This document shows positions 1 through 64,000 of a stretch of DNA of 64,000 nucleotides, piece after piece (position 1 is the first letter of the stretch; every line of letters begins with the position of its first letter). Source of the DNA: Polytrichum commune (lineage: Eukaryota; Streptophyta; Polytrichopsida; Polytrichales; Polytrichaceae). The position numbers and the translations under genes are program-made. The DNA lies in the NCBI GenBank assembly GCA_950295325.1, contig OX485809.1, forward strand, positions 13,454,001 to 13,518,000, in the 5' to 3' direction. The notes beneath the pieces were generated by a model, which saw nothing but the letters and a program-made list of their open reading frames with translations, searched no databases and was not told where the DNA came from.

Positions 1-121
1 AAAAGTTGGGGTCCAAAACACTCCTAGTCATGGACCTTGTTTTTGGATTAGAGTTTGTTTGTTTTTTTCTAAAATTTATTTATTTATTTATTTATTTTTG
101 AAGTCAACAGGAGTGTTGGTG

Positions 122-350
122 GGGAGTTGGTTGTTTTGCATAAGGATGTAAGGATGTTTTCATGTGAACTTGGTAAGTTTTGGTGCACGTGTTGGAGTCG
201 GTGTGGAAGTTTGAACGCAAAACATTCTACATCAATTCATCAAGGGCCAAACTTGTTCTGGCATGTCAAAGAGGTGCTAGAAAATGGGTTTGGTCCTTAA
301 TGAACTAATATAAAGTATTATTTGTTCAAACCTCCACACCGGTGTGTGTT
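122..350. repeat. Foldback/MITE-like repeat, copy 1 (partial)
   Basis: Begins with GGGAGTTGGTTGTTTTGCAT and resembles the repeats at 4901-5219 and 21994-22296, sharing the order of 'gttggttgttttgca', a 'tcattgagggcc/tcatcaagggcc' block and 'ggcatgtcaaa'. The right inverted arm is missing or too diverged to see. It is probably a non-autonomous inverted-repeat element. Its boundaries are approximate. Confidence 0.5.
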
Positions 351-757
351 TATTGGAGAAGCCAACATAGTGTGTGTGGTGAGCATTTGGGGTAATTTTG
401 TGGCAACATGATCTTCTAAGGAAAAGAAATCAACTTTACAAGCAACAATTAGAAAATGGGGGTAAAAAAATAACTTTTTGGGAAAACCTTTTTGGGAAGA
501 ATTGGCAATTGTGTACCAAATGGCAGAGGTTAGAATGGCGACACAATGTGCAATAAGACATGGGACTCAAGCAAATTTGAATTCCATGTGCTTGATAATC
601 TAGCAATAAAAACACGTAGCCAAAAACTTGCTATGTGGGGGATTGAACCCACTCTTGAAAAAACATGCATGACTGCAACATAAGGCTAACATGCATAATA
701 AATAACCTCACATGGGAAGCTTACCTTATGCCTCGCTCCAGTTCAAAATTTTACAAT

Positions 758-1030
758 TGTAGAATGCAAAGCATTAGATTGCTCATAGTCAATAAAAATG
801 TAATGAGAGAGGCATGAGAAACAATAAGGTTAGAATAAGGCCACAACGCTAATCTAGAAAGGGATAAGAGTTATTCCATATTGTTTATACAAATCAATGA
901 TATGAACAAAAAACAATAAATGGCAAAACAAGGAAAGTATGAGACCATCTAACTCCAAGCATTGTTCAAATGCCTTTGTGTATGTGTATATGCTTGTGCA
1001 ATCTTATCTCTAGTCTTATTGATATGTAAT
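758..1030 (+). mobile_element. LTR-like sequence, copia family (copy 1)
   Basis: Similar over most of its length to the LTR at 43031-43281 and the copy at 39997-40236. Shared blocks are 'gcattagattgctcatagtcaa', 'ctccaagcattgttca', 'atgcctttgtgtatgtgtat' and 'gcttgtgcaat'. The start TGTAGAATG replaces the family's TGTTGA. A copia gag fragment in the same orientation lies about 730 bp downstream, so this may be the 5' LTR of a truncated element. Confidence 0.5.
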
Positions 1031-1397
1031 AGGTTATGGGCTCACCATGCAAGTGAGGTGCCTAAAGATTTTATTGTTTTAAGGTTGCGGAGTGGATATC
1101 GAGGGGTTGGCATTTTGGAGCTTTGGAGTGTTGGAGGTGCCCGAGGGGGCATTTGGTTGTTATAAATTTTGTTTTTGTTTTTGTTTTTGCTCGGATGTAT
1201 GTTTGATGCAAGAGCATGCGATTTGAGTTTCTTGAGTGTTGATAGGCATATTTGAGAGGCTTGGATGTGTTTATACTTCAAAGTATTTGACTTGAATATT
1301 TTGAGCATTCACGGGTTTATTTGAGAGCTTTGTAGGTATTTAGACTCCAATAGCACACGATTTGAGAGGGTTGAGTACTGAGAAGTTTCTTTGAAAG

Positions 1398-1600
1398 TGT
1401 AAGGCACATTTGATGTGAAGAAGATCTTATTTAAGTGATTTGAGTGTCTTAAGAACTCTCTTGAGGTGTAAAAACTCTAACTTGAGGTATTTGAGAGTGT
1501 AAGGCATTTGAGGTGAAGGATATCTTATTTGAGTGATTTGAGTGCTTTAAGAACTCTCTTAAGGAGTAGAATATCTAATTTGAGGTGTAAAAAATCTAAC
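1398..1600. repeat. Two-unit tandem duplication, period about 99 bp
   Basis: The block starting 'gtgtaaggca' and running through 'tgatttgagtg' and 'taagaactctctt' occurs at 1398 and again at 1497 with scattered substitutions. It lies in the presumed leader between the LTR-like copy and the gag fragment. No coding potential is evident. Confidence 0.6.
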
Positions 1601-1758
1601 ATTTTAGAGACCAAGAGGCCTATTTGAGAGCGTATGGGCATGTTTCCACTACATTGAGGTGCAAACACATATTTTAAATGCAAGAAATTATCTTTGAGTT
1701 TAGGTTGGGTTGATTGTAGGCCCAAAAAGACTAGTTTGAGTGTTTTGATAGTATATTC

Positions 1759-1962
1759 GAGTGTACGACGACATCATTTGAGAGCGAGGTCGCTAGAATC
1801 ATTGACAACTTTAATGGAGGGAACTTCAACCTTTGGAAGTTCAAAATCAAAATGTTGTTGGTATCCATGGATCTTTGGGACATCGTGGACCGATATGAGG
1901 AAACTCTATCTTCCAATGTGGATCCCAAAGCCTTGAAGGAGTACCAAATTGTCTTGGTGTGA
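1759..1962 (+). pseudogene. Ty1/copia gag fragment
   Basis: The + frame ending in the stop at 1960-1962 reads as a copia capsid N-terminal segment: an N-G-x-N-F-x-x-W-K-F-K motif, then M-D-L-W-D-I-V-D, then N-V-D-P-K-A-L-K-E-Y. This is the usual order in plant copia gag (UBN2/DUF4219-like). It stops early, with no nucleocapsid or protease after it, so it is a dead remnant. It carries the same orientation as the LTR-like sequence at 758-1030. Confidence 0.7.
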
Positions 1963-2041
1963 TGATAGTGAGGAGTGTGATGAGCAAGTCTCTACTGATG
2001 AAAAGTATGCTTGTATGTGATAATTGATGTGTCATGCGTCA

Positions 2042-2070
2042 TGTGCACACACACACACACACATATATAT
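2042..2070. repeat. (CA)n-(TA)n microsatellite
   Basis: About nine CA dinucleotides followed by a short TA run. Confidence 0.9.
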
Positions 2071-3439
2071 TTCCCACATTGTCAGTAATAACCAATGGAT
2101 TGTAACACTATTAAGTTAGTACAATTGACTTTGAGACCCCATTGTGTAGAAAGTTAATCTTGCAAGCTCAATGTGAAAGTATTACAAGTGACTCCCTCTA
2201 CAACACCTCGAGAAAATACGGTCTTAGGATTTGGAGTTTTAAAACATCCACCCATTAATCTAATTAAGAAAGACCTGAGTGCTTGGTCCCACCTTGCTGT
2301 CTTTGTGTTAAATTATGTCGAGAAATATTATGTATCGTGAAATAGATAAAACATGAATGGGGACAAAAACTTTCAAAGCAACTAAGACGACGCTTTTGAA
2401 AGTTTGACAAAGAGTTCATTTTATTATTGCCCTCTTTTGGCTATAATCAAACGTTAGGCCCTTGATATGAAAATTTATCTTGCTTTAAATTGTGATTATT
2501 ATTAGTACCTCTTGCCCACCTGCCATGTGCCACTACATTCCATTAGTTATTGAAATGGCTAGTGGGCAACCATAGCAACAAGGAACCGAGATGCCACCAT
2601 GTGCCAATTGGTAACCCAAATGCAATTAGTTTTGGCATGATGGCAAAGCCCACTAAGACAAACTACTCACTTTTTTCTTTTTTCTATTGTTTTGATGATT
2701 ATAAAACACTAGTTCAATGTAATACGAACTCTTTGGATATTGCCCAAAAAGTACCAAAAGCCACATCATGGCCTCCTAATCCTTTAGAGGTTTATATATA
2801 GTGCTTACTTTTGGACTAAGTAAGGGACCCAAATTTGGAGTTTGGTTTTCCAAATTGGGCGGAGTATTTTCACGAGTCGGAACGGGCAAGATTTGATGGG
2901 GAAGTGGTGCCACATGAGCATCACTTCATCTTCTCATACTCCTCGGGTCCTTGCTCTTAACCAATAAGATTGCTCAATTTTGAAATTTCCTTTTTATCTT
3001 GGACCCTAATGCAAATCCACCCTAAGAGCGAGCTGGTTCCAAAATCCTACTCATGTTAGCAAGTCCCAACAAGGAAACAAAGTCCCAACTTTTGAGCCTC
3101 AAAAAACCACTAAAATGTGATTGATATTTATGAAAGTAAAATGTTGGTTATTTAATGCAGAAAAGTTTGGAGACTTATGTTGCGAGTTAGATCTAACTTA
3201 GGTTTTTGCATGACCCAACTTTGAACACAAGTCCCGAACTTGACATATAAAACGTGGTGCCATGTAGGCATGCATGTCACAATTTGGGAGGCGTATAGAG
3301 TGGTGTGTCCCAACTTGCATGCAGTGAACGGCTGAGATTGCAGGGATTGAGGTGAAGGGAAGGGGGAGTTAGGAGTTGGGAGGTGTGAAGCGGGCGTAAG
3401 TAGAGTGGGAGGAAGGAAGGGCAGAGAACAAAGAGAAAA
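2071..3439. other. Intergenic, no gene seen
   Basis: AT-rich sequence with only short, low-quality reading frames in all six frames. No domain, RNA gene or clear repeat was recognised. Confidence 0.5.
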
Positions 3440-4420
3440 GATTCTTGTGTCCCTGTTGCTCTTGTTTCCCCCTGCCTCGCTCCCTTGCCTGCCTTCCTCC
3501 CCCTCCCACACCCCCGCCCAGCTCTCACTCTCGCTTATCAAATGCGAGTTTCGGCCTACTAACTCACGCCAAATTAGCCCAAGCTTCTCTCTCCCTCCCT
3601 CCCTCCCTCCCTCCCATTCTCCCATTCATTGAACTCCTCTTCCTCAATCCTCCTCCTGCTCCTGCTAATCTCCCACTAATCACGCCCTTCTTTTTATTTT
3701 TTTATTCTTTTGTGCTTTCTTTCGTCTTCCTGTCTCCCGCCGTGTCCCTTCCGATCAGCCTCCTCGTTCATCACTAATTCTCAGTTGCTTAAGTTCACCC
3801 ACCCATCCGCCTCGTTGATTAGGAGGCACCTACTCACTGTGTTCTTCTTCTTGCCTTCGTCCTTCTTTCCTTCACCACAATTTTGCCCTTGTGCAGTTTT
3901 GGACACAGGTAGGTTGGTAGCTAAGGGACTCATCAAGACTGAGCGCTAACTTAGTCACATCTCTGTCTCTCTCTCTTTGCACTTTCTTCTCCCACAAGCT
4001 CCCCTGTTCTGTCTGCGAGTGGGTGATTGGGTGGCAAGTTGTCTTTGGGTGGAAAAGATACTCCTCCTCTCGGTTTCTGTTTTTTGTTGGTTTCGGGTCT
4101 CTCCGGGACTCTGAAGTGGGGCTCCACTTTTTCATTCGTTTAGGCCAATTTCCCTTCGAGTTTTGTGCGTTTCGCAGGTTGTGAAAATGAGCAGGCAGTC
4201 TGGGCGGCAAGGGCAGCGACTGAAGCTGTTGTTGCTACATTATTCCACCCGCCACAAGATTTTCCTTCACATGTCCTCCTCCGCGGTGGCGGTCTCGATT
4301 ATTGCACTGGAGATTCACAGGGGATGAGAGATCGCCGTGTCGGTGATTATTTAATTGGGAGCGAAGTCACAAAGTTCATCTCTTCTATTCTTCTCTTCTT
4401 CTTTTCGTTCTTTCTTTCTT
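3440..4420 (+). promoter_or_regulatory. Pyrimidine-rich leader region upstream of the XRCC4-like gene
   Basis: Several hundred bases are strongly CT-rich on the + strand, including a (TCCC)n run at 3588-3614 and CT-rich tracts near 3960 and 4380-4430. Long CT-rich leaders are common around plant transcription starts, so the promoter and 5' UTR of the gene starting at 4517 are probably here. No TATA box could be assigned with confidence. Confidence 0.35.
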
Positions 4421-4516
4421 TGAGGGAGAAAGGGAGGGACTTCTGGGGGCCACCTGCAAATCTTTCTCCCCTCGCGCGCTTTCCATCTTTGCATTGTGAA
4501 GAAGATTTCATTAGCG

Positions 4517-7500
4517 ATGGTGGAGGCAGTAGTCTTCATGCCGAGTGTGACTTGCACTCGTCTGAGCTTGGGGGATGGAGGGAGACGACTCTATGTGAGA
4601 ACTGAATGGCTGGACGCTGGATTTGCTGTCACCGCTTTGGATTTCCCACAAGTATGGTCCTGCAATGGTGAGTATGTGTGGAGATTTCTTTTCTCCTTGG
4701 TTTCTGTGCGAGGGAATTTGAGGGATGGATGGATGGATGGCGTCAGGAGCGAGGTGCTGGGAGGATTTGGTGGAATTTCTTTTTCACAATTTTCTTCTGA
4801 GGGTGTGCTTCTTGCATGTTGCGTAGGGTAGCAGCAGCTAGGACAGCGAATTTGTCAACAATAGTGGAGTTATCCTTAACTCAATGGGGACTTGTGGCAG
4901 GGAGTTGGTTGGTCTCTACGATGTTCCATTGGTTGTTTTGCAATACAAAATCAATGATGTCTTTCCACTTGTGATGGTTTTGCTCGGAGGTGGTGTGTGA
5001 ATTCGAATAAAGAGCAACCTATTTCGTGAGCTTCATTGAGGGCCGAATCAACTCATTTCATTGCTCTTGGCATGTCAAAATGAGTTTGACCTTCAATGAG
5101 TGAACCGATATCGATATAGAATGTTCAATTCTTCGTTCAACTTTCCACACTACCTCCATCAAGCATGCACCAAAAACTTACTGAACATGGAAGGTGTTGT
5201 ATGCAAAATAACCAACTCCCCATCAAATGTCATGTCGAGTTAGAGAGGATAACTGTAATGTGCTTATTGGCTATGGCCTTTGAAGGCAGAATGTGCCAGG
5301 GTGTTGTTAGGGTTTTGTGAGCTGCAGTAACCTGTTCAAGGTTACACGCCTTTTGATGTAACCTTGAATTTGGGGAGGGGTGTGCATTGTGAGCAGGGCC
5401 AATCAATCTTATGAGAGAACAATCATGGTGATTGGAGTGGATAGTTATTGATGATGATAATGATGATTATGATGCTTTGGGGGGGTTAATTGTGAGCAGT
5501 GACCAAGGCGGATGTGGAAGAGAGGGCGTCCAGATGGGACATTTCGGTAGATGAGTATCTTCACAAGTCGCGCCTCTATCTCAGTAGCCAACACCCTGAA
5601 TCCGCCTACACATTCTCCGAGCTTCGAGATGAGAAAATGCGGGTATGGTACATGCAAATCAGATGCCCAAGTTGGTGGGATTACTCGTAGCCATTATTTT
5701 TCACCTATTTCAAATGCCCACAAAATTGGCTCACATACTTTCAAATGCACCCTGTTTTGTTCACAAGGAGGGCCCTCAGTTTTTTCTTTGAACACTCGTA
5801 GAGGTTAGGTTGCATGTTGTGTGTGTGTGTGTCTGTGGTGGAGGTCGGAGGCAGTGTGTTGATGATGTAGTTTTGGAAAGATATTGTGTTAAAGAGGTGT
5901 ACATTGCTGGCTTGGACTGAGCACCAAGTGTCCTGTGATACAGTTTTCGTGGACAACAAAGGACATCAAGAACGATCTCGTTCTGGTTGTGAATCTGATG
6001 ATGAGAAAAGAGAGTGACATCATGCCCTTCATACCTGGCTACCTGGATGGTTTGGGGGATGCAATCGAAGAACTCAAGGTATGTTCCATCCTCCTCCATT
6101 CCACAAAGGTGCGGTTTTAAAAATCACTGTTAGGAGGGAAATTCCAGTTGCACGAAAGAATTCTGTTGCCTCTTGTTGGCAGCCTTGAGTTGGTTTTTCC
6201 AAAATGAGCAAAGTGCTTTCCTTCTCTTGTGAGAACGAAATTCTAGTCAAGCCTTGTTGCAGGAAGGGTGAGAGCTATGGGTTAATGGCAGGATTTGCAG
6301 GAAGTGAATAAAAAGGCGGAGAAGAGCATGAAAGCCCGTCAAGTGGCGATGAAGTTTCGAGCCACAGAGAGAAGTGCACAGAAACACAAAAAGAAGAATC
6401 TTTGCAAGCAAGTTTTGACAAGGCAGGTGTTCAACAATGAAGGATTTGACAACCTGGAGATTGCTGATCCCCTGCCGAACAAGGGACTGAACTACAATAC
6501 TTGCACATTGACTTATGAACCTCCTCCTTCGAGTGTTGACTCTCAAACTCGTGGTCTTAGTGCTGCTGCTGCAGGGTGCAGTGACAGGTATGGAGTCACT
6601 GGCTATCAAACTTCCCAAGTGGATCCTCGAGTCTATGTTGCCACTGAAACTCCAAGATCACCAATGATGGCACCAAGGTACAGAGATGGTTCAGTAAGAG
6701 GTTCACAGCCTGCTTACAGTGCAGAAAAGGTGGCTTTGGCAGATAGCTTGGCATCCTCTCACCCTGACCATCATCAGATGGACCCCGGTTTCAGTCCCAT
6801 GAGTCTTGTAGCCAAGAATGCTAGAGGATCTCACAGGCAGTTCAAATCGATGCCACCAGAGTATGAGAGCCAAAGGCTAATGGGAGAACAACGGGGTAAG
6901 GGTGTGCACATCCCACTTAAAGAAGATTACTGCTTAGGGTTTAACAAGAAACCGAGTTCTTCGCCTTTGAAAACACCTGTGAAAGTGGACATGGACATAG
7001 CAGAGGGACTTGGTGTGCAAGCCAAGCGGTTTGAGGATTCAGCTATGGCGAGATCCTTTGAGCTTAGACAGCCATGGGCACAGTTCCATATGCCCGGGAG
7101 GCTTTCAAATGTGGATGTGTCCATGGTCAGGTGTGAGAGGATGCCTCCGATGCTGGAGAGCAAGGGTTCTTTGCAAAAGATGCCGACACGTGACAAGGGG
7201 GTAATTGCTCTTGAAACGAAGAAGACAGGTCTGCACATCCCGAATGTGAGTGGAGGGAAGGGAGGAAAACCTAACAAACCGTTGGGAAGTGGTGGGGAGC
7301 ATTCGGTTCCTGCAAAGGGCAAGGGGCATGGGTTAAGCCATGCTCGAGATGTGGTGATTCTGCTTAGTGACAGTGAAGGAGAAGGTGGTCTTGAGAAGCT
7401 TGCGGATGGTGATGGTTTGCAATGCACCACCGAAGATCTGCTAGAGCGAGAGAAGCAGGCTGCGTTTGAGGTATTGTTTGATGAGAGGGAGGGAGATGAG

Positions 7501-10500
7501 ATTGCGTATGCATGTGGTAGTGCTCAAGAGAAAACAATAACTCAGATCATTCAAGATGCGAACAATGGAGAATTGTATTCCAGCTCCATAACCATCATGG
7601 GCAACAGGTCAAAACGAGGGCCGCAGGGTGCTTGCTTTGCTGAAAGCTTCAAGAAGTCCAAGACTGGGAGTGTGGGGAATGTGAAGGTGAAAGACGAGAA
7701 GAGCAGTTGGAGGGGTGAGAGAGAAGGTGGAAGCTGGCCGGGCAATCTGGGGAAGCGGAAGGAGAGGTCCGACTCAGTCTTGGGGACAGATGTGTGGGGC
7801 AATGGTTTTGTGGATTCTAAGCACACAAAAAGTGAGGGTGTTTGGCTTGAGGAGCAACAACCATGCATTTTGCGAAGGAATAAGAGGGAACTGGATGCAC
7901 AAGCTTATGTGGGAGGTGACAATAAGGCAACATTTGAAGAGTTGCAGCGTGAGGAAGACTTTCCAGAGAAACCTACACCCAATACTATGGGTGGTTGCAA
8001 GGTCCCAGTTAATGTCAATGAATCCAGGTACTAAGCAAAGTGAAATTGCACCCTGTGCCTGCTTCGTGCTACAGAAACAGAGGATTCAAGAGATTTGTTG
8101 CTGTCATCTCTAGAGCAGGTCATGTAGTTCCTTAGTGTTTCCCACATTCTTGTGTTCTGCTTTTTCATCTACTCCCTTATGCTGCAGTTTCATTAGAATC
8201 TATGTTAAAAGCTCCCATTTATGCCTATGTAATCAGTTTCCTTGTGCTCTTGTGCAAACTTTTGCACCTTTAATAGCACATAAACACTGTTGAGCTGTTG
8301 AACGCCTGAGCTGCAAAACTGAACGTGCACACCATGTCTGCTTTGGGCTAAAAAACTCAGGATGTAAGAGAGTTGTTGTTGCCATCTGTAGAGCAGTTCA
8401 TATAGTTCCTTAATGTTTTTCCGCATTTTCGTGTTCAGGTATTTCATCCGCTCCCTTATGCTGCAGTTTTGAGATGCGTTGTTAGAAGCTCCCATTTATG
8501 CATGTAATTTCAAGTTTCGTCTTGTTCTTTTGCAAACATCTGCTGCACCTCTGATACCACAGAAACACTAGTGAATCATTCAGAGGACACCATGATAGAT
8601 TCAGATTTTGTTGAGAGATGGAAATTGGAACCATGTGACAGACCTACAACATATACTTCAAGCACATTATCAATTAGAATGTGCATGACCTGTGCATCTA
8701 CTGACTTCATACTCTTGGAAACGGGGTTCATGGTTGTTAGGGCTCAGTGGAACACCTGGATCAAAGAAGCCAAGACCGAAGTGACAGTGTGGGAGGCTCC
8801 AAGTCGAGATAGAGATGTAAGAAATGGAGGCACAGCACATGAGGAGTCTCCAATTCGAAACAGAGACATAAGAAATGCAGACTCAGTACACGAGGGGTCT
8901 CCCATTCGGAACAGACTTAACTTCAAAAATAATGGAGGCTTACTGCACGAGGAGGCTCCGATTCGTAATAGAGACTTGAGAAATGGAGGCTCAGTACATG
9001 ACGATGCTCCACATCGAAGTAGAGGCATAAGAAATGGAGGCTTAATGCATGAGGAGGCTCCACATCGAAATAATCGAGACTCGAGAAACAACGGAGGTTT
9101 CATGCATGAGGAGGCTCCAATTCGAAACAGAGATAGAGACGTACGAAATGGAGGCACATTATATGAGGAGGCTCCACATCGAACAAGAGACTTCAGAAAC
9201 GGAGGCTCTGTGCATCTGGAGGCTCTGATTCGAAATAGAGAGTCAAGAATTGGAGTCTCGGTACATGAAGAGGCTTCAATCCGAAATAGAGACTCGAGAA
9301 TTGGAGTCTTGGTACATGAAGAAGAGGCTCCTATCCGAAGTCCAGATGCAAGAAATGGAGGCTCGGTAGTGCACGAGGAGGCGCAACGAATATGGAGCCC
9401 TCTCCATACGAGTCCGGTGCGGGATTTGAAACTCCTTGACACACCACCTTCTGTGAAGAAAGTGGAAAGGCGCAATGATGTGTCAGATACAGCTAAGGTT
9501 CAGCCGAAGCGGCTCCAGCCGATGTTTGAGCCTGTGAATAATAATGGAAACATCAGCAATAGGGAGACACTGGAAGTTTCGGAGAGGAAACTCGAGGAGG
9601 GACTAGTTGAACAGAGCAATCCCAAGGAGATGATGATGGAGGGAACTACGAGAGAGGTGGCAGTTGAAGTTGATGTTCAGTTTGAGAATAAGATCTCAGA
9701 GAGGGAATTTGTTCAGATCGACGTAGAGAGTGATGGTGGGAGAGACATGGACATGGAGGGCGAGAGTGGTGATGAGCTTGTATTCAAAGCTGGGGAGTGT
9801 GGTGACTGCAAAGGAATTCCTCGCATGGGTGACACTGTTGCAAATGTGCTTGTCAATCGAGACAAGAAGTTGAGACTTAGAAAACTCTGTGAAAAGAAAT
9901 CACTCGGAAAGGATTCTTTCCCTCAGAAAACGCCAGGCCGAAGAGGACGGCCGCCTGGAAGATCGCACTCACTCACTAATTCAAGACAGCCTTTCTCACA
10001 AGGTAATCAATCATTCTTTCCTTTGTCGATTTTTTGCAGGAAATTGTGTTGTAATAAGAGGTTGCCTGTTTTGTTGAATTTTTTCAAATTGGTTTGGGTT
10101 GAAGAGTGCCGCTCCTTGCTATCTTTTGATGTGGTTAACTGCTCTTTGGATATCCATGGTTATTCTTGATCACCATTCAGAGATCTGTGGTCATCTGTGA
10201 TTACCTTGGGACATACGTGGTCATCTGTGATTACCTTGAGACATATGTGGTCATCTATGATTACTCTTTGGATATCCCAAGGATAAATTGAAAGGTAATT
10301 TAATTAACTCAATTTAAGATGACTGACACATTTATGATGGATTATTTTAACCCAAACCTGATCCCTATCCCTAACTATAACTCTAACCTTAACCACCCAC
10401 CAAATAATAACCATACCTATATTGCAAGATTCACTTTCTTGAATTTTATTTTTTATCCTTCGCTCACCAGCTGCCTTGAGGTAGAGGTTAACCTTACGCT

Positions 10501-13500
10501 TCGAGGGGAGCTCAATATAATTAACTGCCTCAACACTGGTTACAACTACACTGTTTATGGTATTTAGTGTCACATGCGTAATAGTGTTACTTCCCCCTAT
10601 CTTGAGACGTATGGCAAGTTACACTAATGATCAACAACTTTGTCTTAAGTGTCACCTCATGACACTTGGTGTGCGCTTACTAATATCTTGGCATGGGTAT
10701 GTTCAATATTGTTATGAAGTGTATGCCCATGTTACACAATGGTCTACAAGTTGACTAAAGTGTACACATATGACACTTGGCATTAGTGTACTCAAGAATA
10801 TCTTTTTCTTGCATTCCAAAATGTAAACACATGACACTTTCCATTAGCATACACAATAATATATTCCCCTTGCATGCTAAATTGCAAAAATATCACCTCA
10901 AGTACCCCAATGTGCTCCTGTAAATGTCATAATGTCTTCAATTTTTCACTTTAAAAAATTACTTATGTTTATGAATAGTTCATATTGGTGATTAGTGGAC
11001 GTGATGCTTTGAGACCTCTAGGTATCTAGTTTTAGGCCGCAAATCGTGTATGTGACACTATATATTATAGACGGTGTAGCATCTCGTTGATTCTAGTTCA
11101 TTTTGCACCTTGAGTTTGCACCTTGTTGCACCAGAACAGTATTTTAGACCTATGGGTAATGAAGGACTTAAGACTTCATGCTTATCTACCCATTTTGGGT
11201 TGCAGGTAGACCAGGTAGGCCACCTTTAAGGCCTATGGACTATAGGCTGCATTCACCTGTTTCCGACTTCGAGTCCATGCTCGTTTTACCGGACCAAAAC
11301 TTGCAGACGCCTGTTCCAGATTCTGATTTCTACTGCTTTGACAACGACCGCACTGAGGCCCATATAAAACCAAATGAGGTGTGTATTTATTTGTACTTCA
11401 TTAAATTTTCTAAGGATAGGTAGAATATGCAGAATCTGGTTCATAGCATTCATATGCAATTGCTTTCTTTGGACTTCACACGACGCTTGCCATTGGTATG
11501 CTCATATACTACCTGTAATTGAGGTGGTGTTGATCATTTTAGAAGATGTTGTAGCTGGTCTAGGTGTTGGAATGTTTCTCTTGAAGTACTTCTAGACTGT
11601 GAGCATCAACTGAGGTACCTTATTAAGGGCCACTTCAGTCTATGGTCAAGGGTCCTTGCCATGAAATTGTGAGGGCCCTTGAAACTCATCCAAAGTCCGT
11701 ACCATAGAAAATAAAATAAAAAATTTGTGTGGTCACAAGCCTTCAAGTGCAGTGTAAAAAATACCCAACTGGGCTCTCAACCAAATGCTTTTGCATTACC
11801 ATCCTATTCATGTGGGCCCTTTACTTATAATAAGTTATAATAAATCAAGGGTTGTGAGATTTTGAAGTGTCATGGTCTCCCGGTTGTGTGTCAGACCTAC
11901 CTCTTTGAGGGAGGCTTGAAACTGGCAGACCGTGAAATAATTATCCATTACATGCCACATAGGTTCTTCATACATTCAAACCTCCGTGGTCCCTCAGTCC
12001 CTCAAGGTATCTAGTGTAAAATTAAGTGGGATGTGGTCTTCATATTTTCCACCTATGAGAGATTTTAGATTACAATGATTACGGGCCCTCAAGCTCTAGT
12101 GCAAAGTGCCCCTAAGTGTAGTAGTTTTGATACATATTTTGCATCAGAGATGGAGGAATGCCGATTTGAGACACTTCGAGGAATGTCACACATACTAAAA
12201 ACTGGTTTGTTGTGTGCTCAGGTGTGGGCACTGTATGATCCGATTGATGAGATGCCGCGGACATGGGTGCGAGTTAAGAAAGTACATGCGCTTGGGAGTC
12301 CATTTGAAGTGAAGGCCACCTGGTTGGAGCCGGATAGCCCATGTGAACAAGCGCTAGAAAGGCAGAAGGTTTGGCTGTTTTCTAGCCTTTTTGAAAAATG
12401 AAGTTCCTTTGCAAAAACTCTCATTACATTCACAGTTTTGATTCTCCTACATAGTCCCCCATGTCAAGGAGACATTATAGAATATTTCGCACATTAATCT
12501 TTCTACTTGACAATGCAGAGTGCAATCTCTCTTTGTGCCTTTCTTTGGGAGGTGTTCCATGAACCCCTCTAATTTTAAAGTTAGTGAGGAATTTTATTGT
12601 GTCAAGATTGCTGCACTCGTGTATATTGATGATTCCATTGCAAAAAGACTCGATACATTCAGGGTCTTGATCCTCCTGCATAGCCCACCGAGTGAAGGAG
12701 ACATCATAATATTTTTCCACCCAAAGTCGTTCTGCTTGACTATGTAGAGTTCAGTCTCTCCTTGTGACTTTCTCAGGGAGGTGTTTCACTAGCACCTGAA
12801 CTCTTAACCCTTAAAGGTCCCTGCAACCCAATTTGGGTCTCGGTTACAAATGGAATGTCACAACATGGTCCTTTAGGGGTTAAAGTTAATGAGGATGTCT
12901 ATGGTGTCAAGATTGCTGCACTCGTGTATTCGTAAGTTCCTTAGCAAATAGTCTCATTACATTCTGAGTCTTGATTCTCCTGGATAGTGCACTTAGTCAA
13001 GGAGAGATTAGATAATATTCTCCACCTTAAGTCTTTCTGCTTGATATTGCAGGGTGTAGTCTCTCTTTGTGACTCTCTCTGGGAGGTGTTTCATGTTCCA
13101 CTTAATGAGTTAGTGAGGAAATCTATGGTGTCAAGATTGCTGCATTTATATATAGTAAAGTTCCTTTGCAAAAGATCTCATTACATTCAGAGTCTGTATA
13201 TTGAAGTCCCTTTTTTGCTTTGTTGAAGCAGGCATCTGGCTTCTCCATCTCTCTTGGGGACTTTCGAGAGGCTCCCGGAGGTCCAAGCATCATCAAGACA
13301 TCAAACTGCTTCTCCCACAAGATGCAATACGTGCAAGTCAATGAGACCATAGTGCAAATCTACCCACGAGTGGGGGAGGTGTGGGCACTTCATCGCAAAG
13401 TGCGGAAACGTGATAATTCTGAAAAGTCGAAATCAGGTGACAACCCTGGCTTTCGGCTCGTGGTGATCTCATCTGAATGTGGGCGTGGGCAACCCAGTGA

Positions 13501-13711
13501 GATTCGTGTGCTTAAAAAGCGAACAGGATATCGGACATTATGGGAGCCAGGGTACCAGCCGGGGCCACTCCCGCTCGAATATATCCATCTTTTCTCACAC
13601 AAAGTGCCCGCGTACAAGTTAAGGGATAAGGATTTTCCTGATCTGATGGGCCTGGATTGTTGGGACATTGACGCCGCTGCTATCCCAATGTGTCAGTCAT
13701 TTGTCACGTGA
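4517..13711 (+). CDS. XRCC4-like head domain / AT-hook / DUF3444 protein, eight-exon model
   Basis: Exons: 4517-4667, 5500-5642, 5944-6078, 6301-8027 (or from 6292), 8741-10002, 11206-11378, 12222-12368, 13232-13711. Phases agree at every junction, giving 1405 residues. Residues 1-110 match the XRCC4 head: an MVE start, a YVRTEW strand, W-S-C-N, then EERASRWD, VDEYL and the FSWT strand. XRCC4 is the non-homologous end-joining scaffold for DNA ligase IV in the nucleus. The following helix is short and I cannot see the ligase-binding stretch. Residues about 144-735 are disordered, with a SUMO-interacting-like VVILLSDSE at 494. Residues 737-935 are 17-residue repeats. AT-hooks lie at 1119-1125 and 1140-1146. 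DUF3444 follows, with FYCFDNDRTE, VWALYDPIDEMPR and GEVWALHRKV. XRCC4 proteins are usually about 250-340 residues. Alternative: two genes, one ending at the TAA at 8034 and one starting near 8592. The XRCC4 and DUF3444 matches are firm; the single transcript is inferred. Confidence 0.6.
4901..5219. repeat. Foldback/MITE-like repeat, copy 2 (intron 1 of the XRCC4-like gene)
   Basis: The 10-bp ends are perfect inverted repeats (GGAGTTGGTT / AACCAACTCC). The inverted similarity continues inward: the right arm read in reverse gives 'ttgcatacaac', then 'tcattgaaggtcaaactcattt', matching the left arm's 'tgcaatacaa' and 'tcattgagggccgaatcaactcattt'. Most of the element can therefore fold back. It is the most complete of three copies. 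Confidence 0.65.
8041..8580. repeat. Imperfect 278-bp tandem duplication in intron 4
   Basis: The block containing 'tagagcag', 'tagttcctta', 'cccttatgctgcagttt' and 'agctcccatttatgc' occurs twice, with 'tagagcag' at 8111 and 8389. The unit is about 278 bp. If the eight-exon model is right it is intronic; if the locus is two genes it is intergenic. Confidence 0.8.
8793..9390 (+). repeat. Coding tandem repeat: 11 units of a 17-19-residue motif
   Basis: Within exon 5 the protein repeats E-E-A-P-I-R-N-R-D-x-R-N-G-G-S-V-H about eleven times, plus a partial twelfth. Units vary to 19 residues by insertions such as RDRD or NN. Each unit has an acidic pair, a basic Arg-rich core and a Gly-Gly turn ending in His. 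The reading frame is held across all copies, including 6-base indels, which supports translation. Confidence 0.85.
10546..11080 (+). mobile_element. Non-autonomous TIR element, copy 1 (intron 5)
   Basis: The left end CACTGTTTATGGTATTTAG (from 10549) and the reverse complement of the right end, CACCGTCTATAATATATAG, match at about 23 of the first 30 positions. Both ends are bordered by TA, which could be a TA target duplication or part of the inverted repeat. No transposase frame is present. Related copies lie at 43282-43536 (partial) and 46402-47037 (opposite orientation). Confidence 0.65.
12411..13230. repeat. Tandem array, about 3.5 units of 228 bp in intron 7
   Basis: Units start at 12411, 12640, 12944 and 13169, each opening 'gcaaa(a/t)a...ctc(a/g)at(t)acattc'. 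Each full unit also carries 'gggaggtgtt(t/c)ca' and 'gtgtcaagattgctgca'. The second unit is 76 bp longer because of the insertion at 12808-12879. The array ends at the acceptor of the last exon. Confidence 0.85.
12804..12883. mobile_element. 72-bp miniature element flanked by TTAA (piggyBac-like MITE)
   Basis: A 72-bp block (12808-12879) is flanked by TTAA at 12804-12807 and 12880-12883. Its ends are inverted repeats: CCCTTAAAGGTCCCTG against the reverse complement CCCCTAAAGGACCATG, 13 of 16 matching. The first unit of the surrounding array has a single TTAA at the same place and no insert, so the unit serves as an empty site. TTAA duplication and a CCC start are piggyBac hallmarks. It is too short to encode protein. 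Confidence 0.7.
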
Positions 13712-16060
13712 GTAGTAGTTTTAGTTTCCGATTCTGTTCCCGCTCTGTTCCACCTTGTTGCAGGCACAGGAAAGAGGTGACTGCCAAGGGGGCTGTAAAA
13801 TGCGCGAGTTAGTTCATAGATTATAGATAACCCCCCTCTATTTTTTTCCACATGCTTTGAAAAAGCCTTGGAGGGGTTATGAAAACCTTTAAGCACCACA
13901 CGTCGGACTGTAAATTGTCAATGAAACTGTATCAAGCAAAAAGGAACTACCTTGAAGCACTTGTACCTTTCACACGTGTATTATGATCTTCTCATGACTA
14001 TTCATTGTGGGCAAGAGTGAGTCTTGTTGGAATTATCATAGTAATTTATTTAGCCTCAGTTGGCTGTGTGTGTAAGATCTTACAGTTGTGTTCTGTTTGC
14101 TCCACTTCTGTTAAATTGCATTTGATTTTGTGTTTTGTCTAGTTTTCTTACTCCATATGTTCATTGCATTTGATTTTTTTGCACTCGTGTGAATGGTAAA
14201 GTGATCATTACACATCCACCACAACCACAACGATTTGCAAACTACAAATGTGAAAGGGGGAATAAGTTAGTTGTGGTTGATTGTGGAAGTTAATTGTCAC
14301 TATAACCCATTGAAGTGTGAATGACCCTTCATTGATGTAGTGTTTACACTCTGCCAAGAGAACAGTTATGGTAAGTTCTGAACTGTGCGCTAACCATCTT
14401 AGATGTTGCTGACCTGTCTTGTCTTCACTGGACACGAGCACATTGAATATAGATTGTAATAAGGTGCCTGTGTGACATGGTGAGTGCTATGTTTGATGTC
14501 ATACATGGGTTGTCTTTCTATGGGTTGTAGCATGGTTGCTCCTGTACAATAATTAGTACATACCAGCCTTTGTGTTTGTATTGTGGTACACTAGAAATTT
14601 TTGTTCACACTTGTCTATCTTGAAATGTTGTTTTTTCCTTAAAATTCCATGAGTTGTGATAGAGCAAGGGTATAGTCAAAACAATTTTGATTGGTTAGTC
14701 AAACAGCATTTGATTTGTTAAGTGCCTTTGTCAATATACACTTTAAGCATCATAGTAAGCTCTGAGCCTCTAACCACTACTACAACAGTTGAATGTGGTT
14801 GAATGTTGTACTTGTGAATTGTCATCCACTTGAACTGTGGTACGTGGCCCCAAAGCATGGGAATTTTAGGTTTTAGTGTACCATAGCCGTAGTTCAACCA
14901 TCATGTACACATTGGTAGTGTAAGTGAGTTTGACTGTAACACCAACACCAAAACTTGTGACCATTCAAAGGAAAAGTGGGGCTTCATTTCTTAGTCACTT
15001 GTACACATTAGGCATTATGAGCAAGTGTGGCAAGTCACTTGTGCTTGCACATTCTCACAATCATGAGGTTCTTGGCCATCATAGATTTTTTTAAGAAGCA
15101 TATTTTTCATGCAAAAGGTGGGGCATGAACTAAGGTAGATGAAGCTAATTTGGTTAGCTTCCTTAATCAAACACCAATTTTTGGCTCTTAATCGGTGGTA
15201 TAGTCGCTCTAATTCAGTGGGTGAGTAATGCATGGTGATTAGTTGTCATCTTGATGATATTTGGGTTAGTCACCTTCACAAAAGTCAAACCACACCCAAC
15301 ATCCTCCTTAATAAGGAGTGCTATCCATTGAGCTATTACATGCTTGATTTATGTGGACGAGGTGGACAAATTAGGAGGTGGCATGTGGTTGTGAGGTATT
15401 GACCAACTTGTGTTGTGGGTATTCTATGATGAAAAGTCAGTTCATCAACATTTTATATTAGATGTGACCACTTTAGAGACATGACACAACCAATATTAGC
15501 ATTAAACTTGGTTTTTATTGGCAAATGACCCATGTAGAATTTGCTAATGATGTCATCCACTTCCACGACATTGACTGATAAAATAATTCCCCCTCTATTA
15601 CACCATGTTGAGAAGCAAAGAATCTTTGGTTTTGGAGTATAGATCAACACCTTCCTTGACTCCAGTTTCAACAAATTCAAATTCTTTGGTCATGATTCAC
15701 AATTACTAACTTGCTCAAGCTTCTAATGCTTGAATCCATTGGTTGGATGATTCCAAGGAGCTAGAGGTGTCCACATTAGCCTCATCCACCTTAGATGGGT
15801 GGCACAAATAATTGCCCCTTTACAATCACATTGTATTTTGGAATTTTGGAATTTAACTTTTTTTTTGAAAAAACTTGTGATTTTTTTTTAAACAAATTAT
15901 ATTCGCATGGCTTCCGAATCCACATTGAAAGGTTGATTCAACAAGATAATTGGGCATATACCTTTAATCACTCTAAGTACCCAAACTCGCCAAAGTGTTG
16001 GGAATAGGTGCAACTGTTGTATAAGCTGCTTGAAAGACTCTACACAGGTTTGGTATTTGA
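13712..16060. other. Intergenic, no gene seen
   Basis: Presumed 3' UTR followed by AT-rich sequence with short frames only. A 'ccaca/tgtgg'-rich patch at 14216-14300 resembles sequence near 49020-49130, suggesting another low-copy repeat. No RNA gene was recognised. Confidence 0.45.
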
Positions 16061-16129
16061 CCCTTGAAGATATGAGGGATATTCATCAAGTTGGAATTAG
16101 ACAATTCTAATTAGAGAATGGATGATTGG

Positions 16130-16640
16130 ATCAAGTTGGAATTGGACAGTTCCAACTAAAATAATAGATGAATGCATAAAGTTGGAATTAGAAAATTCCA
16201 ACTGATGGATTGTGATTGAGCCAAAAGATAGAAGATTCATAGTAGAACAAAAAAATAAAGCTATGAATAAAAGACTATGAGAAATATATTATATGAGAAA
16301 TAAACATAACATTATTCAAATCCATAACAACGTTCGGCTAGTCCCACATATCACTGTTTTGGAAGTAGAAGTAGTGTTTTGGCATAAAAGGAGCTCGGGG
16401 GAGGAGAGAGGTTCTTTTTGTCTCTCCTATGGTTAGGTGGTTTGAGCTCATAGCAATCACAATATTACGATGAAGTTGTAAATATTTTTGTGCTGTACAA
16501 AGATTGAAAGCTCTCAACGTGGGTGTCTCATGTGCATTCATGCTTGCGTTATTCTTGTGTAGAAGAGAAATATGACAATTGGTTTTGAAAATAATCCAAG
16601 GGACCATGAAACATGATCCATTTGATGCCATGGAGGTATC
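16130..16640. repeat. Dispersed repeat shared with 62940-63275, copy 1
   Basis: Blocks shared in the same order with the second copy: 'ttggaatta', 'caactgatggatt', 'gagccaaaagataga', 'agctatgaata', 'tttggcataaaagg', 'gagctcgg', 'ctctcctatggt' and 'gtggtttgagctcata'. TGGCATAAAAGG and GGTTTGAGCTC resemble Pol III A and B boxes. It may be a tRNA-derived SINE or an LTR fragment. Confidence 0.5.
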
Positions 16641-17412
16641 CATGTAACTTTTCATCCATCCTAATTTGTTGGTCCCTCAAGCATAGTGTGAAGCAAACGT
16701 GGACCAACTCCGCCTTGTCCACCAATGAAAGTGCTTGAGGTGCAATGGTCAGAGGCCTGTAATCTCGTGTGTGAAGTGGCCGTAATTCAGAAATGATGAA
16801 TTGAATTCAAAAAAATTATGGCATAGTTTTGTTCACTTCCTCTACATAGGAAATACATTTCATGCCAACTGCCAGTGTAATTAAAATAGAAAAAAAAATG
16901 CTCAAGAAAAGGGCAGGCTACCTCACGGCGACTGGTGGGGGGTGGACCTGCACTCACAAACTACAAAGTAGCGGATGCCGGAGGATTCGTGGATGCCGAT
17001 AAGGAGGCTGGTGGAGTTTCTCTACGAGATTGCGCCGCCTGCATCATCTGGTAGTCAACTCTGGAATTCAGGACGCCTTCCAGGATTCACACTCCCAGCC
17101 GATTGAAGTCCAAAATGAAGATGCAAAACCTCTTTGCATGCTTCGGATATTCACGACGCATTCTCTCCCGATTGTCTGGAAGGAAGGGGAAGTAATCGAA
17201 TCGAAGCGTCTAAGCGAACAAAGCTGGTAGTGCACACGAGTGCGAGTTGTAGTCGTGGAAAATGAAGTTTGCGGTGAATTTGCCTGCTGAAATTCACATC
17301 CGTAGATGACCTCGTTCTTTCCTAGTCTCTGCGCATTTGATGTTTACAGAGATCACCACCCACGATGCATTAACAGGGTTTTTTCTGTCTGGTTTTGTCT
17401 GATTAGAGAAGG

Positions 17413-17436
17413 TATGGCTACAGGTCTTTGGATTTG
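17413..17436 (+). promoter_or_regulatory. Possible upstream ORF ahead of MurB
   Basis: The upstream duplicate of the start codon opens a 7-codon frame (MATGLWI then TGA). If transcription begins above 17413, ribosomes meet this ORF first, which could lower MurB translation. Whether it lies in the mRNA is unknown. Confidence 0.35.
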
Positions 17437-17690
17437 AGCTCAAACGGGTGACAGGGCCCCAGAGAGTTACAGAGAGGTGGTGATAATGAAGGGGATTGTG
17501 GAAGGAGCTAGGGTTTCGTGGCATTGACAAAGATTCACGAAGAGAAACCCACGAAGGTCAGTAGGAGCGGGTTCCATTGACCAGGAGGACATGGCTACAG
17601 GGATTTGGGATTTGAGTTCCAGCAGTGTAGTGTGCACAAAGTTGCAGAGTGGAGGTGACATTAGTGGTTGGGAGTGGAGGTGGAAAGTAG
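17413..17690 (+). repeat. 178-bp tandem duplication spanning the MurB start codon
   Basis: ATGGCTACAGG occurs at 17413 and at 17591, the chosen MurB start. A second shared block, 'gtt(a/g)cagag(a/t)gg(t/a)ggtga', lies at 17466 and 17641. The start region was therefore duplicated and the downstream copy is the one that stays open. Confidence 0.65.
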
Positions 17691-20600
17691 GTCAAGGTGG
17701 ATGTGGACGAAGCGGACGAAGATGGACGGACGGGCAGTGCCGTTTAAGCACGAGGTCCAAGGTGGATTGGTTCAGGAGATTTGAAGTTGCAGCAGCTAAC
17801 CGCGAAGTGGACAAAGAGTTTGCTCTTCCGTCGAAGTTCGTCCATGGGAAGATGCTGAGTGAAGTGAGCAGCTGGGGCATCGGTGGTCCAGCCAAGATGT
17901 TCGTGGAGGTGACGGATGCGACTGAAATGGCCTCTGTTCTTAGGTTTGTCACTCCACTCTGCTCTTTGTTGTTGCTCGCTCTTGAAGCTCCGAATCAGTA
18001 TCGAAACCTGTTGAGTTAGAATTTTTGTGATGGATTAATGAGAAAGATTTTGGCAATTACGTCAGATGAGTAATGAATTGTGCCATAGTTTCCGTATTTA
18101 TTCCAAGAGTCGGTCAGTGTGCGTAATTGGGCAATAGCATATGACAATTGAAGTTTGGAAAGTTTGTGAAAACAATTTATGCACTGATTCATGAGAAAAC
18201 AGTTTTGGCAATACATATAATGAATCATTAATTCGTGCAATAGTTTCCAAATTTGTGCATTGGTCGGTCAGTGTGTGTAGTTGTGCAATAGTTTCCGAAT
18301 TCGTTGCAATAGTTGGTCAATGTGTGTAATTGGGCAATTAATGGCCTATCACCACTGAATTTTAGATATTATGTGATCGATTCATGAGGTAGGATTTTGG
18401 CATTAGATGTAATGAGTCATGAATTATGCAGTTCTGATTTCTGGTTTCATTGCAACAGTTGATCAGTGTGCTTGATTGGGCAATGAATGGCTTGTGACCA
18501 TTGAAGTTGAGTTTGGGCTCTTCATTGCACAATTTCTACTTGATGCTAATTTTTTAGGTCATAAGCATCCCGCAATGATATATTTGCAACTGCCAAAGGG
18601 GGTCCCAATGTGAGACGTTTATGAAATAAAATCAAATGGGGGTACTAGAAATGGACATGTGGCTGATTGCCTGTAGTGAGTAGGAAAATGACTCCCAAGT
18701 GGGTTAGTCACCACATCACTCAGATGCTTGAGAATGGAAGGCCGCCACCAAGTGGGTTAGTCACTGCAACCCTTAGATGTTTGAGAAGTGGAAGGTGGTT
18801 GTGTGCACACATATAAGAGAGCAAGCTTCTTAAAAGGACAATCTTCTCCTTTGCATTTGTGCAACCATCACAAGTTTGCACTTGAGCCATGAAACCATGG
18901 AATATGGTTACTTTTGTCATGACGTGGATCTCTTGTGTTTCTCTGTTTTGCTAAATCATTATGGCATGGAGAGGGGTGCTAGACTTGCTAATGAATGTAG
19001 ATGTGTAGCCCCTCCGCAGTATATAAATGCACAGTTGTCTTACAGGTATTGCACGAATCGGGATATAAAGTGGTTTGTTGTTGGAAAGGGATCGAATTGC
19101 TTGTTCGATGACCGGGGTTTTGATGGCTGTGTCATACTCAATCAAGTTACTTTTCTGAAGAACCTCAGCCTGGGAATGTATTATGTGGGAAGTGGCTATC
19201 CCTTCAACCAGCTAGGTATTCAGTGCTCTCGTGCTGGATTCTCGGGTCTGGAGTTTGCAGGTGGAATCCCAGGCACTGTTGGCGGGGCCATCTACATGAA
19301 TGCGGGTGCGGATGGGCAGGTGTGATTGTGCCTACCATGTATGTCTAACAAATTTTCTGCTCTTGAACCTCTAATCATCTCCTGTAAGGTTTTTCTGTCA
19401 TCATATGAGATCACCATTTCTTCCTGAATGAACATTTTTTTGTAAGCACAAGGAATGATGTGATGCCAGTTAAAACAAATTGGTTATGCTTACCTTTGGT
19501 TCTTAGGGTTTTTTAAGGGCTCTATCTGTGTGTTTACGAATTGCTTTTCGGTTGCTTGCATGTACATGTTGCAGTGTTGCGGCATGTGTCTATGTGATTG
19601 TGTTTTGAAGTCAGAATACCTTGGTTGTGAGAGTGAGATTCGGCTGACCTGATGGCACTTCAAACAGTTTCTTCACATTCCACAACCGTTCTCTCAGTTC
19701 AGATCATATTTTGCCATGCATGACACAGGCGATAGTAGAGAACTTTTTGCTTGAAAGAGGCAATGTTAGGGTGAAATCTTTGTTGGAATAGTTAACTCAG
19801 TATTGATATGCGAGGTAGGATTCTCGTAGTTTAAGTCATTTACACAATCTTCTCTGTGGCATTCTGTGGTATTCTATGTGTATTCTAGGGCACCCTATAT
19901 CTCGTCTTACTAAAGCCCTTTATAGTGGTCTTTACAGGAAACGGGAGATGTTGTGCAGATGGTGAACATTGTGACAATTGATGGGGCCTCGCACACACTT
20001 TCCAAAGAGTCAGGCGCACTGGACTTCCAGTATCGCACTTCTCCATTTCAGAAAATGAAACATTCTGCAGTAATTGTGGGTGCTACATTTGAGCTAGTCC
20101 CAGATGTGGATGCAAAGCAAAGGCAGCGATCTTATTTGGAGAGGTGCAGGCCACTTTACAAATATCCTGGGTTCATGAAAAAATTTGTATCTCTTCAAGT
20201 GGTGCAGCAAACAAGAGCACAAGCGAAACTAAATTCTTGTGAATATTTTAGATAAACTGGTCCCATATGGTTAGAGTAGATTCTCTTAAAACCTTGAAGA
20301 GAATTCCATTTAAGTGGAGGCTGCATATGTGAGGGTCTGCCCTTTCCTTTTCTGTATTTATTGGATACATGATCACACCTTTCTTTCTCAAGTGTTTAGC
20401 ATGGAGCTTCCTGTTGGTGTTCAATGACGATTTCTTGTGACATGAAATTCTTTGGTGGTTGTGAACTGTGTAGGCGGAAGAGGTCCCAACCAGTTTCTGA
20501 AAAGAGTGCCGGGTGTGTGTTTCGCAACCCAGGGCTGGGATGCCAGTCCGCAGGTGCACTGATTGAACAGGCAGGCCTGAAGGGCATGCAAGTTGGAGGA

Positions 20601-20756
20601 GCTAGAGTCTCTGAAAGACATGCAAATTTCCTCGTCAATGGGGGAGATTCAAGGTCACAGGACATGCAAACACTTATTGCAATGGTGAAAGAGAAGGTTC
20701 ATGACAAGTTTGATGTGGAGCTTCATGAGGAGATCCTTTATATTCCATACTCATAA
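17591..20756 (+). CDS. MURB: UDP-N-acetylenolpyruvoylglucosamine reductase, plastid MurB homologue
   Basis: Exons 17591-17943, 19046-19319, 19938-20143 and 20474-20756 join in phase to give 371 residues. MurB is an FAD enzyme that uses NADPH to reduce UDP-GlcNAc-enolpyruvate to UDP-MurNAc in peptidoglycan synthesis. The FAD-binding part shows SSWGIGGPA (93-101), VVGKGSN (129-135) and GGIPGTVGGAIYMNAG (190-205). YRTSPF holds the catalytic Arg (R242), and HEEILYI near the C terminus holds the expected Glu (E364). SAGCVFRNP has Cys292 where E. coli MurB has the proton-donor Ser229. Residues 1 to about 75 have no bacterial counterpart and are basic, fitting a plastid transit peptide. The start is the second copy of a duplicated ATG region. 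Introns are 1102, 618 and 330 bp. The assignment is firm; plastid location is inferred. Confidence 0.92.
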
Positions 20757-21993
20757 TCATTTGCACACTGTGACCACCCCCCAGATGCCAGTTTCCTAGT
20801 CTACAGGCTTGTGATTGAAACACCAATTTGTGGTGTCTGCCTTTGTGGTACAGAGTCAGCATCATGCTTGCTAAGCTTGCTCTCAGGTCAGCAGAACCAA
20901 CAGTTGTGATTTGAAGAATCCTGTCACCAATCTTTCCCACATTGGTTGGGGACCTCTGTTGAAGGATGGAGCAGAAAGCAGGGGTGCGGGTTTCAGTTGC
21001 CTCAGGCAGCCTCAACCTCATTCTGGGCCAAGTATTCCAATGCGAAACAATTTTGACATTAGTGGCGACTTATCTCCTATAGCAACAGCAACAGCAACAG
21101 CAACAGCACATGGACGTTGAAATAGTCATTGTTTCAAAGTTTCAAAACGACCAGCTGTCAATGGCGGATGCTGTGTGGATGGCCCAGGATGTTAAGTCAT
21201 ATGCAAGGGTGCGAACAAGTCCAAACTAGTCCTGCCACACCTTTCAACCCTCAAATGTTATGTATGTGGTGGACCCCGACGGTGGATGACATCCACATCT
21301 TGTAAACCATGTGACTTGGCCTTAACAATCCAGTCTGCCTTAATATACCAGAGTTGGGATAGTTTTAGGTCTTGCTCAAGCAACACTTATAAATCTTCAC
21401 CATGGACTTCAATGCTATCATTTGTTCTTAGGTACTGCACAGTGCATGGGTTTCACATCAAGTATGCTTTGATTGCGTTCTGCTAGTTGAGCAGGTGATT
21501 CTGATGGAAGAAAAGGTGTCAAGTGAGGCTGAGAAATGTGCTCAAGCAGATCCAAAAGGTTTGTGCCCTTTTTCAACTGCAAAATGCTTTGCTTATTCAA
21601 CTGTTTGGTTCCATATTAATCTATCTCGTAGTTAGGTAAAGCACCATGTTGCGATTTTTCATGGGTAGCAGAAGCAGCTTGAAGATTGCACACTCCACTC
21701 TTCAAAGCTATCATCCTACTTCCTGAGGATAGAAATCAATGTGTTCATCAACCATATTCTATATCTCAAAACCTTGTTAAATGCTACACAATGTGGAACA
21801 TGAACAGATGACACATGCAATTATGCAATAAATTGTTGATGACAATGATTTCAATCTCTATTTAACAATACCTAGAATCAAGTTAATCTGAATAATTGCA
21901 CTCACAATGTCACATAATTGTCCTTGTGACATTTCAAAATTGATGTTGTAGCAGTTCAAATCAAATTTTATTGGAGTTCAACTCACAACAAGA
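20757..21993. other. Intergenic after MurB; short (AACAGC)n microsatellite
   Basis: Contains MurB 3' sequence and an (AACAGC) run at about 21077-21108. Short open frames exist on both strands near 20674-21120, but none shows a convincing domain. Confidence 0.5.
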
Positions 21994-22296
21994 CTTTTGG
22001 TTGGGCATTGGTTGTTTTGCAAACAACACTTTACATGTTCAGTAAGTTTTGGGTGCATCCTTTGGAGGTAGAGTTGAGCTCTGCACAAATAACATTCTAT
22101 ATCGGTTCCTAGAAGCTTGAACTTTGTTTTGGTATGTCAAGAGATGCTAAATTGAGTTTGGCCCTCAATGTACCAAAATAGGTAGCTCTTCAAATAAATT
22201 TAAAGACTACCTCCAAAGCATGCACCAGAAATGGATTTTTTTTTATTAATCTTGTATGCAAAATGACAATTGGAAGATCATTGGAGACCAACTCTT
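21994..22296. repeat. Foldback/MITE-like repeat, copy 3
   Basis: Shares 'ttggttgttttgcaaacaac', 'catgttcagtaagttttgggtgcat' and, in the right arm, 'gcatgcaccagaaa' and 'ttgtatgcaaaat' with copy 2. Read inward the arms are mutually inverted. Boundaries are approximate. Confidence 0.6.
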
Positions 22297-23959
22297 GACA
22301 AAATGCCTCATGTAGCTAAATGATGCCTCTATTACAGAAGAAGTTTTAAAGAAGATATGTAATGTGACATCATGTATTGTTCAAACATAAAATAGAATGT
22401 ACTTGTGGGGTTAAATAATGTTATGGGTACCTATTTTGAATACTTCAAAGAATTTCATTATTGGTTCAAAAAAGGTATTGAAGTAGGCAATATCTTGTAA
22501 GAATGATGGAGATAGCATGACATTGTACTCAATTTGTTCCTCCCAAGGTCCAAGGTTTGATTTCCCACAACTTCACTGTCTTAGTGAGTTTACGATTTGG
22601 TATGTTTTCATATTTTAATTTCTTCAAATAGTTATTGACAACTAAGATGATTGCTATAGGTAAGATAACCAATGAGAGGAGAGTGGATGATGAGTTGCAG
22701 GAACAATGAGTCTTCCACCTACTCAAGTTGGTTATCAATCATAAATAATCAACTTATAAACAAAATTAGAGAATTATGGATGATATTGTGCCTTCATGGA
22801 TGAAACATTGAACATTGTGATGGGTTATGAATACCCTTAATATGTTCTTGGGTGAGCGATCAGCTATGGTAGGTATAAGATGGATGTAAGACATAAAATA
22901 TTTCATATTTCTTTGCCATCCATTCAATGCACCTTCTATAAAATGCTCTTACCCAAGAACATTCAAACCCATACTTTGTATAGGTATTTGTGGAAGGTAA
23001 GCATGTTGATGGATTGGGATACTCATGCTTCTTTGGCATGTGCGTGTGCCAACAACATGACATTGCATTTAGTTTGGGTGAGAGGAAATTACCTATTGCA
23101 TACAAGTGTACCTCTTATTCTTCCAACACAAAAGCCCTAAAATATAATGTAGTTTAGATTTTTCTTTTTCTTTTTCAAAGTTAATTTGACATTAGAATCA
23201 ACTTCAAAGAGGCTAAACTAGTCCATTCAGAAAGAAATGGAAGATGATTTTAATATTGTGGCCAACGTGAATAATTTTCAAGTTGGTCTAAGTCTATATA
23301 TAATCCCAAAATGGTCATTACGAGAATTAGAGGGCCCCCTGATGAATATTGCCTCCTTCAAAAGTGAACGCCCATTACCCATTGAAGCATAATAAAACTA
23401 CAAATCAGATTGTACAAGCAAATTTACATTTGCAAACGCATATAAATAATGCTTAGAGTGAGATGGTCACCTCCACTCCTTGCCTTGCTCTTTATTCTAA
23501 TTCAACACCTTTGGCTCATACAATGTATATGGGATATCTAAACTCCTACTTTCAATAAATCATATGGGTTTATGTAAACCTTGTCCATACATCTACCTTT
23601 AAGAATCACAATTTTATGACTATGAGCAACCCAATGCTCTAAACTCGACACAATCTAATTTTTTAACTTCAAGACTCTCACTTTGCGAGTAATGAAAAGG
23701 AAAATTTCATCCCCTTTAATAATAATTGTTGACTCTCTTTGGAAGTGTCATATTTTCATATGACATGACTTTACATGATTTCAAAGAATCACCAAAATAT
23801 ACCACATTGGCCCTTTTTTCCCAGCCATGTTGGAACAATGTGGTTCTTCCACCATTCTCCAAGTGTGCCATACATTTTTTGTGAAGTATTTTGGCTCCTC
23901 TAAAGGTTGTCCTACTTTATAAATATTTAAAGTAGGTTGCATTCATTCGTTATAATTTT
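22297..23959. other. Intergenic, no gene seen
   Basis: AT-rich with only short, frame-broken ORFs. No conserved motif was recognised on either strand. Confidence 0.45.
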
Positions 23960-24690
23960 TTTTAGACAGAGGTGTTGAAAAACACCCTTTGCTTGTTGGT
24001 CCTTCTCTCTCCTCATACTCCTCAATATCTTCACCAAGATCAAACAAATGTGATTTTCAAAATTCATCCATCCAAACCACCATAGAAGCCTTATATTCTC
24101 GACTTAGACGCATTTCCAAATCATTTCCACTACTTGTATTATCCTCCATGAACATCACATCTTTATTTTTATATTTTGTTGGTTTTCAAACACAAGAGTC
24201 TATATGTTTTTGGTACTAAGATTATTCTTGTTTTCATTGAGTACCATTGCATTTGCAAAATATCCGAACACACGCATCTGTACAATGCAAGCCCTCTTCC
24301 TACTTCAGGGTTCTTTGGATGTAATGGAAGGCAAAGCTCTCGTTGGACATCCATTACATGTGTAAACCGCTTCCGTCCAAAATGATTTGTTGAATTTTTA
24401 ACATGAAGCATGCTCCTTGTCATCTTCACGATAATGTGATTTTCTCGCTCTACCATTTCATTTTATTGAGGCCTATATGGGGTGGATATGTGTTTTTTTG
24501 ATACCATGTTCCTTCAACAAATGTTTGAATTCTTTCAAAATAAACTTACCACCATTATCTGACCAAAACGCTTGGATTTTGTGTTTCGATTGTGTCTCTA
24601 CAAGGGCCACTAAATCCTTACATGTTCCTACATTTTTCTCTTCCATCTCACAAGATTTTCCAAAAACCAAACACAAAATCCAGCCATGTT
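23960..24690 (-). pseudogene. Ty1/copia pol fragment (integrase to connection region)
   Basis: On the - strand, 24676 to 24473 reads as the integrase core, with SDNGGKFILKEF and KEHGIKK (D of the D,D-35-E triad within SDNGG). After a frame break, 24456 to about 24380 gives the following ERENHIIVKMTRSMLH helix. Beyond further breaks the frame ends with a tail, S-S-G-N-D-L-E-M-R, that matches 42541-42670, placing both in one copia family. Several stops and frameshifts show it is inactive. No LTRs were found around it. Confidence 0.8.
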
Positions 24691-26620
24691 TTTACATATT
24701 GTAGGAGGCCTCAAAGGGAGAGGGTGTTCCCCTAGGTGGGTGCAGTAGTCAAGGCAAGGGCATGAGGCTTGTGAACACACCTAAAGTATGCACGTGTTAT
24801 TTGGTTACTTTCATAATCGACCACCTAAATTTGATTGGTGTGTGGTTTGGTGAAGATAAACAGAGAAATGTTCGAAAAAGAAAACATATAAAGACACATA
24901 TTTATAAGAGATTGTACTTCATCTTCAACTTTATTTAAGTATTTCACTAAATAGTTACCACAATTGGGAGGACCTATGTGTTCAGTCAAGATGTCAATAA
25001 ACATGCACTTCCAATAACCATAAGTAAATACAGGGAGGTCCAGTTTCAACTTAGTTTTTGTTGATGCTTCATCATAGATTTGGTAATGCAACACAAACAT
25101 TGTTCAAATCTAAATGGTAGAAGTTGGAGAACATGAAAAACGAACGAAACAACACCCACACACCTTACAGGGGGCGCCTCCCACTACATAAAGTCCCTCA
25201 ACGATAGATAAAATCGTGGGTTTGATACTTCTTTGAGGGACTTTACATATTACTTTATTGTTGCTGGTTTTTTTTGGGTATTTTCCCATATTCTTTTAGA
25301 AATTTATATTTTGACAAATTTTAAGCTCATTGTGTGCCAGAGTCATTTTGATAGTTGGTCAAAACTTTTGGGACCTCATGTTTCCACCTCTCACACTTTG
25401 AGAGAATTTTAAGATCTAAACTAGGGTATGCACATGGGGCCCACCAAGATTGTTGTGTTGGGAGCTCATGTGATGGTGTTGACTCCAATCAATGGTTGTC
25501 GCTCTAATGCAAACTTTGCATGAACATCAATGATGCTAAAAGTGAGAAACTTTTTGTTCATGTAAAAATGACCTTTGTGCTTACATGCATAGAACGTTGA
25601 GTTTAACATTTGGACACTCTCCAGTTTGCACATTTTGGCATGAGAATTTGTGGAGGTTCTCAACTATTAAGTTGTTCCATCACACAAAGCATTTCACTCA
25701 TATTCCAAGTGAATTTGATTGGTCAAAGATATTTTTTGGGAAAAAAACATGGCATTTTCTTGTGCGGATCTTCAATCATAATATGAAAATCCAAAGCTTT
25801 ATTCATGCTCATTTTCCCCCTTGAAATAGCTCATCTCCCATGTTTTAAGATCCTATGGTCAAATCATCCCATTTTAACCTCAAACTTATTCATGGAAATT
25901 CCACGACCAACATTGAGAGTGAAATGCGCTCAAAACAACCCATTTGTAAGCTTGAGTAATTAGGGGTTAATAACCTGACATCAGTAGTGTTTATGTATGA
26001 TGATCTGAGCTTGAGCTAGTGACTTTGCTTTAATCCTCATAAACTCCAGGTTTGGGACTAAACCCCATTGTGTCATCTGCTTTACTCTATGAATAACCCT
26101 AATCTTGTTCCCAAATCACTTATGCAAAATAAGTCATCCAGACATTGGACTCTCTTGACTCATATGAATCTATGGATTAAGAACCCGTGCATTAAGGGAC
26201 AAACTCAAGCTATGGGGCTAAAATGCCAAAGAACCCTGGAGCTCCAAGGCAGAGCCAATAAAAAGTGCAGTGATGATGCCACGTAGCCATTTGATGGACG
26301 GGAGTTGCAGCTTTGGACGAACGAGTGACAACTGCGGAGGGGGCTCGTTCACCTGACGACCGGAAGCGGCAGACGTGAAGGAACGAGAGACGCACAGAGG
26401 CGTTCGTTCGTCAGACGGACCGACCAGTTCCGAGTGTTGAGAGCCTCTAACGGTAATGTGTATGTAGGGTCCAGATCGGCCTTCGGAGATGGCCGGGTCA
26501 GATTGCGGGCAGCCATAGCATAACTGCGTTTTGTCGGGTCAATTTCCTCCGCCACCTACCGGATTCTCAAAATTCAAATGACACCTTCACGGATGATGAT
26601 TATTCCGGAGCAGTGCGGAA
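24691..26620. other. Intergenic; contains a 12-bp perfect hairpin
   Basis: AAAGTCCCTCAA at 25190-25201 is the exact inverse of TTGAGGGACTTT at 25233-25244, with a 31-bp loop. Otherwise AT-rich up to about 26280, then GC-richer toward the next gene. No gene is supported. Confidence 0.5.
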
Positions 26621-27850
26621 AATGAGTGTGGAAAAGGATTGAAGTAAATTACCTAGTTGCACCCGATCAGTAGTGAGCACTTTGTTTGAGACTGTGAGGC
26701 TGGAGTCGGTGTTACCCGTTTTAGTAAAAGAATCCCGCTCACAGTCGTTCTTTTTTTAGAATTTCAAATGCCACCTTGAGGCGAGGTGTTTCGCGAGTGC
26801 GGAAGCGATTGAAGTGGTGGTCTCCGAGAGGTGAGCATTTGGTTCTGGACTGTGAGTTCTCTGTTTTCTGTGCGGGTCATCATCAGTTTAGTAGTAAAGA
26901 ACCCTTACTTACAGTTGTCCATTATTTGAGGTGAAGTAGTTCAGGAACAAAGTTTCTCGTCTTCTTGTGGTGTGTATTTTGGGGAGTCAAATTCTTTTGC
27001 CTATCCGCTCTGTTCCAGACTGGAGTTCAGAAGTGCGGGAAATGAGTGCAGAAAAGGATTGAAGTGAGTTACCTAGTGGCATTAGAGTGGTGAGCACTCT
27101 GTTTCGGACTGTGTGGTCTCCGGTTGGTGTCATAGGGACGCTGGAGTCGGTGTCACCCGGTTTAGTGAAAGAATCCCGCTCACAGTCGTTCTTATTTTTA
27201 GATTTCATATGCCACCCTGAGGAGTCGTCGTGAGTGCCGAAACGATTGAAGTGGTGGCCTCCGGGAGGTGAGCATTCAGTTTCCGATTTGAGTTCTCTGT
27301 TTCTGTAGGTCATCACTGGTTTAGCAGTAAAGAGTGTTCTTTATGTGAGGTGATGTAGTTTGAAACAAATTTTTCCGTCTTCTTGTACTCTGTGTTCTGG
27401 AGAGTTGAATTCTTTCGCCTATGCAAAGTTCGCGGTATCTTTTAATGCAGAATCTTGTCCTTTACGGTCGAGGTGAAGGACCGCCTCCGGCTCTCGAATT
27501 TCAAGTGAAAGCTTGAATGTTTGTGAGTGCGGAATACGTGAGAAGTAGCTCGGGGAACTGTTCACTCATTCTGGTGTTAGTATTTATCCAAACAAGTTAG
27601 CGCTAAAAGTTTCAACGTTATCTTCGCTCAGAGTTGTCCTTGTTCTTAGGTGAAGGTTTGCCACGGAGTCTTCGATGGCCTATCGTTTGTCTTTGATGAG
27701 TTGAATTCTTTATCCTCTTCAAAGTCACACTGTATTTGGAGCAGAATCTTGCTTGTCACAGTCGGGGTGAAAGATTGGAACTGGAGTTCGTTGGACAAAC
27801 CTTCCTCCGTTCTGGTTTTCTGTCCGGAAAGGAAAGGCAGTGAGAGTCGG
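26621..27850. repeat. 420-bp tandem duplication with inner 210-bp sub-repeats, upstream of the coiled-coil gene
   Basis: 'aatgagtg(t/c)(g/a)gaaaaggattgaag' recurs at 26621 and 27041, exactly 420 bp apart, and matching blocks ('agaatcccgctcacagtcgttctt', 'gtttag(t/c)agtaaag') follow in register. Within each unit the second half resembles the first. More diverged copies continue to about 27850, seen in the repeated 'gttgaattcttt..cct'. The array ends about 430 bp before the start codon of the next gene. Confidence 0.8.
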
Positions 27851-28282
27851 TACAATTCTTGCACGTCTTAAGTGCAACCTCTTCCCATTTTTCTTGACGC
27901 CATGCCTGTTTGGCACCTTGCAGTTCTTGTCCGGCGAGGAATTTTCCTGGTCGTTACTCCTAATACAAATCGCGTAGCTGTTACTGGCACACAGGCGCTT
28001 GAAGAACCGGAGGAGCATAGAGTCTTAGAGGTCGATTTCTAATTTTAATCTCATTGAACAACTCGGTGTTTACACTTTGAAGAAACTAGCAGCAAATTTT
28101 GAATATAGTGGCGGTTTCCATAATCCATTAGGAAATAGCTGTGAGAAGCTTCATTATCTCCAGCAAGAGCGCATGGATTGACCTCTCTATTATTGATAAG
28201 TGTTCAATTTACCTTTTGCAGGACAGCGTTATCGATGAGTCCGCCTCCGCTTTAAGATTCTCTTTCCCCTGCTCCTCGGAAA

Positions 28283-31200
28283 ATGATTAACTGCGCGGTG
28301 AGCCGCCGTCTTGGCCGGACGCGCAAAGCACAAGAGCCGCGCCTTGTCATTCCCGAAACACCATGTCCTGCTTTCTCAGATTTTGCACTCTTTTCCAACG
28401 ACGACCATTTCCTCTCCAACAGAAGACGGTCAGCAGTTTACGAAGCTCGTGGAGGAGATGGCGGATCATTTCCTCAGCAACCAGGAATGTTTTCTGTTCA
28501 AGGCATTACTATCGATGGTCGGCCTACAGTCCTGGATGATGAAGAATGTAAAGGCACAGCATCGCCAAGACCAAGTCGAGGCGGGAAAATGTTAAGTAAG
28601 CATTTTGTTGCGGAGAATGCCAGGCGTAGTAGGCGGGCATCACTTCATGGATGCAGTTTGCGTTCGGAACAAGAAAGTTTCATACGCTCAGGTAATTAAC
28701 CTTCACTGTCAACTTATGAAAAATTTCTGTACACAGCAGAATGTCAATATCGCTCCACATACTATGATATAATATTCACAAACTCCTAAATAGACTTCTT
28801 GTATGCTGTATGCAGACGCAATTTTGCACCCGAAGGAAATCTTGTACTTACAGAAAAACGCATTAGCAAGTAATGACGAAGCGATAAGAAATAAAGTGAC
28901 CAACGGGATGGCGCATATATCTTTGGATGGACGAATTATGAACGCCGTCTCCGCAACATGTGCTGAGAAAATCGGAGGAGACTTGGCAGAAGAAGAGGCC
29001 CAAGCGTGGGACTGCTTCGCTCCTTTGCAGAGAGTCTTGATAGTTGCTGTCGCAGCTGCAGCTTCTGCATCAACGAAGCAAAAGAATCATAAAGAGCTGA
29101 ATCGCTTGCAGAGAGCTGTCCACGCACAGGTAAACAGTCACTTCACTCTATTGTCTATTGCAAGTTCGCGGTTGCCATTCTTGAAATTTCACATTTACAA
29201 GCACCAGAGCTCTTGTTTGAGAATATCCTTATCTTTCTTAGCAGGAAGACGCCCTCTCGCTTATGAGAAGAGAACTCAGCAACTTGTGGGACCAAGTTGC
29301 TACTCAAGAAAATGGTCCCCTATCGTTTATGACACCGAAGGCAGGAGAGAGTGAACTGAAGTCAAGAAGTGTAACCCCAGAAGGAACAGAAGTTCCTTCA
29401 GAAGCAGAAGCTTCAAAGATTGCAGGACGAGGGACACCAAGGACAGACAAGAAACAATCTAGCACAGGTTTAAAAGATTGGGCAGAGTGCACAGGGTCTC
29501 CAATCAATAAATCGTTGATAGGGATTTCTCCTGAGAATATTGGAACTGTACAGACACCCGCCGAAGGGATGGATGCCAAGTGGAATAGCAGCAGCCCCCT
29601 TTCAGGTCACTCTATACAAAGTGAAGAGAGTACAGAAAGCGTGCATTATTTTGAGGATTGTACACCAGACAAGAGACGCCGCATTTTTTCAAGGTTCAAT
29701 GCTGAGTCCAGGGAACCTTCTGAATGGATGTCTGCAAAGTCTTCATTCACAACCATCTGTGCCACGCCGATGACTCAAAATAAGAGGAACTCCTTTGAGG
29801 TGCATGTTCATCTTCCCGACCTGATAATGTACTGATGAAGTATGCGACACTAAATTTGCTGAAGATGCTATGAACAAAATACCACTCCTGACCTGCGAAC
29901 TATAAATTCCCTCACTCCTGAATGTCTACAACTTTTCTGCTTTAAAATGGTATACACTTTAGCAGGAAATATGAAAGAAAACTGCTCATCATAGAAGAAC
30001 CCGAATGATCATGTCATTGTTTCTTCAATGGTAATGGGAGTTCTGTATATGTCAAAAGCGACAGAAATTCCATGTTCACTTCATATTTTCATGACAGTGT
30101 GAGGACCCACTTTTCTCGAGCGTGAAATTCAAGTCAAGTACAATTGCAAATATTCCCGTACATTTTCAACTTTGGAATTTGACAGCATCTGATTAGCAGC
30201 AGTTTTCCTCTCTTTTGATGCAGGCATCGGATGGTCTACCATGGCTGAAGGCAGCAGACTCAGAAGAGATGATAGCAATGAGAGCACGCTGTGCTGCTGT
30301 CCTTATTGAAGTGAAGGTAATGTTCTACCCGTGCTTTACTGATCTGCATAAGGTGGTCAACATGTCGCACATAGCGGGCACAGCTTTTCTTGACTCTGAC
30401 AATATGAACAGAATATGAACTGAATGCGTTTAGAATTGAAATTGGAATTCATTCAGGAGTCTGCAAACATTGAAGAAGGAATCCTAGGAAGAGCAAAAAG
30501 TACCTTTGTTATCATACGCAGAACTCATGATGTCTAATCTCATTAAGAACTCCAATGCGGTCTGTAATGAGCGCAGAACCAGGTGCTTTCGTTGTTGGAC
30601 AAAGAGGCATTACAGGTCATGGCTGCTCTATCGCAAGTAATTGAAAAGGTAATCAATTTCGTTATCTTCTTCCACATTTGGAATAGACATTGGGCTGTTT
30701 TACTGGACGCATTCTTAGGATATGCTATTTTGGTGGGAGCATTGTTGTGCAGTGTAGCTGTGTTCATGCTAACGTGCTTCAAAATGCAGGCTCAGAAACT
30801 CGAGAGAACAGAAAGACTGTCGTCTCGACTATCACGTACACCTGATAAGAAATCCCAAGGTTTTTCCGAAAACCTACAACTGAGCATTTTAATACCTAAT
30901 ACTTACAATTAATGTTTGATAGCTACAGAGAATAGTGTGAGCAGTATGGTCCTGTATACGTGAAGATGAGCTCATGATGATCGTCCACGTGAAAAGAATA
31001 TGAGTATACGAAAAGATGTAGCTACTAGTTTCAGGATGGAGAATCATCTATGTTGAAGAAGCACTATTTTCACCTCTTCTATCTTCTGTAGGCAGTAAAT
31101 AGGGGGGAATCTAAGACACTAAGTCAACATGACAAAGCAGTTGATATTTTACGTATTGGAACTGGCAGCTTCTATTGCACTGAAGGAGAGTGTGGAAAAA

Positions 31201-34200
31201 GCAAGTGCCCAGGTTGCCTCATTACAAGCAGCTGTTGTCAGTATCTGGCACACAATAGGCCCACAAGCATTGGCTTCACTCAACCTCTCACCATCGGAGC
31301 TTGAGAGCTACCTACTTCGGTTGTCAAAGGTCTGCTTTACTGATGAACGGCCCCCTTCATCGCCTCAAATTTCTAGAGTTTAGATGAAATGTCCCTTAAT
31401 TTGTAAGAATTACCTTGGGTATCTGCTGTACTGAGACACTTAAGCGTTGTGAATTCTCCTGTTGTTATGGCTTTAGAGCCCTTAGGAGGTCAGCTTAAGT
31501 TATTCAGCATTGTGTCGACCTGACCTGAGATGGATGTTTCTGAGTTCCTTGCTGGACGAGTATCTTTATGATGCAATGAATTTTACAAGATTCTATCCAC
31601 TGACAGGATTTTTACAAAGAGGGAACTCAAGTTTCATGATTGTCACTGGCAGGAGACTCTTATGAATAAGGACAGCAAATCAGCATTTGCAGTAACTGAA
31701 GAAGGTGTTCAGGCATGGAAGGAATGGCTACACAGCAACCAGAACGAAACACCTGCCCCATCCATGCTAAGCAAACTTGAGGCAGCAGCGAACACATCCA
31801 CAGAAGAAGATAAGCAAGCTCTTTGTTCCCCAAGCTGGGGAAGCAAAGGAAGCAAAATTGGGTCGGCCATAGGAATTGCACTTCGTAAAACAGTGGATTC
31901 ACTGATGGCTCCTCTTGATGGAAGACGAGCTGATGAAAACTATCACAGTCCAATAGCTAAACGACGGGTGTCAGCCCTCTCCGAAGATGCACCTGAGTTT
32001 CTAGCTCAACAGTTGCTTGGAGAACTTGAGAAAGCAGCTGCAAAGGTAGTCGAGCGTTTTAACGAAAGAATGTACCTTTCTCTTGCTCTGTCTGGGAGAA
32101 GAAATGTCTACGTTCCAATTTAGATCGAAGCCCTTGCTGCAGCTTCCTTTTCCATCTCAATGCTGCTTTCTGATCTATTAAACAACATATCCAGAGGGTG
32201 CACCTGTACTAGTACTGATGTGAACCCTCTCTCGTTTGTAAAGGTTGCAGGCATGGAGAGCCAGATGATCAGCTTGAAGCAGTATGTGCGCGAGACTGAT
32301 GCCCAACGTGAGAAAGTTGAGCTCAAGCTTGCAGAGGCCATAGCTCGTGATCACCAAAACCAGGTGATTCGAGAAAGCTCGTCCTTTGGAAATAATCGTC
32401 GATCCCTCAATTTTGTTCATGTGGTGATCTAACTTGTCATTGTTTACTAAGTTTCATTCTCTCGATTGCAGGAAAAATTTGAGCGTGAAATCAATGAGCT
32501 AACGAGGCAGCTTCAAGAGAAGGAGACAGCTTATGATGACTTGTTGCGCAGTCGCAAGGTTAGATGCTCTAGAATATCTTTTACTTCCACACAATGTAGA
32601 GACAGAATCTTTCAATGTCTTCAATACTCTCTACGTCCCACGGTTTTGATCTGCTGGCCTTGAAGCAAAGTGTCAGAAACGTTTTATGGGGGAAGATAGA
32701 CCACAGTCCCTTCTTTGTAATTATAAAGGGGCTAGAACAAGTATTCTTACAAGCATTACAAGCATAAGGGGAGCCGATTACAGGAGCGCATGTGCACTAT
32801 AGGATTTATATTTTTCTGGTTGTAGCAGGAAATGAAAGTTACCGTTAGCAAGTTTGACAGTCAAGGCATAGTCTTGAGTTTCACGAAGGGAGACTTCTTA
32901 GGTTGCAAGGTGCGCACAGAGATTTGAAATTATCTTGGACTGGCAGGTGATGTTCCAAGTCAAGTCAAAGGAGATAGCTGAATTAAGAGAAGATTGCCAG
33001 AGGCGTGATGCAGCCCTTGATGACATTACGGCTGCTGCTCAAGCAACCCGAGAAGCAAGTGATCAAGTAGTTTCCCAACTTTCACACTCAATTTATCCAC
33101 CTCCTTGACGTGCAATATGGATTTAATTTTCTTGCTTCAAGTGAATTTTCTAGGTATCATCTTACACCTCGTTATGGCTGACTCTTGTGGTGGCTCTGCT
33201 TCTGTAGAGATTGGCAGTACTGGAGGATATTTGTAAACGCAAGGATTCAGCAATATATGAGCTAAAACAAGAAATTATCGCTCTGGAGAGCAAGGTCTGC
33301 TTCTCATCTCAAGTTGGAAATCTTTTCTGCTTTTGCTACACTGTAAAATATTTAAGGGATGTAAATGAACTGTTTGTTGTCATCGCAATCGTGTTTTTAT
33401 CACGAATCTCACACAACCATCTCTTCTGATTCTCTTGCTGTTCCAGGTTCATGACCTCAAAATCCGATCTCCTCTCTATTGCGGTGACAGGAGGCGAAAC
33501 TTTAAAGCAGTCCCATCTTCCACTGAAGAAGTCCTAGCCTTAGAAGATACATTCAACGAAATCTCGCAAGAACATACTTGGACCCGGCCATCGTCACCCA
33601 TTGATGGATTTGCGCCTCTTCCTTCCGATATGACTGACGCGTTCCTTGAATCGCAATTTCAAATTGGCCGACAGCCAACGGCTCCTTTTCCAGAAGATTG
33701 TATACTTAAGGGGAGCGCATCAGCGGAAGAACTTCGTCATTTAAGATCTTCCACACCACCCGTGCTGGACACAATTAAGGATCTCTCGTTGGCTCCAGGA
33801 AGGCCATTGTCTTGTTCAATTGAGGGAAGTTATTTCCCCTCTCCAACATCGGTAATTTTCGACGATTTTCTGGAGGTGGAGAGCTCTTTGCAAGCTCTTG
33901 CAGCAGAGTTCCACCACGGTGATGATCTGTGCACACCAAGCGAGGATGGTCGGCTTGAAGGGTCACAGGAGTATGTGTCAGCCAGAGGGAAGCTCTCTTC
34001 AGGCCTCAAGAGGCTGAAGAACATCACAACAGGTAATTCATTTATGAACGAGCGTTTAGAAACATATCTCATTTCCTATTTACATCTTCCATCAAGACCA
34101 GCCAGAATATGTTCCTTTCTCCAGTTAACGCTCTTGTTGTGTCGGTGCATATGGGTAAGTCAGTTGAAGTTCTAGCCTCAATTTTGAAAAGTCACGAACT

Positions 34201-34732
34201 CGGTTAGGCTCCTCCTCTGGGTCGATTGATTACCATAATATACTGCACTGCATCTGAGTATGAATCTACTTTTCATCTGCAGATGCATCCACTTGCATTC
34301 AGTAATCACTTAGACACCATCGGTCGATTGCTTTTTGTTCTTGATATATTCTGTATCACTTATAACCTCTCTTCGGCAGGCTCATGTCCCGAGTCGTCTG
34401 GTAGCAGCACCATGACATCAAACTTCCAGCGACTGCGAGGGAGTAGGGCCACAACACCTGATGAGAACAAGAGACCATCTGGAGTTCTGCGACCCACGAA
34501 AACCAGCACTCTCAAGGCTCAAGGCAAGGTGAAAGCTGCTGCCGGCAAAGACAATCCGGAGCCCAGGAAAAAAGAGGAAACTAGTTGGAGCACAGGGATC
34601 CTAGCCTCTGTCGATGTCAACGGATCCTTTGATGGATCGGTTACCTCTAGTCGATCGTGGGGTTCATCTGCCGAACTGAGGCAAGGAGGAAAGTCAAAGG
34701 AGACAACTGCCAATAAGAAAAGATGGCTTTAA
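28283..34732 (+). CDS. Coiled-coil protein of unknown function, 14-exon model
   Basis: Exons: 28283-28691, 28816-29129, 29245-29799, 30224-30316, 30583-30648 (or from 30577), 30790-30859, 31169-31329, 31653-32045, 32244-32363, 32472-32558, 32947-33066, 33208-33294, 33447-34032 and 34380-34732. Every junction keeps phase, giving 1137 residues. I do not recognise the family. Residues 1-136 are basic and Ser/Arg-rich. Residues 137-260 are helical and Ala-rich, ending EDALSLMRRELSNLWDQV. Residues 260-426 are Ser/Thr/Pro-rich. Residues 427-690 are largely helical. Residues about 690-830 (exons 9-12) form an acidic/basic heptad-type coiled coil. The tail is disordered, Ser-rich and lysine-rich at the end. 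There is no signal peptide or membrane segment. A cytoskeletal or chromosomal scaffold role is possible but unproven. The start sits in a good context (aaaATGa). Confidence 0.75.
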
Positions 34733-37700
34733 GATCCTGATCATAAATGTCGTCGCCAGCTCGCTGTACATTACCGCAAAACCTCAACATCCTCTGTGAG
34801 GTACCAATTTTGTAAGAAATTTGACTCCTACTCGATTTATCTAGAGACTGAGCTTCAGATTCCTTTGCAGAGTCGCTTCTTCATGTATATAATATTACAG
34901 GCCTCCAGCTTTAGGCATCATTCTGCTGGTTGGTTCATAATGATCATGTGGACCTCCAATTTTGAGACACATCCTGTGACCTCGAAACCACACTGTACTC
35001 TCTTCTATTCCGAAGGTCTTTCAGTGTCTTCTGAATATACTTGTGGAAATTTTATGAGCTTGGTGTCAAGTAGGGTAAACTCTTGAATTTGGTTTGACTT
35101 CGTCTTAACTGGCAAATGCGTTTACTGTCTGATTGTCCAGAACATATCTCCATTGACAGCTGAAGATTTAGTGCCCGGATGGTATCAGGTGCTTGAAAGT
35201 CCATACTAAATTCTAATACTAGGAACGCCTCAGAGGCCCAACACTAATTAGCACGGTTAGTGTGTGGTGAGAGTTGAAGCACACAATTTAGGATAAAATG
35301 AGTTTGAGAGGTCTTTTTTTGAACAGGAGTTGGTCCCCCTATGATTATACACAATTATTGATAATTTCTTACCACACTTGTGCACACTTGGTATGAGTGT
35401 TTGAATTTGAATTGAGAACCTTCGCTTGGATATTGACAGGGGCTAGGATCCCTGTGTTCATATGAGCTCCGAAAACGACTAAGAAAATGGTTTCTGGCAC
35501 AATTTGGATTTGCTAATCATCTTGCACCAATTTTTGCATGTTGCATATGGTACAAGAATTGGGTGCAGAGCTAAAGGTGAAGTGCACAATGAGATTCTAG
35601 AATACTTTACTTAGAATCTCAATCGAATTTCAGAATTTATGGCCTCATTTGAGCGGTGGCATGTCCACATGTCATCTCCGATCAGGCAGCAACTCACCTG
35701 CTCTACATTGTTCATTTGGTCGACTCTAAGGTAGACGTGTGTAATTTGAACTCTCTGCACCCACTTGTCGTAGGATTAGTGCAAGAGGATCAAGTAATCC
35801 AATCCTGCTCGTAGCCATTTGTCCCCTAATTTTTGGAGCTCATATGTGTCTTTTTGATCACCAAAGTGAGGATAACATGTGACATAACTTCTCCCTCGCC
35901 CTCCCCCCAAACACATTGATCATTTCAACCTACAATTGCTAGTATAATGTCTTAAACACATGATGTCTTTTTGGTGTCCGTTCTTAGATCCACATGCCAC
36001 TCAAATATAGGTGTCCAAATTATTGTAATGTTGGAATTAGGCATGTCTACTTATGTCATGTTCTAGCAGGGGGTTTTACCCCAAAGGTTATCCCTCAAAC
36101 AGCGGGGCTCCCTCTCCGCCTTGAAGAGTACTGCATAAAATTATTATTGACATGATTGTTCATTCATTTTATGTTTCTTGTATGTGGCCCATGAACGTCT
36201 CAAATCATTGTGAGAGCAAGATACCATATATTGGACTACAATGACTTGTGGGGCCTATTGTGATAGCTTGATAGATTTCACGCAAAATATTGAATTTTTT
36301 AAGTGGGGGTGTGACATGGCACACAATTGTTGGTTGAAACATGTGAAAGAGTTGATGTGGCACTAAATTCAATTCAATTGTAGCAAATAAAGTACCTTTG
36401 GTAATACAGTGTTGTCCTAAGACTTCCAAACAATACTTGAGTTCACTAGTGGAGCTTTTGGAGTTATATGAATGCTATAGTTAAAAATTAAAGGTATACT
36501 CATAATTATCATAGTTATATCATAGTAATATGCAAAATCACAAGAGTACTTTCATGTTTACACAAAAGTTCATGATTAAATTTATACATACATACATACA
36601 TGTATGTATATGTATATGGAACATTTTTCCAAGCTAATACAAACAACTTGGTTTTGTTTTCATTGTCTCATAGTTATTTAAATGCATAGATCATACAATA
36701 AGAACATAATTAGCAACATTAATTGGGAAATAGAGTAATGTTGGAGCACTTGTTTTCATAATCATGATTACCCCTATGTACCCTCGAAAAACCAATTGGA
36801 GCACTCACTTCCATCAATGGTGGAGCAAATTAAGTACTCAATTTTTTAAGCATGAAACCATCTTCTCAAGATGATGTGTTATAGCATGCATTTAGATTGA
36901 CACATGCATTCCATCCCATAGTCCCTCTTCAAGTTTTTGAAGTTTCAAAATCTTATTGCCCCAACTATAACCACTATGACAAGGTCACCATGAAAGGAAC
37001 TCAATAGCCCTAATGGGTGAGAAGAGTGTTGTGTTGGCAAATACTTCATCATCCTTGTCAAACAACATTCGCCGCCACCCAACCGCCACCTACAGTGCTT
37101 TGTGAAGTTTCTCATGTTTCGAAATCAAATTTTTCTAAATAAAACCACTATGAAAGGTCCACCAATGAAAGGAAACAATAGCCCGAATGGGCATGAAGCG
37201 TTTCTCAAATCATGTTATGTTAGGGTTGATAGTCAAGTTGTTCCTAATGTCATGTTCGGGATGGTTGGATCAATTCGTCATGCATTGTGGCACAATCTTG
37301 ACATTTCCAAAATCCCTTTTGTATTTCCCATCTTCAGAATTTCTCTTAGAGGGTATCAATCTTATGAAGAGGTGACACCCTTGGTTGCCCTACATATGTT
37401 GTAATGAAATCCTATTGCAATCACCCCAGATGGTTTGCCACAAGGTGATTCTTGCAAATGTTATGTAATGCATTGCCACACAAATACGTGGTTTGAAGGT
37501 TTGTTAGTTTGGCCTCTAAACCCTATTCAATGTCATTTGCAATTCTTTGTTGCATGGCCTCCCCTCTTCCAACGTTCAAGAAGGTAACAAACAAACAAGA
37601 CCTTGAGTTTTATAGATAGCATTGGATGTTGTTGTCATTCATGCTAAACCATCATGTGTAGCAATTTATCAACACTGACAATCACTTAAGAGGGGCTCTT

Positions 37701-37936
37701 ATATGTTTAACTTACATCAAAAATTAAACCCCTTCCAACACATTCAATCAAATTCTATGCCCAGAAAGAGTCTTCCTAGGATGTACTAACAAACATATGT
37801 TTGGGAGATGATAGTCCAAGGAGAGCATGCACTACACTACCAAAGAATGCTATACCCTCAAGTTCATCATGTATATGAAAGAAGAAAACGGGATCATCAA
37901 GACTACATGTCCCTTACTCTTAGTCAAGAAACTTGA
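34733..37936. other. Intergenic; palindromic TACA/TGTA microsatellite
   Basis: AT-rich, with a self-complementary run at about 36583-36618 (tacatacatacatacatgta then tgtatatgtata). Open frames such as 37102-37404 show no recognisable domain. No RNA gene was seen. Confidence 0.5.
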
Positions 37937-38416
37937 ATGGCGGAAAGGGTCCACTCTAATCACTCCGCCCCACAATCACCAAAGGCTAACAACAGTTTAT
38001 CGCGTGATGGTGCAACAATTTCCACAAATGCAGATGCGTTGACCATGTTCTACTCAATTTTACAGAGATTTGGGTTTCCAGCGGGCATGTTCCCTCTACA
38101 AAGTATTGAAGAGTTTGGGTTTGTTGAGCAGAATGGTGTATGGTGGCTAAAGCAAAATGAGAAAGTTGAGCACAAATTTCCAATGGTGAAGCATAATGCG
38201 GTGTACATGAAAGAGATTTCAGGCCAGATCCAAAAGGGGAGGATCCAGAACCTTGCGGGCTTCAAAATGAAGCCGGTCATGGATACAAAGTTGTTCCTTG
38301 CGCAATCGGCCAAGGTGATATGGTTAGATGACCCACCATCAGGCAAGATCCATTTCAAGCCAGCTCGAGGTCCCGTGGAAACATTTCCCATTGATGCCTT
38401 CGCAGCTGCTCAATAA
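37937..38416 (+). CDS. DUF538 family protein, single exon
   Basis: 159 residues. Residues about 36-156 follow the DUF538 plan: a helix with Y-S-I-L-Q-R-F-G-F-P-A-G-M-F-P (the 'LPxGLLP' turn), then ISGQIQKGRIQNLAGFKMK (the 'ItGxIxxGxIxxLxGVxxK' core), then IHFKPARGPVETFPIDAF (the 'FxVGxxxxxFPxxxF' end). DUF538 is a plant family of small beta-rich proteins linked to stress and pigment responses, without a settled biochemical role. Members often carry a signal peptide. This one has a polar, Ser/Asn-rich N terminus instead, so it is probably cytosolic, or the first exon is missing. It stands alone between transposon-rich stretches. The frame is intact. Confidence 0.8.
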   Translation: MAERVHSNHSAPQSPKANNSLSRDGATISTNADALTMFYSILQRFGFPAGMFPLQSIEEFGFVEQNGVWWLKQNEKVEHKFPMVKHNAVYMKEISGQIQKGRIQNLAGFKMKPVMDTKLFLAQSAKVIWLDDPPSGKIHFKPARGPVETFPIDAFAAAQ

Positions 38417-39996
38417 CCCTAATTGGGTTCGTATTGCTATTCTTATACGTCTCGTCATGTTTTTCCTACACTCCATTAGAAGTTGTTACCATGGGGCCGT
38501 AAAGCAAACATAGAGAGCCACAAGGTGCGTGGTTTTGAGACTCAAACTAGCACAGATTTGAATCTAAATTAATCAATAGCATGTCTTCATTGATGCAATG
38601 GAAACCAATTTTGTTGTGCATATCATCATCCTTACATGCTGATTTTTACCACTAGCAACAAGTACAAGTTAATTTGACAAATTTAATCCTCCAAATTGAT
38701 GGACATGTAAGAAGATTGATTTGAAGTTCAGAGTATGTGACAATAAATGGATTGAAGGTCACTTCTAACATGCATGCTTGTTATTGGGAGAATCAAGCTC
38801 GAAGTACCTAAAAACTCATCACAAATGACTTGATTATTGCACCATAGTTCCACTGGCAACAACAAAATGATCTACGTGCATTGGTGGAGTCTTGCACTAA
38901 GTTGTATAGACATCTCATAATTTTCTGCAAATCGCAAAATGAAGTGAATACATTTAGATCTTCGTCAACGAAATTCTTCCCGGGTTCAAATGGAGAGGAG
39001 CTAGTTAGCCCTGCAAAGGAGAATCCACCCAATAAAATTTTTAGGCAAGATTATAGCTGATAACATCATGTGAGTGGCTTTGAATAATTATTTGATGTAA
39101 CTATCCAACATGGTGTAATGCTAGAATGGTCCAAAGGCTCACCAATGGTTTGAATAATGTCAATATGAAACAAAAATTTATGTGAATAAAATTGGAATAT
39201 GATATCAACAAGAATTAAAGAAAATGTGATATGTAGAATTATGATGGATTTGTTGAATTTGCATCCAAAATATAGCATCATACTCGTACTGCCATGGAGT
39301 CTAGGCATTTAGAAATGATCAAAAACATGGATCAACCCTTCATTTTGTTGCACACCCTTCACTTGAGTCGGTTGGTGCTCAATATGGATTGCTATGTGTG
39401 TTTATGAGACGTATGCCTCCAATTTTGCACCTTACAATGACTAAAACAATGACCTTGCTTTAAATGCCTTCTTGTTTTAAACACCAAAATAACATCTACT
39501 CACCATCCAATGTCATTGCACATTATCACCTTACATCCTAGAAGGTAAAATAGACCAAGAGTTGTTTTTTCTCTCAAAGTTATTATCATTGTCATTTTCT
39601 TTGGTCTTGGGCCTTACCTTGAACCATATGTTGATTTATGTTGCTTCTTGTATTTTGAGAATGAAACACCCAAAAAAACCTACCTCCTTTGATGCTAACA
39701 AAATGGCCATAGCCCCGATCGTTAAAAATAAGTGTAGTGTTGTTGTTGGTGTGCTTGTGTTTGGGGTGGGCCCATCCAAAGGTAACAAGTTTGAAAGGAA
39801 ACCGATATAATTATGATAGTGTGGGGCTAAGGATTATTGTTGCTTAAGTATGAAAGTGGATTGTGGCGCTGTCACCTTGGAGTCGTGTGGGTCGGTTGGT
39901 GGGTGCCTACACTTCAAATTTGTTTGAAGGCTTGAGTTCAAAACCGTGCGAGGCCCTTTTGAAAGTGATTCATGTTGAAGTTAGAAGATTAGATTG
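38417..39996. other. Intergenic, no gene seen
   Basis: AT-rich with short frames only. An inverted-looking patch at 39066-39308 and an ORF at 39562-39810 carry no recognisable domain. Confidence 0.45.
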
Positions 39997-40236
39997 TGTT
40001 GAGTTTAGAGCATTAGGTTGCTCGTAGTCATAGAATTGTGATGGTTAAAGGTAGATGAATAGATAAGGTTTGAATAAGTGGGAGGTTAGATATCTCATAT
40101 GCATTGCATAAACCAAGGAAAAAGGGCAAGAAAGGGCAAAGCAAGGAGTGCAAGTAATCATCACACTCCAAGTATTTTTTCATATGCCGCATATTTGCTT
40201 GTGCAATCCAATCTCTATTTCTATTATGCTTCAATA
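39997..40236 (+). mobile_element. Short LTR, copia family (copy 2)
   Basis: Runs from TGTTGAG to CTTCAATA, the same ends as the LTR at 43031-43281, with shared 'agagcattaggttgctc(a/g)tagtcata', 'catatgcatt', 'aaccaag' and 'tgcttgtgcaat'. About 240 bp. It could be the 5' LTR of the remnant at 41715-42670 or a solo LTR. Confidence 0.6.
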
Positions 40237-40352
40237 ATTCATAACCCCTACCCTGATTGAGACATTAGTGGGGCTCATTTGCTACATTCGCAACTTTGAG
40301 ATTTTCTTTTGGATTGCAAAGTTGTATTATAGGTGTTGCCTCTCGCCCTCAG

Positions 40353-40761
40353 GCACGGGTAGATCACTCCATTGTCAAGTTGAACACCACGTGCGACCAA
40401 AAAAAATCTTCTTTTGGTAAGTTGCACCACCAAAATGGGTCAAAATTTTATCAAATTTTTTTCATGAGTAGATATACACAGTACCTATGACATAGTCAAA
40501 AGTGGTAACTAAATTTGATGATTTTTTTTTCATAAAACATAACATTTCTAACTAGAATGACATAGAATTGAACTAAAACAATTACTAAAAAAATAAAGAT
40601 GACTAAAAATTTCAAAAAAGTATACAAAAGATACTATCAATGGTTATGTATATGTAGAAAAAATATCATAAATTTTAAAATTATATATGGCATGTAATAT
40701 AGGGGTAGCAAACTTTGTCCACACGTGGTGTCAACTTGACAATGAAGTGACCTCCCCGTGG
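40353..40761. repeat. Inverted-repeat element, about 410 bp with 45-bp arms
   Basis: The left arm 40353-40397 contains 'cattgtcaagttgaacacc' and 'acgtgcgac'. The right arm 40717-40761 contains the inverse 'gtccacacgtggtgtcaac' and 'ttgacaatgaagtga'. The arms match over about 45 bp with few differences and enclose AT-rich sequence with no ORF, as in a MITE. Confidence 0.6.
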
Positions 40762-41714
40762 CTGGAAAATGAGAAAAAGTGTGAGAAATTGGACATCGGG
40801 GTCCATTTTTTGAGCAACCCTAGTTTGAAATTTTTGAACCACAAGCGTGAGAGCTTGGGAGGCCACACAGTGAAATGAGCTTCTGATTTTGAAACGAGGC
40901 CCCTGGTTTCAATAGAATCTGCAGGCCCCGGCCAGAAACTTCCCGGCAGCTGGCCTTTGCCGGAGCATACCTTTACCGGGATCGGGATCGGCCGCTGCCC
41001 CCAGTGGGGTCGTCTTCGTGGCGGCAGGGTTGGATAGGCCCCTACCAACCTATCCAAAACCTAGCCAGGCCGGCTAAGGGAGCTCCCCCTAGTGGGGTTA
41101 GGACCTAAGACTGGGAAGTGTCCTAAGCAAGGTTGGACGCTCTTCCAATTGGGCCCTTTAATGATGGAGATCCATGGCCTAGATTGAGGACAAGAGAGGA
41201 CCTAGTCATGTTTTCAAGCGTCCAATGGCTAAGCAACGTGCCTCAAATAGTATTTCAAATTTGAGTATGTTAACTTCATCCACAATCATCTTTCAAAACA
41301 ATTGAACATAATAATAAGTATGGTTATATTATCTTTTTTGGTTTCTTCAAGTTGGAGTCTTAAAAAAAGATTTCAATAGAAAGTTTTGGACAATGTATGA
41401 ATAAATTAAGAAATTGTAACCAAAACTGACCCTAGATTCTTACATTCAAATCATATTATTTTAGACAAGAATATGTAGGGATTAATTTTTGGGCAAGGGC
41501 CACAATTCGATATAACTACCACACCTCCGATGATTGGGCAAGAAAAGGCTATCCACTGAACACTAATATTCTATGTTTAGGTATGATTGGGCTTGTCTTT
41601 GCCAAAATTCAATATTTTGTATGTATTAAATGTCAAAGAGGAAGGAGAGGGAATCCTTAGGTGATGATGTTGTAATGATGTTGAGTCAAAGCAAAGCGGA
41701 TAATCCATCTTGAC

Positions 41715-42670
41715 AAAAAGACGGTAAAATGTAACCTGTTGTAACAAATCGGGCCATGTTACGCATTTTTGCTACAAGGCAAAGAACAACAATAAAAATT
41801 TGGAAACAACATCAAAGATGATAATAAGTACACATTCACAACGCAATATGAAGCGCATTTGAAGGTAATGTGTAAGTGGATTATGGATTTTGGAGGATCA
41901 AACCACATGGCTTCTTGTAGGATGACATTTTATACATACAAAGTAATTGTTGCATATAATGTCTACTTGGGTGATGATAGCATCATGAAAACGATTGGAA
42001 TGGGTTCCATTGTTGTTGAGGTGATGGTGAAAGGTAAAATCTAGAGAATTTGTATCAAGGATGCTTCCATGTGGTGAAGTTGCAAGCAAATTTGCTCTTG
42101 GTGAGCAAACTTTTGTCAAATGGGTTGAAAATGCAATTCAACCTAAATGAACGTATTGTGAGAGGTCTGAATGGAGAGGTGGTTGTCATAGAACTACGTA
42201 ATGGTAATTTGTACGAAATAAAGTTTAATAATGTGCATAAAGCAAATGTAGTCGATTTGGTACAATCATGGAGGAAAGACAATGCACTTGAGCTTTGACA
42301 TCGTTGGCTTGGGCATTTGAATGCAAACCGTGTTCATGCACTTCAAAGCATGATGTGTGACATGAATCTTAGTGAAATTATTTGTCCTATGTTTATGTCG
42401 ATTTGTGAAACATGCATTGAGGGGCAATAACTTAGGGCGGCGTTTCCCAAAGGTATGAGAAGGCAAACAAATAAGCCGTTGGATATAGCACATTTGAACG
42501 TATTTGGCCATATGAGAGATATTGTATCAATACATGATTGTACGAGTAGTGGGAGTGATTTGGAAATGCGTCCAAGTAGGAGAAATGAAACTCCCATGGT
42601 GGTTGGGGTGGATGAATATTCCAACTCACATTCGTTTAATCTTGGTGAAGATATTGGGGAGCTTGAGTAA
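41715..42670 (+). pseudogene. Ty1/copia internal remnant (zinc knuckle, protease, GAG-pre-integrase)
   Basis: In order on the + strand: a frame-broken zinc knuckle ending C-N-K-S-G-H-V-T-H-F-C (about 41735-41775); a protease-like WIMDFGGSNHMAS (D-S/T-G motif changed to D-F-G) from 41878; the strand LGDDSIMKTIGMGSIVVEV; and a GAG-pre-integrase segment H-R-W-L-G-H-L-N-A-N-R-V-H-A-L-Q-S-M from 42299. The next match is the post-integrase S-S-G-S-D-L-E-M-R at 42544, so most of the integrase has been deleted. Stops occur in each part. It is an inactive relative of the fragment at 23960-24690. Confidence 0.8.
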
Positions 42671-43020
42671 GTGCGAGATAACTTAGTTGCAATTCAAATA
42701 CCAAGAGGATGACCAACAAACAAAGGGTATTCATCAACACCCCCATCCTAAAACGAGATAATGCAACAAAGAATTAGGCGTTGATGGAGAGGAACATTGT
42801 TTAGAGGAGCAAAGATACCTCACAAAGGGTACGCCAGGTGTTTGGAGATTGGTGGGAAAACCACAAATTGCACCAACATGATGTAGAAAAGGGGAATGTA
42901 ACATATTTGAATGATTATTGAAAGCATTCTAAAACTATGTCATTTGAAATATGGTAATTACAGATGATAGGAAACAATCACTATCAAGTCAGATGAAATT
43001 TGATTTCTTTTGCTACTTCC

Positions 43021-43281
43021 AAAGTGGGAGTGTTGAAGATAGAGCATTAGGTTGCTCATAGTCATATAATGGTGTTTGTTCAAGATTTAAGAGTGAACAA
43101 GGTTTGAAAGAAGTGGGAGTTCAGATAACCCATATGCATTATATGAACCAAGGTGGAAAAATGCAATGAAGAACAAGGCAAGGGGTGAGGGTGACCATCT
43201 CACTCCAAGCATTGTTCACATGCCTTTGTGTATGTGTATTTGCTTGTGCAATTTGATCTCTAGTTCTATTGTGCTTCAATA
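43021..43281 (+). mobile_element. Polypurine tract and 3' LTR, copia family (copy 3)
   Basis: AAAGTGGGAG at 43021-43030 is a typical polypurine tract directly before TGTTGAAG, the LTR start. The LTR ends near CTTCAATA (43281), close to the inverse of the start. About 251 bp, short for a plant copia LTR. It is aligned to the copies at 758-1030 and 39997-40236. Confidence 0.65.
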
Positions 43282-43536
43282 ATGTTCATATGCTCAATAA
43301 TTATCTTCCCCTTGCATACTATAACTATCATCTCAAATATCCCAATATGCTATATTGCAATATCATAATGCAAATGAATTTTCACTAAAAAGTTACTTAC
43401 GTACTATATGTTGACAAATAGTACCATATTGATAATTAGTGGACGTGACGCTTTGAGACCTCTAGGCTTCTAGTTTAGACCCTTGGCAAATAGTGTACAT
43501 GACACTAACTAAATACCATGACGGTGTACTTTACTT
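43282..43536 (+). mobile_element. Non-autonomous TIR element, copy 3 (right part only)
   Basis: Shares 'cttccccttgcat', 'gattagtggacgtga', 'gctttgagacctctagg' and the terminal 'accatgacggtgta' with the element at 10546-11080, in the same orientation. The left half is missing and abuts the copia LTR. Confidence 0.6.
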
Positions 43537-43866
43537 TGAGTCGTGGGACACTTTTGGCTTCCCAGACCCTAAAATCAATCAATTCAATTTCATGCATGTA
43601 CCTACACTAGTGTGCCTATGATGACGTGGCAGGAGGCATGGATGCGTACGTGGACCTCGGCGGGTAAGAAAGGGCGGTGAAAGGAACAGCGGAGTTGGTA
43701 CACTTGACCTAATTCCATGGATCCCAAGTATCGACGACACAAACACCTCGCCGCAAATTGAGGTTCGGTTGCGTGCGCACAATTTCCAATTTTTGCATTC
43801 CCCTAAGCAGATCACGACAACAAGAAGAAATAAAGATAAAGATAAGAGATCTCATAGAATCAATTT

Positions 43867-44465
43867 ACTGCTCACGCATTTCCTGGAAGCGGCCGCATCA
43901 GCAGGAACTTCATCACTGACGGTCTGGTCTTTGCGAGGAGCTAGGGGTTTGGAAGTTGGAACAACATAACTCAGGTGTGGTTCGGAGAACAATTGAATTT
44001 AGTTTCTCACAGACTAATAAAGGTTGATTGTGGTTCTGCTGCTAGAGAAGAATCATAAAGGTTGTTTGTGGTTAGGGTATAGGAAATAAGGCAGGGACAG
44101 ATCATCGAGAGGGAGAGGAAGGAAGCGAGGGTTGGAAGGAGTGGGCAGGTGGGTCGAAGAAGAAGGGTTGTGTGAGGGGACTGAGAATTAACTCACTGCC
44201 CACGCATTTTCTTTGAGGCATCTTGAGAGGAGGATAGGGGTTTGGAAGTTGGAAGAAACAGGTGTCGTTCGGGGAACAGCAATTTAGTGTTGCAGAGAAT
44301 AAGAAAGGTTGATTGTGGTTTGTATATAGGGAATCATAAGGCAGGGACAGATCGAGGGAAACATTTCGGTTGGAGGGAGAAGCGTTGGTTAAAAGGAGGT
44401 AAGCGAGGGTTTTGAAGGAGTAGGTAGGAGGTTCGGAGAAGAAAGATTGTGTGAAGGGAGTGCTT
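43867..44465 (+). repeat. Tandem duplication of the NFS1 upstream region, unit about 280-325 bp
   Basis: Paired blocks: 'actgc(t/c)cacgcattt' at 43867 and 44194, 'aggggtttggaagttgga' at 43943 and 44236, 'ggcagggacagatc' at about 44091 and 44341, and 'ttgtgtga(g/a)ggga' at about 44168 and 44448. The spacing falls from about 327 to 280 bp through indels. The NFS1 start lies just after the second unit. Confidence 0.8.
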
Positions 44466-44482
44466 GCAGTGTTGTTGTGGGA

Positions 44483-45877
44483 ATGGCAGCGTCAGGAGGG
44501 CAAATGCGGCAGGTAATCTCGAGGACCGTCTCACAGCTATGGCGGGCACGGGCCTCGGGTGCGGTTGCGGTTGCGGGGCAGAGGTTTCAGTCGACGGCAG
44601 CGGCAGCGGTAGCGGTGGAGGAGGAGCCAAAGGGAATGGGTTTGATGATGAAGGGGGTGAAGATGGAGGGGCGACCTCTGTATTTGGATATGCAGGCGAC
44701 ATCACCGGTGGACCCACGGGTGCTTGATGCGATGCTGCCGTTCTATTTGGACCAATTTGGCAACCCGCATTCCAGGACACACATGTATGGATGGGAGAGT
44801 GATGATGCAGTGGAGAAGGCGAGGGAGCAGATTGGGAAGCTGATTGGTGCTAACCCTAAGGAGATTATCTTCACATCTGGCGCGACTGAAGCGAACAACA
44901 TTGCAATTAAAGGAGTGATGCATTTCTACAAGGAGAAGAAGAAGCATGTGATCACTACGCAGACAGAGCACAAGTGTGTGCTGGATTCCTGCCGCCACTT
45001 GCAGCAGGAAGGGTTTGAAATCACATATTTGCCTGTGAAGAAGGATGGGTTGATCGACTTGGATGAATTCAAGGCTGCCATTCGACCGGATACGGGGATT
45101 GTGTCCATTATGCTTGTCAACAATGAAATTGGGGTGATTCAGCCCATGGCCGAAATTGGAGAGATTTGTCGAAAGAATAAGATTTTTCTGCACACAGACG
45201 CAGCTCAGGCGGCTGGGAAGATTCCTGTCAATGTTGACGAGATGAAGGTGGACTTGATGTCTTTGAGTGCGCATAAGCTCTACGGGCCTAAGGGTGTTGG
45301 TGCTTTGTACATGCGTAGGAGACCTCGTGTGCGTGTGGAAGCACAGATGAGTGGTGGTGGGCAGGAGCGAGGAATTCGTAGCGGGACAGTGGCTACTCCT
45401 TTGGTGGTAGGGATGGGGAAGGCATGTGAAATTGCGATGAACGAAATGAAGCGCGACGAGGAACATGTCAAACGTCTCACCGATCGCCTGTACAAAGGCA
45501 TCACATCAAAGTTGGATGGAGTAATTGTGAATGGCAGCATGGAGCATCGGTACGCAGGTAACATGAACATTTCGTTTGCATATGTCGAAGGTGAGAGCCT
45601 GCTCATGGGGTTGAAAGAAGTGGCTGTGTCTAGTGGAAGTGCTTGTACCAGTGCGAGTCTTGAGCCATCTTATGTGTTGCGAGCTTTGGGAGTGGAAGAG
45701 GATATGGCACATACTTCAATCAGGTTTGGCATCGGGAGGTTCACTACAGAGGAGGAAGTGGACAGAGCCGTTGCCTTGACTGTGGATCAAGTCACGAAGT
45801 TGAGGCAAATGAGCCCCTTATGGGAAATGGTCCAGGAAGGGATTGATTTGAAGAGCATACAGTGGGCGCAACATTGA
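44483..45877 (+). CDS. NFS1: Mitochondrial cysteine desulfurase NFS1
   Basis: A 464-residue intronless gene; plant NFS1 genes are known to be intronless. The enzyme is a PLP-dependent class V aminotransferase fold that strips sulfur from cysteine for Fe-S cluster assembly with ISD11, frataxin and ISU in the mitochondrial matrix. Residues 1 to about 55 are basic and Ala/Ser-rich, a mitochondrial presequence. Then come the [14 protein letters not shown] start of the mature enzyme, ATEANN, the [10 protein letters not shown] strand, the PLP lysine in [12 protein letters not shown] (K265) and the mobile-loop cysteine in [17 protein letters not shown] (C388). The C-terminal SPLWEM with QWAQH is the mitochondrial-type tail, unlike the plastid NFS2. 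An ATG 12 codons upstream (44447) is in frame; the 44483 ATG gives the better presequence. The frame is intact. Confidence 0.96.
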
Positions 45878-46103
45878 TTGGTGTGAATTTGGCACATCCT
45901 GCTAAAACACAAGGATATCTTTTAGTTATCCTTATCACACCTAGTGATTCTGGATGTGGCTGTTAGGCAAAAAGAAAACTCTCTGTCTGCGGCACAGAGC
46001 CGTAAGTAATGTTACTTCTAGAACATACGATGAAAAATGAGTGCATTTATGAAGCATATCCTGAATATTGACAATAGGGAGTTCTGGAATGCAAGATTGC
46101 GGT

Positions 46104-46109
46104 AATAAA
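46104..46109 (+). terminator. Candidate poly(A) signal of NFS1
   Basis: AATAAA lies 227 bases after the NFS1 stop codon. Plant poly(A) signals are loose, so this is only a candidate. Confidence 0.3.
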
Positions 46110-46401
46110 ACTGGTCAGGAGAAAACAGGCCTGTCCACTTACACACAAGTGGAGCAACCAAAGGTGAATGCATGTATCACCTGAATGTTCACTTGGTCTG
46201 AACGTGAGTTCTTGTCATATCATGGGACACACCAGAATGTAATAATAACAATACCCAGCTGCTTGTGAATATCTACACTCTATTTGCTTTCTTCCATGAG
46301 GAAATTCTTTTTAATTTTCTCTATGTGGGTTGCTCAGAAGTCGACTTTCTGCTTTGGAGTTCCTGCTCGTTGTTGATTGACCTTTGCTAGTGATGGAACT
46401 A

Positions 46402-47037
46402 CACCGTTTATGGTATTTAGTGTCACGTACACTATATTCGAATGACCTAAATTAGATGCCTAGAGGTCTCAAAGTGCTGCATCTGCAAATTGCCAATATT
46501 ATTGCTATTTGTCAACACAAGTAACTCTTTTTGGAAGTGAAAAAAAAGTATTTACTTCGCGACATTTAGGATAGCACTTTGGGATATTTAAGATGATAGT
46601 TTTTCATTTTAGTATGCAAGTGAAAAAAAGTATTTACTTTGCGACATTTAGGATAGCACTTTGGGATATTTAAGATGATAGTTTTTCATTTTAGTATGCA
46701 AGTGAAAAAAAGTATTTACTTCGCGACATTTAGGATAGCACTTTGGGATATTTAAGATGATAGTTTTTCATTTTAGTATGCAAGGGAAGATACTATAGTG
46801 AGCATACTAATGCCAAGTGTCATTTGTGTACACTTTAGTCAACTTGTAGACCATTGTGTAACATAGGCATGAACCTCATAAAAGTATTGAACAAACTCCT
46901 ACCAAGATATTAGAAAGCGCACTTGAATGCCAAGTATCATGAGGTGACGCAAATGGTGAAGTCAATAATTATTGTAACCTAGCATACGCCTCAAATAGGG
47001 TATGCGCACTATTACACATGTGACAATAAATGGTGTG
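46402..47037 (-). mobile_element. Non-autonomous TIR element, copy 2, with a triplicated 82-bp segment
   Basis: Starts CACCGTTTATGGTATTTAG and ends with the inverse of a related sequence, 'acaataaatggtgtg'. The body matches the reverse complement of the element at 10546-11080 ('gaggtctcaaag', 'cttgtagaccattgtgtaac', 'tgccaagt'). Inside it, 46536-46782 is three near-identical 82/83-bp copies. The middle one differs by a CG to TG change in 'cttcgcgac'. The other element copies have this segment once. Confidence 0.7.
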
Positions 47038-49620
47038 GTGCAATTAAGATTTTGCATTGAAGAGGGTTGTGATCTTGGGTGCAGCTACTATGCCAAAAAC
47101 TATGTTTATGGGCAGAACCTCAAGTGAGTGTAACCTTAAGAACATGTTAAATAGGGTCTTAAATTGTTACATTTTTCAACTAGCCCACTTCTCCTAGGAT
47201 ACGGAACATGCGACTAGAGTGAGATGGCTAGAATATTTAAATCAAGACCATGGCCACTTTTCTCAAAAAATTTAGAGCTCATATGCATCTTACTCATTAA
47301 GTGGTCATGTAGATCTCCTTAAATTTGTTGACTATTGAATGTAGAATGAATGGTTATCAAATTTTGAGTGCATAGTCCACTCTCATTTAAGCACATGTTT
47401 TTTTCATATCCATTCTTGAAGCCACACTAAACCACATAGTAACATAGGTCTCTGACTAAGATACATAACCAAATAAGGCATGTCTACTGTTTGGGACACA
47501 CCCAAGTGATAATAGTACACAACTGATTGTGAATACCTACACTCAATTTTCTTTCTTGATGGAGGGAAATTGTTCTTGATGTTGGGTGCTCAGAAGTCAA
47601 CTTCTCTTTTTTGGAAGTTTTTTGTTGTCAAATGACTATTCTCAATGATGTAGTCCAAATCAATTTCTACACTAAAGAAGGTGGTGTGATTGACCAATCT
47701 ATACCCATCCTCAAGTTTCAGAATAGCCTTAGCACATATGATGTATTTCAATAGAGTTATTTGTCCACTTGTCAAGTTTTAAGTACCACTTCCTTACCTG
47801 TTGTTGGGACCCCTAGTTGAAACTAAATCAATGTTGGGGTTTTCATTTGGGAGCAAACTATTTCACTTCTCACTACTCTATTGGTTTAAAGAGACACATT
47901 TTGTGAACAAGACCTACGGATTGGAACTGGTTGTAAGGTGTGTTGTGGTCCTGTTATTTTAGAATCACAAAAGGTTTAGGAGGTTAAAGAAGAACCTCAG
48001 TCTCTTCAAGTGATCCCTCTCACAAACAAACTCACGGAGGGTGGGAACTTTTGCATGAGTGTAACTCTCATTCATCCAACATAAAAACTGTCAAATAGTA
48101 TGCAACCCAAATGCTATTTATTTTAAGCGACTTGATGCCAGAATTAGTTTCAAAAACCCCAAATTAGTCTAGTTCAAGTCATTTGAGATGAATGAGCCAC
48201 AAGTTTTTATGTTAGATGGATGAGAGGTACACATATGCGATAAATTCCCTCTCTCCCAAACTCACAATCTAATCGTCTGTTGCAGCAACAAAAGGATGTC
48301 ACCAATCTATCTGTATGTGTGATATGTCTTCAACGAAATGTTCATGATCGAGCAAGGTCCATGAAAAGTTGACTCTTGGAAAAGGAAGTTTAATTTCAGT
48401 CGAAAAAGCACATTCTACATCGTTTGCACAAGATTGGACTCAACACTTTCCTCAAGGTCAATCAATTAAATGAGCTATCATCCCCTACCTCTCAGCTGCT
48501 ACCATTCAAGGTCACTACAGAAGTTTCTTATACACAAATCATATGTGGCAGCAACAAATGGATATGCTGATTCAGGTGTGCTGACTTCACTCTGCTGAGC
48601 TATTAGCAAGGGGCTCAGATTGAAGGGCTTGTCCATCAATTACGTACTCTTTGCACAATAGAAGGTAGAAAATTGTTATTTGGATACTTTTCTCTCTGCA
48701 TCCACTTCCACATAGGATATGAAACACACAATTAGGGCAAAATGAATAGCAAATTCAAGTTGTGCCCATTTGCCTCATAAATTTTCGGAGTTTTATGAAT
48801 ATCTTATTCATTATCAAAATGAGACTCTTGTACTCAATAAGTGGTCAATACAAGTCCCACCAATTCAATTCCATGTTGAGCCTAGAATGATTAGCAGATT
48901 TTGAGCACTAGGTCCAATGTAACGGTGGCCCAAAAAATAGTTTGACATTGGCTAAAGGTGGGAATTTTTTCAGGTCTAGCTCATGCACTGCACAACAACA
49001 CAATGCCTCAAGGGTTGTTTACACCACAAAGGTGGGTGTGGTCGTAGTTGTGATTAACCTCCACAATCAACCACAACTTTTAATTTTAAAAATGCTCTCA
49101 TTTGTCTTATGCAAATCATTGTAGTTGTACTTGATGGTGGGGTTGATATTCTTCATCACAATCTATCACTAGTTTAGGATTGGGTTGGAGAGGATATTGT
49201 TGACATCCAATGCTATGTTCAGGGAAAACCGACGGCTAGTTCATTATCAGCCGATGGATTTCCCCTCATGGCCAGTCCAAATTTCCAACCATCAAATGGC
49301 AATCCGACTGTAATTTCAATCCTCCGGCAATTAACCGATGGACCATAAAATGTCCCGGAAATGTAGCCGATTCTTCTTGTGAGTTACTGGATTTTAGCCG
49401 GAAGCATCCAAAGCGCTATTTGTCTAGGGCAGTACCCTAAACCTTAAACTTTTTGAATTATGCAATTTTTCCATGACCAAATCCGATTGCTTCTATGAAG
49501 AATTGGGGGACCCTTGGCCTTCAAGCGGTGAAGGCATTGCTAGGTTCAATTCCTGCTAAGGATATTAACTCTGCAAATTAAAGTTTTGAACATGCCTTTC
49601 TTTTCACTTATTCAAGATTT
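47038..49620. other. Intergenic, no gene seen
   Basis: AT-rich with short frames only. Near 49200-49400 a 'ccgatgg/agccgatt'-rich stretch resumes at about 51270-51400, so the LINE at 49637-51211 appears to have inserted into an older repeat. Confidence 0.45.
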
Positions 49621-51227
49621 TGTACTAAGAAATGATAGATAGATAGATAGAAACTCCGGTCCCAATTCAGGGGCCGGCGTGAATAGAGTGTCCGTTTGTG
49701 ATGCCAACAATCCGATGTCCACAGGACATGGGGAAGCTGGGACAAAACTACTCTCCTCTTTCGAGGATGGACACTATAATAACCCAAAAAAAAAAAAAAA
49801 AAAAAAAAAATCCAGCAAGGCCCACTAGGGTGAATAGTGTTAAAAGTATAAGGAGTGGGTGTAATGTGAGGATGTAAGCGAGGTGATGATTGTGGTAGGT
49901 TGTACCAACCTAGCGGCTCCAATCCCTCAGATGATTGGGACATAAAAACTAATGAAATAAATATAATCTAATTGTGAGTTTAGAGTGTGAAGTTTTGAGT
50001 TATGGAGGGTCTAGATTTTGTGGGAGCGGTTGGTGGTTTTCAATCCGCCTTTTATGGAGGAGGATTGACATGGCATATTGAATTGCAATGGTATTAATGG
50101 TTTTGAAGGTATGTTTGATGGTAGCCATGGGTAGTTTGAGGTTGGTTTCAAGAATTTCCATAGATGGGGTGTGGGCAGTAGCTCTGGCCCCAGCTGTGAG
50201 GACAATAAGCAGTTCGATTTTCCATCCTCTAGCAGCGATACTATCAATTAGAGGCTTATATTTGTGATTTTTTGCTTCAGTGGCTTCTGAGGAAAATCTA
50301 TCATTGCAGTATGTGAATTCAATAAATTGTATGGTGAGGTTAGGGTCAATGTCAATGGGAGGGTTGCTTTGATATGGTAGTCCTTTTACACAGAGTATAT
50401 CTGGCCGAAATCTAGCGTTACAGTGACACCTGTTTGTGCTACATATACAAGGGAGGAGCCAATTGGAAACAATATTTTCGGGGGAATTATTATTGAAGGT
50501 ACCGGCATTCATGAGAGTAAAGCATCGGGATTTTTCGGACGAGATTAAGAGCTTCCTAATTTCGCCAACTACTTTATTATGTCTTTTAACTCTAAGTGAA
50601 TGTATATGTTGTTGTTTACATGTAAGTACAACGTGGAGCCAAGTGTCTGGTTCGTTTGAGTTGCATATAGGACACATAATAGAAGGGTAGTGTTGGGGAC
50701 CAAAGAACAATTGCTTCCTAGCATTGCCCATGTATGTTCCTGTGCAGAATTTAATAATGCAAGATTTTTGTTTGTCAGTGATTAAGGGATTTGTCCAAAA
50801 TTCATTGGATAGTTCTTTGTCTATGTGTACATTTTCTGTCCATTTTGAAGTATTGGGGCTTTGTGTGGCCATGAGTGCTATATTAGTTTCCCTATCATAT
50901 TTTATAATTTGTTTGTCTAAGAATCTGACAAGACCTTTATCTGGGACGTCCGTCATGGAGGCCCATACATCTTTTTGATAATAGTATAGGGTGGCATGGG
51001 CATGTTCATATGAGTGAGTAGCAATACGGTGTTCTAATTCTAACCCTTCTTTTGCTAGTTTATCTGCTTTTTCATTACCTTCAATGTTAACGTGTGCTCA
51101 AACTTTGGAAATTGTGATTGGTTGTGTACGGTTTTGAAGGATTTGTACCATGGAGTTGAGTGTGACTTGGTCTGGGTGGCTATTATGAAGGGTGGGATGT
51201 TTAATTTGGGATGTACTAAGAAATGAT
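49621..51227 (-). mobile_element. 5'-truncated LINE with a 16-bp target-site duplication
   Basis: TGTACTAAGAAATGAT occurs exactly at 49621-49636 and at 51212-51227. Between them lies a - strand non-LTR element: the end of an RNase H-like domain (about 51211 to 51040, with a VNIEGNEKADKLAKEG motif), an intact C-terminal frame (50956-50000), a 3' UTR containing a sense-strand run of 25 T (49786-49810), and a (TCTA)n tail at 49637-49650 instead of poly(A). The 5' end is cut within RNase H, as expected from incomplete reverse transcription. A TGA at 51100-51098 interrupts the frame where relatives usually have Arg (CGA to TGA). Confidence 0.88.
50000..50956 (-). CDS. LINE ORF2 C-terminal region: zinc knuckle and PD-(D/E)XK-like segment
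   Basis: 318 uninterrupted residues. C95, C98, H108 and C113 form a C-X2-C-X9-H-X4-C knuckle of the kind found after the reverse transcriptase in LINEs. Further on, R184-P185-D186, E213 in FIEFTY, and K229/K232-Y233 follow the order of a restriction-like nuclease (PD...E...KxxKY), as in R2- or Dualen-type elements. No reverse transcriptase is present because the copy is truncated. Upstream the same frame continues into RNase H past one stop. It is a mobile-element product, not a host gene. Confidence 0.7.
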   Translation of the reverse strand: MTDVPDKGLVRFLDKQIIKYDRETNIALMATQSPNTSKWTENVHIDKELSNEFWTNPLITDKQKSCIIKFCTGTYMGNARKQLFFGPQHYPSIMCPICNSNEPDTWLHVVLTCKQQHIHSLRVKRHNKVVGEIRKLLISSEKSRCFTLMNAGTFNNNSPENIVSNWLLPCICSTNRCHCNARFRPDILCVKGLPYQSNPPIDIDPNLTIQFIEFTYCNDRFSSEATEAKNHKYKPLIDSIAARGWKIELLIVLTAGARATAHTPSMEILETNLKLPMATIKHTFKTINTIAIQYAMSILLHKRRIENHQPLPQNLDPP

Positions 51228-52584
51228 TTCTAATAACTTTTCATACATTTTTTAAACAATTAGTGCCGATATGAATTCCATTTAATTGAATATTGGCCAA
51301 TGAAAATATGAAAATATAGGCAATTGGCCGATTGATTTTACAAAAGACTGGCTCTTGCCGATGTAAATTGGAAAAAATCCGACCCTTCGTAGCAACTAAG
51401 GCTTCAAAAACTTCCCGAACTCTGATCCAATAGTAGTGTTAAAATGACTCCTCCACTTTCTGCCACGTATGAGTGACTACCACATGAGCATGAACAACCA
51501 CCCCAAGAATGGTTAATTTATGTGGAGTGAGAGAGTTCATAAGGTAAAGGGTGGTTGTGGGGTGGAAATAGAACCAAAGAAAGTACACCACAACTACCCC
51601 TAGTCTTAATGACTATTCATATGAGAATAAAAACTATTATAATGAGAGAAATCAGATGAAGAGGTTTGCTTCCATCCACACTTGAAGCGAGAAGTGTGAA
51701 GCAAACCCTACCCCCTGCTGACCACCTATGTTAGGTAGGTGGATCAAACACTAGTCTAGTGCAAACGCCTACATTTGAGTGGTATATGACCAGGCTGTCG
51801 TTAAAAACAAACACTTCTTATGATGAGGTTGGATTATGTGCTCCAAATAAGGACATGATTCTAGGTTGAACAATTCACGCAATTGGGAGGACTTAAATGA
51901 TCATTTCAAAAAACACCAGACTCTTCACTTGACCTCTTATAACTTCTGCATCTCAAGTCTGAAAATCTTCAGTCCAAGGTGGGTCCAATAAATAGTTGAC
52001 TACATTGTCAAATTATCAATCATCAACCCACACCAACGAACATTAGGCCTAATTAATTCTTTCCCACTAATGTTTATTTTCGTAGGCCACATATTTTATA
52101 ATGACCGTAGATTAAAGATTATTTTACACATTGGAGTTGGCTGGGCATCCTTACCCACGAGGACAGTACATTCAATTTCCAAAGGAGCTACTCACATGTG
52201 AATTAGGCACACCGGGTGGTGCATTCCCTGTACTAAATGGATGCACTTTGAATCCATGGAACGTTTCTTTCAAGTTCAACACTTCCCTTGGCTGGTGGGT
52301 GCACTACGGGAATTGCATGATCTTAGCATTGGTTCTCTTCCAAGAGAGGATTATCAAATCTAATGATGTGGAATTAGAAACTACCACCTACATAGATCAC
52401 AAAACCATCTAGATAAAGAGAACCACCGGAAAGACCACAGGGTACCTGTAGTTGTTGGCCGGTGAGAGAGACGGAGAACTTTAAACTAAAAGGTTAGAAA
52501 ATCAAACAATCAGATGTGAGTACCAGAGGAGAACCTTCAGAAGAGACTGACGTTGCCGTCACCACAAAGCTTTGGGCTTCGGAG
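51228..52584. other. Intergenic, no gene supported
   Basis: AT-rich. A 93-residue frame at 52131-52412 (+) has balanced composition but no motif I recognise and no adjoining exon, so it is not called. Confidence 0.45.
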
Positions 52585-52797
52585 CTTGCATCTCAATATC
52601 TGTGATCCGGAGAATCCTGCAGTGGACCTTGGGACAGGCCAAATCCTAAACCAAAAAGAAGCGAATCTACAAAAGATATGAACCTCAGCTTGGTCTATCT
52701 CTCCAGCTTCCAAAACAGTGACAATAATCATTGACTAACGCAGGATCTTTGAAAGCCCGCCCCTCCGGCACTTCATGTTGCAGCAAATCCATTTCGT
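52585..52797 (-). pseudogene. Duplicated 3' end of the sulfatase-like gene
   Basis: Matches 53148-53345 (C-terminal codons and 3' flank of the gene at 53261-55546) about 552 bp away, for example the shared 'cccctccggcact'. On the - strand it still reads PEGR and Y-C-H-C in place of the gene's PEGR and Y-C-Q-C. The stop codon is lost and no upstream part of the gene is present. It is a partial tandem duplicate, not a functional gene. Confidence 0.75.
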
Positions 52798-53260
52798 TTT
52801 CTGTTGGGCTTCAGAGCCTACATCTCAAGGAATGAGTGCTGCAGAGGGGACCTCATCTCTCTCCGCCCGTCGATTCCTTGGGTCACCGGTTTCATGAACA
52901 ATTTAACCTCACCAGCTCCCTATTGTTCCCCTCATAAAAAATCCAATCAGGTAGGGAGCCATTGAGATTCCTTGTAAGAACCTGAGAATTGGACGGAATA
53001 ACACGGCCTGCAAAACGACCGCTCGCTCAGCCTTTGCAAACCCGAGTCGCTTATTCGCTACGCTCCATGTTCAACGGTCTGGATGGGAGGTCCACGAAAC
53101 TAAGGGCAGAAAAAGATGGGGTTCCCTCTGCAGCACTCTACCCCATCTCAAAATCTGTGCTACAGCGTCACTCTGTGGACTTTGGTCACAGGTCTCATTC
53201 TAAACCTACAAGCAGCAAATCTAAAAAAGAATGAACCTAAGCTTGTTCTCTTTCTCCAGC

Positions 53261-55546
53261 TCACAAGCACTGACAATATTCATCGACAATCGCAGCGTCT
53301 TTGCAAGTTCGCCCCTCCGGCACTACATTGTGCAGCAAATCCATCCCATTCTTCAGCCGATGGCTCTCTCCGACATCCACCCACTGCTCCTTCTCCGTGT
53401 TCGTTAACCCGGCCATTCGAATGCCTTGAAGAGTTCTATACAAATCGAGTCCTGTCACCATTCTCTGTTGATTCTTCGTCATGATGCGGTGGCGGTCTTC
53501 CTGCTCTGTAAACCACGGCGGCAGCATGACCGCCATGAACGGATTTCGATGTTCCACAGCGCCATTTTGCGACAGGCCGAAGTTTAGGCCCATGTGCAAC
53601 CCGTGGTCGGCAGCGATAATCAATGCTGTGTTGTTCCAGTCCCATGCTGTGAAATCGTTTAGGTATGAGGCGAGGCCATCGTCCAGAAGTCGAAGAACTT
53701 CAGTTGTGCCTTCGTGCCCTTCCAAGAGCCAAGCGAGGGAGAACTTAGGGCGGTCAGGGTAAGCAGCCTGGAAAGATTGCAGATAATGTAGCTCGTGTTC
53801 GTGCACTTGTTGGCCCTTGAGACACCGAGCGCAGATGGAGTAAGGACCCTTGAAGTTCCCGAACGGATTTGCATCCTCTGCGAAAAAATCCGAATGGCAA
53901 AATGGCGCCAGTAATTCGTGATCAAAGCTTCGATGAGTGCGATTGGACATGTAGGCGGCAGGCAAGTCCTGGCAAGTGTCTGCGGTGTACAAAGACACCC
54001 ATCCGGAGGAGGCAAAATCTTCCCAAACAGGAGGAGCCACTTCTGTTTGTCGCTCGATTGTTCCTTGGAACATGGCCCTCGAGTTCGGTTCTGTGCAAAA
54101 TTCCACCACGCTATATCGAAAAAATTGGTAGAGGCGTGTTAACCCTTTGTTATCAGCTTCTTGTAGCGCAGATGCCGAACGCCGTAGCCTGCGATGGAAG
54201 CCACGGCGACTCACCGCATCGATGAAGATGATAACAACGTCCAGCTTCGCCGGCTGTGTCGTCACATTTGTTAAATCGGCTGCTTCTTCACGCGGCGAAG
54301 TCCGTTCCAACGCAATTGGGTCCGGGCGAACTCGTGCCAAGAGCTTCTCCACACCACCGCAACGAATAATGACGGATTCAATTCCATCGGGTAGCAACAC
54401 CGGCTGCAGAGACTCGTAGGAAATTTCACCTGCCTCACGCACCTTGTCCATTACATTTTTGTTGAATGGCCGAGGCAGCTTGCCTTCGTAATTCTCCTCA
54501 ATGAGTTTGTCCGCTTTCGGCCAGTCTAACGTGGAAGGGAGCGGAGTGTAACTTCGGCCAATCTCCGAATTGCAGCTCGTAATAAGGGCGCCCTCCGTGG
54601 TGAAGTTGACATAGAAGTTCAAAGCCTTCGCCTCCACGCTTGAATCGTGGCAAGTGACGAGAGAACTTGCCCATACATTTTGGGTGCCTTTCGGATACAC
54701 GTCCACCCACGGCAATCCCCAATGAACGGGCGTGCATGTCGTGCGATTCGTCAGCGGCAACATGTGCTCGCCGCGAAACCCTTGGTCCCAGAGTAAAGTG
54801 GCATTCCAGAGAGCTGTGACTGTTGCGAAGGTGACGGCGATGAAGAAAGGAATGTGCACAGCGACAAGTTTCTTCGTTCCGACCAACCGCCATGCCCCGT
54901 ACTCGAGAGAAGTAATGCACAATGCGGGGATGACGAAGATCGCAAACACCAGAATGTTGTATGCTCCGTGGTGCTGAAGGCTCCCACCGTGATCGTACAA
55001 GAACATGACATTCCATGAAATGCAGATGATGCCTAGCAAGATGGCGCGAAGACGACCAGGAATGGTGCTGTCGAATAGTGTGATGTAGATCGCTGCGAGG
55101 AAGCATGCGATTGCGGAGAAAAAACAAGCAGCAATGCGACCTAATTGATGGATCACACTGTGCAAGTCGCCCCCAACCAGAGATCCCGAGTACAAACCTA
55201 CCCACAGTGTGGTCAAAAGCAAGACTGCTATTACAGGATTGTAAGTGAAGGACGGCCTGCAAATAGGACGAACGCTTGCACCGGACTTGCCAACGTGCTT
55301 CTGTATGTATCCAACGCATCCACCTGCTTGCGATCTCTGCACCCCGTAACCAGTAAGGCCTCCTTTTCCCTCGATGTCGCGGTGGTCAACATCATCCTTT
55401 GGAGAAGAAATTCTCCGTGGCAGCTGGACTTTTCTGGAGTAAAACATCTTGTGGAGGAGTCTCAATGGTCCCCAAGCCCAGCTGGCAAATGGCCTCCCAG
55501 CTCCATGCCGCATCAGATCCTCGAAAGTATCTCTAGATTTTCTCAT
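53261..55546 (-). CDS. Multi-pass membrane sulfatase/phosphatase-like protein (DUF229-like)
   Basis: 761 residues, intronless, intact. Residues 1-100 are polar and probably cytosolic. Five hydrophobic segments follow at about 104-126, 134-158, 166-184, 193-213 and 228-252. The rest is an alkaline-phosphatase-superfamily domain: VVIIFIDAVSRRGF (438-451) with metal-ligand D443, FCTEPNSR (483-490) with T485 in the nucleophile position, and AADHGLHMG (645-653) with D647 and H648. The end, CKDAAIVDEYCQC, matches the Cys-rich terminus typical of DUF229 proteins. Such enzymes act on the lumenal or extracellular side; the substrate is unknown. The N-glycosylation motifs NRT and NVT fit that side. The gene looks GC-richer than its surroundings. 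Alternatives are a GPI-ethanolamine-phosphate-transferase-like enzyme or a true sulfatase. No Cys/Ser formylglycine motif (C/S-x-P-x-R) is present, so hydrolytic chemistry other than sulfatase is plausible. Confidence 0.8.
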   Translation of the reverse strand: MRKSRDTFEDLMRHGAGRPFASWAWGPLRLLHKMFYSRKVQLPRRISSPKDDVDHRDIEGKGGLTGYGVQRSQAGGCVGYIQKHVGKSGASVRPICRPSFTYNPVIAVLLLTTLWVGLYSGSLVGGDLHSVIHQLGRIAACFFSAIACFLAAIYITLFDSTIPGRLRAILLGIICISWNVMFLYDHGGSLQHHGAYNILVFAIFVIPALCITSLEYGAWRLVGTKKLVAVHIPFFIAVTFATVTALWNATLLWDQGFRGEHMLPLTNRTTCTPVHWGLPWVDVYPKGTQNVWASSLVTCHDSSVEAKALNFYVNFTTEGALITSCNSEIGRSYTPLPSTLDWPKADKLIEENYEGKLPRPFNKNVMDKVREAGEISYESLQPVLLPDGIESVIIRCGGVEKLLARVRPDPIALERTSPREEAADLTNVTTQPAKLDVVIIFIDAVSRRGFHRRLRRSASALQEADNKGLTRLYQFFRYSVVEFCTEPNSRAMFQGTIERQTEVAPPVWEDFASSGWVSLYTADTCQDLPAAYMSNRTHRSFDHELLAPFCHSDFFAEDANPFGNFKGPYSICARCLKGQQVHEHELHYLQSFQAAYPDRPKFSLAWLLEGHEGTTEVLRLLDDGLASYLNDFTAWDWNNTALIIAADHGLHMGLNFGLSQNGAVEHRNPFMAVMLPPWFTEQEDRHRIMTKNQQRMVTGLDLYRTLQGIRMAGLTNTEKEQWVDVGESHRLKNGMDLLHNVVPEGRTCKDAAIVDEYCQCL

Positions 55547-56799
55547 TTAGTGAAAAATTCAATAGGCTGTGTCAAAAATGGTCGAGGCTTCCACCTGTTT
55601 TGAGAATTTGAGCTGCACCTGAAATGAATACCCGATTTCAGTACTGTCCAGTAATTTAGAACACGCCACTCTTGACCTTTGCGCCAGCAGGTTGCCAACT
55701 TCATTCTAACCAAGCAGTCACCACAAAATTGATTCAGAACCAGACGGCATCCACTTGATGATTGGATCCATCATTGCCAGTATGATCTGCTGTTGCACCT
55801 TGCAGTATTTAGATGAGCATGGCTCACATTATCTGTATACTTGCAAATTTACATCACTTCTGAAAAGGCTCCCCTTTCCTTTTCTTCGTCGAGAGTTGAC
55901 GCACTGCAATGATCTGACGTACTTCAACTGAATTGGTCCGTTCTTGGCTGTTGTTACAATCTGCAGCATTACAGACAAATTTCACCTGCCATTACTATAC
56001 AAGAAATCATTTACATCACCGAGTTGCTTAAAGATGATATGGTACGTGCAACGCATGGTTTAGGCTTGCTGCCTAATACCATGGTGCAACAGGCTGCTCA
56101 CCTGGAGACAAAATTTCAGCTAAAAGATTTTTCCATAAGCTGCGTAATCAAACTCATATGTATCGACCCTCGCTGATTGTATCTTTATCGAAATCGTTTT
56201 GTCCCCTATTGTGCTAACACTGAAGAAAGTGGTTGCGCATTCAGCCCTCAAAGTCTAGGCGAGCAATAGGTACTCTATTTCTACTACATTAGAATGATCT
56301 AGAACATGATTTTTTGTGATTAAGCTTTAGGTTGCAATTCAATACATTTCTGCCACTACCAACTGCTTCATCTAGGTTTCTCCAAATTTGGCGATCAACA
56401 GATCCAATGGGAAGCAGGAACATTTCGTTCCAGAGCCTTGGAGAATCCCCTGAGCATACCAGAGATGTCATGGCGTCTGCAACCTCCTTTGCAAAAGATA
56501 ATGCATACGTGAAAAAAATTCAAATGCGAAAAAATGGACAGACCAAGAGGACCATTCGAAAGTTCGGGGCGATCGAAGTAGCCAAAAAGAATATGATGAA
56601 TTACCAACTTATATTGTAAGAGAAGACAACTAAGCGCAAGTGTAACTCGTGCTTAGATAGCAGAGGAAGCCGAAACAGCTCTCCAGCAAACCGAGTAAAG
56701 AATATTCACCGACCATACATCCTTGGAACGAGATTGATATCTTGTTTCGTATGAACAGCAGAAGCGATCTAATTGACTAATGGAAACATAAACAAGATA
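55547..56799. other. Upstream region of the sulfatase-like gene, no other gene seen
   Basis: Presumed promoter and 5' UTR of the - strand gene. A + strand frame at 56332-56619 has no recognisable domain. Confidence 0.4.
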
Positions 56800-58030
56800 T
56801 GATACTAGAACAGAGAGATATGGAAGATGCAAGGAACTTCAAAACCTAAGGATGCCGCCACTTTGAGAGAGACGATCGATTCAGGAACGCCACTTAGCAT
56901 AAACTGCTATTATACCTCACTCTGGTATGGAATCACAATACTGAAAGCAGGCGTCAGATGAGATAGACATCGTAAGTTTCGTGCTCTGTAAGAACAAAAG
57001 CAGCTACCTAATGGACTCATTGACAGCATATACGGAAAAGGTGTACTGAAGACCGACACTACAGCAGAGAAGAATGGATGATGCAAGGAACTTACAAACC
57101 CAAGGACGCCACTGTGAAAGGACTGTGAATTGGGGAACAGCACTTCTACGAAAGAAGTGATTCCACCTCACTTTGTTATGCTATCTCTATACTGAAGCAG
57201 GCGACGACGCGACGAGGCTGAAGGAGCTAGACTTATATAACAAGAGGTAGTGATGATACAACAACAGAAACGAATGGACGAAGATGCAAGGAGCTTCAAA
57301 ACCTAGACATTAATTCAGGAACAGAACTTCTACGAAAGCTGTGATTCCACCTCACTTTGCTAAGGTATCTCTCAACACTGAAAGCAGGCGACGAGGCTAA
57401 ATGAGCTAGACTTATACAACAAGAGGTTGCGATGATAGATACTACAACAGAAACGACTGGACGAAGATGCAAGGAGCTTCGAAACCTAAGGACGCCACTT
57501 TGAGACAGACTGAATTCAAGAAGAGCGTGACTTTCGCTAAGAAAGCTGTGATTGCACCTCCACTCTGTTATGGAATCTGAACACTGAAAGAAGGCAGCGA
57601 GGCTAAGGAGCTCCTCTAAGACAAAAGATAGTGATGATAATACTGCTACAGAAACGACTGGACGGAGATGCAAGGAGCTTCGAAACCTAAGGACGCCACT
57701 TTGAGACAGACTGAATTCAAGAAGAGCGTGACTTTCGATAAGAAAGCTGTGATTGCACCTCCACTCTGTTATGGAATCTGAACACTGAAAGAAGGCAGCG
57801 AGGCTAAGGAGCTCCTCTAAGACAAAAGATAGTGATGATTATACTGCTACAGAAACGACTGGACGGGAATGCAAGGAGCTTCGAAACCTAAGGACGGCAC
57901 TTTGGGACAGACTGAATTCAGGAACAGCATGAATCCGCGAAGAAAGCTGTGATTGCACCTCTCACTCTGTTATAAAATCTCAATACGGAAAGTAGGAGAC
58001 GAGGCTGAAGGAGCTCTTACCTATGTCACA
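56800..58030. repeat. Tandem array, six units of about 185-250 bp
   Basis: The marker 'tgcaagga(g/a)ctt' lies at 56829, 57082, 57285, 57469, 57669 and 57870, giving periods of 253, 203, 184, 200 and 201 bp. Each unit also has 'gaaacgactggac(g/a)', 'gtgattgcacctc' and 'actgaaag.aggc'. The units starting at 57469 and 57669 are almost identical, so the array has expanded recently. A 125-residue - strand frame crosses two units but looks incidental. Confidence 0.85.
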
Positions 58031-58273
58031 ATACGAGGAGTCTTACAGATCACCTGTCGGCACGAAACAAAACCGTAGCTTAACGTATTGCTGTCCGTGT
58101 CGAGAGCTTGTCGGAGTAAAGGTGGTTGTGAGGCCTGAAGGAGGGTAAGCAAGAAAGAGTATCGCAGAGCACGATAGATCCCCAGATCGAAGTAGGTCCG
58201 CTACTTGACCTGTATAATCCTGTGTATTCATCCCCCTGAGACATGGCTTGATACAGATGGAACGAGTCTGCGA

Positions 58274-58606
58274 TCACCGGAAACCAGGCTGTAAATGGAT
58301 GCCGCGTGATGGGAACGCTAGATCGTCGTTCGCAGTAGCTCGCTCTACATGAGACGTCCATCCACCTGCACAAGAAGGCAAGTTGCTGGATTCTTGGCAG
58401 CAGGAATTACAGCTTTTGGTCGGTACACCAACCGCGCCGGCCGTGCCTAAGACAGGAAGGATGGCGCTGGTAATGGAAAACAGTCGATAATACCGTGAAA
58501 CTAACCGTGGCCGAAATTGCCGACACGAATCTTGTACCTCCTCAATCCTGTTACCAACACTGCAGCCAGCCGGGTCCTCACACGGCGGGGGTTGTTCAAT
58601 TTCCAC
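58274..58606 (-). CDS. Possible small exon or gene with one hydrophobic segment
   Basis: A 110-residue frame starting MEIEQPPPCEDPAGC holds a hydrophobic stretch, YYRLFSITSAILPVLGTAGAVG (about 38-60, 22 residues apart in two parts), followed by a Cys/Ser-rich tail. It lies exactly between the two tandem arrays. A donor-like GCAG|GTGGAT at about 58366 could end an exon. I do not recognise it, and chance is a real alternative. Confidence 0.2.
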   Translation of the reverse strand: MEIEQPPPCEDPAGCSVGNRIEEVQDSCRQFRPRLVSRYYRLFSITSAILPVLGTAGAVGVPTKSCNSCCQESSNLPSCAGGWTSHVERATANDDLAFPSRGIHLQPGFR

Positions 58607-58649
58607 AATTTCGCCGCCAACTCAAAGAGGTCTCAGATAGCATTGCTTT

Positions 58650-59440
58650 GACGACTCGTGACAAGTGAAGAGAAGTACTCCTGTAAACGGCTGCGACCCG
58701 CAGCCGCAGCAGCGACTCGACTCGCCACAAATGGTTTAGAAATTGTTTAGAAATTGTTCATCCTGAGACAACTTATGGTTGCCGGAGGTTATTACAACAG
58801 GATTTCTCCAACGCTCTATAACCTCGCCATTGAATATTGCTTCTGCATATCGACGCATCAAGATCGACGTTCCATGTCACTTCTACCGCAGCAACGACTC
58901 ACTAGAAACGGTTTAGAAAGGTTTTAGAAATGCTGCATCGTGGCAACCACTTACCAAAGGCTATCACACCAGGTTTTCTCCGATGCCCCACCTCGCCATT
59001 GAATGTTATTTCTGCATCAAGATCGATGTTCAATGTCGCTTATTCTTCCGCAACAGCGACCGTCGACCCGCTAGAAACGGTTTAGAAATGGTTAAAATAT
59101 TCTTTGTGTCGCAGCCGCTTGCCCGAAAGGTTACTATACCAGACTTTCTCCAATGTTCCACGTCGCCAATGAACACTGTTTGTGCACAACGACGCATCAA
59201 GAATCAAGAGCGATGTTGCAAGTCACTTTTATTCTCCCGCAACAGCGACTCGCTAGACATGTATTAGAACCTCCGCTGTGGCACTGCCGCTTGTTACCGG
59301 ACGCTATTAAACCGGACTTTCCCCAATGCTCCACCTCGCCCTTTAAATTTACTGTGTCTGCACATTATCGCATATTCAAGCTGAAAACCGATGTTGCAAA
59401 TCGCTTCTTAACTTACTTCTCCCGCAGAATCGACATGACG
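58650..59440. repeat. Second, unrelated tandem array, about four units of 175-180 bp
   Basis: Recurring blocks are 'cgcaacagcgactcgctaga', '(a)acggtttagaaa', 'ttactataccagactttctccaatg', 'cacctcgcca(t)tgaa' and 'acgcatcaag'. Units are 75-85% alike by eye and decay rightwards. There is no similarity to the array at 56800-58030. Confidence 0.75.
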
Positions 59441-62400
59441 CGGCAAGGTAATTGTGACAGACGATTGATTAAGGTTAATTTACTTACTAATGGCGGGTCC
59501 CGGCTGTGATTGGCTACGCAATTCTCGCACCGATCTCAGAATCTGCACATATCCACCAAGACGACTCACCGGCATGCCTCCAAAAGCAGAGGATAAGAGT
59601 CAGCACCACCTACGTACCTTCAAAAGCAGAGTATCGAGATTCAGATTCATCACCTCAAATGCAAATGCAGGTGGAGCCTACACCGAGAAGTACTACTGGA
59701 TTCGAGCCTGTTGACTTGAAAGGGAGGATGGGAGACGCCTTACAAAAGTCGCCGAGCCCCTTTGAATTGCCTAAATAAGTCGACTGGCTATGCGGTCTGC
59801 CCCTCCGGACCTCCGTCCCTGGTAGCTGTAGTAGATCCCCGGGCTTTCATCCCTCTTCCGGGGCCATTTAATGTAAAGCCGCCCCCTTTTACTGCTCTGT
59901 ATACACAACGCTCCCTTGCCTGGCTGCCAATGCTTGAAATTGTTTAACTTAATGGTGGGGCCTTGTGAGTTTGTTAAAATACTATATAGTCTAGAGTTAA
60001 GTTGGAATTGCAGGGCGGCTGTAGCATTGATGAGAAACACAATTACAACCATGGCACCAAGGGGAAACCGTGCTCAAAGGTGATCTCAAATGTTGACAGG
60101 ATCTACGGTCTATATTATAGCTTGAATCAAAGATGTATTGGAGTTAACTACAAACTTTGGGGCCCAACATCAGGCTCAAAGGGGTATTAAAGATGTTGTT
60201 GTATTGACTCCGTGCATAAGAGGTGTCGAGGCTTAAAAGTAATACCTTCCTTTTGGTGATACTTATTTTTAATTCTTAAGTTGTCAACAAGTGAGTGTAA
60301 TAGTGCCATCGAGTAAGTCATTGTTAGAAGCGATTAATCGTACGTGGCATCAAGTATAAAGTAGTACCACTTCAATCATTTATTATAGAGGTGTAAGAAG
60401 GATGCAAGAACACTTTTGGAAGAGCACCGACTTTGGCCAATCACAATGGTTAATCGGGGATCTATATGCTCAACGAGATGGTTTAAGAAGTGATCCACAA
60501 CAAGGGGACAACAACTACGTTCAATAGAAGATCCTCGTCCACAATAAGGTTGATTTTGTGATGATTCTCACTTAGCAATCCAACATCAATAAGACCCCCC
60601 CCCCCTAGTGAAAATAGTGAAATGCTCTTTCCTTAAGATGACTTTGCAATTTTTTGTAGGTTGCATAAGAATTTTATTATTATCTACGTAGACTATGTAT
60701 GTATTTTATAATCTATGGAATTTTTTTGAAATTTTTCTTATCTAACTAACATGCATGAAACAAAAAAAATTACTCAAACCGTTGCTTTAAGACCTTATTA
60801 GTACCTTATGCCCCCTCCCCACTTGACTTTAGCTAAGCCTAAAAGTTGGTTCTAAAAACACAACCTTCACACCATCGACATTATCTAGTGCCGAGCCTAG
60901 TTGGCAAATGATGTGGCATGGCTTAAAAGTGGAGGTTTTAAGCCTCAAGCACCGACCCCTCCCATCGGTACCTAGACATGAGGCAAGAATATAGGACCTT
61001 TAAAAGTGTCACCTCCTGCCCTTGTGACTGGTTGATTTTTAGTCTTAGCTATGAGGACACGAGGAGCTCCATTAACAAAAACCGATGGTAAGATAGATGA
61101 GTAGTAAGGGATTTGGGGATGAGACCAAAACTATCCAACATTCATTGCTTGGTAGATAAGACCATGAACATGTGTGAAAGTTGCTTAACTAAAACCTACT
61201 CAAAAATCTCCGGAGCAAGTTCTTGTAGATGCATTGGGATAGCCAGATGCCTCCCCTATAACTAAAGGAGCTTTACCCAGTTTTTAGAAAAGAGTTTGGT
61301 TATTTGGTAAAGTTAGGTGGGGAGGGGGCATTAGAGGCCAAGGCTTGAATATGCTACCAATGTCAACAAGAGTCCTTTTTTTTATCAATGCCATGCACCA
61401 ATGGGGAGGGTTTAATGGGAGAAGAGGGGGATCGTTTGGTTGAAAGTGGAGGCCACACAAATCCAAAACTAGGGGTTTTCATTAAAAGCCATTTCAGACC
61501 AATGAGCTGAAACTGGATGTTTTGAAACTTGCAGTCACAACAAAAGGGTGTTTATATCATGGACCGTGAAGTCGTCCCTTGCTCCTCTAAAATATGTGAC
61601 TAGCTAGTGAACTCATTCCGGGACTACTTCAATTTACATCAAGAAAAAAATATATGGTAAGAATGATCATGGAATTTGAGGTTCCCAAAAGGCCTATTTT
61701 CAAGCCTACATTATCCACTATCATGGTCCAATAATTTTTGTAAAAGGAGAGGCAAAAGAGGTCCTCTTGCTACAAATGTCGGGGGACCATGACAGAGAAA
61801 TGCCGTTTTATTTTAGATTTTTTTTGCCAAACATTTTCATAGTTAAAAGGAAAGAAGGGGAGAAGAAGGGAAGAATATCAAACATGAAGACAAATCCCAA
61901 AACTTCTTATTTTGGATATATGGTAAAAAAATCAACACATCCACTTTCTAATGCATGGTCACTTCTCTTGGTCCACGTTCGATTTACATCTAGTGAAGGG
62001 CCAAAAGGCTTTAAGAATTCATTTTTTAGAAATTGGACCATGGAAGTGTCACCGTGAAGTGTGATCATGGAAGAATGCCCTCTAACATGGGACAACTTCA
62101 TGTCCGTGATGTAAACAACCCCTGAATGATGAGCCATTGTTTTTGTTAGTCTAATGACATGTGGCGAGTTGAAGAGTTGCAAGGTCCTAAACACCTTTAC
62201 CATGTGTTTTGACCAAATACTAATAAATCTACTTGGTTTCCACCCCTCCTCTTCTCGAAATTCAACAAATTAAGAATAGATAATTGGTTTCCATTGGCCC
62301 TCTTCCTTTATTCAACAATTTCTTAAATTAATAATTGCTCCTATAATACCATGGAGGAAGGTCATTGGAATTTCTCTCTTCATCACTCATGATTTGTCTT

Positions 62401-62939
62401 TGTGTAATATCAATGGGCCCTCTTGAATTGTTGTTGCTCTCCTCTCCCTCATTCAATGACAATGGTGTGGAAGAAGTACACATGTTGGTTATTTTTGTGA
62501 TGGTCATTTTGTTTTGAATATGGTTTGGAAAAGTTTTTTAGGGAGTTTTGGGTGTCCCCTAGGTCCAATCATTGTTACGAGGTTACACATAAAGTAGTGC
62601 GACAAGCCACAATAAAAATGTACGATGAAAATATTGTGGCAGGATATTGAACAACAAACACAAAATCCACAACTCATAAATATAGCCCAAACTTTGAAAA
62701 TAAATACCGGATGCAAATTTCGATGGAATAGTATGATCTTTGATTCATTTCCTCCCTCAAGTCAATTGTTTTGTTGGATGATGAACAACAATAACAAAAT
62801 CTCTACATGCTTTCAACAACATCCAATAAATGTAAATTAATGTAAGTTTTGACATAAATCTTTCCAACCATTTATCATCCTCATTGCTTAGTGAAATTCA
62901 ACAAAGAAAAATGCAATATAGATGCAATATAGAAGAATA
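59441..62939. other. Intergenic, no gene supported
   Basis: Contains frames at 59506-59778 (+) and 61767-62057 (+) without recognisable domains, and an 11-C run at 60595-60605. Mostly AT-rich and probably repeat-derived. Confidence 0.4.
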
Positions 62940-63275
62940 GATGAACATATCGAACTGGAATTAAACAATTTCAACCAATGGATTATAATTGAACCAAAAG
63001 ATAGAATATTCATAGTGGAACCAAAGATAGAGCTATGAATATAAGACTTTTACTACATGAGAAAGAAAAAGAAGTAAACAATAGTGTTTGGCATAAAAGG
63101 GAGCTCGGAAGAGGAAAGAGGATCTTTGCCTCTCTCTTATGGTCGGGTGGTTCGAGCTCATAAGCAATTACAAATTTGTGGTTAGGTTGTAAACTTTTTG
63201 GAATATACAAAGTTTGGAAGTTCAAAATCCATTGTTTAATGTGCATTCTTGGTTGTATTATTGTTGTGAAAAAAA
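62940..63275. repeat. Dispersed repeat shared with 16130-16640, copy 2
   Basis: Same block order as copy 1. TGGCATAAAAGG at about 63090 and GGTTCGAGCTC at 63149-63159 resemble Pol III A and B boxes about 60 bp apart. It runs directly into the LINE fragment that follows. Confidence 0.5.
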
Positions 63276-63285
63276 GGAACGTGAC

Positions 63286-64000
63286 ATGTGCTATCCAAAA
63301 ATACCCATGGCGAATGGTGAATGGCATTATCTTAGAAAACAAAGGCCCCCCAAAATCACAAATATACAATAACTTCTCCCATGAAGTTTATGACCATAGC
63401 CTCAAAAGACTAGCTCAAGGCAAGGCCCCATGGATGGAAAACATTATGAACAAAATAATGAAAGCCCTATCATGCCATGACACGTTTTTCCTATTTTTCC
63501 AACAATGTTATAAGTGAAAGGAAATCCGACTTTATGGAAACATAGTAAAACCATTCTCCTACACAAGAAAGAGGACCCCCTACTTCTCACAAGCTACAAA
63601 CCAATCACACTAGCCAACACAATATATAAATTCTATACCAATACCCTAACTTCCCTCTCCACAAGCTATGTCGAAAAACATAGACTCTTGCACTTCAACC
63701 AAGAAAGATTTCGACCACAAAGAAACATCACAAGACAAATTCAAATGATCATAGCAACCCTTGAAGATGCTAAACTCATAAACCAAGACATATACCTTAC
63801 CTACATTGACTTTTGAAACGCATTTGGTTTCATTGACCACCCAAGACTCTTAGCCCTAATGAAAGACCTAGGGTTTCCCCATGACATAGTTGAAGTTGTG
63901 GGCAACATATACAACTCCATTACATTCTTCACCGGAAACCACTTCAGAATCACACAACCCATACAAATAGATAGAGGCACAATCCAAGGGGACACCCCCA
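63286..64000 (+). pseudogene. LINE reverse transcriptase fragment, runs off the window
   Basis: Successive + frames give LINE reverse-transcriptase segments: RLAQGKAPW (the 'LpxGKAPGpDGI' block), LHKKEDPLLLTSYKPITLAN (the 'P.NYRPIaL' block), RPQRNITRQIQM, then LTYIDF, whose D is the catalytic motif A, then RGTIQGDTP at the edge (motif B). A stop replaces a codon just after TYIDF, and at least one frameshift occurs near 63515, so the copy is inactive. Confidence 0.85.

Follow-up and report, generated by a model that had tools for sequence, protein, structure and literature searches.

Predicted fusion of an XRCC4-type head to a DUF3444 domain in a gene family of the moss Polytrichum commune

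In this work we describe a locus of Polytrichum commune that most likely is one gene, encoding a protein of 1,408 residues in which an XRCC4-type head is followed by a long middle region and a terminal DUF3444 domain. The window, which is the whole stretch of DNA analysed, is 64,000 nucleotides long (contig OX485809.1, positions 13,454,001 to 13,518,000), and the gene occupies positions 4517-13711 of its + strand. The sequences of the paralogues L001, L002 and L003, rather than the junction between the two halves of the gene, indicate that the fusion of head and DUF3444 in one gene is real, and it looks like an undescribed family, not a gene-model error. At least four such fusion genes are present in the genome (the window gene, L001, L002 and L003), and a literature search found no paper naming DUF3444 together with XRCC4. 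The features of the window gene, as predicted, are the following:

4517..4667, + strand: exon 1, with Met at 4517; start of the XRCC4 head; ends in phase 1
5500..5642, + strand: exon 2, core of the XRCC4 head, giving 27.8 bits by itself
5944..6078, + strand: exon 3 (135 nt), end of the XRCC4 head and the helix after it
6292..8027, + strand: exon 4, a basic stretch behind the head, followed by a long part lacking any Pfam match
7351..7377, + strand: stretch VVILLSDSE (residues 497-505), SUMO-interacting-motif-like
8741..10002, + strand: exon 5, whose start reads AQWNTWIKEAKTE (L001 counterpart AQWKEWLQEAKTE)
8792..9368, + strand: in-frame minisatellite, 51-base (17-residue) unit, about 10.9 copies
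9936..9962, + strand: AT-hook-like motif GRRGRPPGR, read by eye
11206..11225, + strand: second AT-hook-like motif GRPGRPP, read by eye, first base from exon 5
11206..11378, + strand: exon 6, DUF3444 match from 11307
12222..12368, + strand: exon 7, first part of DUF3444 (VWALYD...MPR)
13232..13711, + strand: exon 8, second part of DUF3444, match to about 13627; stop codon at 13709-13711

The eight exons and seven phase-keeping GT..AG junctions put forward in the preliminary description are all present, and the joined exons are translated without an internal stop. In L002 the two domains lie in one uninterrupted frame of 733 residues (head 45.1 bits, DUF3444 199.2 bits), while in the window gene, L001 and L003 they are brought together by joined exons. 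L003 and L002 align nearly end to end (residues 1-731 and 1-644, 30.9%, E 6e-92). The exons of the window gene recur one by one in L001, whose protein gives three collinear matches with that of the window: DUF3444 (E 2e-52), the head (E 2e-18) and the start of exon 5 (blastp E 0.003; tblastn E 4.6e-4 with filters off). Beyond these three regions no separate match was found between the two. L001 also carries an apparent broken duplicate of its exon-4 start. Two further genes have heads: L007, the sixth head gene of the genome, in which DUF3444 was not found, and L004, an ordinary XRCC4 gene. The preliminary description held that a second, ordinary XRCC4 gene, with this locus unexpressed, would speak against it; L004 does exist, but alongside several fusion genes.

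The proposal that exons 1-3 encode an XRCC4-type head holds. In a Pfam scan of the protein alone, the XRCC4 N-terminal domain PF06632 matches residues 25-104, spread over these three exons, with 57.8 bits (E 1.2e-15; cut-off 26.2). The XLF N-terminal domain PF09302 reaches 21.4 bits, under its cut-off of 24.6, and the PAXX domain has no row at E<=1 in a scan against all Pfam, so membership of XLF or PAXX was rejected. When a profile of five heads, one of them L004 itself, was compared with the PDB, XRCC4 chains made up 17 of the 24 rows at E<=10 (best E 5e-12), and five rows were XLF (E 0.8-1.3). The window protein thus has the same N-terminal head as ordinary XRCC4 (L004, Physcomitrella Pp3c1_38430), but L004 is short, carries the ligase-IV-type coiled coil XRCC4_CC (PF21924; 35.4 bits) and has no DUF3444, whereas the much longer window protein ends in DUF3444 and XRCC4_CC is unlisted for it at E<=1 in the Pfam scan. 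The same coiled coil is unlisted at E<=1 for L002 and two pieces of L003, and for the three pieces of L001 that were scanned (head piece, exon 4 and exon 5).

The heads of the fusion genes probably derive from XRCC4 itself, because their scores fit XRCC4 rather than XLF, and because two introns are common to the L004 model at predicted sites. Three head introns lie at identical columns and phases in the window and L001 models, and two of these three also match the L004 model in place and phase; the counterparts of exon 3 in L001 and L004 are likewise 135 nt long, the L004 splice sites not being unique. Two introns within DUF3444 are at identical columns in the window and L001 models, with matching phases at the flanks of exon 7, and intron 4 is in phase 2 in both, exon 4 ending within an Arg codon split AG|G. 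For L001 and L004 we picked the splice sites by eye, in the case of L001 while consulting the window model, and several pairs fit: the frame is kept by 12 of 140 pairs at L001 intron 4 (6 in phase 2) and by 35 of 112 at intron 1 of L004. Intron agreement is therefore taken as support resting on predicted splice sites, and its use as a blind test was dropped. The history of the fusion may have been one event followed by duplication, but two fusions are possible, since the DUF3444 of the window protein is nearer to the two DnaJ copies (tree paths 3.57 and 3.70) than to L002 and L003 (4.06 and 4.17), and since no branch of the head tree reaches both support limits.

The assignment of exons 6-8 to DUF3444 is confirmed by the Pfam scan (PF11926, 146.5 bits, E 1.1e-42, residues 1177-1381, cut-off 26.1). 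Three weak DUF3444 rows in the genome (E 0.43-3.98) were left out of the gene counts, and an internal repeat search gave 14 columns at a probability of 71%, too short for use. DUF3444 is also carried by two DnaJ proteins of the same genome, L005 and L006, by the rice clade VII J-proteins at their C-terminus (PMC6730974, available text) and by plant DNMT3 methyltransferases, which end in it (PMC6453930, available text). The C-terminal position is common to the window protein and the DnaJ proteins, but L005 and L006 have a DnaJ domain and a zinc ribbon where the window protein has its head; PF00226 scores 62.9 bits in L005 and 53.2 bits in L006 and is unlisted for the window protein. In DNMT3, as in the window protein, DUF3444 lies C-terminal to another DNA-acting domain (PMC6453930, same text), but that domain is a methyltransferase, and the C-5 methyltransferase domain PF00145 is unlisted for the window protein in the Pfam scan. 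Membership of either group was rejected on these absences. A genome search with PF00145 gave 123 rows, mostly short matches in long frames and uninformative on DNMT3; one of them, L008, is a retrotransposon.

We propose, at what we judge an even chance of being right, that the fusion proteins are XRCC4 paralogues that have become dimeric scaffolds, with DUF3444 as the tether to chromatin. The heads of the gene set would have come from a copy of the XRCC4 gene; the head would dimerise as XRCC4 does and may stack on, or bind, partners of the XRCC4 family; and DUF3444, with the AT-hooks or lysine-rich linkers, would keep the dimer on chromatin. Lacking a ligase-IV-type coiled coil, the protein would be a structural scaffold, XLF/PAXX-like or on the chromatin side, and not a ligase cofactor. 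XLF and PAXX have XRCC4-type heads without XRCC4's mode of ligase IV binding, and a head working without such a coiled coil is a possible common mode, but the window protein adds a long middle and DUF3444. A nuclear or chromatin location and a tie to break repair are inferred, and retention on chromatin would follow from the company DUF3444 keeps rather than from its fold, since a comparison of its profile with solved structures gave nothing significant (two rows, the better one a ribosomal protein at E 0.039). Of the earlier interpretation, a scaffold that may tie end joining to DNA binding, the true XRCC4-type head and DUF3444 in one gene stand (Pfam scores, L001, L002), but a role in ligation itself appears less likely than a structural one, given that XRCC4_CC is unlisted for the window protein.

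The same architecture could also serve as a scaffold for chromatin or transcription that takes no part in end joining. The head would then be a dimerisation module only, and DUF3444 a means of recruitment to chromatin; we consider this possible, with clearly less than an even chance. Related heads act as dimerisation modules in SAS-6 and CCDC61, and the fact that XRCC4_CC is unlisted for L002, L003 and the window protein fits such a role, as does the presence of DUF3444 on L005, L006 and plant DNMT3. Two Arabidopsis DnaJ proteins, SDJ1 and SDJ3, reside in the nucleus and help to activate methylated promoters (PMC7827474, which makes no mention of DUF3444). The expression of moss genes may point the same way: the ordinary XRCC4 gene of Physcomitrella is 149x up after bleomycin (PMC4990234, available text), and a second XRCC4-like gene, Pp3c14_21160, was not differentially expressed in a protoplast study (PMC8803787, available text). 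The latter is an extra XRCC4-type gene of a moss and could, but need not, be orthologous to the fusions. Against a role foreign to end joining, the heads are recognised as XRCC4 rather than XLF, and the window and L001 models share two predicted introns with the ordinary XRCC4 gene.

The middle of the window protein is probably disordered. VVILLSDSE resembles a SUMO-interacting motif; the strict pattern turns up in 2 of 2000 shuffles of the window protein and is absent from L001, L002 and L003. The two AT-hooks reported earlier before DUF3444 are visible by eye as motif matches, but the Pfam scan lists no AT_hook at E<=1 for the window protein, and the second motif is not confined to exons 6-8. 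If the fusion gene, though real, were in decay or silent in this plant, this would agree with the coding minisatellite inside the protein, with the absence of separate matches between window and L001 outside the head, exon-5 start and DUF3444, and with the apparent broken duplicate in L001. We nevertheless find such decay or silence improbable: 1,408 codons are open over eight usable exons, 25 DUF3444 columns are invariant across all six copies (among them that of the window), and for exon 4 (578 codons) the probability that such a frame is open by chance is P ~3e-15, calculated on Markov sequence with the composition of the window. That calculation is less telling for exon 5, part of which is the 51-base repeat.

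Between exons 4 and 5 the donor at 8028 is poor (CAG|GTACTA), and 42 of the 324 GT..AG pairs tried around 8027/8741 keep the frame. Phase agreement there is by itself weak evidence, as the preliminary description had cautioned, and was dropped as decisive proof; the exact sites are predicted, one of many frame-keeping pairs. In L001, 14 residues without a Met separate the last in-frame stop from the conserved AQWKEW, so that its exon 5 must be spliced from upstream. The alternative of two neighbouring genes joined in error, the first XRCC4-like with its end at 8034 and the second, with DUF3444, beginning near 8592, had earlier been left open and could draw on the poor donor, the many alternative pairs and the open frame upstream of exon 5 with its Met at 8592, but we set it aside as very unlikely in view of the single frame of L002, the collinear L003, the start-less exon 5 of L001 and the phase-2 Arg split that agrees in the L001 model.

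Elsewhere in the genome, four SAM_LFY (LEAFY) matches suggest that the plant is a land plant or a near relative of one. Ku-domain matches occur at two places, the ligase IV motif PF11411 gave one row of 16.2 bits, below its cut-off of 22.1, and XLF gave no match in a search without a working control. A bolder form of our proposal, tentative and in our view rather unlikely, is a plant family of chromatin-tethered XRCC4 paralogues that would perform XLF/PAXX bridging, DUF3444 steering end-joining scaffolds to particular chromatin much as the same module would steer DNA methylation in DNMT3 and transcription co-factors in DnaJ proteins. Gene targeting makes it possible in the moss Physcomitrella to measure whether end joining or homologous recombination is chosen (PMC8803787, available text). 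If the product works in repair, it would link break repair with a plant domain so far encountered on proteins of DNA methylation and on chaperones, and would be a candidate for the XLF/PAXX-like parts of plant end joining. To our knowledge these parts are poorly known in plants. Even if it is unrelated to repair, the protein would present an XRCC4 head in a new use.

The preliminary description read positions 4517-13711 as one eight-exon gene that begins with an XRCC4-type head and ends in DUF3444, and this model holds: the exons join into 1,408 residues followed by a stop, all seven introns have GT..AG borders, and in a Pfam scan of the protein alone both domains exceed their cut-offs (XRCC4 N-terminal domain, PF06632, residues 25-104, 57.8 bits, cut-off 26.2; DUF3444, PF11926, residues 1177-1381, 146.5 bits, cut-off 26.1). 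XLF remained at 21.4 bits, under its cut-off of 24.6, and no other Pfam family was found at E<=1 in the joined protein. The probability that a frame as long as exon 4 stays open by chance is ~3e-15. The junction of exons 4 and 5 (8027/8741) had been singled out as the weak point, rightly so: its donor is GTACTA, 42 of the 324 GT..AG pairs tried around it keep the frame, and by itself it is weak evidence.

Across the whole genome (G000, 407.8 Mb, 64 contigs, with the window on contig C7), PF06632 matched at four places and PF11926 at eight, and two XRCC4 places besides the window directly precede DUF3444 places. In the first, L002 (C7:28104001-28111000), head and DUF3444 share a single frame that runs unbroken for 747 codons and gives 733 residues from the Met (XRCC4 45.1 bits, DUF3444 199.2 bits). 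In the second, L003 on C2, they lie in two frames joinable via one intron, for which two acceptors were tried; the joined protein aligns with almost all of the L002 protein (758 columns, 30.9%, E 6e-92). Because L002 is a single frame and L003 matches it over almost its whole length, the head-DUF3444 architecture is independent of any splice guess. Judged from sequence, the architecture at the window locus is real, and the window gene is one of several such genes in the genome and no single oddity. The presumed intron of the C2 gene contains several degenerate telomere-like CCCTAA units (L003 4182-4594).

The close paralogue L001, on C3, has the layout of the window gene: three head exons, then a long one, then one bearing the AQW motif, and finally DUF3444. 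Its protein gives three collinear blast matches to the window protein (DUF3444, E 2e-52; head, E 2e-18; start of exon 5, E 0.003), and its exon 5 contains AQWKEWLQEAKTE, the window counterpart being AQWNTWIKEAKTE. Only 14 residues, with no Met, separate the last in-frame stop from the AQW motif in L001, and therefore the AQW exon cannot start a second gene; exon 5 as the start of a separate gene is thus ruled out in this paralogue. All six introns of the L001 model have the phases of their window counterparts, and three head introns and two DUF3444 introns fall on identical alignment columns. Intron 4 is in phase 2 in both models, with an Arg codon split AG|G near the AQW motif, and is not on one column in the trimmed alignment used; in L001, 12 of 140 site pairs for this intron keep the frame, six of them in phase 2. 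The window intron 10003-11205 is one extra relative to L001. Since the L001 sites were picked by eye in knowledge of the window model, and since alternative site pairs keep the frame, the intron agreement between the two models is support and no blind test. This caveat leaves the odds of a single gene as before, because neither the single frame of L002 nor the lack of a Met in L001 depends on the chosen sites. The start of L001 exon 4 seems tandemly duplicated (~4057-4146 and from 4374); the upstream copy hits a stop and looks decayed.

The genome also carries an ordinary XRCC4, L004 (C1:40556501-40564500), with a head of 40.7 bits and the XRCC4_CC coiled coil (PF21924) at 35.4 bits. Two introns of its model match introns of the window gene and L001 in column and phase, and they enclose an exon of 135 bases in all three models, although the L004 sites are not unique (at the first intron, 35 of 112 pairs preserve the frame, and the third exon has 12 possible starts). 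Judged by these shared features of the gene models, the fusion heads probably descend from an XRCC4 gene. A LEAFY-domain match (G000:C1:40569930) lies ~10 kb from the ordinary XRCC4 (G000:C1:40559457). The L002 head, used as query, also brought up a sixth head gene, L007 (E 0.005), two exons of which, once joined, score 45.6 bits for XRCC4:

G000:C1:50856001-50866000, features 2371-9094: XRCC4-type head and frames of 203 and 1,243 codons

Neither of these two further frames has a Pfam match, and L007 may encode a long disordered protein that carries an XRCC4 head and lacks DUF3444. Its first-exon donor, AATG|GTAAGG, read by eye, is at the place of the window gene's first intron. DUF3444 is present in four of the six head genes found and the head in four of the six DUF3444 genes found, the other two (L005 and L006) having a DnaJ domain; both gene counts are lower bounds, as the searches rate best candidates one exon at a time. 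In a six-row tree of DUF3444, the window gene pairs with L001 (100/100), L002 with L003 (97/96) and L005 with L006 (91/92), and the window domain is closer by path to DnaJ-type DUF3444; this unrooted tree fits a single fusion without showing one. In the six-row head tree, which has very long branches, the pair of the window gene and L001 (89/88) is the one resolved grouping.

Among ten frames of the window scanned against Pfam, these others have matches:

18834-19322, (+): FAD_binding_4 frame, 44.6 bits
44393-45874, (+): class-V aminotransferase frame, 313.7 bits
53264-55546, (-): DUF229 frame, 120.2 bits

Elsewhere in the genome, L008 (G000:C6:31138501-31143500) is a retrotransposon with a piece of C-5 cytosine methylase (profile positions 48-121) between the aspartic protease and the next frame, which encodes reverse transcriptase and RNase H. 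Retrotransposons carrying methyltransferases have been reported elsewhere. PF00145 matches 123 places on contigs C1-C7, most of these matches lying in long frames and spanning roughly that piece of the domain, so that such elements may form a high-copy family, with one copy, L008, as the basis.

In the open-access library searched, no paper contains both 'DUF3444' and 'XRCC4', and the architecture may be listed in plant protein databases. In Physcomitrella, the ordinary XRCC4 is induced 149-fold by bleomycin, according to the accessible part of PMC4990234, and a 'second XRCC4-like gene', Pp3c14_21160, is named in that of PMC8803787, its other content unstated, and in no other paper of that library. 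The accessible part of PMC5483884 says nothing of plant XLF or PAXX.

As to function, Pfam listed no XRCC4_CC at E<=1 in the window protein, L002 or both L003 pieces, and none in the head piece, exon 4 and exon 5 of L001; ligase-cofactor work would therefore be less likely than a structural role for the fusion proteins. Against solved structures, a five-head profile gave 24 rows at E<=10, of which 17 are XRCC4 crystal chains (best E 5e-12) and five are XLF (E 0.8-1.3); this profile includes L004 and is no independent proof for the window head, which rests on its own Pfam score. DUF3444 has no significant relative among solved structures. It is described at the end of plant DNMT3 methyltransferases in non-flowering streptophytes (PMC6453930, in part), and in one subclade of rice J-proteins most members have DUF1977 or else C-terminal DUF3444, the latter in one or two copies (PMC6730974, in part); the proteins that share DUF3444 thus hint at a nuclear setting. 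In its middle part, the window protein contains two AT-hook-like motifs and a SUMO-interacting-type motif, whose strict pattern occurs in 2 of 2000 shuffles and is absent from L001-L003. Exon 5 includes a coding minisatellite (8792-9368, 51-base unit, ~10.9 copies), a stretch with no blast match to the L001 protein.

The lack of an XRCC4_CC match, the domain company of DUF3444 and the motifs in the middle favour a reading in which the window protein, derived from XRCC4, would act as a dimeric scaffold tethered to chromatin. The protein may serve in end joining, or may use the head for dimerisation only, with no end-joining role. In either case, the product of the window gene would be a variant of XRCC4-type proteins, new in its fusion to DUF3444.
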